From Modestobacter altitudinis (GTDB lineage: Bacteria; Actinomycetota; Actinomycetes; Mycobacteriales; Geodermatophilaceae): DNA of 42,891 bases. How positions within the stretch are numbered: position 1 is the first letter of the stretch; every line of letters begins with the position of its first letter. Below the pieces are notes generated by a model, which did not search any database, was not told the DNA's origin, and saw only the letters and a program-made list of their open reading frames with translations. Shown piece by piece: positions 1 to 42,891 of the stretch. A program made the position numbers and the translations under genes. The DNA lies in contig NZ_SJEW01000042.1 of assembly GCF_005930475.1 (NCBI RefSeq), positions 1-42,891 of the forward strand, given 5' to 3'.

Positions 1-33
1 GGCGGCGACTTCGGGGGCAGCGGCAGCTTCTGA
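1..33 (+). CDS. C-terminal tail of an unidentified upstream gene (5' truncated)
   Basis: Reading from base 1, the frame gives GGDFGGSGSF followed by a TGA stop at 31-33. A Gly/Ser-rich tail is compatible with the end of a real protein, but eleven codons cannot identify it. The following 174 bases have no gene, and a small hairpin at 99-118 could end this transcript. Confidence 0.4.
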   Translation, partial: GGDFGGSGSF

Positions 34-98
34 GCGGCCCAGGTCACACCGGCGTCCGGCCGTGGTCACAACACGATCACAGCCTCATCCGCGCTTCT

Positions 99-118
99 CA
101 CACCGTGGGACCGGTGTG
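99..118 (+). terminator. Possible terminator hairpin
   Basis: CACACCG (99-105) pairs perfectly with CGGTGTG (112-118) around a 6-nt loop and is followed by TTA. It lies between the upstream gene's stop and the binding-protein gene at 208. The stem is only 7 bp, so an operator function is also possible. Confidence 0.35.
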
Positions 119-207
119 TTAGTCATGGACTTCCGATGGCCACAGGCGGCTGCGGTGCTGCGCCTCTGTGCGCCCGCAGGCCGCCTCCCACGAGATCGAG
201 GTAGCGG

Positions 208-1866
208 ATGAACTCCGTGTCCAGGAACGGCCGGCGCACGCTGGTCGCGACAGCAGGCATCACTGCGGCAGCGCTCGTGCTGGCCGCGTGCGGCGGCGGC
301 AGCGACGACGGCGACGGCGGCGGCTCGTCCGGCGGTGGCGCCAGCCTGACGATCGGCACCAGCGACAAGATCACCACGATCGACCCCGCAGGCGCCTACG
401 ACAACGGCTCGTTCGCCGTGATGAACCAGGTCTACCCGTTCCTGATGAACACCACGCCGGGCAACCCCGACGTCCAGCCGGACATCGCCGAGTCCGCCGA
501 CTTCACCTCGCCGACCGACTTCACGGTGACGCTCAAGCCGGGTCTGACCTTCGTCAACGGCCACGAGCTGACCTCCTCGGACGTCAAGTTCAGCTTCGAC
601 CGGATCCTGAAGATCAACGACGAGAACGGGCCGGCCTCGCTGCTGGCCAACCTCGCCAGCGTCGACGCCCCCGACGACACCACGGTCGTGTTCCACCTCA
701 AGGTGGGCAACGACCAGACGTTCGCGCAGATCCTGTCCACCAACGTGGGCCCGATCGTCGACGAGGAGGTGCTGTCGGCCGACGCGCTCACCCCGGACGC
801 CGACATCGTCGCAGGTGAGGCGTTCGCCGGCCCGTACACGATCACCAACTACGACCAGAACAACCTGATCTCCTACGAGGCGAACCCGGACTACCAGGGT
901 GCCCTCGGCGCGCCGAAGACCGACCAGGTCAACGTCAAGTACTACGCCGACGCCTCGAACCTGAAGCTGGACATCCAGGAGGGCAACATCGACGTCGCCT
1001 TCCGCAGCCTCTCGGCCACCGACATCGACGACCTGCGCGGCAACGACAACGTGCAGGTCATCGACGGCCCCGGCGGGGAGATCCGCTACATCACGTTCAA
1101 CTTCAACACCCAGCCCTTCGGCGCCACCACGCCCGAGGCCGACCCGGCCAAGGCGCTGGCCGTGCGCCAGGCCGTCGCCGACCTGATCGACCGGCAGGAG
1201 ATCGCCGACCAGGTCTACAAGGGCACCTACACCCCGCTGTACTCCTTCGTCCCCGAGGGCCTGACCGGCGCCATCACCCCGCTGAAGGACGCCTACGGCG
1301 ACGGCAGCGGTGGCCCGGACGTGGACAAGGCCAAGCAGCGGCTGGCCGCGGCCGGCGTGACCACGCCGATCGAGCTCAGCCTGCAGTACTCGAGCGACCA
1401 CTACGGCCCGTCCTCGGGTGACGAGTACGCGCTGATCAAGGACCAGCTGGAGTCCAGCGGCCTGTTCACGGTGAACCTGCAGACCACCGAGTGGGTGCAG
1501 TACTCCAAGGACCGCGTCGCCGACGTCTACCCGGCCTACCAGCTCGGCTGGTTCCCGGACTTCTCCGACGCCGACAACTACCTGACGCCGTTCTTCCTGA
1601 ACACGCCGGAGAGCACCGCGTTCCTGCAGAACCACTACAGGAACGACGCGGTGAACGCCCTCATCCAGCAGGAGGTGACGACCACCGACCCGGCCGCCCG
1701 TCAGCAGCTCATCGAGCAGGTTCAGACGGAGGAGGCCAAGGACCTGGCCACCGTCCCCTACCTGCAGGGCTCCCAGGTCGCTGTCGTCGGCAAGGACGTC
1801 AGCGGCACGGAGGACACGCTCGATGCGTCCTTCAAGTTCCGGTACGGCGTCCTGTCCAAGGGCTGA
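208..1866 (+). CDS. ABC transporter substrate-binding lipoprotein, family 5 (peptide/nickel/opine type)
   Basis: Extracytoplasmic solute receptor of an oligopeptide-type ABC importer, 552 aa. The N-terminus has a basic n-region, a hydrophobic core and the lipobox LAAC with the lipidated Cys at residue 28. A Gly/Ser/Asp-rich linker follows, as is usual for lipoproteins. The body has the SBP_bac_5 layout, including the early motif PGLTFVNGHELTSSDVKFSF (about residues 111-130). Length is normal for the family. The ATG at 208 has a GAGGT element at 198-202, 5 nt upstream. It heads an operon with two permeases and a double ATPase (1995-5795), separated from them by a 128-bp gap holding a strong hairpin. 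Substrate cannot be told from sequence; di/oligopeptide is the family default. Confidence 0.9.
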   Translation: MNSVSRNGRRTLVATAGITAAALVLAACGGGSDDGDGGGSSGGGASLTIGTSDKITTIDPAGAYDNGSFAVMNQVYPFLMNTTPGNPDVQPDIAESADFTSPTDFTVTLKPGLTFVNGHELTSSDVKFSFDRILKINDENGPASLLANLASVDAPDDTTVVFHLKVGNDQTFAQILSTNVGPIVDEEVLSADALTPDADIVAGEAFAGPYTITNYDQNNLISYEANPDYQGALGAPKTDQVNVKYYADASNLKLDIQEGNIDVAFRSLSATDIDDLRGNDNVQVIDGPGGEIRYITFNFNTQPFGATTPEADPAKALAVRQAVADLIDRQEIADQVYKGTYTPLYSFVPEGLTGAITPLKDAYGDGSGGPDVDKAKQRLAAAGVTTPIELSLQYSSDHYGPSSGDEYALIKDQLESSGLFTVNLQTTEWVQYSKDRVADVYPAYQLGWFPDFSDADNYLTPFFLNTPESTAFLQNHYRNDAVNALIQQEVTTTDPAARQQLIEQVQTEEAKDLATVPYLQGSQVAVVGKDVSGTEDTLDASFKFRYGVLSKG

Positions 1867-1900
1867 TCAGCCGCACCTGGACGGATCGACACTGCACGTG

Positions 1901-1937
1901 GCCCCGGGTGACCCGCACGACGCGGGTCGCCCGGGGC
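1901..1937 (+). terminator. Strong intra-operon hairpin between binding protein and permease
   Basis: The arms at 1901-1916 and 1922-1937 are complementary over 16 bp with a single T/G position (1909/1929, a G-U pair in RNA) around the 5-nt loop ACGAC. There is no T-tract. Lying between the binding-protein gene and its permeases, it probably attenuates read-through or protects the upstream message from 3' decay, giving more receptor than channel. Confidence 0.6.
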
Positions 1938-1994
1938 TCCGCACGTCCGGCCCTGCCGCACCGGCCGGGGAGCCGTACTGATGGACTGGGAGCG

Positions 1995-3095
1995 ATGACC
2001 ACGACCACGACGGAGCTGACCGCCGGCTCCACCGACCCCACGGGCGACGCCCCGGCGGAGCGCAAGCGCGGCGGGGGAGGCTTCGGCAGCTACCTGCTCA
2101 TCCGCTTCCTGCTGATCTTCCCCACGATCTTCGTCCTGGTGACGACCGTGTTCTTCCTGATGCGGGCCACCGGCGACCCGATCACCGCGGCCCTGGGCGG
2201 CCGGCTGCCGGCCGACCAGCTCGCCGAGCGCATCCACGAGGCCGGTTACGACCGACCGTTGATCAGCCAGTACCTCTCCTACCTGGGCGACATCCTGCAC
2301 GGCGACTTCGGGACGACGCTGAGCGACCGCCGGCCGGTCACCGAGGTGCTGCGGACCTTCGGCGCCGCGACCCTCGAGCTCGCCGTCTACGCGTTGATCG
2401 TGGCGTTCATCGTCGGCATCCCGCTGGGCATGCTGGCCGCCTACTTCCGCGACCGGTACCCCGACGCCCTCCTGCGGGTCTTCGCGATCCTCTGCTACGC
2501 CACCCCGGTGTTCTTCGCCGGCCTGGTGCTCAAGCTGGTCTTCTCGGTGTGGCTGGACTGGCTGCCCGTCGCCGGCCGGGCGTCGACCGGTGCGGAGATC
2601 CAGCTGCAGACCCTCGACCACCCGACGAACATCTACCTGGTCGACGCGATCCAGACCGGGGACGGCGAGATCGTCAAGGACGTGCTGCAGCACGCCGTCC
2701 TGCCCGCGGTCGCGCTCGGCCTGCTCACCGCCGGCATCTTCCTGCGGCTGGTCCGCACCAACGTCATCGGCACGCTGGGCTCGGGCTACGTCGAGGCGGC
2801 CCGCTCCCGCGGGGTCCCGGAGTCCCGGCTGCTGCGCAAGCACGCCTACCGACCGGCGCTCATCCCGATCATCACCGTCATCGGCCTGCAGATCGCCGTC
2901 CTGCTCGGTGGTGCGGTGCTCACCGAGACCACGTTCGAGTGGAAGGGCCTGGGCTTCCAGCTGGCCCAGTACCTGACCGCGCGCGACTTCGTCGCGGTGC
3001 AGGGCATCGTCGCCGTCCTCGCGGTCATCGTCGCCGTCACGAACTTCATCGTCGACGTCATCGCCGCGCTCATCGACCCCCGGGTGAGGTACTGA
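1995..3095 (+). CDS. ABC transporter permease, DppB/OppB type
   Basis: Inner-membrane permease subunit of the importer, 366 aa. I chose the ATG at 1995: the frame is open further upstream, but that part reads through the hairpin and the end of the binding-protein gene. After a charged, Gly-rich N-terminus comes the first membrane segment (LLIRFLLIFPTIFVLVTTVF) and the DppB-type N-terminal region. The EAA-type cytoplasmic loop is visible in GSGYVEAARSRGVPESRLLRKH, which contacts the ATPase. The C-terminal hydrophobic segments end in LIDPRVRY, a typical family ending. The gap to the next gene is 1 bp, so co-translation is likely. Confidence 0.9.
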   Translation: MTTTTTELTAGSTDPTGDAPAERKRGGGGFGSYLLIRFLLIFPTIFVLVTTVFFLMRATGDPITAALGGRLPADQLAERIHEAGYDRPLISQYLSYLGDILHGDFGTTLSDRRPVTEVLRTFGAATLELAVYALIVAFIVGIPLGMLAAYFRDRYPDALLRVFAILCYATPVFFAGLVLKLVFSVWLDWLPVAGRASTGAEIQLQTLDHPTNIYLVDAIQTGDGEIVKDVLQHAVLPAVALGLLTAGIFLRLVRTNVIGTLGSGYVEAARSRGVPESRLLRKHAYRPALIPIITVIGLQIAVLLGGAVLTETTFEWKGLGFQLAQYLTARDFVAVQGIVAVLAVIVAVTNFIVDVIAALIDPRVRY

Positions 3096-3096
3096 G

Positions 3097-4110
3097 ATGG
3101 CCACCGCGACCACCGTGGCGACCCCGACCCGGAAGACCTGGCGTCGGCTGCCGATCGTCAAGCAGGTCCGGCAGAGCGTCGGCCTGCAGCGCGGCATGCT
3201 CCTGGCCGGGCTGGTGCTGACCGGCGTCTTCGTGCTCACCGCCGTGTTCGCGCCGCTGCTCGCGCCCTACGAGTACGACCAGCTCCGCGACGCCGCCGGC
3301 CCGTTCGGCGCCCAGGCGCACCCCTCGGGCAACCACCTGCTCGGGACGACGGTCGGCGGCTACGACGTGCTGTCCCGGGTCATCTGGGGCACCCGGACCG
3401 CGCTGGCCGTCATCGTCATCGCCGTCCTGCTGTCCATCGTCGCCGGCGTGCTGCTCGGCCTGGTGTCGGGCTACTTCGGCGGATGGCTGGACCGGGTCCT
3501 GGTCGTGGTCTGCGATGCGGTGTACGCCTTCCCCTCGCTGCTGCTGGCCATCATCGTGGCGATCGTCATCAGCGGCGGGCAGTCCAGCCTGATCGGCGGC
3601 GTGATGGCGGCCGCGATCTCGATCACGGTCGTCTTCATCCCGCAGTACTTCCGGGTGGTCCGGGCCGAGACGGTGCGGATCAAGTCCGAGGCGTTCGTCG
3701 AGTCGGCCCGGGTGATCGGCGCCAGCAACTGGCGGATCATGGTCCGGCACGTGCTGCGCAACGCCACCCGCACGCTGCCGCTGATCCTCACCCTCAACGC
3801 CTCCGAGGCGATCCTCACCCTCGCCGGCCTGGGCTTCCTCGGCTTCGGGATCCAGCCGACGGCGGCGGCCGAGTGGGGCTTCGACCTCAAGCAGTCCCTC
3901 GCCGACGTCTCCAGCGGCATCTGGTGGACGTCCATCCCCCCGGGAGTCGCGATCGTGCTGACCGTGCTGGGCCTGACCCTGGTCGGCGAGAGCCTCAACG
4001 ACCTGGCCGACCCGCGGCTGCGCAGCCGCCGGGCGGCGGACGGGCCGCCGCCGGCCGGCACCGTGGAACCGGGTGGCGCCGTGGTCAACAGTGCGGGGTA
4101 CGTCGCGTGA
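3097..4110 (+). CDS. ABC transporter permease, DppC/OppC type
   Basis: Second channel subunit, 337 aa. The N-terminal DppC-type segment contains one membrane helix (about residues 36-56) followed by the extracytoplasmic stretch with HLLGTTVGGYDVLSRVIWGT, the family hallmark 'LGTDxxGRDxxSR' in a slightly changed form. The EAA loop is seen in EAFVESARVIGASNWRIMVRH. The C-terminus carries the usual ending (SLNDLADPRLR) plus a Pro/Gly-rich extension. Its stop overlaps the GTG start of the ATPase gene by 4 bp (GTGA at 4107-4110). Confidence 0.9.
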   Translation: MATATTVATPTRKTWRRLPIVKQVRQSVGLQRGMLLAGLVLTGVFVLTAVFAPLLAPYEYDQLRDAAGPFGAQAHPSGNHLLGTTVGGYDVLSRVIWGTRTALAVIVIAVLLSIVAGVLLGLVSGYFGGWLDRVLVVVCDAVYAFPSLLLAIIVAIVISGGQSSLIGGVMAAAISITVVFIPQYFRVVRAETVRIKSEAFVESARVIGASNWRIMVRHVLRNATRTLPLILTLNASEAILTLAGLGFLGFGIQPTAAAEWGFDLKQSLADVSSGIWWTSIPPGVAIVLTVLGLTLVGESLNDLADPRLRSRRAADGPPPAGTVEPGGAVVNSAGYVA

Positions 4111-5795
4111 GCACCGTCGTCGACATCAGCGACCTGCAGATCTCCTTCGCCACCGACGCCGGCACGGTCGACGCCGTCTCCGGGGTCAGCCTGCAGGTGC
4201 AGGCCGGTGAGGTGCTGGCCATCGTCGGGGAGAGCGGCAGCGGCAAGACCGTGACCGCGCGCAGCATCCTCGGGCTGCTGCCGGAGACCGCTCGGGTGCG
4301 CGGCGCCGTGGTGCTGACCAGCAAGGACGGCCGCGACTCGCAGGACGTCGTCCCGCTGCGCGGCTCGGCGCTGCGCGAGGTGCGCGGTGAGGACGCCGCG
4401 ATGGTGTTCCAGGAGCCCTCGACCTCGCTCAACCCGGTGTACCCGGTGGGCTGGCAGATCATCGAGGGGCTGCGCGCGCACGGGAAGCTCAGCCGCAAGG
4501 AGGCGCGGGCCAAGGCGGTCGACGTGCTGCGCCGGGTCGGCATCCCCGACCCCGAGGAGCGCATCGACCACTACCCGCACCAGTTCTCCGGCGGGCAGAA
4601 GCAGCGCATCGTCATCGCCCAGGCGCTCGTGCTCGACCCCGGCGTGATCATCGCCGACGAGCCGACGACGGCGCTCGACGTCACGGTGCAGGCCGAGATC
4701 CTCGAGCTGCTGCGCCGCTGCCGGGACGACTTCGGCGCCGCGATCGTGCTGATCACGCACAACATGGGCGTGGTGGCCGACCTCGCCGACCGGGTCGCGG
4801 TCATGTACCAGGGCGAGATCGTCGAGCAGGCCGACGTCCGGACGCTGTTCAGCGCCCCGCAGGACCCCTACACCCAGCAGCTGCTGGCGGCCGTGCCGCG
4901 ACTGGGGCAGGGTGTCGAGCACACCCGGGAGCGGGCGGCGCGGCGCACGCCGGGCTGGGCAGAGGCGGCTCCGGTCGTCGAGGCCCGCGACCTGCGGATC
5001 GTCTACCCCGGGCGGCTGCGCAAGCCGGACTTCACCGCGGTGGACGGCGTCAGCTTCTCGATCCGGCCGGGCGAGGTGCTCGGCCTGGTCGGCGAGAGCG
5101 GCTCCGGCAAGTCGACGATCGGCCGGGCCATCGCCGGGCTGACCAAGGTCTCCGGCGGGTCGCTGCAGGTGCTCGGCACCGAGATGAACGGGTTCAAGGA
5201 GCGCGCGTTCCGGCCGGTGCGCGAGCGGATCGGGTTCGTCTTCCAGGACCCGGCGTCCAGCTTCAACCCGCTGCTCACCATCGCCGACGCCGTCGCCGAG
5301 CCGCTCGTGGTGCACAAGCGGGCCAAGGACCCGCGCGCCGCCCGCGCGCGGGTCGACGAGCTGCTCGAGGCGGTCCAGCTGCCCCGACACTTCGGTGACC
5401 GCTACCCGCACGAGCTCTCCGGCGGGCAGCGCCAGCGCGCCAGCCTGGCCCGCGGGCTCGCGTTGCAGCCGGAGCTGCTCATCGCCGACGAGCCCACCTC
5501 CGCCCTCGACGTCTCGGTGCAGGCCCGGGTGCTGGAGCTGTTCGACGAGCTGCAGAAGGAGCTGGGCTTCGCGGCGTTGTTCATCAGCCACGACCTGGCC
5601 GTCGTCGACCTGCTGGCCGACAAGATCGCCGTCCTCTACCGGGGCGAGCTGGTCGAAGAGGGCACGGGTGCCGAGGTGCTCGGTGCGCCGGAGCACCCGT
5701 ACACCCAGCGGCTGCTCGCCTCCCTGCCGGTGCCCGACCCCGACGAGCAGGCCCGCCGCCGCACCGAGTGGAACGCCCTCCGCACCACCGACTGA
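4107..5795 (+). CDS. Double ABC ATPase of peptide-type importer (DppD-DppF fusion)
   Basis: Energising subunit with two nucleotide-binding domains in one 562-aa chain. Domain 1 has Walker A GESGSGKT (residues 41-48), signature FSGGQKQR (about 160) and Walker B IIADEPTTALD. Domain 2 has Walker A GESGSGKS (about 329), signature LSGGQRQR (about 437) and LLIADEPTSALD. Each domain ends in the oligopeptide-type C-terminal motif (DPYTQQLLAAVP and HPYTQRLLASLP). The GTG at 4107 is chosen because it overlaps the permease stop (GTGA); an open frame extends upstream but lies inside the permease gene. Fusion of the two ATPases is common in actinobacterial importers. It completes the operon 208-5795. Confidence 0.9.
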   Translation: MSTVVDISDLQISFATDAGTVDAVSGVSLQVQAGEVLAIVGESGSGKTVTARSILGLLPETARVRGAVVLTSKDGRDSQDVVPLRGSALREVRGEDAAMVFQEPSTSLNPVYPVGWQIIEGLRAHGKLSRKEARAKAVDVLRRVGIPDPEERIDHYPHQFSGGQKQRIVIAQALVLDPGVIIADEPTTALDVTVQAEILELLRRCRDDFGAAIVLITHNMGVVADLADRVAVMYQGEIVEQADVRTLFSAPQDPYTQQLLAAVPRLGQGVEHTRERAARRTPGWAEAAPVVEARDLRIVYPGRLRKPDFTAVDGVSFSIRPGEVLGLVGESGSGKSTIGRAIAGLTKVSGGSLQVLGTEMNGFKERAFRPVRERIGFVFQDPASSFNPLLTIADAVAEPLVVHKRAKDPRAARARVDELLEAVQLPRHFGDRYPHELSGGQRQRASLARGLALQPELLIADEPTSALDVSVQARVLELFDELQKELGFAALFISHDLAVVDLLADKIAVLYRGELVEEGTGAEVLGAPEHPYTQRLLASLPVPDPDEQARRRTEWNALRTTD

Positions 5796-5827
5796 CAGCG
5801 GCCCGCACCGGGCGCCTGGGCCCGATG

Positions 5828-6469
5828 TCAGGCGGCCAGGTGGAAGGTGCTCGCGAAGCGGTCCAGGAGGACACCGCGTCCGCGCAGCACCTCGACCACG
5901 CCGGTCGCGATCGCGCGAGCCGGGGCGAGCTCGCCGGAGATGACCCGGTGGATGCCCGGACCCGCGGCGAAGGCGAGGTCGGCCGGCCCGTCCCCGCGGG
6001 TCACGTCCAGGGTGGGGCCCGCCACCCGGATGAGCAGCTCGGCGGGACCGATCTGTGCTGCGTAGGCGGTCGCGGGCAGGTCGGCGGCCACCTCCGGCCG
6101 GAAGGCGGTGCGCAGCGAGATGGTCATCGAGTCGGGGGTCAGGACCTGCTCCTCCCGCGGATCGCCCATCGCCTTGAACCCCCACGCGCCGAGCGCGAGC
6201 ACGACCGGCTCGAGCTCGCGGCCGTAGGGCGTGAGCTCGTAGACGACGACCCGGGAGCGCGGCGCCCGCCGGAGGACGCCGGCCTCCTGCAGTTCCTTGA
6301 GCCGCGCCGCCAGGATGTTGCTCGGGATGCGGGGGAGACCCGCGGCGAGCTCTCCGTAGCGGCGCGGCCCGACGAGCAGGTCGCGGACGATCAGCAGGGC
6401 CCAGCGCTCGCCCACGAGCTCCAGGCCCCGCGTGACGCCGTCGTACTGCCCGTACTCGCGTGCGGCCAC
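5828..6469 (-). CDS. HxlR-type winged-helix transcriptional regulator with C-terminal SCP2-like region
   Basis: DNA-binding regulator, 213 aa, start GTG at 6469. The N-terminal 100 residues match HxlR proteins: LELVGERWALLIVRDLLVGP, then RYGELAAGLPRIPSNILAAR and the wing LKELQEAGVLRR. The remainder (about 110-213) resembles the SCP2-like domain often attached to actinobacterial HxlR proteins (PADLAFAAGPGIHRVISGEL), which may bind a hydrophobic ligand; that role is inference. It starts 5 bp after the stop of the VOC gene on the same strand, so the two form an operon. An inverted repeat in the VOC promoter (6952-6970) is a plausible autoregulatory operator. Unlike the many cysteine-sensing HxlR members, no Cys appears in the HTH part. 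Confidence 0.85.
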   Translation of the reverse strand: MAAREYGQYDGVTRGLELVGERWALLIVRDLLVGPRRYGELAAGLPRIPSNILAARLKELQEAGVLRRAPRSRVVVYELTPYGRELEPVVLALGAWGFKAMGDPREEQVLTPDSMTISLRTAFRPEVAADLPATAYAAQIGPAELLIRVAGPTLDVTRGDGPADLAFAAGPGIHRVISGELAPARAIATGVVEVLRGRGVLLDRFASTFHLAA

Positions 6470-6474
6470 CGACC

Positions 6475-6909
6475 TCAGGCCTGCTGCTGCGTGACGGCCT
6501 CGGGACCCTTCTCTGCGGCGACCGGGTCCATCCAGCCGAACTCGAGGACGTTGCCGTCGGGGTCGGTGACCTGGCGCTGGTACATGAAGCCGTAGTCCGA
6601 GGCGGGGCGCGCCTCCGTGCCGCCCGCGGCGAGGCCGTGGGCGACGGTCGCGTCGACCTCCTCCCGGCTGTCGAGGAAGATCGCGGTCGACACCGACGGG
6701 CTCACCGCCGGGTCGCCGATCGGCAGGTCGGTGAAGGTCTGGAAGAACTCCCGCACCAGGATCATGAAGTAGCTGTGACCGTCCTCGACGACGACGCAGG
6801 CGGCGTTGTGGTCGGTGAACTGTGGGTTGATGGTGAAACCGAGCGCCGTGTAGAACGCCTTCGCGCGCTCCAGGTCGGTCACCGGCAGGTTGACGAACAT
6901 CGCGGTCAT
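6475..6909 (-). CDS. VOC-superfamily (glyoxalase/bleomycin-resistance fold) protein
   Basis: Small 144-aa protein of the vicinal oxygen chelate fold. It begins with the classic MFVNLPVTDLERAKAFYTALGF and ends with the second-half motif QVTDPDGNVLEFGWMDP, where the Glu is a usual metal-ligand position. A single VOC module of this length normally dimerises. Substrate is unknown; paralogues include lyases, dioxygenases and drug-binding proteins. The ATG at 6909 has a purine-rich AGGGAGA upstream. It is the first gene of a two-gene operon with the HxlR regulator, so its expression is probably controlled by that protein. Confidence 0.85.
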   Translation of the reverse strand: MTAMFVNLPVTDLERAKAFYTALGFTINPQFTDHNAACVVVEDGHSYFMILVREFFQTFTDLPIGDPAVSPSVSTAIFLDSREEVDATVAHGLAAGGTEARPASDYGFMYQRQVTDPDGNVLEFGWMDPVAAEKGPEAVTQQQA

Positions 6910-6950
6910 CGTGGGTCTCCCTCTGGCGGGCTCGCTCTGTGGACCACCTC

Positions 6951-6979
6951 ACACTTGCAATAGACAAGTGCGGCGTCAA
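6951..6979 (-). promoter_or_regulatory. Promoter of the VOC/HxlR operon with an embedded inverted-repeat operator
   Basis: On the minus strand TTGACG (6979-6974) and AAGTGT (6956-6951) are 17 bp apart, a fair -35/-10 pair. The inverted repeat CACTTG-N7-CAAGTG (6952-6970) fills the spacer and overlaps the -10, the expected place for a repressor. HxlR proteins bind short inverted repeats in such positions. That this HxlR binds here is inferred. Confidence 0.5.
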
Positions 6980-7027
6980 GGCCCTCGGCCACGACGTCGT
7001 CCCCACCCCCGTCGCCGGGAGTGGGTG

Positions 7028-7993
7028 TCAGCGCTCCCGTCCGCGGGCCTTCAAGGGGAGTGGCGGCAGGGCGGGGGCCGGCAGCCGGTAGCCGTCGAAG
7101 CCGGGGACGTCGTCGAACCGGTCGCCGGCAGCCCAGGCGTCGGCGTACTCGGCGATCTCCTCGCCGGACCGACCGACGAAGTTCCACCACATGACGATCC
7201 GCTCCTCGAACGGCTCGCCGCCCAGCAGCAGCAGCTGCGCCGGCGCCTCGGTGCGCACCCGCACCGTGCGCCGTCCGGTGCCGAGGTAGAGCATCGCGCC
7301 CGGGGTCAGCGGCACGCCCTCGACGTCGGCCGCCCCTGATGCCACCAGGACGGCGTGCTCGAAGTCCGGCTCCAGCGGCAGTTCGACGTCGGCGCCCGCG
7401 GTCAGCGCGAGGTCGACGCCGACCAGCGGGGTGTGTGCGGTCCCCGGGGAGGCAGCGCCCCCGATCGACCCCATCAGCACGGTCGCCCGCACCCCGTCGG
7501 AGGCGAACCCCGGCAGCTCGGTGTGGTGCTCGAACGCCGGGGTGGTGTCCCGGACGCCGTCGGGCAGCGCCACCCACAGCTGGGCGCCGTGCAGCAGCCG
7601 CGGGTGTTCGGCGGGGGACTGCTCGGCGTGCGCGATCGCGTGGCCGGCGGTCATCAGCGCGAGCTCCCGCGGCCGGATGACGACGTCGCTGCCCAGCGAG
7701 TCGCGGTGGTGCACCTCCCCCTCCAGCAGCCAGGAGACCGTCTGCAGCCCGGTGTGCGGGTGCGGCAGCACCTGCATGCCCGCCGAGATCCAGACGTCGT
7801 CGGGGCCGTAGTGGTCGACGAACGCCCAGGCGCCCACCAGCCGCCGGCCCAGCGTGGGCAGCAGCCGGCGCACCTGGGTGCCCTCGCCGAGCAGCACCTC
7901 CTTGCCCGGGAGCAGGTCCAGCGCCGGCCGTGCCGACGTCGCGGCCAGGCCGCCCAGCTCGCGCGCGCCGGGACGCGGCTCGAGGTTGCTCAT
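7028..7993 (-). CDS. Pirin family protein (bicupin)
   Basis: Cytosolic bicupin of 321 aa. The metal-site motif of the N-terminal cupin is visible: HPHTGLQTVSWLLEGEVHHR, then HAEQSP about 40 residues later, giving the three His and one Glu that bind iron in pirins. A C-terminal pirin_C domain follows (ALVASGAADVEG...LLLGGEPFEERIVMWWNFV). Bacterial pirins range from quercetin 2,3-dioxygenases to regulators of metabolism, so the activity is undefined. The ATG at 7993 (MSNLEP) is chosen over an open upstream extension because CAGGAT lies 6 nt before it, resembling a leaderless -10, and the extension lacks pirin similarity. Confidence 0.9.
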   Translation of the reverse strand: MSNLEPRPGARELGGLAATSARPALDLLPGKEVLLGEGTQVRRLLPTLGRRLVGAWAFVDHYGPDDVWISAGMQVLPHPHTGLQTVSWLLEGEVHHRDSLGSDVVIRPRELALMTAGHAIAHAEQSPAEHPRLLHGAQLWVALPDGVRDTTPAFEHHTELPGFASDGVRATVLMGSIGGAASPGTAHTPLVGVDLALTAGADVELPLEPDFEHAVLVASGAADVEGVPLTPGAMLYLGTGRRTVRVRTEAPAQLLLLGGEPFEERIVMWWNFVGRSGEEIAEYADAWAAGDRFDDVPGFDGYRLPAPALPPLPLKARGRER

Positions 7994-8087
7994 GCCCCGA
8001 TCCTGCCCGTGCCGGCCGTGACCGCGGACCTCCCCGCGCACCCGCGTCGCGGCTTCCGGCGACGCGCCGGTGTTCCGGAACGACTTC

Positions 8088-8131
8088 TTGTCATGTGCCA
8101 CGGGAGCGTGCATGGTGTGTAAACGCTCTCA
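8088..8131 (+). promoter_or_regulatory. GH6 cellulase promoter with LacI-family operator
   Basis: TTGTCA (8088-8093), a 17-bp spacer and CATGGT (8111-8116) form a sigma-70-like promoter. Immediately downstream TGTAAAC-GCTCTCA (8118-8131) resembles a LacI-family operator. Its right half is identical to two sites around the LacI gene (17384-17397, 17472-17485). Repressor bound here would cover the transcription start. It lies in the 229-bp gap between pirin and the cellulase. Confidence 0.6.
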
Positions 8132-8222
8132 CTCACTGTGTGCAGTCGTTCCGACGCCGTGCGCGACTGCGAGGGCGCCCTGCGGCATCGCGGCCGTGGG
8201 CACCATCGACGACAGGACGACG

Positions 8223-9545
8223 ATGACCTCGACAACCCGCCGCGGGCGTGCGGCCCTGGTCGCCGCCACCGCGGCCCTCGCGCTCGGCCCACTCGCGCTG
8301 GCCGGCCCGGCAGCCGCCGCACCGGCCCCCACCACCGACGCGCCGGCGCTCACCGCGGGCACCCGGTTCTTCACCCCGCTGCCGGACCGGGGAGCGGCGC
8401 AGCAGGTCATCGACCTCGGCCGGCAGCACCGGTTCGCCGACGCCGCGCTGATCGCCCGGGAGGTGGCCACGCCGCAGGCGGTCTGGTTCACCGACGGCAC
8501 GCCCCAGCAGGTGCAGCGGGAGGTCCGCCGGACCGTGCTGGAGGCCAAGGCGGTCAAGGCGGTCCCCACCCTCGTCGTCTACAACGCCCCGGGCCGCGAC
8601 TGTGCCCAGTACTCCGCCGGTGGCGCTGCCAGCCAGGCGGACTACGAGGCCTGGGCGGACGGCTTCGCCCGGGGCCTGGTGGCCACCACGCAGGTGGTCG
8701 TCATCATCGAGCCCGACGGCCTGTCGAACCTGCCCAGCGACTGCGGGGTCGCCTACACCGGCGACCCGCAGAACCCGACGGACGCCGAGCGGATCGCGGA
8801 GATCCGGTACGCGGGCGAGGCGATCGAGAGGGCGAACCCGAAGGCGCTGGTCTACCTGGACTCCGGGCACAGCGGGTGGCACAGCGTCGCGGACTCCACC
8901 GCACGACTGGACGCAGCCGGCGTCTCGGAGTTCGCCGGCTTCTCGCTGAACGTCTCCAACTACCAGTGGACGGCGAACCTCTCCCAGTACGGCACCTGGG
9001 TCTCCGAGTGCCTGGCCCTGCACCCCGACGCCGAGACGACCACGCCGACCGACTGCGGCGACCAGTACTACAGCGGCGGCCCGACGAACGGCTTCGTCGG
9101 TGGTGCGCTGGACCCGATGGCGGTCTGGAGCGACACGGCTCCCGACCCGACGGCGAACACGGCCGGCATCAACAGCCGCTACGCCCAGGAGCTGGCGACG
9201 GCAGGAGCCACCCCGACGGCGCGGTTCGTGCTGGACACCAGCCGCAACGGCCAGGGCCCCTGGGCGCCGGCCGCCGGCGTGACGTACCCGGACCCGCAGA
9301 CCTGGTGCAACCCGCCTGGCCGGGGCCTCGGGCCGCAGCCGCAGGCCCGGCCGGACGCCGCCTTCCCGCAGCTGGACGCCTACCTGTGGATCAAGACGCC
9401 GGGCCAGTCCGACGGTCAGTGCAACCGCGGGATCGCCGGCAGCGCGACTGACCCGGAGTGGGGCGGCATCGTCGACCCGGCCGCTGGTGCCTGGTTCCCG
9501 CAGCAGGCCCTGCAGTTGGCCCAGCTGGCCGCGCCCAGGGGCTGA
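8223..9545 (+). CDS. Secreted glycoside hydrolase family 6 (endo-/exo-beta-1,4-glucanase)
   Basis: Extracellular cellulase, 440 aa. A Sec signal peptide (basic MTSTTRRGR, hydrophobic Ala/Leu core, cleavage near residue 32) leads directly into the GH6 catalytic domain; no cellulose-binding module is present. Family motifs: YNAPGRDCAQYSAGG (about 120-134), whose Asp126 corresponds to the pKa-modulating Asp; VVVIIEPD (158-165), with Asp165 as the likely general acid; YLDSGHSGWH; and WIKTPGQSDG near the C-terminus. These indicate an inverting enzyme on beta-1,4-glucan. The start ATG at 8223 has AGGA 5 nt upstream. The operator at 8118-8131 links it to the cellobiose-type operon it faces. Without a binding module it may favour soluble or amorphous glucan. 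Confidence 0.92.
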   Translation: MTSTTRRGRAALVAATAALALGPLALAGPAAAAPAPTTDAPALTAGTRFFTPLPDRGAAQQVIDLGRQHRFADAALIAREVATPQAVWFTDGTPQQVQREVRRTVLEAKAVKAVPTLVVYNAPGRDCAQYSAGGAASQADYEAWADGFARGLVATTQVVVIIEPDGLSNLPSDCGVAYTGDPQNPTDAERIAEIRYAGEAIERANPKALVYLDSGHSGWHSVADSTARLDAAGVSEFAGFSLNVSNYQWTANLSQYGTWVSECLALHPDAETTTPTDCGDQYYSGGPTNGFVGGALDPMAVWSDTAPDPTANTAGINSRYAQELATAGATPTARFVLDTSRNGQGPWAPAAGVTYPDPQTWCNPPGRGLGPQPQARPDAAFPQLDAYLWIKTPGQSDGQCNRGIAGSATDPEWGGIVDPAAGAWFPQQALQLAQLAAPRG

Positions 9546-9565
9546 TCGCCGCACGGCCTGGTCGA

Positions 9566-9600
9566 CCGGGGCGCCGCATCAGCCCGATGCGGCGCCCCGG
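9566..9600. terminator. Bidirectional terminator between convergent genes
   Basis: A perfect 14-bp stem (9566-9579 with 9587-9600) and 7-nt loop CAGCCCG lie 20 bp after the GH6 stop. The minus-strand hydrolase stop codon (9579-9581) is inside it. The position serves both converging transcripts. Confidence 0.75.
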
Positions 9601-10544
9601 TGCCGTCCGCGCAGCCAGCTCCGGTGGGCGGAGTCGGCCAGCAGCAGGAAGGCCTGGGCCTCGGGGGAGTGGCCGGGCCGGTCGAAGTGGGGTGCCGCGC
9701 TGGCCCCGGTGACCCGGCCGAGCGCGTCGAGGCGGCCGACCACCGAGCCGAGCAGGTCCTCGCCGACCCGGCCGTGGCCGGCCGGCAGCCAGCCCTCGGT
9801 GGCGCCGGTCAGCGCGGCCCAGGCCAGCATCGAGGCGACGTTGGTGTCGGCCGGGCCGGAGGGGTCGTCGAGCACGTCGCCGAACAGCCCGTCGGGACGG
9901 CGCCGGCGCAGGCAGGCGTCCAGCAGCTCCCGGACCTCCGCGGCGACCGCCGCCCCCGCCCGGCCGGGCAGCTCCCGCACCGCCCGGGCCAGCCCGGCGG
10001 CCACCCAGCCGTTGCCGGTGCCCCAGGCGCGGGCGTCGGCGAGCGTGCCGGAGTCCTCGTCCCAGCGGGCCGACCACAACCCGGTGCCGGGGTCCCGCAG
10101 CCGGGCGCGGTGCCCGTCGAGCTGGGCGACCGCGGCGTCGGTCTCCCCGAGCGCGGCCAGGTAGGGCACCACCATGTAGACGGTGTCGGCCCAGACCTCG
10201 CGGCTGCCGAGCAGGTGGAACAGGGTGCCGTCGGCGGCGCGCGGCGCACCGGTGCGCATCCAGTCCCGCTGCCGGGCAGCCGCGGCCGCCAGCCCGGGGT
10301 CCCCGGCGGCGAGCCGGTCGACGAACAGGCCGACCGCGGCGCTGTTGACCGCGCACACCGGGTCGAGCTCGGCGAGCCGGCCGTCGGGGAGCTGGCGGGC
10401 GACCGCGTCGTCCACCAGCACACGGAGCACGGCCGCCCTGCCCGTCTGCTCGAGCACGGCGGCCGTGACCCCTTGTTCCCAGGAGTGGCGCTGACCGACC
10501 AGCAGGGCGGCCAGCACCTGCTCGCGGCGGTCGTCGTCCAGCAC
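9579..10544 (-). CDS. GH88/GH105-like glycosyl hydrolase (unsaturated uronyl hydrolase fold)
   Basis: Probable (alpha/alpha)6-barrel hydrolase, 321 aa, cytosolic (no signal peptide). SREVWADTVYMVVPYLA (about 114-130) matches the segment around the catalytic Asp of YteR/YesR-type enzymes, with Asp120 as candidate; RAWGTGNGWVAAGL (about 172-185) is the other strong family motif. Characterised relatives remove unsaturated galacturonic or glucuronic acid from lyase products, yet no polysaccharide lyase is near. The start is GTG at 10544, 11 bp after the SDR stop. It is the last gene of the operon that begins at 17326. A substrate from glucuronoxylan or a modified glucan is possible, but nothing here decides it. 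Confidence 0.75.
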   Translation of the reverse strand: MLDDDRREQVLAALLVGQRHSWEQGVTAAVLEQTGRAAVLRVLVDDAVARQLPDGRLAELDPVCAVNSAAVGLFVDRLAAGDPGLAAAAARQRDWMRTGAPRAADGTLFHLLGSREVWADTVYMVVPYLAALGETDAAVAQLDGHRARLRDPGTGLWSARWDEDSGTLADARAWGTGNGWVAAGLARAVRELPGRAGAAVAAEVRELLDACLRRRRPDGLFGDVLDDPSGPADTNVASMLAWAALTGATEGWLPAGHGRVGEDLLGSVVGRLDALGRVTGASAAPHFDRPGHSPEAQAFLLLADSAHRSWLRGRHRGAASG

Positions 10545-10555
10545 CGGTCGGTCGC

Positions 10556-11269
10556 TCAGAACGGGATCTCGACGCCGTCCTTGAAGAACCGGCCGGTCAC
10601 CGAGGTCGGCTCGGCCAGCAGCGCCATCGCGCCGAAGGCGCTCTCCTCCACGGTGCCGGGCGCCTGGTCGCCGCCCAGACCGGTGCGCACCCAGCCGGGG
10701 TCGAGGGCGTTGACCGCGACCTGCCCGCGCAGCTGCGCGGCCTGCATCAGCACGAGCCCGTTGAGCGCGTACTTGCTGACCCGGTAGCTGCCGATGCCGG
10801 GCTCGGCCATGCCGGCGACCGTGCCCGCGCCGGAGCTGACGTGCACGACCTGCGGTTCCTTGCCGGCCCGCAGCGCCGGGAGCAGGGCGAGCACCAGCCG
10901 GTGCGGGGCGACGAGGTTGACCGCGAGGGTCTCCTCGAGGGTGCCGGCCGGCTCGTCCTCGAACCGCTCGTCACGGGCGAGCATCACCCCGGCGTTGTTG
11001 ACCAGGACGTCGAGGGCTCCCCACCGCTGGTCCACCACGTCGGCCAGCCGGCCCGGGGCCGCCGGGTCCGTGAGGTCGGCGACCACCGGGACGAAGGAGC
11101 CCGGCCCGTCGGTCGCGGCACGCGCGACCTCGTCGAGCAGCTGCTCGTCCCGGGCGGTGCCGATGACGTCCGCGCCGGCCCGGACCAGCCGTCGGGCGAC
11201 GGCCCGGCCCACGCCGCGGGAGGCGCCGGTCAGCAGCACCCGACGGCCGGTCAGGTCGGCGCCGGTCAC
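10556..11269 (-). CDS. Short-chain dehydrogenase/reductase (SDR)
   Basis: NAD(P)-dependent oxidoreductase, 237 aa, classical SDR. It has the nucleotide-binding TGASRGVG near the N-terminus, NNAG (about 90), the catalytic Ser in HVSSGAG, and YRVSK (Tyr-x-x-x-Lys). The Arg-rich SRGVGRA region suggests NADP preference, which is weak evidence. The GTG start at 11269 overlaps the stop of the beta-glucosidase gene by 4 bp (GTGA), so it is translationally coupled to it. In this operon it may act on a sugar or aglycone released by the glycosidases; that is inference. A generic carbonyl reductase is the alternative. Confidence 0.88.
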   Translation of the reverse strand: MTGADLTGRRVLLTGASRGVGRAVARRLVRAGADVIGTARDEQLLDEVARAATDGPGSFVPVVADLTDPAAPGRLADVVDQRWGALDVLVNNAGVMLARDERFEDEPAGTLEETLAVNLVAPHRLVLALLPALRAGKEPQVVHVSSGAGTVAGMAEPGIGSYRVSKYALNGLVLMQAAQLRGQVAVNALDPGWVRTGLGGDQAPGTVEESAFGAMALLAEPTSVTGRFFKDGVEIPF

Positions 11270-12663
11270 GCGCCGTCCCGGTGCTGGCGGAGGACCTCGG
11301 CGTAGGCGTGGGCGCTGTCCTTCGGCGTGCGCACCTGGGTCTCGTAGTCCACGTGCACGATGCCGAAGCGCTGGTCGTACCCGCGGGCCCACTCGTAGTT
11401 GTCCAGCAGCGACCAGGCGAAGTAGCCGCGGACGTCGGCCCCGGCGTCGATCGCCTCGGTCATCGCCGCCAGGTGCCGCAGCAGGTAGTCGACCCGCTCG
11501 GGGTCGTGGACCGCCCCGTCGGCGGAGACCTGGTCCGGCCACGCCGACCCGTTCTCGGTGATGAACAGCGGCAGGCCCGGCGCCAGGTCGCGCAGCCGGA
11601 GGAGCAGCTCGGTGAAGCCCTCGGGGTTGATGCCCCAGCCCATCGTGGTGGTCGGGCCCTCCGGCTCGAGGTCCTGCACCCGCTCCGCGCCGATGAACGG
11701 GCTGGCCTTGCCGGTGGGCTCGGCGACGGCCTGCACGACGGACCGGAAGTAGTAGTTGACGCCCAGCCAGTCCAGCGGCGTGGAGATGACCGCCAGGTCG
11801 CCGTCCTCGATCGGCAGCGGCGCGCCGGCCGCGGCCAGGTCCTCGGCGACGTCGGTCGGGTACTCGCCGGTGACGATCGGCACCAGGAACATCCGGTTCT
11901 GCTGCCCGTCCAGACGGCGGGCGGCGTCGACGTCGGCGGGGGAGTCGGTGGCCGGCGACATCGGCGTGAAGTTCAGCGTGATGCCCAGGTGGTCCGCGCC
12001 CTTGTCCCGCAGCACCTGGGTGGCCAGGCCGTGCCCGAGCAGCAGGTGGTGCACCGCGCGCGAGGCCTCGACCGCGTTCTGGTGGCCGGGGGCGTGCTGG
12101 CCGGCCATGTAGCCGAGCAGCGAGCTGCACATCGGCTCGTTCAGGGTCGACCAGTGCGGCACCCGGTCGCCCAGGGCGTCGTAGACGATCCCGGCGTAGT
12201 CGGCGAAGCGCAGCGCGGTGTCCCGGTCGGCCCAGCCGCCGCGGTCCTGCAGCGCCTGCGGCAGGTCCCAGTGGTAGAGCGTCAGCCAGGGGGCGATGCC
12301 GGCCTCGAGCAGCTCGTCGACCAGCCGGCGGTAGAAGTCCAGCCCGCGCTGCTCCACCGCGCCGGCGCCGGTCGGGACCACCCGCGGCCAGGCGACGGAG
12401 AACCGGTAGGCGTCCAGCCCGAGGTCCTTCATCAGCGCCACGTCCGTCGGGTACCGGGTGTAGTGCTCGACGGCGACGTCGCCGGTGTGGCCCAGGTGGG
12501 TCTTGCCCGGGGTGTGGCTGAAGGTGTCCCAGATCGAGGGCCCACGGCCGTCGACGTCCACCGCGCCCTCGATCTGGTAGGAGGCGGTCGCGGCGCCGAA
12601 GGTGAAACCGGGCGGGAAGGACAGGCCCGTGGCGGTGTCCGGGCGCACGTCGGTGGAGGTCAT
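11266..12663 (-). CDS. GH1 beta-glucosidase
   Basis: Intracellular retaining beta-glycosidase, 465 aa, the usual GH1 length. FPPGFTFGAATASYQIEGA (residues 16-34) is the family N-terminal signature. TLNEP holds the acid/base Glu176, and FITENG the nucleophile Glu370. YHWDLPQAL and the C-terminal WSLLDNYEWARGY (aglycone and glucose pocket) are present. There is no signal peptide, so it would act on imported cellobiose or oligosaccharide. The ATG at 12663 is chosen because the family N-terminus begins just after it; the upstream frame reads through the hairpin at 12701. Neighbouring importer genes and the LacI regulator strongly suggest beta-glucosides as substrate. Confidence 0.93.
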   Translation of the reverse strand: MTSTDVRPDTATGLSFPPGFTFGAATASYQIEGAVDVDGRGPSIWDTFSHTPGKTHLGHTGDVAVEHYTRYPTDVALMKDLGLDAYRFSVAWPRVVPTGAGAVEQRGLDFYRRLVDELLEAGIAPWLTLYHWDLPQALQDRGGWADRDTALRFADYAGIVYDALGDRVPHWSTLNEPMCSSLLGYMAGQHAPGHQNAVEASRAVHHLLLGHGLATQVLRDKGADHLGITLNFTPMSPATDSPADVDAARRLDGQQNRMFLVPIVTGEYPTDVAEDLAAAGAPLPIEDGDLAVISTPLDWLGVNYYFRSVVQAVAEPTGKASPFIGAERVQDLEPEGPTTTMGWGINPEGFTELLLRLRDLAPGLPLFITENGSAWPDQVSADGAVHDPERVDYLLRHLAAMTEAIDAGADVRGYFAWSLLDNYEWARGYDQRFGIVHVDYETQVRTPKDSAHAYAEVLRQHRDGA

Positions 12664-12700
12664 GGCTGTGTGGTGCTCCTTGAAGTCTGGGTCACGTGGT

Positions 12701-12726
12701 GGCGGCCCCCCTGCAGGGGGGCCGCC
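12701..12726 (-). terminator. Perfect 26-bp palindromic hairpin between importer ATPase and GH1 gene
   Basis: GGCGGCCCCCC (12701-12711) pairs with GGGGGGCCGCC (12716-12726) around TGCA. It lies in the 98-bp gap of the operon, downstream of the ATPase stop. On the minus strand it is preceded by AGGACCCCCC directly after the stop codon, the same arrangement as at 37602-37677. It may terminate partially, so that GH1 is expressed below the importer. Confidence 0.65.
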
Positions 12727-12761
12727 GCGAGCTTTCGAGCGGTGGGGAGCAGGGGGGTCCT

Positions 12762-13862
<1,101 letters not shown>

Positions 13863-13916
13863 GTCAGGCACCTCTCGTAGCGGGGGAGGGGAGGGAGGTC
13901 GGGCCTGCGCAGGAGG

Positions 13917-14822
13917 TCATCCCTTCACCGCGCCCTGCATGATGCCGCCGACGATCTGCTTGCCCAGGATCGTGAAGACGATGAGGACGGGCAGCGTGCC
14001 GAGCAGGGTCCCGGCCATGATCACCGAGCGCTGGGGGACGTAGCCGGAGCCGAGCCCGGCCAGCGCCACCTGCACCGTCGGGTTGGCGTTGGTCAGCGCG
14101 ATGAGCGGCCAGAAGAACTCGTTCCAGGCGGTGAGGAACGTCAGCATCGCCAGCACGGCCATCGCCGGCCGGGCGACCGGGACGACGATCGACCAGAAGA
14201 TGCGGAAGGTCGACGCGCCGTCGACGCGGCCGGCCTCCAGCAGCTCGTTCGGCAGCGCCGAGATCAGGAACTGGCGCATGAAGAAGACACCGAAGGCGCT
14301 GACCAGCGTCGGGAGGATGACCGCCTGCAGCTGGTTCACCCACTGCAGGTCGGCGATCATCATGAACAGCGGGATCACCGACAGCTGGGTGGGCACCATC
14401 ATCGTGCCGATCACCAGGGACAGCAGCAGCCCCTTGCCGCGAAACTGCAGCTTGGCGAAGGCGAACCCGGCCAGCGTGCAGAACAGCACGGTGCCGACGG
14501 TGATGCTGCCGGAGACCAGGACCGAGTTCAGGATCGCCTTGCCGATCGGCGCCTGGTCCAGCGCCGCCCGGAAGTTGTCGAACAGGCTCGCGTTCGGCAG
14601 GAACGGCGGCGGGGTGGCCGCGATCTCAGCGTTGGTGTGCGAGCCCGCGACGACGGTCCAGTACAGCGGGAAGATGGACACCAGCGCCGTCAGGGTGAGC
14701 AGCGTGTAGGTGACCGGTCCGGCCTTGCCGGACCTGCCGCCCCGGCCGCCGCGGCGGTCGGGGCCCTTGCTCACCGGCTGGACGGCGGTGGTCTCGGTTC
14801 CGGGGAGAGCGATGGTGGCCAT
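13917..14822 (-). CDS. Sugar ABC transporter permease, MalG/CebG type
   Basis: CUT1 permease subunit, 301 aa. After a charged Gly/Arg-rich N-terminus (about 35 residues) come six predicted membrane segments, starting with YTLLTLTALVSIFPLYW. The EAA loop is ELLEAGRVDGASTFRIFW followed by IVVPVARP, the contact site for the ATPase. The ending (GKQIVGGIMQGAVKG) is typical of CUT1 permeases. The gap to the ATPase gene is 54 bp and to the upstream permease 9 bp, consistent with one transcript. Confidence 0.93.
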   Translation of the reverse strand: MATIALPGTETTAVQPVSKGPDRRGGRGGRSGKAGPVTYTLLTLTALVSIFPLYWTVVAGSHTNAEIAATPPPFLPNASLFDNFRAALDQAPIGKAILNSVLVSGSITVGTVLFCTLAGFAFAKLQFRGKGLLLSLVIGTMMVPTQLSVIPLFMMIADLQWVNQLQAVILPTLVSAFGVFFMRQFLISALPNELLEAGRVDGASTFRIFWSIVVPVARPAMAVLAMLTFLTAWNEFFWPLIALTNANPTVQVALAGLGSGYVPQRSVIMAGTLLGTLPVLIVFTILGKQIVGGIMQGAVKG

Positions 14823-14831
14823 GCCGGTCTC

Positions 14832-15821
14832 CTACCGGTCGGCCCGGGAGCGGAGGCGGCCGATGACGGCGTTCAACCCCACGATCACCAGGATGATCAT
14901 GAACATGGCCCAGGCGGTCGTGGCTGCCTGCCCGATGTGGAAGTTGCTCCAGCCCTGCTGGTACATCAGCAGGCCGAGCGTCTGGTACTGCCCCGAGGAG
15001 CCACCGGAGGTCGTGCCGTTGCCGGCGAACAGCAGCGGCTCGCCGAACAGCTGCACCGCGCCGATGGTCGAGACGACGACGGTGAACAGGATGGTCGGGC
15101 GCAGCGACGGGATCGTGACGTTGAGGAACTGCTTCCACCGGCTGGCGCCGTCGATCTCGGCGGCCTCGTAGAGCTCTCCGGGGATCGACTGCATCGCGGC
15201 CAGGTAGATCAGGGCGTTGTAACCGGTCCAGCGCCAGGTGACGATCACCGCGATCGCGACCTGGCTGCTCCAGGTGCCGCCCTCCCAGTCGATCCGGTTG
15301 AGCCCGACGGCCTCCAGCGCGGTGTTGATCAGGCCGTAGTCGCGGCCGAAGAGCTGGGAGAAGACCAGCGTCGCGGCGGCGATGCTGGTGGCGTAGGGCA
15401 TCAGCATCACGGTGCGGAAGAAGGTGCGGTGCCGCAGCTTGTAGTTCAGCAGGTGCGCCAGGCCCAGGGCCAGGCACAGCTGGGGGACCGTGGCGAGGAT
15501 CCCGATGGTGAGGGTGTTGCGCGCCGCGTTCCAGAAGAACTCGCTGGTGAGCAGGTTGCGGTAGTTCTCCAGCCCGACCCAGGTGCCGCCGTCGATGTTC
15601 GACAGGCTGGTGCGGTGCAGTGACACCCACGCGGTGTAGACGAACGGGTAGAGGCTGAACGCGCCGAAGACCAGGAAGAACGGCGCCACGTAGGCGTAGC
15701 CCCACCGGTTGCGGGTGAGCGTGGTCCGGCGGCGGGCCGGCGTGCGGTCGGGGGCGGCCGGCGCGGCGGCCGGGGGCGAGGCGGTCTGCGCCTCACGGGA
15801 GCTCTGGCTCGCGATGGTCAT
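14832..15821 (-). CDS. Sugar ABC transporter permease, MalF/CebF type
   Basis: First permease subunit of the CUT1 importer, 329 aa. A Pro/Ala-rich cytoplasmic N-terminus of about 40 residues precedes the first membrane segment (YAYVAPFFLVFGAFSLYPF). The EAA loop ELYEAAEIDGASRWKQFL, followed by NVTIPSLRPT, marks the ATPase docking site. The length fits the short MalF-like subunits of Gram-positives. The gene follows the binding-protein gene after 170 bp that contain a strong hairpin. Confidence 0.93.
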   Translation of the reverse strand: MTIASQSSREAQTASPPAAAPAAPDRTPARRRTTLTRNRWGYAYVAPFFLVFGAFSLYPFVYTAWVSLHRTSLSNIDGGTWVGLENYRNLLTSEFFWNAARNTLTIGILATVPQLCLALGLAHLLNYKLRHRTFFRTVMLMPYATSIAAATLVFSQLFGRDYGLINTALEAVGLNRIDWEGGTWSSQVAIAVIVTWRWTGYNALIYLAAMQSIPGELYEAAEIDGASRWKQFLNVTIPSLRPTILFTVVVSTIGAVQLFGEPLLFAGNGTTSGGSSGQYQTLGLLMYQQGWSNFHIGQAATTAWAMFMIILVIVGLNAVIGRLRSRADR

Positions 15822-15930
15822 GCGGGGCCTCGAGGTGATCGGGACGGACGGACCGAGGACGTCCCCGGGGGCCGGAGCGGGCCGGGGCTGCGGATCAGGG
15901 TTGCCGGGCGGGGCCGGGCGACCGGTGCAG

Positions 15931-15961
15931 GTGCCCGGGAGCGGGAGACGCTCCCGGGCAC
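15931..15961 (-). terminator. Strong intra-operon hairpin downstream of the sugar-binding protein gene
   Basis: A perfect 13-bp stem (15931-15943 with 15949-15961) closes a 5-nt loop, GGAGA on the plus strand, 31 bp downstream of the binding-protein stop. The remaining 109 bp up to the permease start show nothing else. Position and strength suit partial termination or mRNA 3'-end protection, favouring binding-protein expression. Confidence 0.7.
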
Positions 15962-15991
15962 CGCGTCCGGTGACGTGTGCCGAGCGTGAGC

Positions 15992-17326
15992 TCAGCCGCC
16001 GATGGCCTGCTCCGAGGCCTTGATCGCATCCTGCAACGCGTCGTCGGGGTCGGTGCCGTTCGACGCGATGTCCGTCAGCGCCGTGGTGAACGCCTCCTGG
16101 ATCTGGGTGTCGTACGGGCCGATCGGCGTCCGCTTGATGTTGGCTGCCGCGTCCCCGAAGATCTGGCCGGTCGGGGCGTCGCTGAAGTAGGCGTTGGTGG
16201 CGTCGACCACCGCGGGGTCCTCAGCGGCCTGCGGGCTGGACGGGAAGTGCGCCGCCTCGACGAAGGTCTTCACCTGCTGCTCGGGGGCGGTCAGCCACTC
16301 GACCAGGTCCTTGGCGGCCTCGACGTTCTTGCCGCTGGAGGGCACGCCGAGCCACGAGCCACCCCAGTTGCTGGAGGACTCGCTGGCACCGGGCAGCGGG
16401 GCGATGTCCCACAGGCCGGCGCCGGCGTCACCCATCTGGGAGTTGATGTAGCCGAGCATCCACGCCGGGCAGGCGATGGTGGCGAAGGCGCCGTTGGAGA
16501 ACGCCGCGTTCCACTCGTCACCGAACTGGGAGAGGTTGGCGGTCAGGCCCTCGGCGGCCGCCGTGCTGGCGTAGCCCCACGCCGACTCGACGCCGGAGCT
16601 CTCCGCCGGGATCGGGTTGCCGTCCTCGTCGTTGTAGGCCTCCTCGCCCTGGTAGACCGAGGAGGAGAAGATGCTCGCCGGGCTGTCGACGAAGGCGCTG
16701 CCGGCCGGCTTGGCGGGTGAGGCCTGGTACTGGCGGGCGACGTCCAGGTACTGGTCCCAGGTCGACCAGAGCTGGCCGACCTGCGCCCGGTCGGTCGGGA
16801 GACCGGCCTGCCCGAAGAGGTCCTTGCGGTAGCACATGGCCTGCGGGCCGACGTCGGTGCCGAGGCCGACGACCTTGCCGTCCTCGGTGGAGGCCTGGCC
16901 CCACTTCCAGTCGTAGAAGTTGGCCTCGAGCTCGGCGGCGTCGTCCTCGGCCGCGAAGTCGACGAAGGCGTCGGAGTGGTTGGCCACGACGTCGGCGATG
17001 AAGCCGATCTCCAGGCCCTGGATGTCGTCGAGACCGGAGCCGGCGGCCAGCCGGGTCTGCAGCGACTTGTAGTACGCGGCGGACTGGGCGACGTTGTTCT
17101 GCTTGATCGTGACGTTGGGGTGGAGCTTCATGTACTCGTCGTAGAGCCCGGCGTTGTCGAAGTCCATGGTGCCGAACGTGCCGACGGTCAGGGTGACCGG
17201 AGCGTCGGGGTCGTAGCTGGCCGCTGCGTCGTCGCTGCTGTCGTCCGAGCCACCGCACCCGGCGGTCAGCAGGACGGCGGCCAGGGCCGCGCCGAGCGCC
17301 GCCTTGCCCCTCATCGAATGGAACAT
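15992..17326 (-). CDS. Sugar ABC transporter substrate-binding lipoprotein (CebE-like, CUT1)
   Basis: Extracellular receptor of the importer, 444 aa. The N-terminus is a lipoprotein signal with lipobox LTAGC and lipid-anchored Cys24, then a Gly/Ser/Asp linker. The body is an SBP_bac_1-type fold (VTLTVGTFGTMDF; a Trp-rich second half with GSWLGVPSSGKN; WLTAPEQQVK), usual for oligosaccharide binders. The ATG at 17326 lies 4 nt after AGGAGG; the ATG at 17314 is a possible alternative with 16-nt spacing. Cellobiose or cello-oligosaccharide is inferred from the GH1, GH6 and LacI neighbours, not from binding residues. The operator at 17384-17397 lies in its 5' region. Confidence 0.9.
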   Translation of the reverse strand: MFHSMRGKAALGAALAAVLLTAGCGGSDDSSDDAAASYDPDAPVTLTVGTFGTMDFDNAGLYDEYMKLHPNVTIKQNNVAQSAAYYKSLQTRLAAGSGLDDIQGLEIGFIADVVANHSDAFVDFAAEDDAAELEANFYDWKWGQASTEDGKVVGLGTDVGPQAMCYRKDLFGQAGLPTDRAQVGQLWSTWDQYLDVARQYQASPAKPAGSAFVDSPASIFSSSVYQGEEAYNDEDGNPIPAESSGVESAWGYASTAAAEGLTANLSQFGDEWNAAFSNGAFATIACPAWMLGYINSQMGDAGAGLWDIAPLPGASESSSNWGGSWLGVPSSGKNVEAAKDLVEWLTAPEQQVKTFVEAAHFPSSPQAAEDPAVVDATNAYFSDAPTGQIFGDAAANIKRTPIGPYDTQIQEAFTTALTDIASNGTDPDDALQDAIKASEQAIGG

Positions 17327-17382
17327 CAGACCTCCTGGGTCAGGCCCGGGACGGGTGCTCCTGTGCACCGTCCGTCGGGGGC

Positions 17383-17441
17383 GTGAGAACGCTCTCACGG
17401 CCGTGCAGCACAGAGTGGTGTGGACCACAGGAAGCTGTCAA
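17383..17441 (-). promoter_or_regulatory. Promoter and LacI-family operator of the sugar importer operon
   Basis: On the minus strand TTGACA (17441-17436) is a perfect -35; CACTCT 18 bp further (about 17417-17412) is a weak -10. Downstream lies the near-perfect palindrome TGAGAAC-GCTCTCA (17384-17397; 6 of 7 positions symmetrical, GTGAGAACGCTCTCAC including flanks). It resembles CebR/MalR-class operators centred on CG. Repression by the divergent LacI protein is inferred. Confidence 0.65.
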
Positions 17442-17471
17442 GTAACAGCTGCGTAACGCCTCGGGACTGTT

Positions 17472-17485
17472 GGAAAGCGCTCTCA
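17472..17485 (+). promoter_or_regulatory. LacI-family operator in front of the regulator gene
   Basis: GGAAAGC-GCTCTCA, 5 of 7 positions symmetrical, right half identical to the sites at 8118-8131 and 17384-17397. It lies 39 bp before the LacI ATG, suggesting autoregulation. I could not fix a clear -35/-10 pair for this gene. Confidence 0.55.
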
Positions 17486-17524
17486 CAGGGCACCATGAGA
17501 CCTCCGCCGAACCCCAGGAGAGCC

Positions 17525-18553
17525 ATGACCGACATGAGCACACGGCCGGCGTCACCGACGCTGGACGAGGTGGCCGTGCTCGCCGGCGTCTCCCGGGCGA
17601 CGGTCTCGCGGGTCATCAACGACTCCCCGCGGGTGAGCCCCGAGGCGCGGCAGGCGGTGCAGGCCGCCGTCGCCGAGCTGCGCTACGTGCCCAACCGGAT
17701 GGCCCGCAGCCTCGTCACCCGGCGCACCGACACCATCGCGCTGGTGCTCAACGAGCCCAACACCCAGGTCTTCTCCGACCCCTTCTTCGCCAGCATCGTG
17801 CGCGGGGTGTCGGCCACGCTGGCCGACACCGACCTGAACCTGGTGCTGCTCACCGCCCAGGACGAGCGCGAGCAGCAGAAGGTCGGGCGGTACGCCCGGC
17901 AGGGCCACGTAGACGGCGTGATCCTGATGTCGGTGCACAGCGAGGACCCGCTGCCCGACATCCTCGCCGAGGCCGGGGTGCCGCTGGTGCTGTGCGGCCG
18001 GCCGTTCGACGACCGGGAGGTCGCCTACGTCGACGCCGACAACCGCGGTGGCGCCGTGACCGCGACCGAGCACCTGCTCGGCATCGGCCGCCGCCGGGTC
18101 GCCACCGTCACCGGCCCGCTGGACATGATCGCCGGGGTCGACCGGTACGCCGGCTACTGCGCCGCGCTCATCGAGGCCGGGCACGAACCGCGGCCTGAGC
18201 TGATGGCCGAGGGCGACTTCACCGAGGCCGGTGGGCAGCGGGCGATGGACGAGCTGCTGACCCGGGTCCCGGACCTCGACGCGGTGTTCGTCGCGTCGGA
18301 CCCGATGGCCGTCGGCGCCCTCCGGGCGCTGCGCGCCGCCGGACGGCGGGTGCCCGAGGACGTCGCGGTGGTCGGCTTCGACGACGCCGCCGTCGCCGAG
18401 ACCTGCGACCCGCCGCTGACCACTGTGGCCCAGCCGCTGGCCGACATGACCCCGCTGCTCACCGAGCTGCTGCTCCGGCAGATCGACGGCGTCGGTGGGC
18501 CGGCCGAGTCCCGCGTCGTCCGCACCCACCTGGTCCACCGCGCCACCGCCTGA
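17525..18553 (+). CDS. LacI-family transcriptional regulator (CebR-like)
   Basis: Repressor of 342 aa. The N-terminal helix-turn-helix and hinge are clear: TLDEVAVLAGVSRATVSRVI, then SPRVSPEARQAVQAAVAELR and YVPNRMARSL. The periplasmic-binding-like sensor domain follows (about 65-342), with the usual FDDAAVAE and PLTTVAQPLADM near its end. The ATG at 17525 is chosen (AGGAG at 17516-17520); the open upstream frame crosses the operator and is unlikely to be translated. It is divergent from the importer operon and probably represses that operon, the GH6 gene and itself, with a cello-oligosaccharide as inducer. The inducer is inference. Confidence 0.92.
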   Translation: MTDMSTRPASPTLDEVAVLAGVSRATVSRVINDSPRVSPEARQAVQAAVAELRYVPNRMARSLVTRRTDTIALVLNEPNTQVFSDPFFASIVRGVSATLADTDLNLVLLTAQDEREQQKVGRYARQGHVDGVILMSVHSEDPLPDILAEAGVPLVLCGRPFDDREVAYVDADNRGGAVTATEHLLGIGRRRVATVTGPLDMIAGVDRYAGYCAALIEAGHEPRPELMAEGDFTEAGGQRAMDELLTRVPDLDAVFVASDPMAVGALRALRAAGRRVPEDVAVVGFDDAAVAETCDPPLTTVAQPLADMTPLLTELLLRQIDGVGGPAESRVVRTHLVHRATA

Positions 18554-18589
18554 CGGAGGCGTCGAAACGCGCGGGACACACGTCCTGTC

Positions 18590-18595
18590 TAGGTT
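18590..18595 (+). promoter_or_regulatory. Likely -10 element of a leaderless transcript (ATP-grasp operon)
   Basis: TAGGTT fits the actinobacterial -10 consensus TAnnnT and ends 7 nt before the ATG at 18603. No Shine-Dalgarno sequence precedes that ATG. This spacing puts the transcription start at or next to the start codon. Confidence 0.5.
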
Positions 18596-18602
18596 CGTCG
18601 CC

Positions 18603-20279
18603 ATGGCGGACCTCTTCGACGGCTACCCCCTCGGGCGGCAGTGGGACGAGATGTTCGAGGCCCCCGCCCAGCCCCGCCCGCCGTACACCGGTCTGTACAG
18701 CTCGCTGCAGCCGATGTCAGGGGAGGAGCTGGCGGCCCGGGCCGACGTCCTCTCGCAGACCTACCGCGACGCGGGGGTGACCTTCGCGCACGCCGGTGAG
18801 GAGCAGCCGTTCCCGCTGGACATCGTGCCCCGGGTGATCGGCCCCGAGGAGTGGTCGCTCATCGAACGCGGCGTGGCCCAGCGCGTGCACGCCCTCGAGG
18901 CGTTCCTCGCCGACGTCTACGGCGCCGGGCAGGTGTTCACCGACCGCGTCGTCCCGCGCAGCGTGGTGACCACCAGCGCGCACTTCCACCGCGCCGCGCA
19001 CGGCCTGGTGCCGCCCAACGGCGTCCGGGTGCACGTCTCCGGGATCGACCTGGTCCGCGACGAGGCCGGTGACTTCCGGGTGCTGGAGGACAACCTCCGC
19101 TCGCCGTCCGGCGTCAGCTACGTCATCACCAACCGGGCCGCGATGAGCCAGGTCCTCCCGGAGCTGTTCGGCGACCACCGGGTGCAGCCGGTGAGCGACT
19201 ACCCGAGCAGGCTGCTCGCCGCGCTCAAGGCCTCCGCCCCCACCGGCGTGGGCGACCCGACCGTCGTCCTGCTCACCCCCGGCGTCTACAACTCCGCCTA
19301 CTTCGAGCACGCGCTGCTCGCCCGGCAGATGGGCGTCGAGCTGGTCGAGGGGCGCGACCTCGTCTGCTCCGGCGGTCAGGTGAGCATGCGGACGACGGAC
19401 GGCCAGCAGCGGGTCGACGTCATCTACCGCCGGATCGACGACGAGTTCCTGGACCCGGTGCACTTCCGCTCCGACTCGGTCATCGGCTGCGCCGGGGTGC
19501 TCAACGCCGCCCGCGCCGGCTGGGTGACCATCGCCAACGCGGTGGGCAACGGGGTCGCCGACGACAAGCTGCTCTTCACCTGGGTGCCCGACCTGATCCG
19601 CTACTACCTGGCCGAGGAGCCGGTGCTGGCCAACGCCGAGACCCACCGGCTCGACGACCGGGACACCGTCGAGTGGGTGCTGTCCTCGCTCGACCAGCTG
19701 GTGCTCAAGCCGGTCGACGGCTCGGGCGGCAAGGGCATCGTCATCGGTCCCCGGGCCGACGAGCGCACGCTGGCCGAGCTCGCGGTCAGGGTGCGCGCCT
19801 CCCCGCGGGACTGGATCGCGCAGGCGCCGATCGGGTTGTCGACGTCCCCGACGCTGATCAACGGCCGGATCGCCCCCCGGCACGTCGACCTGCGGCCGTT
19901 CGCGGTCAACGACGGCAACGACGTCTGGGTGCTGCCCGGCGGGCTGACCCGGGTGGCGCTGCCGGAGGGGGAGCTGGTGGTCAACTCCAGCCAGGGTGGC
20001 GGGTCCAAGGACACCTGGGTGCTCACCCCGCCGCGACCGGCCGCCGAGCCGGCTCCCGAGCACGACGTGACCCTGATCGAGTTCACCACCGCCGACCTGC
20101 CGGACGAGCCACCCGCGCAGGACCCCGGCCCGCCCAACGACAACGCGCTCGCCCAGTCCCAGCAGCAGCAACAGTCGAAGGACCCCGTCCCTCTCAGCCC
20201 TCGCAAGCTCGGGCCGAGCCTCCGGACGGGGCCGGCGGCTGGTGGCGATGCGCAGGTCGGCGGTGGTTGGTCGTGCTGA
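18603..20279 (+). CDS. Circularly permuted type-2 ATP-grasp protein
   Basis: ATP-dependent ligase-like protein, 558 aa, matching the circularly permuted ATP-grasp family (formerly DUF404/DUF407). Conserved pieces: FPLDIVPRVIGPEEW; VHVSGIDLVRD; FRVLEDNLRSPSGVSYV; VDVIYRRIDDEFLDP; a nucleotide-binding KPVDGSGGKGIVIGP; and NSSQGGGSKDTWVL. Such proteins are predicted to form peptide-like amide bonds, but no substrate is established to my knowledge. The C-terminal 70 or so residues are low-complexity (Pro, Gln run, Gly). It overlaps the next gene by 7 bp, and the three-gene set ATP-grasp/alpha-E/transglutaminase recurs across bacteria, implying a joint function. The start follows the leaderless-type -10. 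Confidence 0.88.
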   Translation: MADLFDGYPLGRQWDEMFEAPAQPRPPYTGLYSSLQPMSGEELAARADVLSQTYRDAGVTFAHAGEEQPFPLDIVPRVIGPEEWSLIERGVAQRVHALEAFLADVYGAGQVFTDRVVPRSVVTTSAHFHRAAHGLVPPNGVRVHVSGIDLVRDEAGDFRVLEDNLRSPSGVSYVITNRAAMSQVLPELFGDHRVQPVSDYPSRLLAALKASAPTGVGDPTVVLLTPGVYNSAYFEHALLARQMGVELVEGRDLVCSGGQVSMRTTDGQQRVDVIYRRIDDEFLDPVHFRSDSVIGCAGVLNAARAGWVTIANAVGNGVADDKLLFTWVPDLIRYYLAEEPVLANAETHRLDDRDTVEWVLSSLDQLVLKPVDGSGGKGIVIGPRADERTLAELAVRVRASPRDWIAQAPIGLSTSPTLINGRIAPRHVDLRPFAVNDGNDVWVLPGGLTRVALPEGELVVNSSQGGGSKDTWVLTPPRPAAEPAPEHDVTLIEFTTADLPDEPPAQDPGPPNDNALAQSQQQQQSKDPVPLSPRKLGPSLRTGPAAGGDAQVGGGWSC

Positions 20280-21223
20280 GCCGGATCGCGGAGTCGTTGT
20301 TCTGGATCGGCCGGTACGTGGAGCGGGCCGACGACACCGCCCGCATCCTCGACGTGCACACCCAGCGGCTGGTCGAGGACCCGTGGATCGACGAGCGGCG
20401 GGCCTGCGCGAACCTGCTGGCGCTGATGGGCGCGCCCTGCGCGGAGGAGGACGCCGACACCGAGCGGGTGCTGGCCACGCTGGCCTTCGACCGGTCCAGC
20501 CCCAGCTCGATCACCGGGGCGCTGTCCGCGGCCCGGGAGAACGCCCGCGGTGCCCGCGAGGTGCTGTCGGCGGAGATCTGGGAGTCGCTCAACGTCACCC
20601 ACAACGCCCTCCCGCAGCAGCGGACGATGGCCCGCCGGTACGGCCCGCACTCGCTGTTCCGGTTCGTCCGGGAGCGCTCGGCGATGGTGTTCGGGCTGGC
20701 CGACGCCACGATGAGCCGCGACGAGAGCTGGCTGTTCCTCATCCTCGGCCGCTCGCTGGAGCGGGTCGACATGACCGCCCGGATGCTGTCCACCCGCGTG
20801 CTGGCTGGGGACGCCGCGCCCTCCTGGACGCTGGTGCTGCGCTCGACCGGCGCCTACGAGCCCTACCTGCGCACCTACCGCGGGGCGGTGAACTCCAGCC
20901 GGGCCGCCGAGTTCCTGCTGCTGGACCGACTGTTCCCCCGCTCGGTGTTCGCCGCGCTGGAGCAGGCCGAGGGCTGCCTGGCCGAGCTCGAACGGGCCAA
21001 CGTGCGCGAGGGGCACCGGGTCGGGGTCGCCGGCGAGGCGCACCGGATCGTCGGCCGGGCACGGACGATGCTGGAGTTCATGCAGACCGACGAGATCCTG
21101 GCCAAGCTGCCCACCCGCCTCGACGAGCTGCAGCGCACCTGCTCGCTGGCCAGCGAGGCGGTCACCAGCCGGTTCTTCACCGAGCAGGCACCCCAGGTCT
21201 GGGTGCCGGAGAGCGTCGGGTGA
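20273..21223 (+). CDS. Alpha-E domain-containing protein
   Basis: All-helical protein of 316 aa of the alpha-E family (formerly DUF403). The hallmark N-terminus is present: LSRIAESLFWIGRYVERADD. Further conserved parts are SLNVTHNALPQQ, a second ILGRSLERVDMTARML and the helical C-terminal half ending near EQAPQVWVPE. There is no catalytic motif I can name; in related operons it is always paired with the ATP-grasp and transglutaminase-like proteins and may scaffold or bind their product. The GTG at 20273 is inside the end of the ATP-grasp gene, a 7-bp overlap. Its own stop overlaps the next start by 4 bp (GTGA). Confidence 0.88.
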   Translation: MLSRIAESLFWIGRYVERADDTARILDVHTQRLVEDPWIDERRACANLLALMGAPCAEEDADTERVLATLAFDRSSPSSITGALSAARENARGAREVLSAEIWESLNVTHNALPQQRTMARRYGPHSLFRFVRERSAMVFGLADATMSRDESWLFLILGRSLERVDMTARMLSTRVLAGDAAPSWTLVLRSTGAYEPYLRTYRGAVNSSRAAEFLLLDRLFPRSVFAALEQAEGCLAELERANVREGHRVGVAGEAHRIVGRARTMLEFMQTDEILAKLPTRLDELQRTCSLASEAVTSRFFTEQAPQVWVPESVG

Positions 21224-22140
21224 CGGGCGTGCAGTCCCAGCGCCAGGTCCAGTCCGGGCAGTCCCAGACGCAGACCGGTCCGCCGCGGGTGTCCAGCGAC
21301 CGCTGGCGCCTGCAGGTCGTGCACCGCACCCAGTTCCGCTACGGCGGCCCGGTGCGCTCCTCCTACAACGAGGCGCGGATGACCCCGGAGAACAGCAGCC
21401 GGCAGACGACGCTGCGCTCACGGGTGGAGATCGAGCCGGCCGCGACCGTGCACGCCTACCGCGACTACTGGGGCTCCACGGTCACCGCGTTCGACACCCA
21501 CGGCCCGCACACCGAGCTGGTGGTGAAGGCGACGTCGGTGGTCGAGGCCGGGCCCGAAGCGCGGCTGCTCGACCCGGTGGACTGGGCCGCGCTCGCCGAG
21601 CCCGACGTCCTGGACCGGTTCGGTGAGTTCCTGCGTCCCTCCCGGCTGACCGCGATGGACGAGCCGGTGGTGGCCCGGGTCCGCGAGGTGGTCGGTGACG
21701 CCGGCCCGCGCGAGGCCGGCCACCTGGTCTGCCGGTTCGTCCACGAGCACATGGCGTACCTGACCGGCTCGACCAACGTGAAGACCAACGCGATGCAGGC
21801 CTGGACCTCGGGCAAGGGCGTCTGCCAGGACATCTCGCACGTCTCCGTCGGCCTGCTGCGCGCCCTCGGGCTGCCCGCGCGCTACGTCTCCGGCTACCTG
21901 CACCCCAGGCCCTCGGCGCAGATCGGCCAGGCGGTGACGGGGGAGAGCCATGCCTGGGTGGAGTGGTGGGACGGCGGCTGGTCGGGCTACGACCCGACCA
22001 ACGTGGTGGAGATCGGCACCCGGCACGTGACGCTGGCCCGCGGCCGGGACTACACCGACGTGCCGCCGCTCAAGGGCATCTTCTCCGGGCCGAGGAGCGA
22101 GGGGTCGACGGTCACCGTGGAGGTGACCCGGCTCGCTTAG
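21220..22140 (+). CDS. Transglutaminase-like cysteine protease/peptidase family protein
   Basis: Transglutaminase-core protein, 306 aa, with the N-terminal bacterial region (LQVVHRTQFRYGGPVRSSYN) typical of this clade. The catalytic triad is readable: Cys202 in GKGVCQDISH, His244 in ESHAWVEWW and Asp258 in GYDPTN. No signal peptide is seen, so it probably acts in the cytosol. Members may cleave or transfer amide bonds; with the ATP-grasp partner they are thought to make or trim a peptide or polyamino acid, which is family-level inference. A Gln/Ser-rich 25-residue N-terminal stretch is unusual and suggests the start could be later, but the GTGA overlap supports 21220. Confidence 0.88.
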   Translation: MTGVQSQRQVQSGQSQTQTGPPRVSSDRWRLQVVHRTQFRYGGPVRSSYNEARMTPENSSRQTTLRSRVEIEPAATVHAYRDYWGSTVTAFDTHGPHTELVVKATSVVEAGPEARLLDPVDWAALAEPDVLDRFGEFLRPSRLTAMDEPVVARVREVVGDAGPREAGHLVCRFVHEHMAYLTGSTNVKTNAMQAWTSGKGVCQDISHVSVGLLRALGLPARYVSGYLHPRPSAQIGQAVTGESHAWVEWWDGGWSGYDPTNVVEIGTRHVTLARGRDYTDVPPLKGIFSGPRSEGSTVTVEVTRLA

Positions 22141-22167
22141 CCGGGGGCACCCTCCCGCGGGACGACA

Positions 22168-22203
22168 CGACCCCCGGACCGCCAGGCGGCGGCGCGGGGG
22201 TCG
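22168..22203. terminator. Terminator between transglutaminase and GNAT genes
   Basis: CGACCCCCG (22168-22176) pairs with CGGGGGTCG (22195-22203), with a second inner pairing of CCGCC with GGCGG. It lies 28 bp after the transglutaminase stop and 10 bp before the convergent GNAT gene's end, so it can serve both. Confidence 0.6.
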
Positions 22204-22212
22204 GGCGGTCGG

Positions 22213-22887
22213 TCAGGTCGGATCCGGGTCCAGGTTCCGCCGGGGGACGCCGGCGGTGTCCTCGGGCGGCGTCATCGGCGGGGACCAGCCGGTGCGGTCG
22301 GGGACGTGGGTCCGCCAGCCGTCCCGGCGGCCGAGTACCCACGCCTCCCCGAGATCGGTCCGCTGGCCGTCGGCCCGCAGCTCCGGCCACCCGCAGCCGG
22401 CGGCGACGCAGGCCACCGCCCAGCCCACCTTGGTGGCCACGCCGCGCCGGCGGAACGCCGGGGCGACGTAGACCTGGCGGACCAGGCCGGTCGCGGCGTC
22501 CCACCGCAGAGCACCCACCTGGTTGCTCCAGTCGATGGCCAGCGCCTGGAAGCCGGCCGGGTCCAGCACGTCGCCCTCGGCCCGGTCGGTCGTGGAGAAG
22601 GCGACCAGGTCGACCTCCGACGTCGTGCCGGGTGCGGGGAGGACGACGTACCAGAGCACCGGTGCCCCGGGGACCGCCTCGTCGGCGAGGAGCACCCGGG
22701 AGGGCACCAGGCCGGGGCCGGCCTGGTGGACCTCCGCGACCCAGCCGGTCGGCCGGCGGACCGGTGGCGGGAGCGCGACCACCGTCCCGTCGGCGAACTC
22801 CGCGCTGGCCACGCCCACCGTCACGTACCCCGGCTCACCGGGGACCTGGTGGACGGCGTACCAGAGCGACTCCAGGCCGTTGGGCAT
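22213..22887 (-). CDS. GNAT-type N-acetyltransferase domain protein
   Basis: A 224-aa protein whose central part carries a recognisable acetyl-CoA-binding motif: VRQVYVAPAFRRRGVATKVG (R-x-x-G-x-A loop after a beta strand). The flanking N-terminal part (about 1-125) is less familiar and may be a substrate domain, and the C-terminus is a Pro/Asp-rich tail. Substrate is unknown. The ATG at 22887 follows the stop of the surface-protein gene after 12 bp, so the two share a transcript. Loss of typical GNAT residues outside the motif makes this a distant member. Confidence 0.65.
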   Translation of the reverse strand: MPNGLESLWYAVHQVPGEPGYVTVGVASAEFADGTVVALPPPVRRPTGWVAEVHQAGPGLVPSRVLLADEAVPGAPVLWYVVLPAPGTTSEVDLVAFSTTDRAEGDVLDPAGFQALAIDWSNQVGALRWDAATGLVRQVYVAPAFRRRGVATKVGWAVACVAAGCGWPELRADGQRTDLGEAWVLGRRDGWRTHVPDRTGWSPPMTPPEDTAGVPRRNLDPDPT

Positions 22888-22899
22888 CGACGACCTCGC

Positions 22900-24414
22900 T
22901 CAGGCGGAGCGGCGCCGGGCGGCGACGGTGACGGCTGCCGCGCCGGCGGCCAGCAGGCCACCACCGACGGCGAGCAGCGGCAGGACGTCGGTCCCGGTGT
23001 AGGCCAGGCCGCCGCCGGAGGTGCTGGACGCGGCGGTCACCGTGAAGGTCGCCTCAGCGGTGATGCCGCTGGTGAGCCCGGTCATCTCGACCGTGTGGGT
23101 GCCGGCCTCGAAGCCCGCGGGGACGGCGAAGGTGAAGGTCGCGACGCCGTTGCCGTCGGCCTGGACGGTGCCGAGGTCGACCGGTGTGGAGTGCAGCACG
23201 CCGTGCACCCTCTCGTTCGGCTGGAACCCGCCGATGCTGATGGTCTGGGTCTTGCCGGGAGCGATCGAGGCGACGGCGACCGACTTCGCCGCCGGGGTGC
23301 CGGCCGCCGGCGTGTTGGTGACCGGCGCGCTCGTGGTCGGCGGAGCCGGGGTGGTGACCGGCGTACCCAGCGCGAGGCGGACGGGCGTGTCGCGCTCCGG
23401 CAGGGAGGTGGCGATCCCGACCTCGAGCGTCAGCGGGACGGTCGGGGCGCTGGACCGGAACAGCGTGTAGGTGCCGGGCTGGTAGATGCCGGAGAAGGTC
23501 GCGTTCCCGGAGCCGTCGGTGGTCACCGTGGTGAAGGAGTCCTCGTCCACGCTCGCCAGGGTGAGCACGTCGCCGTCGGGGTCACCGTCGTCCTCGTAGA
23601 CGCAGTTCCAGTCGGCGACGGTGCAGAGGCGGAACTCCTCGCCGGCCGGGCCGCCGGAGATCCCGATCTGCCGGTAGCCGTGCGGGGCGACCAGCGGCAC
23701 CGTCACCGAGCTGAACGGGTTCTCGCTGCCGAAGACGGGGTCGATCGAGCCGGTGCCGACGCTGCTGTGGCCCTGGGTGCTCACGGTGGCGCCCGGCAGC
23801 AGCAGCACGTGGCCGGAGTCGGGCCCCTGGACGAGGGTGAGGGTGTAGACCGAGTTCGCCGGGATGTAGGCCAGGTCCGAGTTGATGATCGACTTCGGGA
23901 TCGTCGAGCTGCTCGGGAAGACGCATCCGTAGGCCTCGAAGGTGCAGGTGGCCTCCGCCGTCGAGGGGGCACCGCTGAGCGTGCTGTAGGTCAGCGTCAC
24001 CTGGGCGCCGGTGGGGTCGATCTCCTCGGAGTCGATGCCCGAGCCCTGCGGGGCCTGCAGCTCCGGGTAGAGCTTGCCGGTGCCGTAGTCGGCGCCGGGC
24101 AGCGTGACGGCCGGCTGTGCGTCCGCCGAGGTCGTCGGCGCCGCCGGGACGGCCGGGGCGGTCGTCGTGGGCGCGCTCGTCGCGGGGGACTCGGTGGCGG
24201 TGGCCGGGGCGTCCGTGGCCGTGGCGGTCGGCTCAGGCGTCAGGACGGTGGTGGGCGTGGGGGGCGTCGTCGCCGGCGCCGTCGTCGTGGGGTCGGTGCT
24301 GGAGGTCGGGGCGGCGGTCTCCTCGGCCAGTGCGGCCGTCCGCCACTCCTGTGACGACTGGGTCGGCTGCGACGGCAGGGGCGCCCGGGGCGCTGCCGGG
24401 ACGCTCGGCGGCAT
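22900..24414 (-). CDS. Putative wall-anchored surface protein (LAYTG sorting signal), start uncertain
   Basis: If begun at the ATG at 24414 the protein has 504 aa. A Thr/Ala/Pro-rich stalk (about 35-95) is followed by an extracellular-looking beta domain with paired cysteines (CTFEAYGC; CTVADWNC), a Thr/Pro linker, and a C-terminal Ig-like domain (QTISIGGFQPNERVHGVL to AEATFTVTAA). The end is a complete sorting signal: LAYTG, a hydrophobic helix and the basic tail ARRRSA, as recognised by sortase E-type enzymes. No hydrophobic signal peptide is visible in any nearby frame, although ALAEETAAP looks like sequence just after a cleavage site. The true N-terminus may be misread or damaged. The frame stays open into the ABC-F gene, which I treat as antisense shadow. 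Confidence 0.65.
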   Translation of the reverse strand: MPPSVPAAPRAPLPSQPTQSSQEWRTAALAEETAAPTSSTDPTTTAPATTPPTPTTVLTPEPTATATDAPATATESPATSAPTTTAPAVPAAPTTSADAQPAVTLPGADYGTGKLYPELQAPQGSGIDSEEIDPTGAQVTLTYSTLSGAPSTAEATCTFEAYGCVFPSSSTIPKSIINSDLAYIPANSVYTLTLVQGPDSGHVLLLPGATVSTQGHSSVGTGSIDPVFGSENPFSSVTVPLVAPHGYRQIGISGGPAGEEFRLCTVADWNCVYEDDGDPDGDVLTLASVDEDSFTTVTTDGSGNATFSGIYQPGTYTLFRSSAPTVPLTLEVGIATSLPERDTPVRLALGTPVTTPAPPTTSAPVTNTPAAGTPAAKSVAVASIAPGKTQTISIGGFQPNERVHGVLHSTPVDLGTVQADGNGVATFTFAVPAGFEAGTHTVEMTGLTSGITAEATFTVTAASSTSGGGLAYTGTDVLPLLAVGGGLLAAGAAAVTVAARRRSA

Positions 24415-24451
24415 GGGGGAGAATGGCCGGGATGAGCGCTGGACCGCCCCG

Positions 24452-26305
24452 ATGAGCGCACCGCTGAACCTGGTCAACCTCGAACGGGTGCACAAGGCCC
24501 ACGGGACGACCGTCATCCTCGACGACGTCTCCCTCGGCGTCGCCGCCGGCGAGCGGATCGGTGTCGTCGGCCGCAACGGCGGCGGCAAGTCGACCCTGCT
24601 GGGGGTGCTGACCGGGAGCCAGGAGCCCGACTTCGGCCGGGTCACCCGCCGCGGCGACCTGGCGATGGGCGTCCTGGACCAGACCGGCACGCTCCCGCCC
24701 GGGACGACGGTGCGCGACGTGGTGCTGCCCACCTCCCGGTTCGCCGAGGAGCACGAGTGGGCCGGTGACGCCGCCGTCCGCTCGGTGCTCACCGGTCTGG
24801 AGCTGGACCGGATGGGGCTGGACTCACCGGTCGCCCCGATGTCCGGCGGCGAGCGCCGCCGGGTCGCGCTGGCCGCCCAGCTGATCCGGCCGCTGGACCT
24901 GCTGGTGCTCGACGAGCCCACCAACCACCTGGACGTGGAGGGCGTCGCCTGGCTCGCCGGGTACGTGAAGGCGCGCGCCGGCGGGCTGGTGGTCGTGACG
25001 CACGACCGGTGGTTCCTCGACGAGGTCTCCACCACCACGTGGGAGGTCGCCGACGGGCAGGTGCACGCCTACGAGGGCGGCTACTCCGCCTACACGCTGG
25101 CCCGCGCGGAGCGCTCCCGGATCGCGTCGGTGACCGAGGAGCGGCGGCTGAACCTGGTCCGCAAGGAGCTGGCGTGGCTGCGCCGCGGTCCGCCGGCCCG
25201 CACCAGCAAGCCCAAGTTCCGCATCGAGGCGGCCCAGGCGCTCATCGCCGACGAGCCGCCCGCCCGGGACACGATGGCACTGGCCGGCTTCGCCGCCCGG
25301 CGGCTGGGCAAGACCGTCTACGACGTCGAGGACGTGACGTACACGGTCCGCGGCCGCGGGGACGTCGACGACGACCCGGGCGGTCCGGCCGACCCCCGAG
25401 GCGCCGAGGCGCGCACGCTGTTCGACCACCTCACCTGGCACGTCGGTCCGGGCGACCGGATCGGCATCGTGGGCGTGAACGGCGCGGGCAAGACCTCGCT
25501 GCTCAGGCTGCTGGTCGGTGAGGTGCAGCCGGACGCCGGCGACGTCGTCGTGGGGCAGACGGTCGCGCCGGCCTACCTGTCCCAGCACGTCACGGAGCTG
25601 CCACCGCGGTCCCGGGTGCTGGAGGCCGTGCAGGACGTCGCCCGGATCGCCAGGATCGGCAACCAGGAGATCTCGGCGTCCACGCTGGCCGAGCGGTTCG
25701 GCTTCGCCGCCAACCGGCAGTGGACTCCGGTCGGGGACCTCTCCGGCGGTGAGCGCCGCCGGCTGCAGCTGCTCCGGCTGCTGATGGCCGAGCCGAACGT
25801 GCTGCTGCTCGACGAGCCGACGAACGACCTGGACATCGACACGCTGACCGCGCTCGAGGACCTGCTCGACAGCTTCCCCGGCACGGTGCTGGTGGTCAGC
25901 CACGACCGCTACTTCGTCGACCGGGTCTGCGACTCGGTGGTCGCGCTGATGGGCGACGGGTCCGTCGCCGCGCTGCCCGGCGGGGTCGAGGAGTACCTGG
26001 CCCGGCGGGCGGCGGGGGAGGCGGCGCTGCCGTCCGCGGGTGCGGTGACCTCGCCGGGCAGTCAGGCCGCGTCACCGGCCCGCAGTGCGGCGGACGTGCG
26101 CGCGGCCCGCAAGGACGCCTCCCGGCTGGAGCGCCGGATGCTCAAGCTGGACGCCGACGAGAAGGCGCTGCACGGCAAGCTGGCAGCAGCCGCGGCCGAC
26201 TACGCGAAGGCGGCCGAGCTCGACGCCCAGCTGCGGGCGGTGCAGGCGGAGAAGGAGCAGGTCGAGCTGGACTGGCTGGAGGCCGCCGAGGTCGCCGAGA
26301 GCTGA
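24452..26305 (+). CDS. ABC-F family ATPase (ribosome-associated type)
   Basis: Soluble protein with two ATPase domains and no membrane part, 617 aa. Domain 1: Walker A GRNGGGKS (40-47), signature MSGGERRRVALAAQL and Walker B LLVLDEPTNHLD. Domain 2: GVNGAGKT (about 341), LSGGERRRLQLLRLL and LLLLDEPTNDLD. The inter-domain linker has the charged, Arg-rich helices of ABC-F factors, and the last 80 residues form a charged coiled coil (RAARKDASRLERRMLKLDAD) as in Uup. ABC-F proteins act on the ribosome; whether this one is housekeeping or antibiotic-protective is not decidable here. The ATG at 24452 fits the usual family start; an in-frame ATG at 24413 would add 13 residues. Confidence 0.9.
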   Translation: MSAPLNLVNLERVHKAHGTTVILDDVSLGVAAGERIGVVGRNGGGKSTLLGVLTGSQEPDFGRVTRRGDLAMGVLDQTGTLPPGTTVRDVVLPTSRFAEEHEWAGDAAVRSVLTGLELDRMGLDSPVAPMSGGERRRVALAAQLIRPLDLLVLDEPTNHLDVEGVAWLAGYVKARAGGLVVVTHDRWFLDEVSTTTWEVADGQVHAYEGGYSAYTLARAERSRIASVTEERRLNLVRKELAWLRRGPPARTSKPKFRIEAAQALIADEPPARDTMALAGFAARRLGKTVYDVEDVTYTVRGRGDVDDDPGGPADPRGAEARTLFDHLTWHVGPGDRIGIVGVNGAGKTSLLRLLVGEVQPDAGDVVVGQTVAPAYLSQHVTELPPRSRVLEAVQDVARIARIGNQEISASTLAERFGFAANRQWTPVGDLSGGERRRLQLLRLLMAEPNVLLLDEPTNDLDIDTLTALEDLLDSFPGTVLVVSHDRYFVDRVCDSVVALMGDGSVAALPGGVEEYLARRAAGEAALPSAGAVTSPGSQAASPARSAADVRAARKDASRLERRMLKLDADEKALHGKLAAAAADYAKAAELDAQLRAVQAEKEQVELDWLEAAEVAES

Positions 26306-26314
26306 CGACGGACC

Positions 26315-26352
26315 CCACCGGGGGCAGGAGTGGCCACTTCCGCCCCCGGTGG
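26315..26352. terminator. Bidirectional terminator (GGGGGC-N5-TGGCCA-N5-GCCCCC type)
   Basis: Two 19-nt arms (26315-26333, 26334-26352) meet with no fixed loop; one A-C mismatch and one G-U pair interrupt them. It lies between the convergent ABC-F and leuA genes. Its layout matches the one at 33065-33106. Confidence 0.75.
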
Positions 26353-26355
26353 TGG

Positions 26356-28131
<1,776 letters not shown>

Positions 28132-28159
28132 TCAGCTGGCGCCCGGGGACGCGCGATCA

Positions 28160-28200
28160 CCGCGGCGAGGGGGCCGACCTAGGAGAGGCCCTCGCCGCGG
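28160..28200 (-). promoter_or_regulatory. Attenuator hairpin of leuA
   Basis: On the minus strand CCGCGGCGAGGG (28200-28189) pairs perfectly with CCCTCGCCGCGG (28171-28160), a 12-bp stem with a 17-nt loop. The 5' arm lies inside the leader peptide gene, right after its Leu-Leu-Leu-Ile codons, and the stop codon lies in the loop. A ribosome stalled at the Leu codons would block the stem; one released at the stop would let it form. No U-tract follows, so the terminator role is inferred. Confidence 0.6.
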
Positions 28201-28226
28201 CTGATAAGCAGGAGGCTGCCGCGCAC
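28179..28226 (-). CDS. leuA leader peptide (15 aa, leaderless)
   Basis: GTG at 28226 opens the peptide VRGSLLLISRGEGLS with a TAG stop at 28179. Three consecutive Leu codons (CTC CTG CTT) and one Ile form the control region, fitting a leucine gene. No Shine-Dalgarno is seen. Instead TACGGT (TAnnnT) ends 6 nt before the GTG, which would put the mRNA 5' end at the start codon. It lies 89 bp upstream of leuA and 20 bp after the XRE gene. It is too short to be certain without expression data, but the codon run, hairpin and promoter agree. Confidence 0.7.
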   Translation of the reverse strand: MRGSLLLISRGEGLS

Positions 28227-28232
28227 ACAGGA

Positions 28233-28238
28233 ACCGTA
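28233..28238 (-). promoter_or_regulatory. -10 element of the leaderless leuA leader transcript
   Basis: TACGGT on the minus strand (28238-28233), 6 nt before the leader GTG. No clear -35 is seen; the upstream sequence lies in the end of the XRE gene. Confidence 0.5.
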
Positions 28239-28246
28239 GCAGCGCG

Positions 28247-28888
28247 TCAGTCGACATCGCAGCCGCAGGCGCAGTCCGGTGCGTGCAGCCGGTCCCGGTT
28301 CTCCTGCTCGTCGTACTCGCAGCCGGCAGGACAGGTGCAGTCGACCTCCCAGTCCGGGCGAAGCGGGGAGCCCGCCGCCAGCCGCGCCTCGTGCCGCACC
28401 TGCCGGCGGGCGGCGTCGCGGCGGAGCGCCCCCGCCCGCCGCGTGGCGGCGCGCTCGGCGAGGGAGTCGCCGGCCTCCGGCACGTGGTGGTCGGCCGAGG
28501 GGCTCGCCTGCCGCCGCCAGTCGCGCAGCGAGCGGTCGCGATCGAACGTGTAGCGCGGGTTGCGCAGCCGTGGGCGGTGCGGACCTCCCCACCAGTCCTC
28601 GTCCCCGTGCCGGGTGTCCAGGTGAGCGGGGAACAGTCGTCCGCCGGCATCCCGGACCGCCGCCCCGGTCATCGCGACCAGTTCTCTGCCCTCGTCGTCG
28701 AGAAGCGCCACCCGCAGCCCAGCCACGGCGCCGATCAGTGACAGTTGGCTGACGCGGAGGTCCCCGCCGGCCTCCGCGCGGCCGATGGCGGCTGGGGCTA
28801 CGCCCGACGCCCTGGCCAGCTCACGCTGGGACATGTCCACGAACCGCCGGATGCGGCGGAGCAAGCCGGGGAGCGTCTGGTCGGCCAC
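28247..28888 (-). CDS. XRE-family DNA-binding protein with Cys-rich C-terminal tail
   Basis: A 213-aa protein. The N-terminal 60 residues are a Cro/C1-type helix-turn-helix: LLRRIRRFVDMSQRELARAS, then GVAPAAIGRAEAGG. The middle (about 60-180) is charged and Arg-rich, with WWGGPHRPRLRNPRYTFDRD, not recognised. The tail holds six cysteines in two close clusters, DCTCPAGC and DCACGCDVD, separated by about 20 acidic residues. They could bind zinc or another metal, but I know no named domain for this. The GTG at 28888 starts VADQTLPG; an open frame continues upstream without HTH similarity. Immediately downstream is the leuA leader promoter, a possible but untested target. Confidence 0.75.
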   Translation of the reverse strand: MADQTLPGLLRRIRRFVDMSQRELARASGVAPAAIGRAEAGGDLRVSQLSLIGAVAGLRVALLDDEGRELVAMTGAAVRDAGGRLFPAHLDTRHGDEDWWGGPHRPRLRNPRYTFDRDRSLRDWRRQASPSADHHVPEAGDSLAERAATRRAGALRRDAARRQVRHEARLAAGSPLRPDWEVDCTCPAGCEYDEQENRDRLHAPDCACGCDVD

Positions 28889-29007
28889 GACCCCAGCATC
28901 TCGGCCCGCCGGGGGGCGTGACCCTCCGCGGCTGGAGCGGTGGACCACCAGGTGCGCTGGGGACGGCGGCGCGCCGACCGGCCGACCCAGGAGGTAGGGG
29001 TCAGCAC

Positions 29008-29045
29008 AGTTGAGCTCTGCTCCAGATGTGGAGCAGAGCTCAACT
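29008..29045. repeat. 38-bp inverted repeat in the XRE/PLD intergenic region
   Basis: Two perfectly complementary 16-nt arms, AGTTGAGCTCTGCTCC (29008-29023) and its mate (29030-29045), flank AGATGT. It lies 60-100 bp beyond the phospholipase-like gene's stop and about 120 bp before the XRE start, both on the minus strand. It is less GC-rich than its surroundings and not followed by T residues. Terminator of the PLD gene or operator of the XRE gene are both possible. The rest of the 217-bp gap shows nothing. Confidence 0.6.
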
Positions 29046-29105
29046 CTCCGCAGGGCACCTCCCGGCCCGGTACCCGGGCGTGGGCCGAACCGCGGGCGGC
29101 GGAGT

Positions 29106-30698
29106 TCAGAACTGCTTGGCGCGGCGCAGGCGGAGCGGGCGGCCGTCGGGGTCGTTGACCAGCCGGTAGAGCGGTGTCGCCCAGAGCCGGGTCAGCCGGG
29201 ACAGCCCCTCGGGTCGGTGCGGACGCAGCCGGCCGGTGGGGCGCGGGCCGCCGCGGCCGCCGTCGTGCCAGTCCTCCAGGGCGGCAGCCGACCGCTCCAG
29301 GGCGGCCACGAAGTCCTCCGGGTCGAGCAGGTCCTCGTCCGCACCGCCGTCCACGGCCCGACCGAGGTGCTCGCGGGCCAGTCGCAGGCGCAGGTCGCGG
29401 GCGAGGACCCGCGCGCCGTACCCCGTCCCCGCCGGGTCGCGTGGTTCCCGCTCATCGAGGGTGGTGTCCAGCACGCCGCTGGACAGCTCGCTGTCGTGGG
29501 TCCAGGACCTGCGGTTGAAGTTGTCGCTGCCGACGCTGACCCAGACGTCGTCGACCACGCACACCTTGGCGTGCACGTAGACCGGCGTCCCCTCGACGTT
29601 CTCCAGGTCGAAGACGTGCACCCGGTCGGGGCCGGCCGCACGGCAGGTCTCGAGCGCCTGGTGCCGGCCCACGTACTGCGGTCGCTCGGCGAGCGCGCCG
29701 TCCTGGTCGGGCACCCGGGGCACCACGACGACCAGGTGCAGCCGGGGGTTGGCGCGCAACGCCTCGGCGAACAGCTGGGCGACCTCGGTCGACCACAGGT
29801 ACTGGTCCTCCAGGTAGACCAACCGGCGGGCCCGGGTGATCGCCTTGGTGTAGCCGCGGGCCACCGACCGCTCGCCGTGCGGGGCGAAGGGGTACGCCGG
29901 CTTGATCGCCGGATAGGTGCGCAGCGTCTGCACCAGGTGGGGCCCGCACTCCGCCGGGGGTGGCGGCTGCTCGGGCAGCGGGACGGCGTTCATCCGCGAG
30001 CGGGACAGCTTGTCGTGCACCCAGGCCAGCGGGTGGTCGGTGTCCGGGCCGTGGGGGTCCTCCCAGCGCTGGCGGAAGACCATGTCGAGCACGCCGACGA
30101 CCGGGCCGCGCAGCTGCAGTTGCACGTCGTGCCAGGGCGGTCGTGGTCCGTAGGCCGCCGCCATCGACTGCGGCTGCGGGTCGCCGAGGTGTTCGGAGGT
30201 GTCGCGGCGGGCGTGGCACAGGTCGATCCCGCCGGCGAACGCCACGTCGCGGTCGGGATCGCCGGGATGTCGCAGGACGACGATCTTCTGGTGGTGGCTG
30301 CCCAGCCGGCGCACCCGCTGGTCCAGCACCACGACCCCGCCGCCGTCCTCCACCGCCTCGTCGAGGGCGGCGTTCTCCTCCTTGGAGAAGCTCAGGCCGT
30401 CCCAGTGCGACCGCCACACCAACCCGAAGACGCACACCCCGCGGCGGGCCGCCGCGCCGAACAGCTCGCCGATCGTGGGCCCGTCCTCGCGCATCCGCTC
30501 GTCGGGGTCGCCCCGCCAGTCGGTGAACATCAGGTGGTCGCCGGTGCCCATCTGCTCCACCGCGCTGACGAGCCGGTCGAAGTAGGTGGCGCCGTCGACG
30601 AGCGCCTCGGCGTGGTTGCCCGACGTCCAGGCCGGCAGGCCGGCGGCCGGGTTCCCGCGCTCGTCGGCGGTGAGCAGCCAGTGCGCGGCGTCGTCCAT
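29106..30698 (-). CDS. Phospholipase D-like (HKD) protein
   Basis: Two-repeat HKD-superfamily enzyme, 530 aa, likely a phosphodiesterase or phosphatidyltransferase. The second HKD motif is complete: VYVHAKVCVVDDVWVSVGS with NFNRRSWTHDSE after it. The first, SHHQKIVVLRHPGD, has His and Lys but an Arg where Asp normally stands (H-x-K-x4-D), with Asp only further on. AFAGGIDLC follows. Interior landmarks are HDVQLQLRGPVVGVL and YLEDQYLWS. There is no signal peptide, so it may act from the cytosol on the membrane. The ATG at 30698 is chosen; an upstream open frame antisense to lysC is ignored. It is divergent from lysC with a 72-bp gap. Confidence 0.88.
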   Translation of the reverse strand: MDDAAHWLLTADERGNPAAGLPAWTSGNHAEALVDGATYFDRLVSAVEQMGTGDHLMFTDWRGDPDERMREDGPTIGELFGAAARRGVCVFGLVWRSHWDGLSFSKEENAALDEAVEDGGGVVVLDQRVRRLGSHHQKIVVLRHPGDPDRDVAFAGGIDLCHARRDTSEHLGDPQPQSMAAAYGPRPPWHDVQLQLRGPVVGVLDMVFRQRWEDPHGPDTDHPLAWVHDKLSRSRMNAVPLPEQPPPPAECGPHLVQTLRTYPAIKPAYPFAPHGERSVARGYTKAITRARRLVYLEDQYLWSTEVAQLFAEALRANPRLHLVVVVPRVPDQDGALAERPQYVGRHQALETCRAAGPDRVHVFDLENVEGTPVYVHAKVCVVDDVWVSVGSDNFNRRSWTHDSELSSGVLDTTLDEREPRDPAGTGYGARVLARDLRLRLAREHLGRAVDGGADEDLLDPEDFVAALERSAAALEDWHDGGRGGPRPTGRLRPHRPEGLSRLTRLWATPLYRLVNDPDGRPLRLRRAKQF

Positions 30699-30758
30699 CA
30701 GGTGATCACATCCCGCGTCGAACCAGCCCCGCAACCCCCGGCTGCGTGGCACCGTCGG

Positions 30759-30764
30759 TAGCCT
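30759..30764 (+). promoter_or_regulatory. -10 element of leaderless lysC
   Basis: TAGCCT (TAnnnT) ends 6 nt before the lysC GTG at 30771. No Shine-Dalgarno is present, so the transcript probably starts at the GTG. Confidence 0.5.
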
Positions 30765-30770
30765 GGACCC

Positions 30771-33064
<2,294 letters not shown>

Positions 33065-33106
33065 GGTCCCCGGGGGCCATGTTGGCCAACATGGCCCCTG
33101 GGGACC
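33065..33106. terminator. Bidirectional terminator (GGGGGC-N5-TGGCCA-N5-GCCCC type)
   Basis: Two 21-nt arms (33065-33085, 33086-33106) with one G/T position (33072/33099, a G-U pair in RNA) meet in TGGCCA. The inverted repeat begins directly after the asd stop and ends 7 bp before the end of the convergent peptidase gene. Confidence 0.8.
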
Positions 33107-33113
33107 GAGGCCG

Positions 33114-34928
33114 TCAGGGCCTCACGTGGCGGAGGGCGAAGCTCAGGGCGACCTCGACCTGGCGGATGGTCTCCTCGATGACCAGGGAGCCGTGGCCGGC
33201 GTCGAAGCGGTAGACCTCGTGCGGCTTGCCCCGCTCGTCCAGCGCGGTCAGGTAGTTGTCGATCTGCCGGATCGGGCAGCGCGGGTCGTTGGCGCCGGCG
33301 ACGACGAGCACCGGTGCCGCCACCGCGTCGACGTAGGTCAGCGGTGAGGAGCGCACGTAGACGTCGTGCACCTCGTCCGGTGACCCGCCGAACAGCGCCC
33401 GGTCGTAGGCCCGCAGGCCCTCCATCTCGTCCTCGTACGCGGCGATGTAGTCCGCGACCGGCACCTCGGCGATCCCGGCCGCCCAGCGCTCGGGCTGGGT
33501 GCCCAGGCCGAGCAGCGTGAGGAAACCGCCCCACGAGCCGCCGGACAGGATCGCCCGGGCCGGGTCGACGACGCCCTCGGCGACCAGCGCGTCGTAGACC
33601 GCGGCGACGTCCTCGAGCTCGGTGAGCCCTGGGCGGCCGGTCAGCGCGTCCCGCCACTCGCTGCCGTAGCCGGTGGAGCCGCGGTAGTTGACGTGCACGA
33701 CCGCGTAGCCGGCGTCGACGTAGGCCGCCCGGCGGGCCCGGTAGGAGTCGTCGTCCTGCGACTCCGGCCCGCCGTGCACCAGGAACGCCGTCGCATGGGG
33801 CCCCTCGCCGGCCGGGCGGACCAGCAGGGCGTGCACGTCCCCGCCCGGGCCGGGGACCCAGCGGTCCTCCACCGGGTAGGCGGCCGGCGGCTCCTCGCCC
33901 GGCGCGGCCAGCACCACCGGGCCGTCGGCCCGGCGGATCACCGGCGGGGTCGCCGCGTTCGACCAGGCCAGCTCCACGGTGCCGTCGGGGCGGGCGGTCG
34001 CGCCGCGGACGACGCCGCGCGGGGTGTCCAGCTGGGCCAGCGTCCCGGTGGCCAGGTCGTAGCGGTACAGCTCGCTGCGGGCGGCGTGGTCGTGGCCGAC
34101 CAGCAGCGCGGAGCCGTCGGGGTACCAGCCGGCGCTCACGTCGCCGGGCAGGTCCAGCACCAGCTCGGACTCGGTGTCGGCGGTGACGTCCCAGATGAGC
34201 AGCTCCTCCCGGCCGCGGCGCTCGTGGCCGACCAGCAGCCGCTGGTCACCGGCGACGGGAGAGAAGCTAAGCGCGTGCAGGCCGCGGCCCTCGCCGTCCC
34301 ACTTGTCCGCGACGAGGCCGAGGTCGTCGGTGCGCAGCACCCGCAGCGCGGGGTAGCGCGGGTCGCCGTGCTCGGAGTGGGAGTACACGAGCAGCGCGTC
34401 GTCCCGGGAGAGCGCGTCGACCGAGGCGGTGTCCGGGCTGGTGTAGAACACCGACGGCGTGCCACCGACCGGGCAGACCCAGAGCTCGCTGCCGTCGTCG
34501 GTGGACCGGCCGGCCAGCACGACCCGGGAGCCGATCTCCAGCCCGGCCGGATAGGCAGGCCCGACCTCCGGCAGGGCCACGGTGTCCGGGCCGCCGGCGA
34601 ACGGCTGGGTCATCCAGACGCCGAACTCGTCGCCGTCGGTGTCGGCGAACCACCAGATCGTCCCGCCGTCCCGGCTCAGCGTGGCGGCCAGCGTGCCGTT
34701 CGGCCGGTCGGTGACCTGCCGGTGGGTGCCGGTGTCCCGGTCCCAGGCGTACTGCTCGACCACGCCGCTGACGTCGGAGGAGTACAGGTTGCGCTGCGGT
34801 GCGTCCTCGGCCCAGTCCGGCAGGCTGACCCGCGGCGCCCGGAAGCGGGCCTGCCAGCGGGCGGTGACGTCGTCGGGGAGGGCGGACGGCGAGGGGACAG
34901 GGGGGACGTCGATCGGCTCGGCTGTCAC
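33114..34928 (-). CDS. S9 family prolyl oligopeptidase-type serine peptidase
   Basis: Cytosolic peptidase of 604 aa (no signal peptide). The first 340 residues give an irregular beta-propeller of WD-like repeats (YAWDRDTGTHRQVTD; LLIWDVTADTESELVLDL; LYRYDLATG). The alpha/beta-hydrolase domain follows (about 360-604) with Ser465 in GGSWGG, Asp548 in ANDPRCP and His579 in DAGHGS. Such enzymes cleave short peptides or acyl-amino acids. The GTG at 34928 follows the CNNM gene stop by 4 bp, so it is cotranscribed with the two membrane proteins; a shared job is not evident. Confidence 0.9.
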   Translation of the reverse strand: MTAEPIDVPPVPSPSALPDDVTARWQARFRAPRVSLPDWAEDAPQRNLYSSDVSGVVEQYAWDRDTGTHRQVTDRPNGTLAATLSRDGGTIWWFADTDGDEFGVWMTQPFAGGPDTVALPEVGPAYPAGLEIGSRVVLAGRSTDDGSELWVCPVGGTPSVFYTSPDTASVDALSRDDALLVYSHSEHGDPRYPALRVLRTDDLGLVADKWDGEGRGLHALSFSPVAGDQRLLVGHERRGREELLIWDVTADTESELVLDLPGDVSAGWYPDGSALLVGHDHAARSELYRYDLATGTLAQLDTPRGVVRGATARPDGTVELAWSNAATPPVIRRADGPVVLAAPGEEPPAAYPVEDRWVPGPGGDVHALLVRPAGEGPHATAFLVHGGPESQDDDSYRARRAAYVDAGYAVVHVNYRGSTGYGSEWRDALTGRPGLTELEDVAAVYDALVAEGVVDPARAILSGGSWGGFLTLLGLGTQPERWAAGIAEVPVADYIAAYEDEMEGLRAYDRALFGGSPDEVHDVYVRSSPLTYVDAVAAPVLVVAGANDPRCPIRQIDNYLTALDERGKPHEVYRFDAGHGSLVIEETIRQVEVALSFALRHVRP

Positions 34929-34932
34929 CGGG

Positions 34933-36012
34933 TCATCGTCCTCCTGCGCCTGCCCCTGCCTGCGCGGAGGTCACCGGACCGCTGACGTCAGCACTGCGCA
35001 CGTCGCCGATGAGCTGCTCCAGCACGTCCTCGAGCGCCACCAGCCCGAGGACCCGGTCACCGTCCCGGACCAGGCCCAGGTGCGAGCCCGACCGGCGCAT
35101 CTCCTTCAGCACCTCGGGCAGCGGCTCGGCTGGGGTCAGCTCGACGAAGTCCTTGACCGCCTGGTCGGGTACCGGCTTGTCGCGGGAGGTCGGTCCGGTG
35201 CCCAGCACGTCCTTGACGTGGACGTAGCCGGCGAGGGAGCCGTCGTCCCGGCGCATCGGGTAGCGGCTGTACCCGTGCTCGGCGACGACGCCCTCCAGCT
35301 CCCGGGGCGTGGACCTGCGCGGCACGGTGATCAACGAGTCGGGGGAGAGCAGCACCGAGCTGACGTCGTGCTGCTCGAAGGTGAGCGCGCCGGTGGCCAG
35401 CTCGCTGACCTCGCTGCCCAGCAGTCCCTCCTGCCGGGACTGGGTGATCATCGACTGGATCTCGTCCTGGTCGAAGCTGGCGGTGATCTCGTCGGTCGGG
35501 GTCACCCCGAACAGCCGGACGAAGCCGTTGGCGACGACGTTGAAGAACCAGATGAACGGCTTGAGCACCCGCACCAGCATCGCGAGCGGGGGGCCGAGCA
35601 CGATCGCGGCGTTGGTCGGGCCGGCGATGGTGATGTTCTTGGGCACCATCTCGCCGAGCACCATGTGCAGCACGGTGACGATGGACAGGGCGATCACCAA
35701 CGAGATCGGGTGCAGCAGTCCCTCGGGCGCGCCGACGGCCTCCAGCGGTGCCTCGATCAGCTGCGCGACAGCGGGTTCGCCGACAGCGCCGAGACCCAGC
35801 GAGCACAGCGTGATGCCCAGCTGGGCGCCGGCCATCATCTGCGAGACGTTGCGCATCGCGGCCAGCGTCTTCTGCGCCCGGACCGACCCGGCCTCGGCGC
35901 GCGGCTCGATCTGGTCGGCGCGGGCGGAGACCAGGGCGAACTCGGCGGCGACGAAGAACGCGTTGCCCAGCAGCAGCGCGACCAGCACGAGCAGGCTCAG
36001 CACGTCGCTCAT
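34933..36012 (-). CDS. CNNM/hemolysin-C-type membrane protein with CBS pair (short form)
   Basis: Membrane protein of 359 aa. A DUF21/CNNM transmembrane domain (about 1-190) has the signature NAFFVAAEFALVSARADQIE and QLGITLCSLGLGAVGEPAVA. A CBS pair (about 205-335) follows, with VIDE-type nucleotide pockets not assigned. Unlike its neighbour it ends soon after the CBS pair and lacks the CorC_HlyC C-terminal domain. Relatives are implicated in Mg2+ or Co2+ transport or homeostasis. Its ATG overlaps the stop of the longer paralogue by 4 bp (ATGA). Confidence 0.9.
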   Translation of the reverse strand: MSDVLSLLVLVALLLGNAFFVAAEFALVSARADQIEPRAEAGSVRAQKTLAAMRNVSQMMAGAQLGITLCSLGLGAVGEPAVAQLIEAPLEAVGAPEGLLHPISLVIALSIVTVLHMVLGEMVPKNITIAGPTNAAIVLGPPLAMLVRVLKPFIWFFNVVANGFVRLFGVTPTDEITASFDQDEIQSMITQSRQEGLLGSEVSELATGALTFEQHDVSSVLLSPDSLITVPRRSTPRELEGVVAEHGYSRYPMRRDDGSLAGYVHVKDVLGTGPTSRDKPVPDQAVKDFVELTPAEPLPEVLKEMRRSGSHLGLVRDGDRVLGLVALEDVLEQLIGDVRSADVSGPVTSAQAGAGAGGR

Positions 36013-37391
36013 GCCGGCGCCACCTCGCGCTCGAGGCGGACGGCGGTGGCGCCGGCCGGCTGTGCGACGTCCGCCGGTGCGTCCTGCTCACGGTCGGGCT
36101 CGGCCGGCTGCGGGGTGGCCCGCAACCGGGACACCCGCCGTCCCTCGACCCCGGCGACGGTCAGCCGCCAGCCCTCCACCTCCACCGACTCGCCCTCCTC
36201 GGGCAGGTGCGCGAGCCGTTCCAGCACGAACCCGGCGACGGTCTCGTAGCGGCCCTCGGGGACCGGGATGGCGGTGCGATCGCGGACCTCGTCCGGGCGC
36301 AGCAGGCCGGAGAGGACCCACTCCTCGCCGTCGCGGCGCAGCTGGCGCAGCGGCCGGTCGGTCTCGTCGGTGATCTCGCCGACCAGCTCCTCGACGATGT
36401 CCTCCAGCGTCACGATGCCGTGCGTGGCACCCCACTCGTCGACGACGAGGGCCAGCTGCAGGCCCTGCTCGCGCAGCAGGTCGAGCAGGGGGTCCAGGTG
36501 CAGGGACGACGGGACGGCGAGCACCGGCTCGGCCAGCTCGCCGGCGGTGCGCTGCAGCCGCTCCTCCTCGGGGACCGACACCGCGTTCTTGACGTGCACC
36601 ACGCCGGTGACCTCGTCGAGGTCGGACCCGTAGACCGGGAAGCGGGAGTTGCCCGACCGGATGGCGGCGTCGATGACGTCGGCGGCCGTCGCCTCCGAGC
36701 TGAGCGTCCACAGCCGGGTCCGCGGGGTCATCACGTCGGTGGCCAACTTCTCCCGCAGCCCCAGCGAGCGGGCGAGCAGCCGGGCGGCGACGGGGGACAG
36801 GTCGCCCTCCTCGGCCGAGCGCCGGGCGACCGCGGCCAGGCCCTCCGCGTCCCGGGTGTCGTCCAGCTCCTCCTTGGGCTCGAAGCCCAGCCGGCGGACG
36901 ATCCCGTTGGCCAGCGCCTGCAGCGCGCGCACCACCGGGCCGGTCACCACGGTGAACGCGCGCATGCCCGGCGCCACCACGGAGGCGGTGCGCAGCGGGC
37001 GGGCGATGGCCAGGTTCTTCGGGCCCAGCTCGCCCAGGATCATCTGCAGGAAGGTGGCCAGCGCGATGCCCAGGCCGACCGCGATCGGTGCGGTGGCGCC
37101 CTCGGGCAGCCCGATCGCGCCGAGCACCGGCTCGAGCAGCCCGCCCAGCGCCGGCTCGGCGAGGAAGCCGACCACGAGCGTGGTGAGCGTGATCCCCAGC
37201 TGGGCGGCGGACAGCTCGGTGGACAGCCCGCGGAGCGCGCGGACGACCCCCTCGGCGCCCTTGTCGCCCGCCGCAGCGGCACGTTCGGCCTGACCGCGGT
37301 CCACGGAGGTGAAGGAGAACTCGGCCGCGACGAAGAACCCGGTGAACGCGGTCAACAGCACGGCCGCCAGCAGGAGCAGCCATTCGGTCAT
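36009..37391 (-). CDS. CNNM/hemolysin-C-type membrane protein with CBS pair and CorC_HlyC domain
   Basis: Full-length member, 460 aa. The transmembrane domain starts at once (LLLLAAVLLTAFTGFFVAAE) with the signature AAEFSFTSVDR and SAAQLGITLTTLVVGFLAEPAL. The CBS pair includes DVMTPRTRLWTL and DEWGATHGIVTLEDIVEEL, and the CorC_HlyC domain closes the protein (about 355-440, ETVAGFVLERLAHLPEEGE). The ATG at 37391 is taken rather than the open extension towards the tRNA terminator. It heads a three-gene run with the short paralogue and the S9 peptidase. Tandem long-plus-short pairs are common in actinobacteria and may form heteromers. Confidence 0.92.
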   Translation of the reverse strand: MTEWLLLLAAVLLTAFTGFFVAAEFSFTSVDRGQAERAAAAGDKGAEGVVRALRGLSTELSAAQLGITLTTLVVGFLAEPALGGLLEPVLGAIGLPEGATAPIAVGLGIALATFLQMILGELGPKNLAIARPLRTASVVAPGMRAFTVVTGPVVRALQALANGIVRRLGFEPKEELDDTRDAEGLAAVARRSAEEGDLSPVAARLLARSLGLREKLATDVMTPRTRLWTLSSEATAADVIDAAIRSGNSRFPVYGSDLDEVTGVVHVKNAVSVPEEERLQRTAGELAEPVLAVPSSLHLDPLLDLLREQGLQLALVVDEWGATHGIVTLEDIVEELVGEITDETDRPLRQLRRDGEEWVLSGLLRPDEVRDRTAIPVPEGRYETVAGFVLERLAHLPEEGESVEVEGWRLTVAGVEGRRVSRLRATPQPAEPDREQDAPADVAQPAGATAVRLEREVAPA

Positions 37392-37459
37392 CGGGGGAGG
37401 GGTGCCCGCGGCGCAGCAGTCGGAAACGGCGGTGAGGGGGAGCACAGCCCCGGAACGCG

Positions 37460-37490
37460 ACTCAGGGACCGCCGATGGCGGTCCCTGAGT
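37460..37490 (-). terminator. Terminator of the tRNA-Pro gene
   Basis: A perfect 14-bp stem (37460-37473 with 37477-37490) and 3-nt loop lie 6 bp beyond the tRNA 3' end on the minus strand, between the tRNA and the CNNM gene. Confidence 0.75.
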
Positions 37491-37496
37491 GGTGGG

Positions 37497-37570
37497 TCGG
37501 GGTGACAGGATTTGAACCTGCGGCCTCGTCGTCCCGAACGACGCGCGCTACCAAGCTGCGCCACACCCCG
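37497..37570 (-). tRNA. tRNA-Pro (anticodon CGG)
   Basis: A complete 74-nt cloverleaf can be folded on the minus strand. The acceptor is CGGGGTG/CACCCCG with discriminator A. The D stem is GCGC/GCGC. The anticodon stem CGTCG/CGACG closes loop TTCGGGA, giving anticodon CGG for CCG codons. The T stem GCAGG/CCTGT carries TTCAAAT. The 3' CCA is not encoded. CCG is a heavily used Pro codon in this GC-rich genome. Confidence 0.97.
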
Positions 37571-37601
37571 AGGTGCGTCGACAACTGTAACCGACGCCCT
37601 C

Positions 37602-37677
37602 GGCCCCTTCGCAGGGGCCCGGTACGAGCTCGCGAGTGCTGGGGGGCGAGGGGGTCCTCCAACAGGGGGTCCTCCTA
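37602..37677 (-). repeat. Stop-codon-anchored terminator element behind the metallophosphoesterase
   Basis: Read on the minus strand, the TAG stop leads directly into GAGGACCCCC, then a second copy of GGAGGACCCCC (11-bp direct repeat, period 15: 37665-37675 and 37650-37660), CGCCCCCCAGCA, CTCGCGAGCTCG, and a hairpin GGCCCCT-TCGC-AGGGGCC on the plus strand (37602-37619). The order resembles 12764-12701, after another minus-strand stop. Confidence 0.5.
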
Positions 37678-38580
37678 CCGGGCGGTGAGGGTCAGCAGCG
37701 TCGCCTCCGGTGGGCAGGCCAGCCGGTACGGCGCGTAGGGGCTGGTGCCCAGTCCGGCGGAGACGTGCAGCCAGGTGCCGTTCGGGTGCCCGGGGGAGGG
37801 CTGCGCCCAGCGGTGCAGCCAGCGGACGCGCTGCCGGTCGATGCCGCAGTTGGTGACCAGGGCACCGTAGAAGGGCACCCGCAGCTGGCCGCCGTGGGTG
37901 TGCCCGCAGAGCAGCAGGTCGTAGCCGTCGGTGGCGAACCGGTCGAGCACCCGCGGCTCGGGGGAGTGCACCAGGCCGATCCGCAGGTCGGCGTCCGGGT
38001 CGGCCGGGCCTGCGACGTCGTCGTAGCGGTCCAGCTGCAGGTGCGGGTCGTCGAGACCGGCGAAGGCGATCCGGGTCCCGGCCACCGTGAGCGTGCCCGT
38101 GGCGTTGGTCAGCTCGAGCCAGCCACGGGCGGTCATGCCGTCGCGCAGGTCCTGCCAGGGCAGGGCGTCGCCGAGCACCCGCTCGTGGTCGGTCCTGAAG
38201 TACTTCAGCGGGTTCTTCGGCCGTGGTGCGTAGTAGTCGTTGCTGGCCAGGACGAAGGCGCCGGGGAGCTCCAGCAGCGGGTCCAGGGCGCGGAGCGTGG
38301 GTGGGACGGCGTCCATCCCGGCGAGGTTGTCCCCGGTCGTGATCACCAGGTCCGGCTGCAGGTCGGCCAGCCCGGCGACCCACTCCTGCTTGCTGCGCTG
38401 CCCGGCGGTCATGTGCAGGTCCGACAGCTGCAGCACGGTCAGCGGGGCGGAGCCCGGGGGCAGGACGGGGACGTCGAAGCGGCGCAGCGTCCACCTGGTG
38501 CGCTCGATGAGGCTCGCGTAGGCCACCGTGGCGGTACCGGAGGCCACGACAGCGGCAGGGACGGCGGTTCTCGCACGCAT
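37675..38580 (-). CDS. Membrane-anchored metallophosphoesterase
   Basis: Calcineurin-like phosphoesterase, 301 aa, with one N-terminal hydrophobic segment (about 5-22) that may anchor it outside the membrane. Metal motifs: SDLHM (D-x-H), TGDN (G-D-x-x), ASNDYY in place of the usual G-N-H-(D/E), and GHTHGGQLRVPF. The same type of gene lies near ponA2 in mycobacteria. Substrate unknown. The ATG at 38580 is preceded by TAGGCT at 6 nt, so it is probably leaderless. It is divergent from the GatB/YqeY gene. Confidence 0.9.
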   Translation of the reverse strand: MRARTAVPAAVVASGTATVAYASLIERTRWTLRRFDVPVLPPGSAPLTVLQLSDLHMTAGQRSKQEWVAGLADLQPDLVITTGDNLAGMDAVPPTLRALDPLLELPGAFVLASNDYYAPRPKNPLKYFRTDHERVLGDALPWQDLRDGMTARGWLELTNATGTLTVAGTRIAFAGLDDPHLQLDRYDDVAGPADPDADLRIGLVHSPEPRVLDRFATDGYDLLLCGHTHGGQLRVPFYGALVTNCGIDRQRVRWLHRWAQPSPGHPNGTWLHVSAGLGTSPYAPYRLACPPEATLLTLTAR

Positions 38581-38586
38581 CCTGCG

Positions 38587-38592
38587 AGCCTA
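38587..38592 (-). promoter_or_regulatory. -10 element of the leaderless metallophosphoesterase transcript
   Basis: TAGGCT on the minus strand (38592-38587), 6 nt before the ATG at 38580, with no Shine-Dalgarno. On the other side CAGGCT (38633-38638) ends 7 nt before the GTG of the YqeY gene, a weaker version of the same arrangement. Confidence 0.45.
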
Positions 38593-38645
38593 CGGGCGCG
38601 GGAACTCCGTCGTCCCGTGCAGGCGGAGGTGGCAGGCTCTGCTGC

Positions 38646-39098
38646 GTGCCTGGACTGAAGGACCGACTCCGTACCGACCTGACCACCGCGATGAAGGGCC
38701 GCGACGAGCTGAGCACCGCCACCCTGCGGATGGTGCTCTCCGCCGTCTCCGCCGAGGAGGTGGCCGGCAAGGAGGCCCGCGAGCTCAGCGACGACGACGT
38801 GATGGCGGTGCTCCGCCGCGAGGCGAAGAAGCGCCGCGAGGCAGCCGAGGCCTTCGCCGGCGCCGGCCGCGCCGAGCAGGCCGAGCGGGAGCGCGCCGAG
38901 GAGGGCGTGATCGCCACCTACCTGCCGGCCCAGCTGGCCGACGCCGACCTGGCCGCCATCGTCGCCGACGTCGTCACCAGCACCGGGGCCGCCGGGATGA
39001 AGGACATGGGCAAGGTCATGGGCGCGGTGCAGGGCACGGTGGCCGGCCGGGCCGAGGGCGGCCGGGTCGCGGCGGAGGTGCGTCGACAGCTGGGCTGA
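38646..39098 (+). CDS. GatB/YqeY domain-containing protein
   Basis: Small helical protein of 150 aa matching YqeY: LKDRLRTDLTTAMKGRDELS, TLRMVLSAVSAEEVA, AVLRREAKKRREAAEAF, YLPAQLADADLAAIVADV and KDMGKVMGAVQGTVAGRAEG. The fold resembles the tail of GatB, and YqeY is thought to bind tRNA or ammonia-transfer partners, but its role is unsettled. GTG start at 38646 without a Shine-Dalgarno. Neighbouring metallophosphoesterase and class A PBP genes give the order seen in mycobacteria. Confidence 0.93.
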   Translation: MPGLKDRLRTDLTTAMKGRDELSTATLRMVLSAVSAEEVAGKEARELSDDDVMAVLRREAKKRREAAEAFAGAGRAEQAERERAEEGVIATYLPAQLADADLAAIVADVVTSTGAAGMKDMGKVMGAVQGTVAGRAEGGRVAAEVRRQLG

Positions 39099-39099
39099 G

Positions 39100-39149
39100 A
39101 CGACGACGGGGCGGTACCGAGCTGGTGCTCGGTACCGCCCCGTCGTCGT
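39100..39149. terminator. Very strong bidirectional terminator
   Basis: A perfect 22-bp stem (39100-39121 with 39128-39149) and 6-nt loop CTGGTG lie directly after the YqeY stop and 7 bp before the end of the convergent PBP gene. It is the longest uninterrupted stem in the window. Confidence 0.85.
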
Positions 39150-39155
39150 GTCGTG

Positions 39156-41540
39156 TCAGGCGCCGGGGTCGCCGTCGCCGTTCCAGTCCGGCAGCGTGAA
39201 CTCGGGGGCGCCGGGCTGCTGTTCTGCCGGCTGGGAGTCCTCGGCCGGGGCCTCAGGGGTGGGCGTCGAGCTGTCGGGCGCCGGGGTGGTCCGCTGCTGG
39301 GGTCGGGTGGTCGGCGAGGGGGTCCGGTACCCGGACCCGTTGCTCACCTGGATGGTGACGACCTGGCCGACGCTGGCCTGGGCGCCGGCGCGGGGGCTGG
39401 TGCCCAGGAAGCTGCCCGTGGAACGGGAGCTGGTCACCTGGGAGACGACCGGCCGGAAGCCCGCCTGGGTGAGCGTGTCCTGGCAGGAGCTGACCGAGGA
39501 GCAGCTGGGGACGGTCGGCCGGTTGCCGGAGACCACCAGCGGGTCGGCCGGCGGGAAGGGCACCGACGGCTCCTTGGACAGGATCGGCAGCATCGCGTCG
39601 TGGTAGATCGTCGCGGGCTTGTTGCCGCCGTAGCCGCCGACGTCCTGCTGCGACTTCGGGTTGAAGACCATCACGCTGACCGTGTACTTCGGCGTCGAGC
39701 CCACGAACGTCGCGGACTTGTTGTCCTGGATGGTGCCGGTCTTGCCGGCGATCTGGTGGCCGGGGATGGCCGCCCGGGTCGCGGTGCCGGTGACGGTGTC
39801 GCCGATCATCATCTGGTTCAGCGTGGTCGCCACGCCGGCCGGGATGGCGTTCTCCTTGCAGGTGTTGCCGCTGACGTAGGGCGTGCCGTCGTCCTTGGTG
39901 ACCGGCTCGCCGGTGGAGTCCACGATCGAGATGACCGGCGTCGGCTCGCACTGGGTGCCGTTGCCGGCCAGCGTGGAGTACGCGCTGGCCAGGTACAGCG
40001 GGCTGGTCGCGTCGACGCCGAGGGTGAACGAGCCGCGCTTCTCCGCGATGATCTGGTCGGCCGTGGCGTCGATGGAGTGCAGCCCCATGGCCTGCGCGGT
40101 GCGCACGACCGGCTCGACGCTGCCCAGCGCGTCCTCGAGCCCCACGAAGTAGGTGTTCGAGGACTCGACCAGGGCCGCGGTCATGTCCATCGTGTCCGGA
40201 TAGTTGTTGCCGACGTTGCTCACCACGTAGGGGGCGCCGGTGGTGCCGCCGTTCTTCTTGAAGACCTTGGAGCTGTAGGGCTGCGGGGTGGTGAGCGTGT
40301 AGTGCGAGCCGTAGCCCTGGGACAGCGCGGCGGCGGCGGTGAAGACCTTGTAGGTCGACCCGGCGCCGGCGCTGGTCGCGGTGTTCAGGTTGACCGACTC
40401 GCACTCGTAGGCGTCGCAGCCGTACCGGCGGTTGACGCTCATCGCCAGCACGTGGCCGGTGCCGGGCTCGACGGCGGTGAAGACGCCGGCCAGGTCGTTG
40501 CCGCCACCCATCGGGAGGGTGTTCAGCACGGCCTGGTCACCGGAGGTCTGGATGTCCGGGCGCAGCGTCGTCTGGATCGTCCAGCCGCCGGTCTTGATCG
40601 CGTCCGCGCTGATCCCCAGCGTGCCGGTCAGGTAGTTGTACATGTAGTCGCAGAAGAACCCGCCGACCGTGGCGTCGATGCAGCCGTTGGGCGGGGTGCC
40701 GCCCTCGGCGAGCGGGATCGGGGCGGCGGAGACGTCGGCGAGCTCCTGGTCGGTGATGTGCCCGAGGTCGTGCATGCGCTGCAGCACCTGGTTGCGCCGC
40801 TTCTGGCCGGCGTCGGGGTTGACGATCGGGTCGTCGTTGGTCGGGCTCTGCACCAGGCCGGCGAGCACCGAGGCCTGCGGCAGCGTCAGGTCGATGGCGT
40901 TGACGCTGAAGTACTTCTGCGCGGCGGCCTGGATGCCGTAGGAGCCCTCACCGAAGTAGGCGATGTTCAGGTAGCGGGTGAGGATCTCGTCCTTGGAGTA
41001 GGTCTGCTCCAGGGCCAGCGCGAGCCGGGCCTCCTTGAGCTTGCGGCCCACGGTCTGCGCGGTGGCCGCCTGCTGCTCCTCGGGGGTGGAGGCCGTCTGC
41101 AGCAGCGTCTGCTTGACCAGCTGCTGGGTCAGCGTCGAGCCGCCCTCCTCGACACCGCCGGCCGCGACGTTCTTCGCCAGCGCGCGCAGCGTGCCCTGCA
41201 CGTCCAGGCCGTTGTGCTCGTAGAAGCGCGAGTCCTCGATGTCGACGATCGCCTGCTTCATGACGTCGGAGATCTGGTCGGGCGTCACCGGCGTGCGGTT
41301 GTTCGTGAAGAACTCGGTGATCTCCGACCCGTCGGCGGCCAGCACCTTGGTGTTCCCGCTGGGCGTCTTGTCGGTCAGCTCGACCGGCAGCGCGTCGAGC
41401 AGGGTCGAGGAGTTCCGGGCCACCAGCCCGGTCCCGCCGACGAAGGGCAGCAGCATGGCGGCGACCAGCAGACCGGCCACGACGATCGCCCCGGCCAACT
41501 TCACCAGGGCATTGCGACGGAGGAGCGCAGACTCGGACAT
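39156..41540 (-). CDS. ponA2: Class A penicillin-binding protein with PASTA domain (PonA2-like)
   Basis: Bifunctional peptidoglycan synthase, 794 aa. A short cytoplasmic start is followed by one membrane helix (about 12-35). The GT51 glycosyltransferase domain has the catalytic Glu102 in EDSRFYEHNGLD and GGSTLTQQLVKQ. The transpeptidase has Ser395 in STYK, SSN (460-462) and KTGT (600-603). One PASTA domain (about 675-735) and a Pro/Thr/Gln-rich tail finish the protein. The domain order and neighbours (ArsA-type ATPase upstream, metallophosphoesterase and YqeY downstream) match mycobacterial PonA2, hence the symbol; orthology is inferred. The ATG at 41540 begins MSESALL; the long frame upstream is not coding. 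Confidence 0.93.
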   Translation of the reverse strand: MSESALLRRNALVKLAGAIVVAGLLVAAMLLPFVGGTGLVARNSSTLLDALPVELTDKTPSGNTKVLAADGSEITEFFTNNRTPVTPDQISDVMKQAIVDIEDSRFYEHNGLDVQGTLRALAKNVAAGGVEEGGSTLTQQLVKQTLLQTASTPEEQQAATAQTVGRKLKEARLALALEQTYSKDEILTRYLNIAYFGEGSYGIQAAAQKYFSVNAIDLTLPQASVLAGLVQSPTNDDPIVNPDAGQKRRNQVLQRMHDLGHITDQELADVSAAPIPLAEGGTPPNGCIDATVGGFFCDYMYNYLTGTLGISADAIKTGGWTIQTTLRPDIQTSGDQAVLNTLPMGGGNDLAGVFTAVEPGTGHVLAMSVNRRYGCDAYECESVNLNTATSAGAGSTYKVFTAAAALSQGYGSHYTLTTPQPYSSKVFKKNGGTTGAPYVVSNVGNNYPDTMDMTAALVESSNTYFVGLEDALGSVEPVVRTAQAMGLHSIDATADQIIAEKRGSFTLGVDATSPLYLASAYSTLAGNGTQCEPTPVISIVDSTGEPVTKDDGTPYVSGNTCKENAIPAGVATTLNQMMIGDTVTGTATRAAIPGHQIAGKTGTIQDNKSATFVGSTPKYTVSVMVFNPKSQQDVGGYGGNKPATIYHDAMLPILSKEPSVPFPPADPLVVSGNRPTVPSCSSVSSCQDTLTQAGFRPVVSQVTSSRSTGSFLGTSPRAGAQASVGQVVTIQVSNGSGYRTPSPTTRPQQRTTPAPDSSTPTPEAPAEDSQPAEQQPGAPEFTLPDWNGDGDPGA

Positions 41541-41599
41541 CGCAGGCCAAGGTACCTGTTCGGCGGGCCCCGGTGCCCCGCCTCGACCCCCGACGCGCG

Positions 41600-41617
41600 G
41601 CGACCCGGGCGGGTCGC
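41600..41617 (-). terminator. Possible terminator of the ArsA-type ATPase gene
   Basis: GCGACCC (41600-41606) pairs with GGGTCGC (41611-41617) around GGGC, about 70 nt beyond the ATPase stop on the minus strand. Modest stem, no T-tract. The rest of the 145-bp gap up to the PBP start holds no CxxC-rich reading frame, so no whiB gene is here. Confidence 0.4.
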
Positions 41618-41685
41618 GCGGGGACTCGCCCGGGCCGTCGGCCCGCCGACCCGGTGCGAGGGGCCGGCCGACCGTCGGCGGCGGC

Positions 41686-42891
41686 TCAGCCGGCCTGCGG
41701 CCGGAGCGGCAGGACGCGGCTGCGCGGGGTGCCCGTGCCGGTGTCGTCCTCGGCGGCCAGCAGCGCCTCGCCCATCGTCCGCAGGCCCTCGAGGTCGTGC
41801 ACGTCACCGGCGGCGGAAGGCACGGTGCGCACCTTCACCTCGGGGTGGGCGCTGGTGAACCGGTCGGCCAGCCGCTGCTCCCGGGTGGCCAGCGTCATCC
41901 GCTCGGCGTGCACCCGCAGTGCCCCGACGGCCAGCTTCGCGCCCTTGCCACCGGCCTCGGCGACCGCCTCGGCGGCGGCCTCGGCGCGGGTCGCCGTCAG
42001 CGTCGTCGTCGCCGGCGGGTGGGTGCGGTTGATGACCAGGCCGGCCAGCGGCATCCCCTCGGTGGACAGCCGGTCGACGAAGTAGGAGGCCTCGCGGAGG
42101 GCGTCCGGCTCCGGGGCGGCGACCACGACGAACGACGTCCCGGGCTGGCGGAGCAGCTCGTAGGTCGCCGTCGCGCGCTCCCGGAAGCCGCCGAACATGG
42201 TGTCCAGGGCCGAGACGAACGCCGAGATGTCGCCCAGCAGCTGGCCACCGAGGATCTTGCTGATGATCCGGGTGAAGATCGCGAAGCCGGCCCCGACGAT
42301 CCGCACCCCGGCCCGCCCGCCGGCCCGGGCCGGCGCGGTGAGCAGCCGGATCATCGTGCCGTCGAGGAACCGGCTCATCCGGTTCGGTGCGTCCAGGAAG
42401 TCCAGCGCCGACCGGGACGGCGGGGTGTCGACGATGATCAGGTCCCAGCGGTCGCTGGCCCGCAGCTGCCCGAGCTTCTCCATCGCCATGTACTCCTGCG
42501 TCCCGGCGAAGGACGAGGACAGCGCCTGGTAGAAGGGGTTGGCGAAGATCACCTCGGCGCGCTCGGGCGTCGAGTGCGCGGACACGACGTCGTCGAACGT
42601 CCGCTTCATGTCCAGCATCATCGCCGAGAGCTCGCCCGGGGCACCGGGCGTCTCGACCACCCGCGGCTCGTTGTCCAGCTCGACCAGGCCCAGTGACTGG
42701 GCCAGCCGGCGCGCGGGGTCGATGGTGAGAACCACGACCTGCCGGCCGGCCTCGGCCGCGGCCAGCGCCAGCGCCGCGGACGTCGTCGTCTTGCCCACCC
42801 CGCCCGAGCCGCAGCACACGATGATCCTGGTGTCCGGGTCCGCGACCAGGGCGGCGAGGTCCAGCGCCGGGGCGGGGGCCGGGCGCTGGAC
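41686..42891 (-). CDS. ArsA/GET3-family ATPase (5' end outside window)
   Basis: P-loop ATPase, at least 401 aa, open to the right edge. The deviant Walker A reads CGSGGVGKTTT: the second Lys is present, while the signature Lys of ArsA (GKGGVGKT) is Ser. DPARRLAQSLG and IIVDTPPSRSALDFLD are switch and A-loop regions. VVVAAPEPDALREASYFVDRL and GLVINRTHP complete the fold. In mycobacteria two such ATPases stand beside whiB4 and ponA2 and work as a pair; the partner here probably lies just outside the window. A role in arsenite transport is unlikely without metal-binding Cys residues. Confidence 0.88.
   Translation of the reverse strand, partial: VQRPAPAPALDLAALVADPDTRIIVCCGSGGVGKTTTSAALALAAAEAGRQVVVLTIDPARRLAQSLGLVELDNEPRVVETPGAPGELSAMMLDMKRTFDDVVSAHSTPERAEVIFANPFYQALSSSFAGTQEYMAMEKLGQLRASDRWDLIIVDTPPSRSALDFLDAPNRMSRFLDGTMIRLLTAPARAGGRAGVRIVGAGFAIFTRIISKILGGQLLGDISAFVSALDTMFGGFRERATATYELLRQPGTSFVVVAAPEPDALREASYFVDRLSTEGMPLAGLVINRTHPPATTTLTATRAEAAAEAVAEAGGKGAKLAVGALRVHAERMTLATREQRLADRFTSAHPEVKVRTVPSAAGDVHDLEGLRTMGEALLAAEDDTGTGTPRSRVLPLRPQAG

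Follow-up and report, generated by a model that had tools for sequence, protein, structure and literature searches.

How is leuA controlled in Modestobacter altitudinis, and does the short reading frame in front of it take part in that control? The stretch of DNA analysed, 42,891 nt in all and called the window here, carries leuA on the minus strand (26356..28089). The gene is identified by its NCBIfam match as 2-isopropylmalate synthase: its product scores 899 bits against NF002991 (cut-off 455) and is also above the cut-off for TIGR00970. It is the gene that the element described below is predicted to control. An earlier note, made from the sequence alone, had proposed that a leaderless leader peptide and one overlapping hairpin form a compact attenuator at this place.

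The leader locus and its start

All features of the locus lie on the minus strand. The leader ORF (28179..28226, 16 codons including the stop) opens with GTG (28226-28224) and encodes VRGSLLLISRGEGLS, in which Leu5-Leu7 are specified by the putative sensor codons CTC CTG CTT (28206..28214). Within codons 9-13 lies the 5' arm (28189..28200) of the stem P2, whose 3' arm is found at 28160..28171; 28200-28189 and 28171-28160 form a perfect 12-bp stem around a 17-nt loop (28188-28172). The stop codon TAG (28181-28179) is located in this loop, and its final G doubles as base one of a pseudoknot helix, P3, formed by GGTCGGC (28173..28179) and GCTGACC (28130..28136) with one G-U pair. Further downstream, six bases before the leuA start, is the leuA Shine-Dalgarno sequence AGGAG (28096..28100), with which CTCCT of the Leu run (28214-28210) could form a third helix, P1. 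The -10-like hexamer TACGGT (28238-28233) stands exactly 6 nt before the GTG, and the window sequence has no Shine-Dalgarno-like run ahead of that codon. The parts on which the earlier note was built (the GTG frame on the minus strand, the hexamer at 6 nt with no Shine-Dalgarno, the perfect stem with the stop codon in its loop) are thus all present in the sequence and at the right coordinates.

General-purpose searches do not single out this locus. Single-sequence folding of the 137-nt leader gives no unusual stability (z -0.89), a generic promoter scan of the region finds no sigma-70-type hexamer pair, and an Rfam search of 27500-29000 returns three matches up to E 5, none of them to a leader family. 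A consensus scan of 27900-29100 detects 0 intrinsic terminators with a U-tract, which speaks against a terminator-type attenuator. A minus-strand ORF (28247-28948) ends 20 bases before the leader GTG; the -35 region of a leuA promoter would consequently fall inside it, and read-through transcription with a longer leader may occur. Elsewhere the window contains a tRNA-Pro (CGG) gene (37493-37571, minus strand).

The leuA loci compared comprise 80 from named records, 21 from the genus and the window itself as L001. The genus loci come from 21 of 23 genomes, the window's own genome included, so the window is counted twice (L001 and L082); tests on 77 loci draw on L002-L082. L038, which has no upstream start, was left out of the test on codons and -10 spacing, and L042 out of those on Shine-Dalgarno pairing and P3 score. 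In 63 of 77 loci a possible in-frame start is preceded, at 4-9 nt, by a TANNNT motif, where shuffled flanks give an expectation of 5.3; a suitably spaced Shine-Dalgarno-like motif accompanies only three of these 63. The distance from TANNNT to the nearest ATG or GTG peaks at 6 nt (49 loci) and 7 nt (17 loci) among 95 loci. In Streptomyces lividans TK24 the homologous peptide LeuL1, MRFGLLLLSCRGEGL (15 residues, before leuA), is leaderless by RNA-seq start sites according to the accessible part of PMC8079986, and a uORF before leuA of Mycobacterium abscessus is among the ORFs from ribosome profiling in the accessible part of PMC4974804. Because the -10 spacing is conserved, transcription most likely starts at the leader GTG and the peptide is most likely read without a Shine-Dalgarno sequence. 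The leaderless leader peptide can accordingly be regarded as probable, on the strength of a -10-like motif kept at 6-7 nt and of a homologue with a mapped start.

Sensor codons and helices in the relatives

The Leu run, together with an Arg-x-Glu/Gly pattern, is anchored upstream of leuA in 97/102 loci. The five loci lacking it are L083 and L101, which lie at a contig end or are without the N-terminus, L049, for which only 190 nt were available, and L062 and L078. Genus loci with enough upstream sequence carry the same or a similar peptide. Among 77 loci, codon -5 of the run specifies Leu in 76 and codons -4 and -3 do so in all 77. Third bases vary at codons -5 and -4; codon -3 reads CTT in 73 loci and CTC in four. 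Since CTT makes up 5.2% of leuA Leu codons, 3.8 CTT would be expected at this position. The codon that follows the run is far less constrained (CGC 26, AGC 22, ATC 19 and others in 96 loci), and even inside the genus Ile is replaced by Thr in L089, L093, L096 and L100; the earlier suggestion that Ile belongs to the sensor is thus not borne out. After the Arg, at a codon within the stem, Gly (43), Asp (43), Ser (8), Val (1) and Asn (1) occur in 96 loci, and the opposite arm of P2 changes with it so that pairing is kept. A run conserved at the amino-acid level next to a freely changing stem codon argues that selection maintains codons for translation in the run and RNA structure in the stem. From these substitution patterns, selection is seen to act on Leu as an amino acid in the run; with third positions varying under a fixed residue, a translated, leucine-sensing leader peptide is supported.

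The stem itself retains at least 8 of its 9 core pairs in 95/96 loci, the exception being L042, whose 3' arm lies beyond the range searched. For the covariation analysis 77 sequences were aligned (alignment A1), omitting L015, L017, L023, L024, L042 and L081, which have odd spacing or long loops, and most of the near-identical genus loci. In this alignment 43 cells are changed on both sides of P2 against 14.9 in shuffles (0/500), and 91.2% of cells are paired against 88.1% (0/500). The signal is weaker on two of the five measures, the number of pairs with changes on both sides (5, reached in 11/500 shuffles) and that of further pair types (12, 45/500). The pair closing the modelled helix at its outer end (G28201-U28159 in the window) is unpaired in 60/77 sequences, so the stem is one pair shorter in most relatives. 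Judged by these substitutions P2 is conserved as an RNA stem with compensatory change, and aligning relatives, the check that had been proposed for this locus, finds both the Leu codons and the covarying stem.

P3 is likewise present across relatives. At least 5 contiguous bp are found in 66/77 loci while the sequence varies, and the native score of 16.18 exceeds that of permuted partners (14.42, 0/200) and of shuffled sequences (12.67, 0/200). In two genus loci (L093 and L100) the 3' strand reads GCTGGCC, a one-sided change that keeps the pairing. The span between leader start and P3 end has a median of 87 nt (IQR 83-92; 76 loci, window included), with 97 nt in the window and 81-83 nt in three Nocardia loci.

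For P1 the window itself offers only 5 contiguous bp (CUCCU/AGGAG), about what any anti-Shine-Dalgarno-like run would give; helices of 11-12 bp are present in L025, L031, L063 and L065. A test of Leu-run/Shine-Dalgarno pairing that allowed loops (76 of the 77 loci) was significant, yet one of its control windows was clearly significant too, and it was therefore replaced by a test of contiguous helices. In this second test (77 loci) the pairing with the locus's own leader reaches -12.96 kcal/mol against -11.18 kcal/mol with the leaders of other loci (z -6.4, 0/20000), and the co-adaptation with the Leu run peaks at the leuA Shine-Dalgarno window. The control windows give z -0.8 (n 52), -0.9 (n 10), -2.6 (n 77) and +1.3 (n 73), the third of these, just inside leuA, being reached by 110/20000 permutations; significant control windows mean that relatedness contributes to the co-adaptation signal. 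Masking of the Shine-Dalgarno sequence would thus fit the leuA loci at large and appears weak in the window. The earlier view that only one stem is needed does not survive these results, as the loop of P2 is one side of the conserved pseudoknot P3 and, across relatives, the Leu run and the leuA Shine-Dalgarno sequence show co-adaptation.

Distribution and copies before other genes

A covariance model of the P2 core and the run was used for genome searches. At E <= 1e-4 it matches 284/296 genomes of the class (281/291 high-quality genomes and 103/106 genera), and over the phylum 32/197 genomes at E <= 0.01, of which 20 are below 1e-5 and the rest doubtful. Some weak matches (L143, L145 and L226) look like chance. 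One locus of the same phylum and another class (L144, genome G050, family f19) has the leader SLLILRCRGAAL before leuA at a model E of 6e-4; the leuA there is, from the look of its sequence, presumably of a different type. This leader may represent a remote relative of the element beyond the class. The genome of the window has one convincing copy, that of leuA; its second match (C94) has E 0.01, and the 600 nt upstream of leuB show no element.

Two or three matches occur in 82/296 genomes. From 80 of these multi-copy genomes 114 elements, a subset of the copies, were classed by their first tblastn match downstream (two further genomes, with L134 and L140, are outside this set), which gives leuA for 60, leuB for 34, leuC for 13 and none for 7; these figures are not frequencies, since the 114 include first as well as extra copies. 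Four leuA copies (L214, L247, L256 and L280) could not be framed, leaving 56 usable. A Leu-Leu-Leu run is present in 51/56 usable leuA, 13/13 leuC and 0/34 leuB-side copies, and codons -6 to -3 include Val or Ile in 4/56, 2/13 and 32/34, respectively; in the leuC and most of the leuA cases the Val or Ile precedes an intact Leu run. The two leuB-side exceptions, L225 and L320, keep the stem and have lost the sensor run; in L225 one gene, which we take from the look of its sequence to be ROK-like, separates the element from leuB. P2 has 8 or 9 of its 9 pairs in all framed leuA, leuB and leuC copies, a retention that is partly by construction because the search that yielded the copies used P2 and the run as its model.

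The leuC copies (L204, L206, L267, L270, L272, L277, L287, L289, L297, L315, L317, L322 and L323) all belong to one family, f83, are Leu-only and lie directly upstream of leuC. In a leuA paralogue locus (L219) the frame read has no Leu run. A group in family f2 (L221, L248, L250 and L254) has Leu/Val runs before small proteins. Three of these proteins were searched: that of L221 is a stand-alone LeuA_dimer domain (PF08502, the LeuA allosteric domain; E 2.4e-6, above cut-off), that of L248 matches the same domain below cut-off (E 0.065), and that of L250 has no family match.

In the leuB-side leaders GTA accounts for 29/51 Val codons and ATT for 17/31 Ile codons; in the leuB and ilvE genes GTA and ATT stand at 1.8% and 2.1%. 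Beside leuB, 32 of 35 leuB-side elements (a raw count), for instance L222, L210, L220, L135, L133 and L304, are followed by a small ORF that is about 20-45 residues long and has the core (L/V/I)Q-x-x-(L/M)D-x-R-(D/E). The 35 are the 34 above plus L304, which has the small ORF and no leuB match in the 2.4-kb stretch taken. A strong hairpin follows the small ORF in L133, L135 and L210, and in seven loci (L133, L135, L210, L220, L222, L224 and L227) leuB has, by eye, its own TANNNT 6-7 bases before the ATG; taken together these features suggest that the target of the Val/Ile/Leu element may be the small ORF and not leuB. The examples searched have no Pfam or NCBIfam match. Pairwise comparison of six f69 sequences counts 89 synonymous against 112 nonsynonymous codon differences over the whole length, and 59 against 45 over the 16 C-terminal codons. 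No clear purifying signal emerges overall, and the case for the small ORF rests on its conserved motif.

The leuB-side position also bears on P1. The positions of the Leu run show no co-adaptation with the Shine-Dalgarno sequence there (z -0.3, n = 30), and in the first ten non-leuA copies the pairing is marginal (804/20000). Pairing with the Shine-Dalgarno sequence is consequently not a universal part of the element. Overall, we lean somewhat towards a view of the LEU element, known since 2005, as a branched-chain module in which a leaderless start, a fixed stem and a fixed pseudoknot would be combined with swappable, rare-enriched sensor codons. These would be Leu-only in front of leuA, leuA paralogues and leuCD and of the Val/Ile/Leu type in front of a branched-chain-controlled microprotein beside leuB.

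Mechanism, rival readings and known systems

The reading we favour for leuA, with a probability of roughly 0.6, is that a ribosome senses leucine at the run of the LEU element, that its stalling turns the gene on, and, less surely, that the off state would be reached mainly by a block of the leuA translation start. Stalling, direction of control and the blocked step are what we infer from the codon run, P2, P3 and -10 spacing established by comparison. A ribosome short of leucyl-tRNA would stall on CTC-CTG-CTT and occupy this run together with the beginning of the P2 arm, which would prevent both the P2-P3 pseudoknot and the pairing of the Leu codons with the Shine-Dalgarno sequence and so leave leuA on. 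With enough leucine the ribosome would reach the stop codon in the P2 loop and then leave; the pseudoknot could fold, the Leu run would be free to pair with the Shine-Dalgarno sequence, and leuA would be off.

The main rival keeps this sensor and changes the output. Once free of the ribosome, the pseudoknot would end transcription early (in a Rho-dependent or pause-assisted form, without a U-tract) or protect a short 5' fragment, and leuA mRNA itself would fall with plentiful leucine. We consider this unlikely, though still the best placed of the alternatives. Leader RNAs of 85, 65 and 45 nt for leuA of Mycobacterium tuberculosis (accessible part of PMC3526491) point to a step in transcription or decay and can be set beside the 87-nt median from leader start to P3 end in the 76 loci, but the match of 85 and 87 nt may be coincidence. 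P2 is shared with the leuB-side copies, where Shine-Dalgarno pairing is unsupported; against this, no intrinsic terminator was found in the window, LeuL1 of S. lividans reportedly has no typical Rho-independent terminator either (accessible part of PMC8079986), and co-adaptation with the leuA Shine-Dalgarno sequence is not expected from such an output alone.

A second rival, which we regard as improbable, takes the LEU element as a binding site for a regulatory protein (orthologues of ML1624 were suggested) and denies the peptide a sensing role. It draws on an argument from phylogenetic pattern and on a reading of Streptomyces coelicolor mutants (accessible part of PMC1262725), and the very strong conservation of the RNA would suit it. 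It does not account well for a run conserved as amino acid and not as bases, for its change to Val/Ile/Leu in leuB-side copies with P2 unchanged, or for the conserved start codon and -10 spacing. That the run is kept as an amino acid and exchanged when the controlled genes change is the reason for favouring ribosome sensing, and the Val/Ile/Leu codon swap favours it over the protein-binding model of 2005. The possibility that the leader ORF overlaps a conserved RNA structure by accident and plays no part in leucine control is already disfavoured and very remote: we know of no experiment in this genus, which leaves such a reading some room, but the frame and sensor codons are conserved before leuA in 97/102 loci and the model matches 284/296 genomes of the class.

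Ribosome sensing has a classical parallel. The enteric leu leader has tandem hairpins, a U-tract terminator and a leader peptide started from a Shine-Dalgarno sequence, whereas no U-tract terminator was found in the window. The rare sensor codons of the leuB-side leaders recall the rare Leu codons that serve as the sensor there (accessible part of PMC1183508). Further related systems are the ilvBNC operon of Corynebacterium glutamicum (Morbach 2000), a leaderless attenuator with a terminator hairpin in the account of the review PMC9834717 (accessible part), and the mycobacterial polycysteine leaderless ORFs (Canestrari 2020, as cited in the accessible part of PMC13236596). Like the window leader, both have no Shine-Dalgarno sequence and carry codons of the product amino acid; unlike it, they use other amino acids, and ilvBNC has a terminator hairpin. 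LeuL1 of S. lividans and the window leader are both 15-residue peptides before leuA with no typical terminator found; the window leader differs in its GTG start, and its leaderless start is argued from -10 spacing.

The element in the window is the LEU element with a leaderless LeuL-type peptide. As described by Seliverstov and others in 2005 (accessible part of PMC1262725), this element comprises a pseudoknot and, before leuA, a leader ORF containing a run of Leu codons, and occurs in most actinobacteria; the Leu-run leader ORF, the pseudoknot (P2 and P3 in the window and its relatives) and the broad actinobacterial occurrence are all shared. Leaderless leader peptides with attenuators had also been described in actinobacteria, and the combination of leaderless peptide and hairpin is not, as the earlier note had supposed, new. 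The base stem of Leu codons and leuA Shine-Dalgarno sequence proposed in the same paper has only 5 bp in the window and is supported over the 77 leuA loci and not on the leuB side. The paper also states, from earlier S. coelicolor mutants, that the effects of leader changes did not fit classical attenuation, and concludes that Leu-codon mutations do not influence regulation (accessible part of PMC1262725). The mechanism was left open then and the Leu codons were doubted as the sensor; protein binding was favoured in 2005 and ribosome sensing is favoured here.

Copies that share the RNA stem and differ in their sensor codons, before genes with different products, amount to a natural experiment on this question, performed by an apparently leaderless control element with no terminator found and present in almost all genomes of the class that were sampled. 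The small ORF beside leuB offers a lead to a protein linked to branched-chain amino acids and, if the assignment is true, would be a microprotein controlled by these amino acids and absent from the family libraries searched. The open-access literature, in which unnamed sequences escape search, yielded no report of the Val/Ile/Leu version, the leuCD copies or the small ORF. In 2005 the element was known from leuA and one transposase (accessible part of PMC1262725); here it is found also before leuCD and leuA paralogues and, in the Val/Ile/Leu copies with a short ORF, beside leuB, and these copies are what is new.
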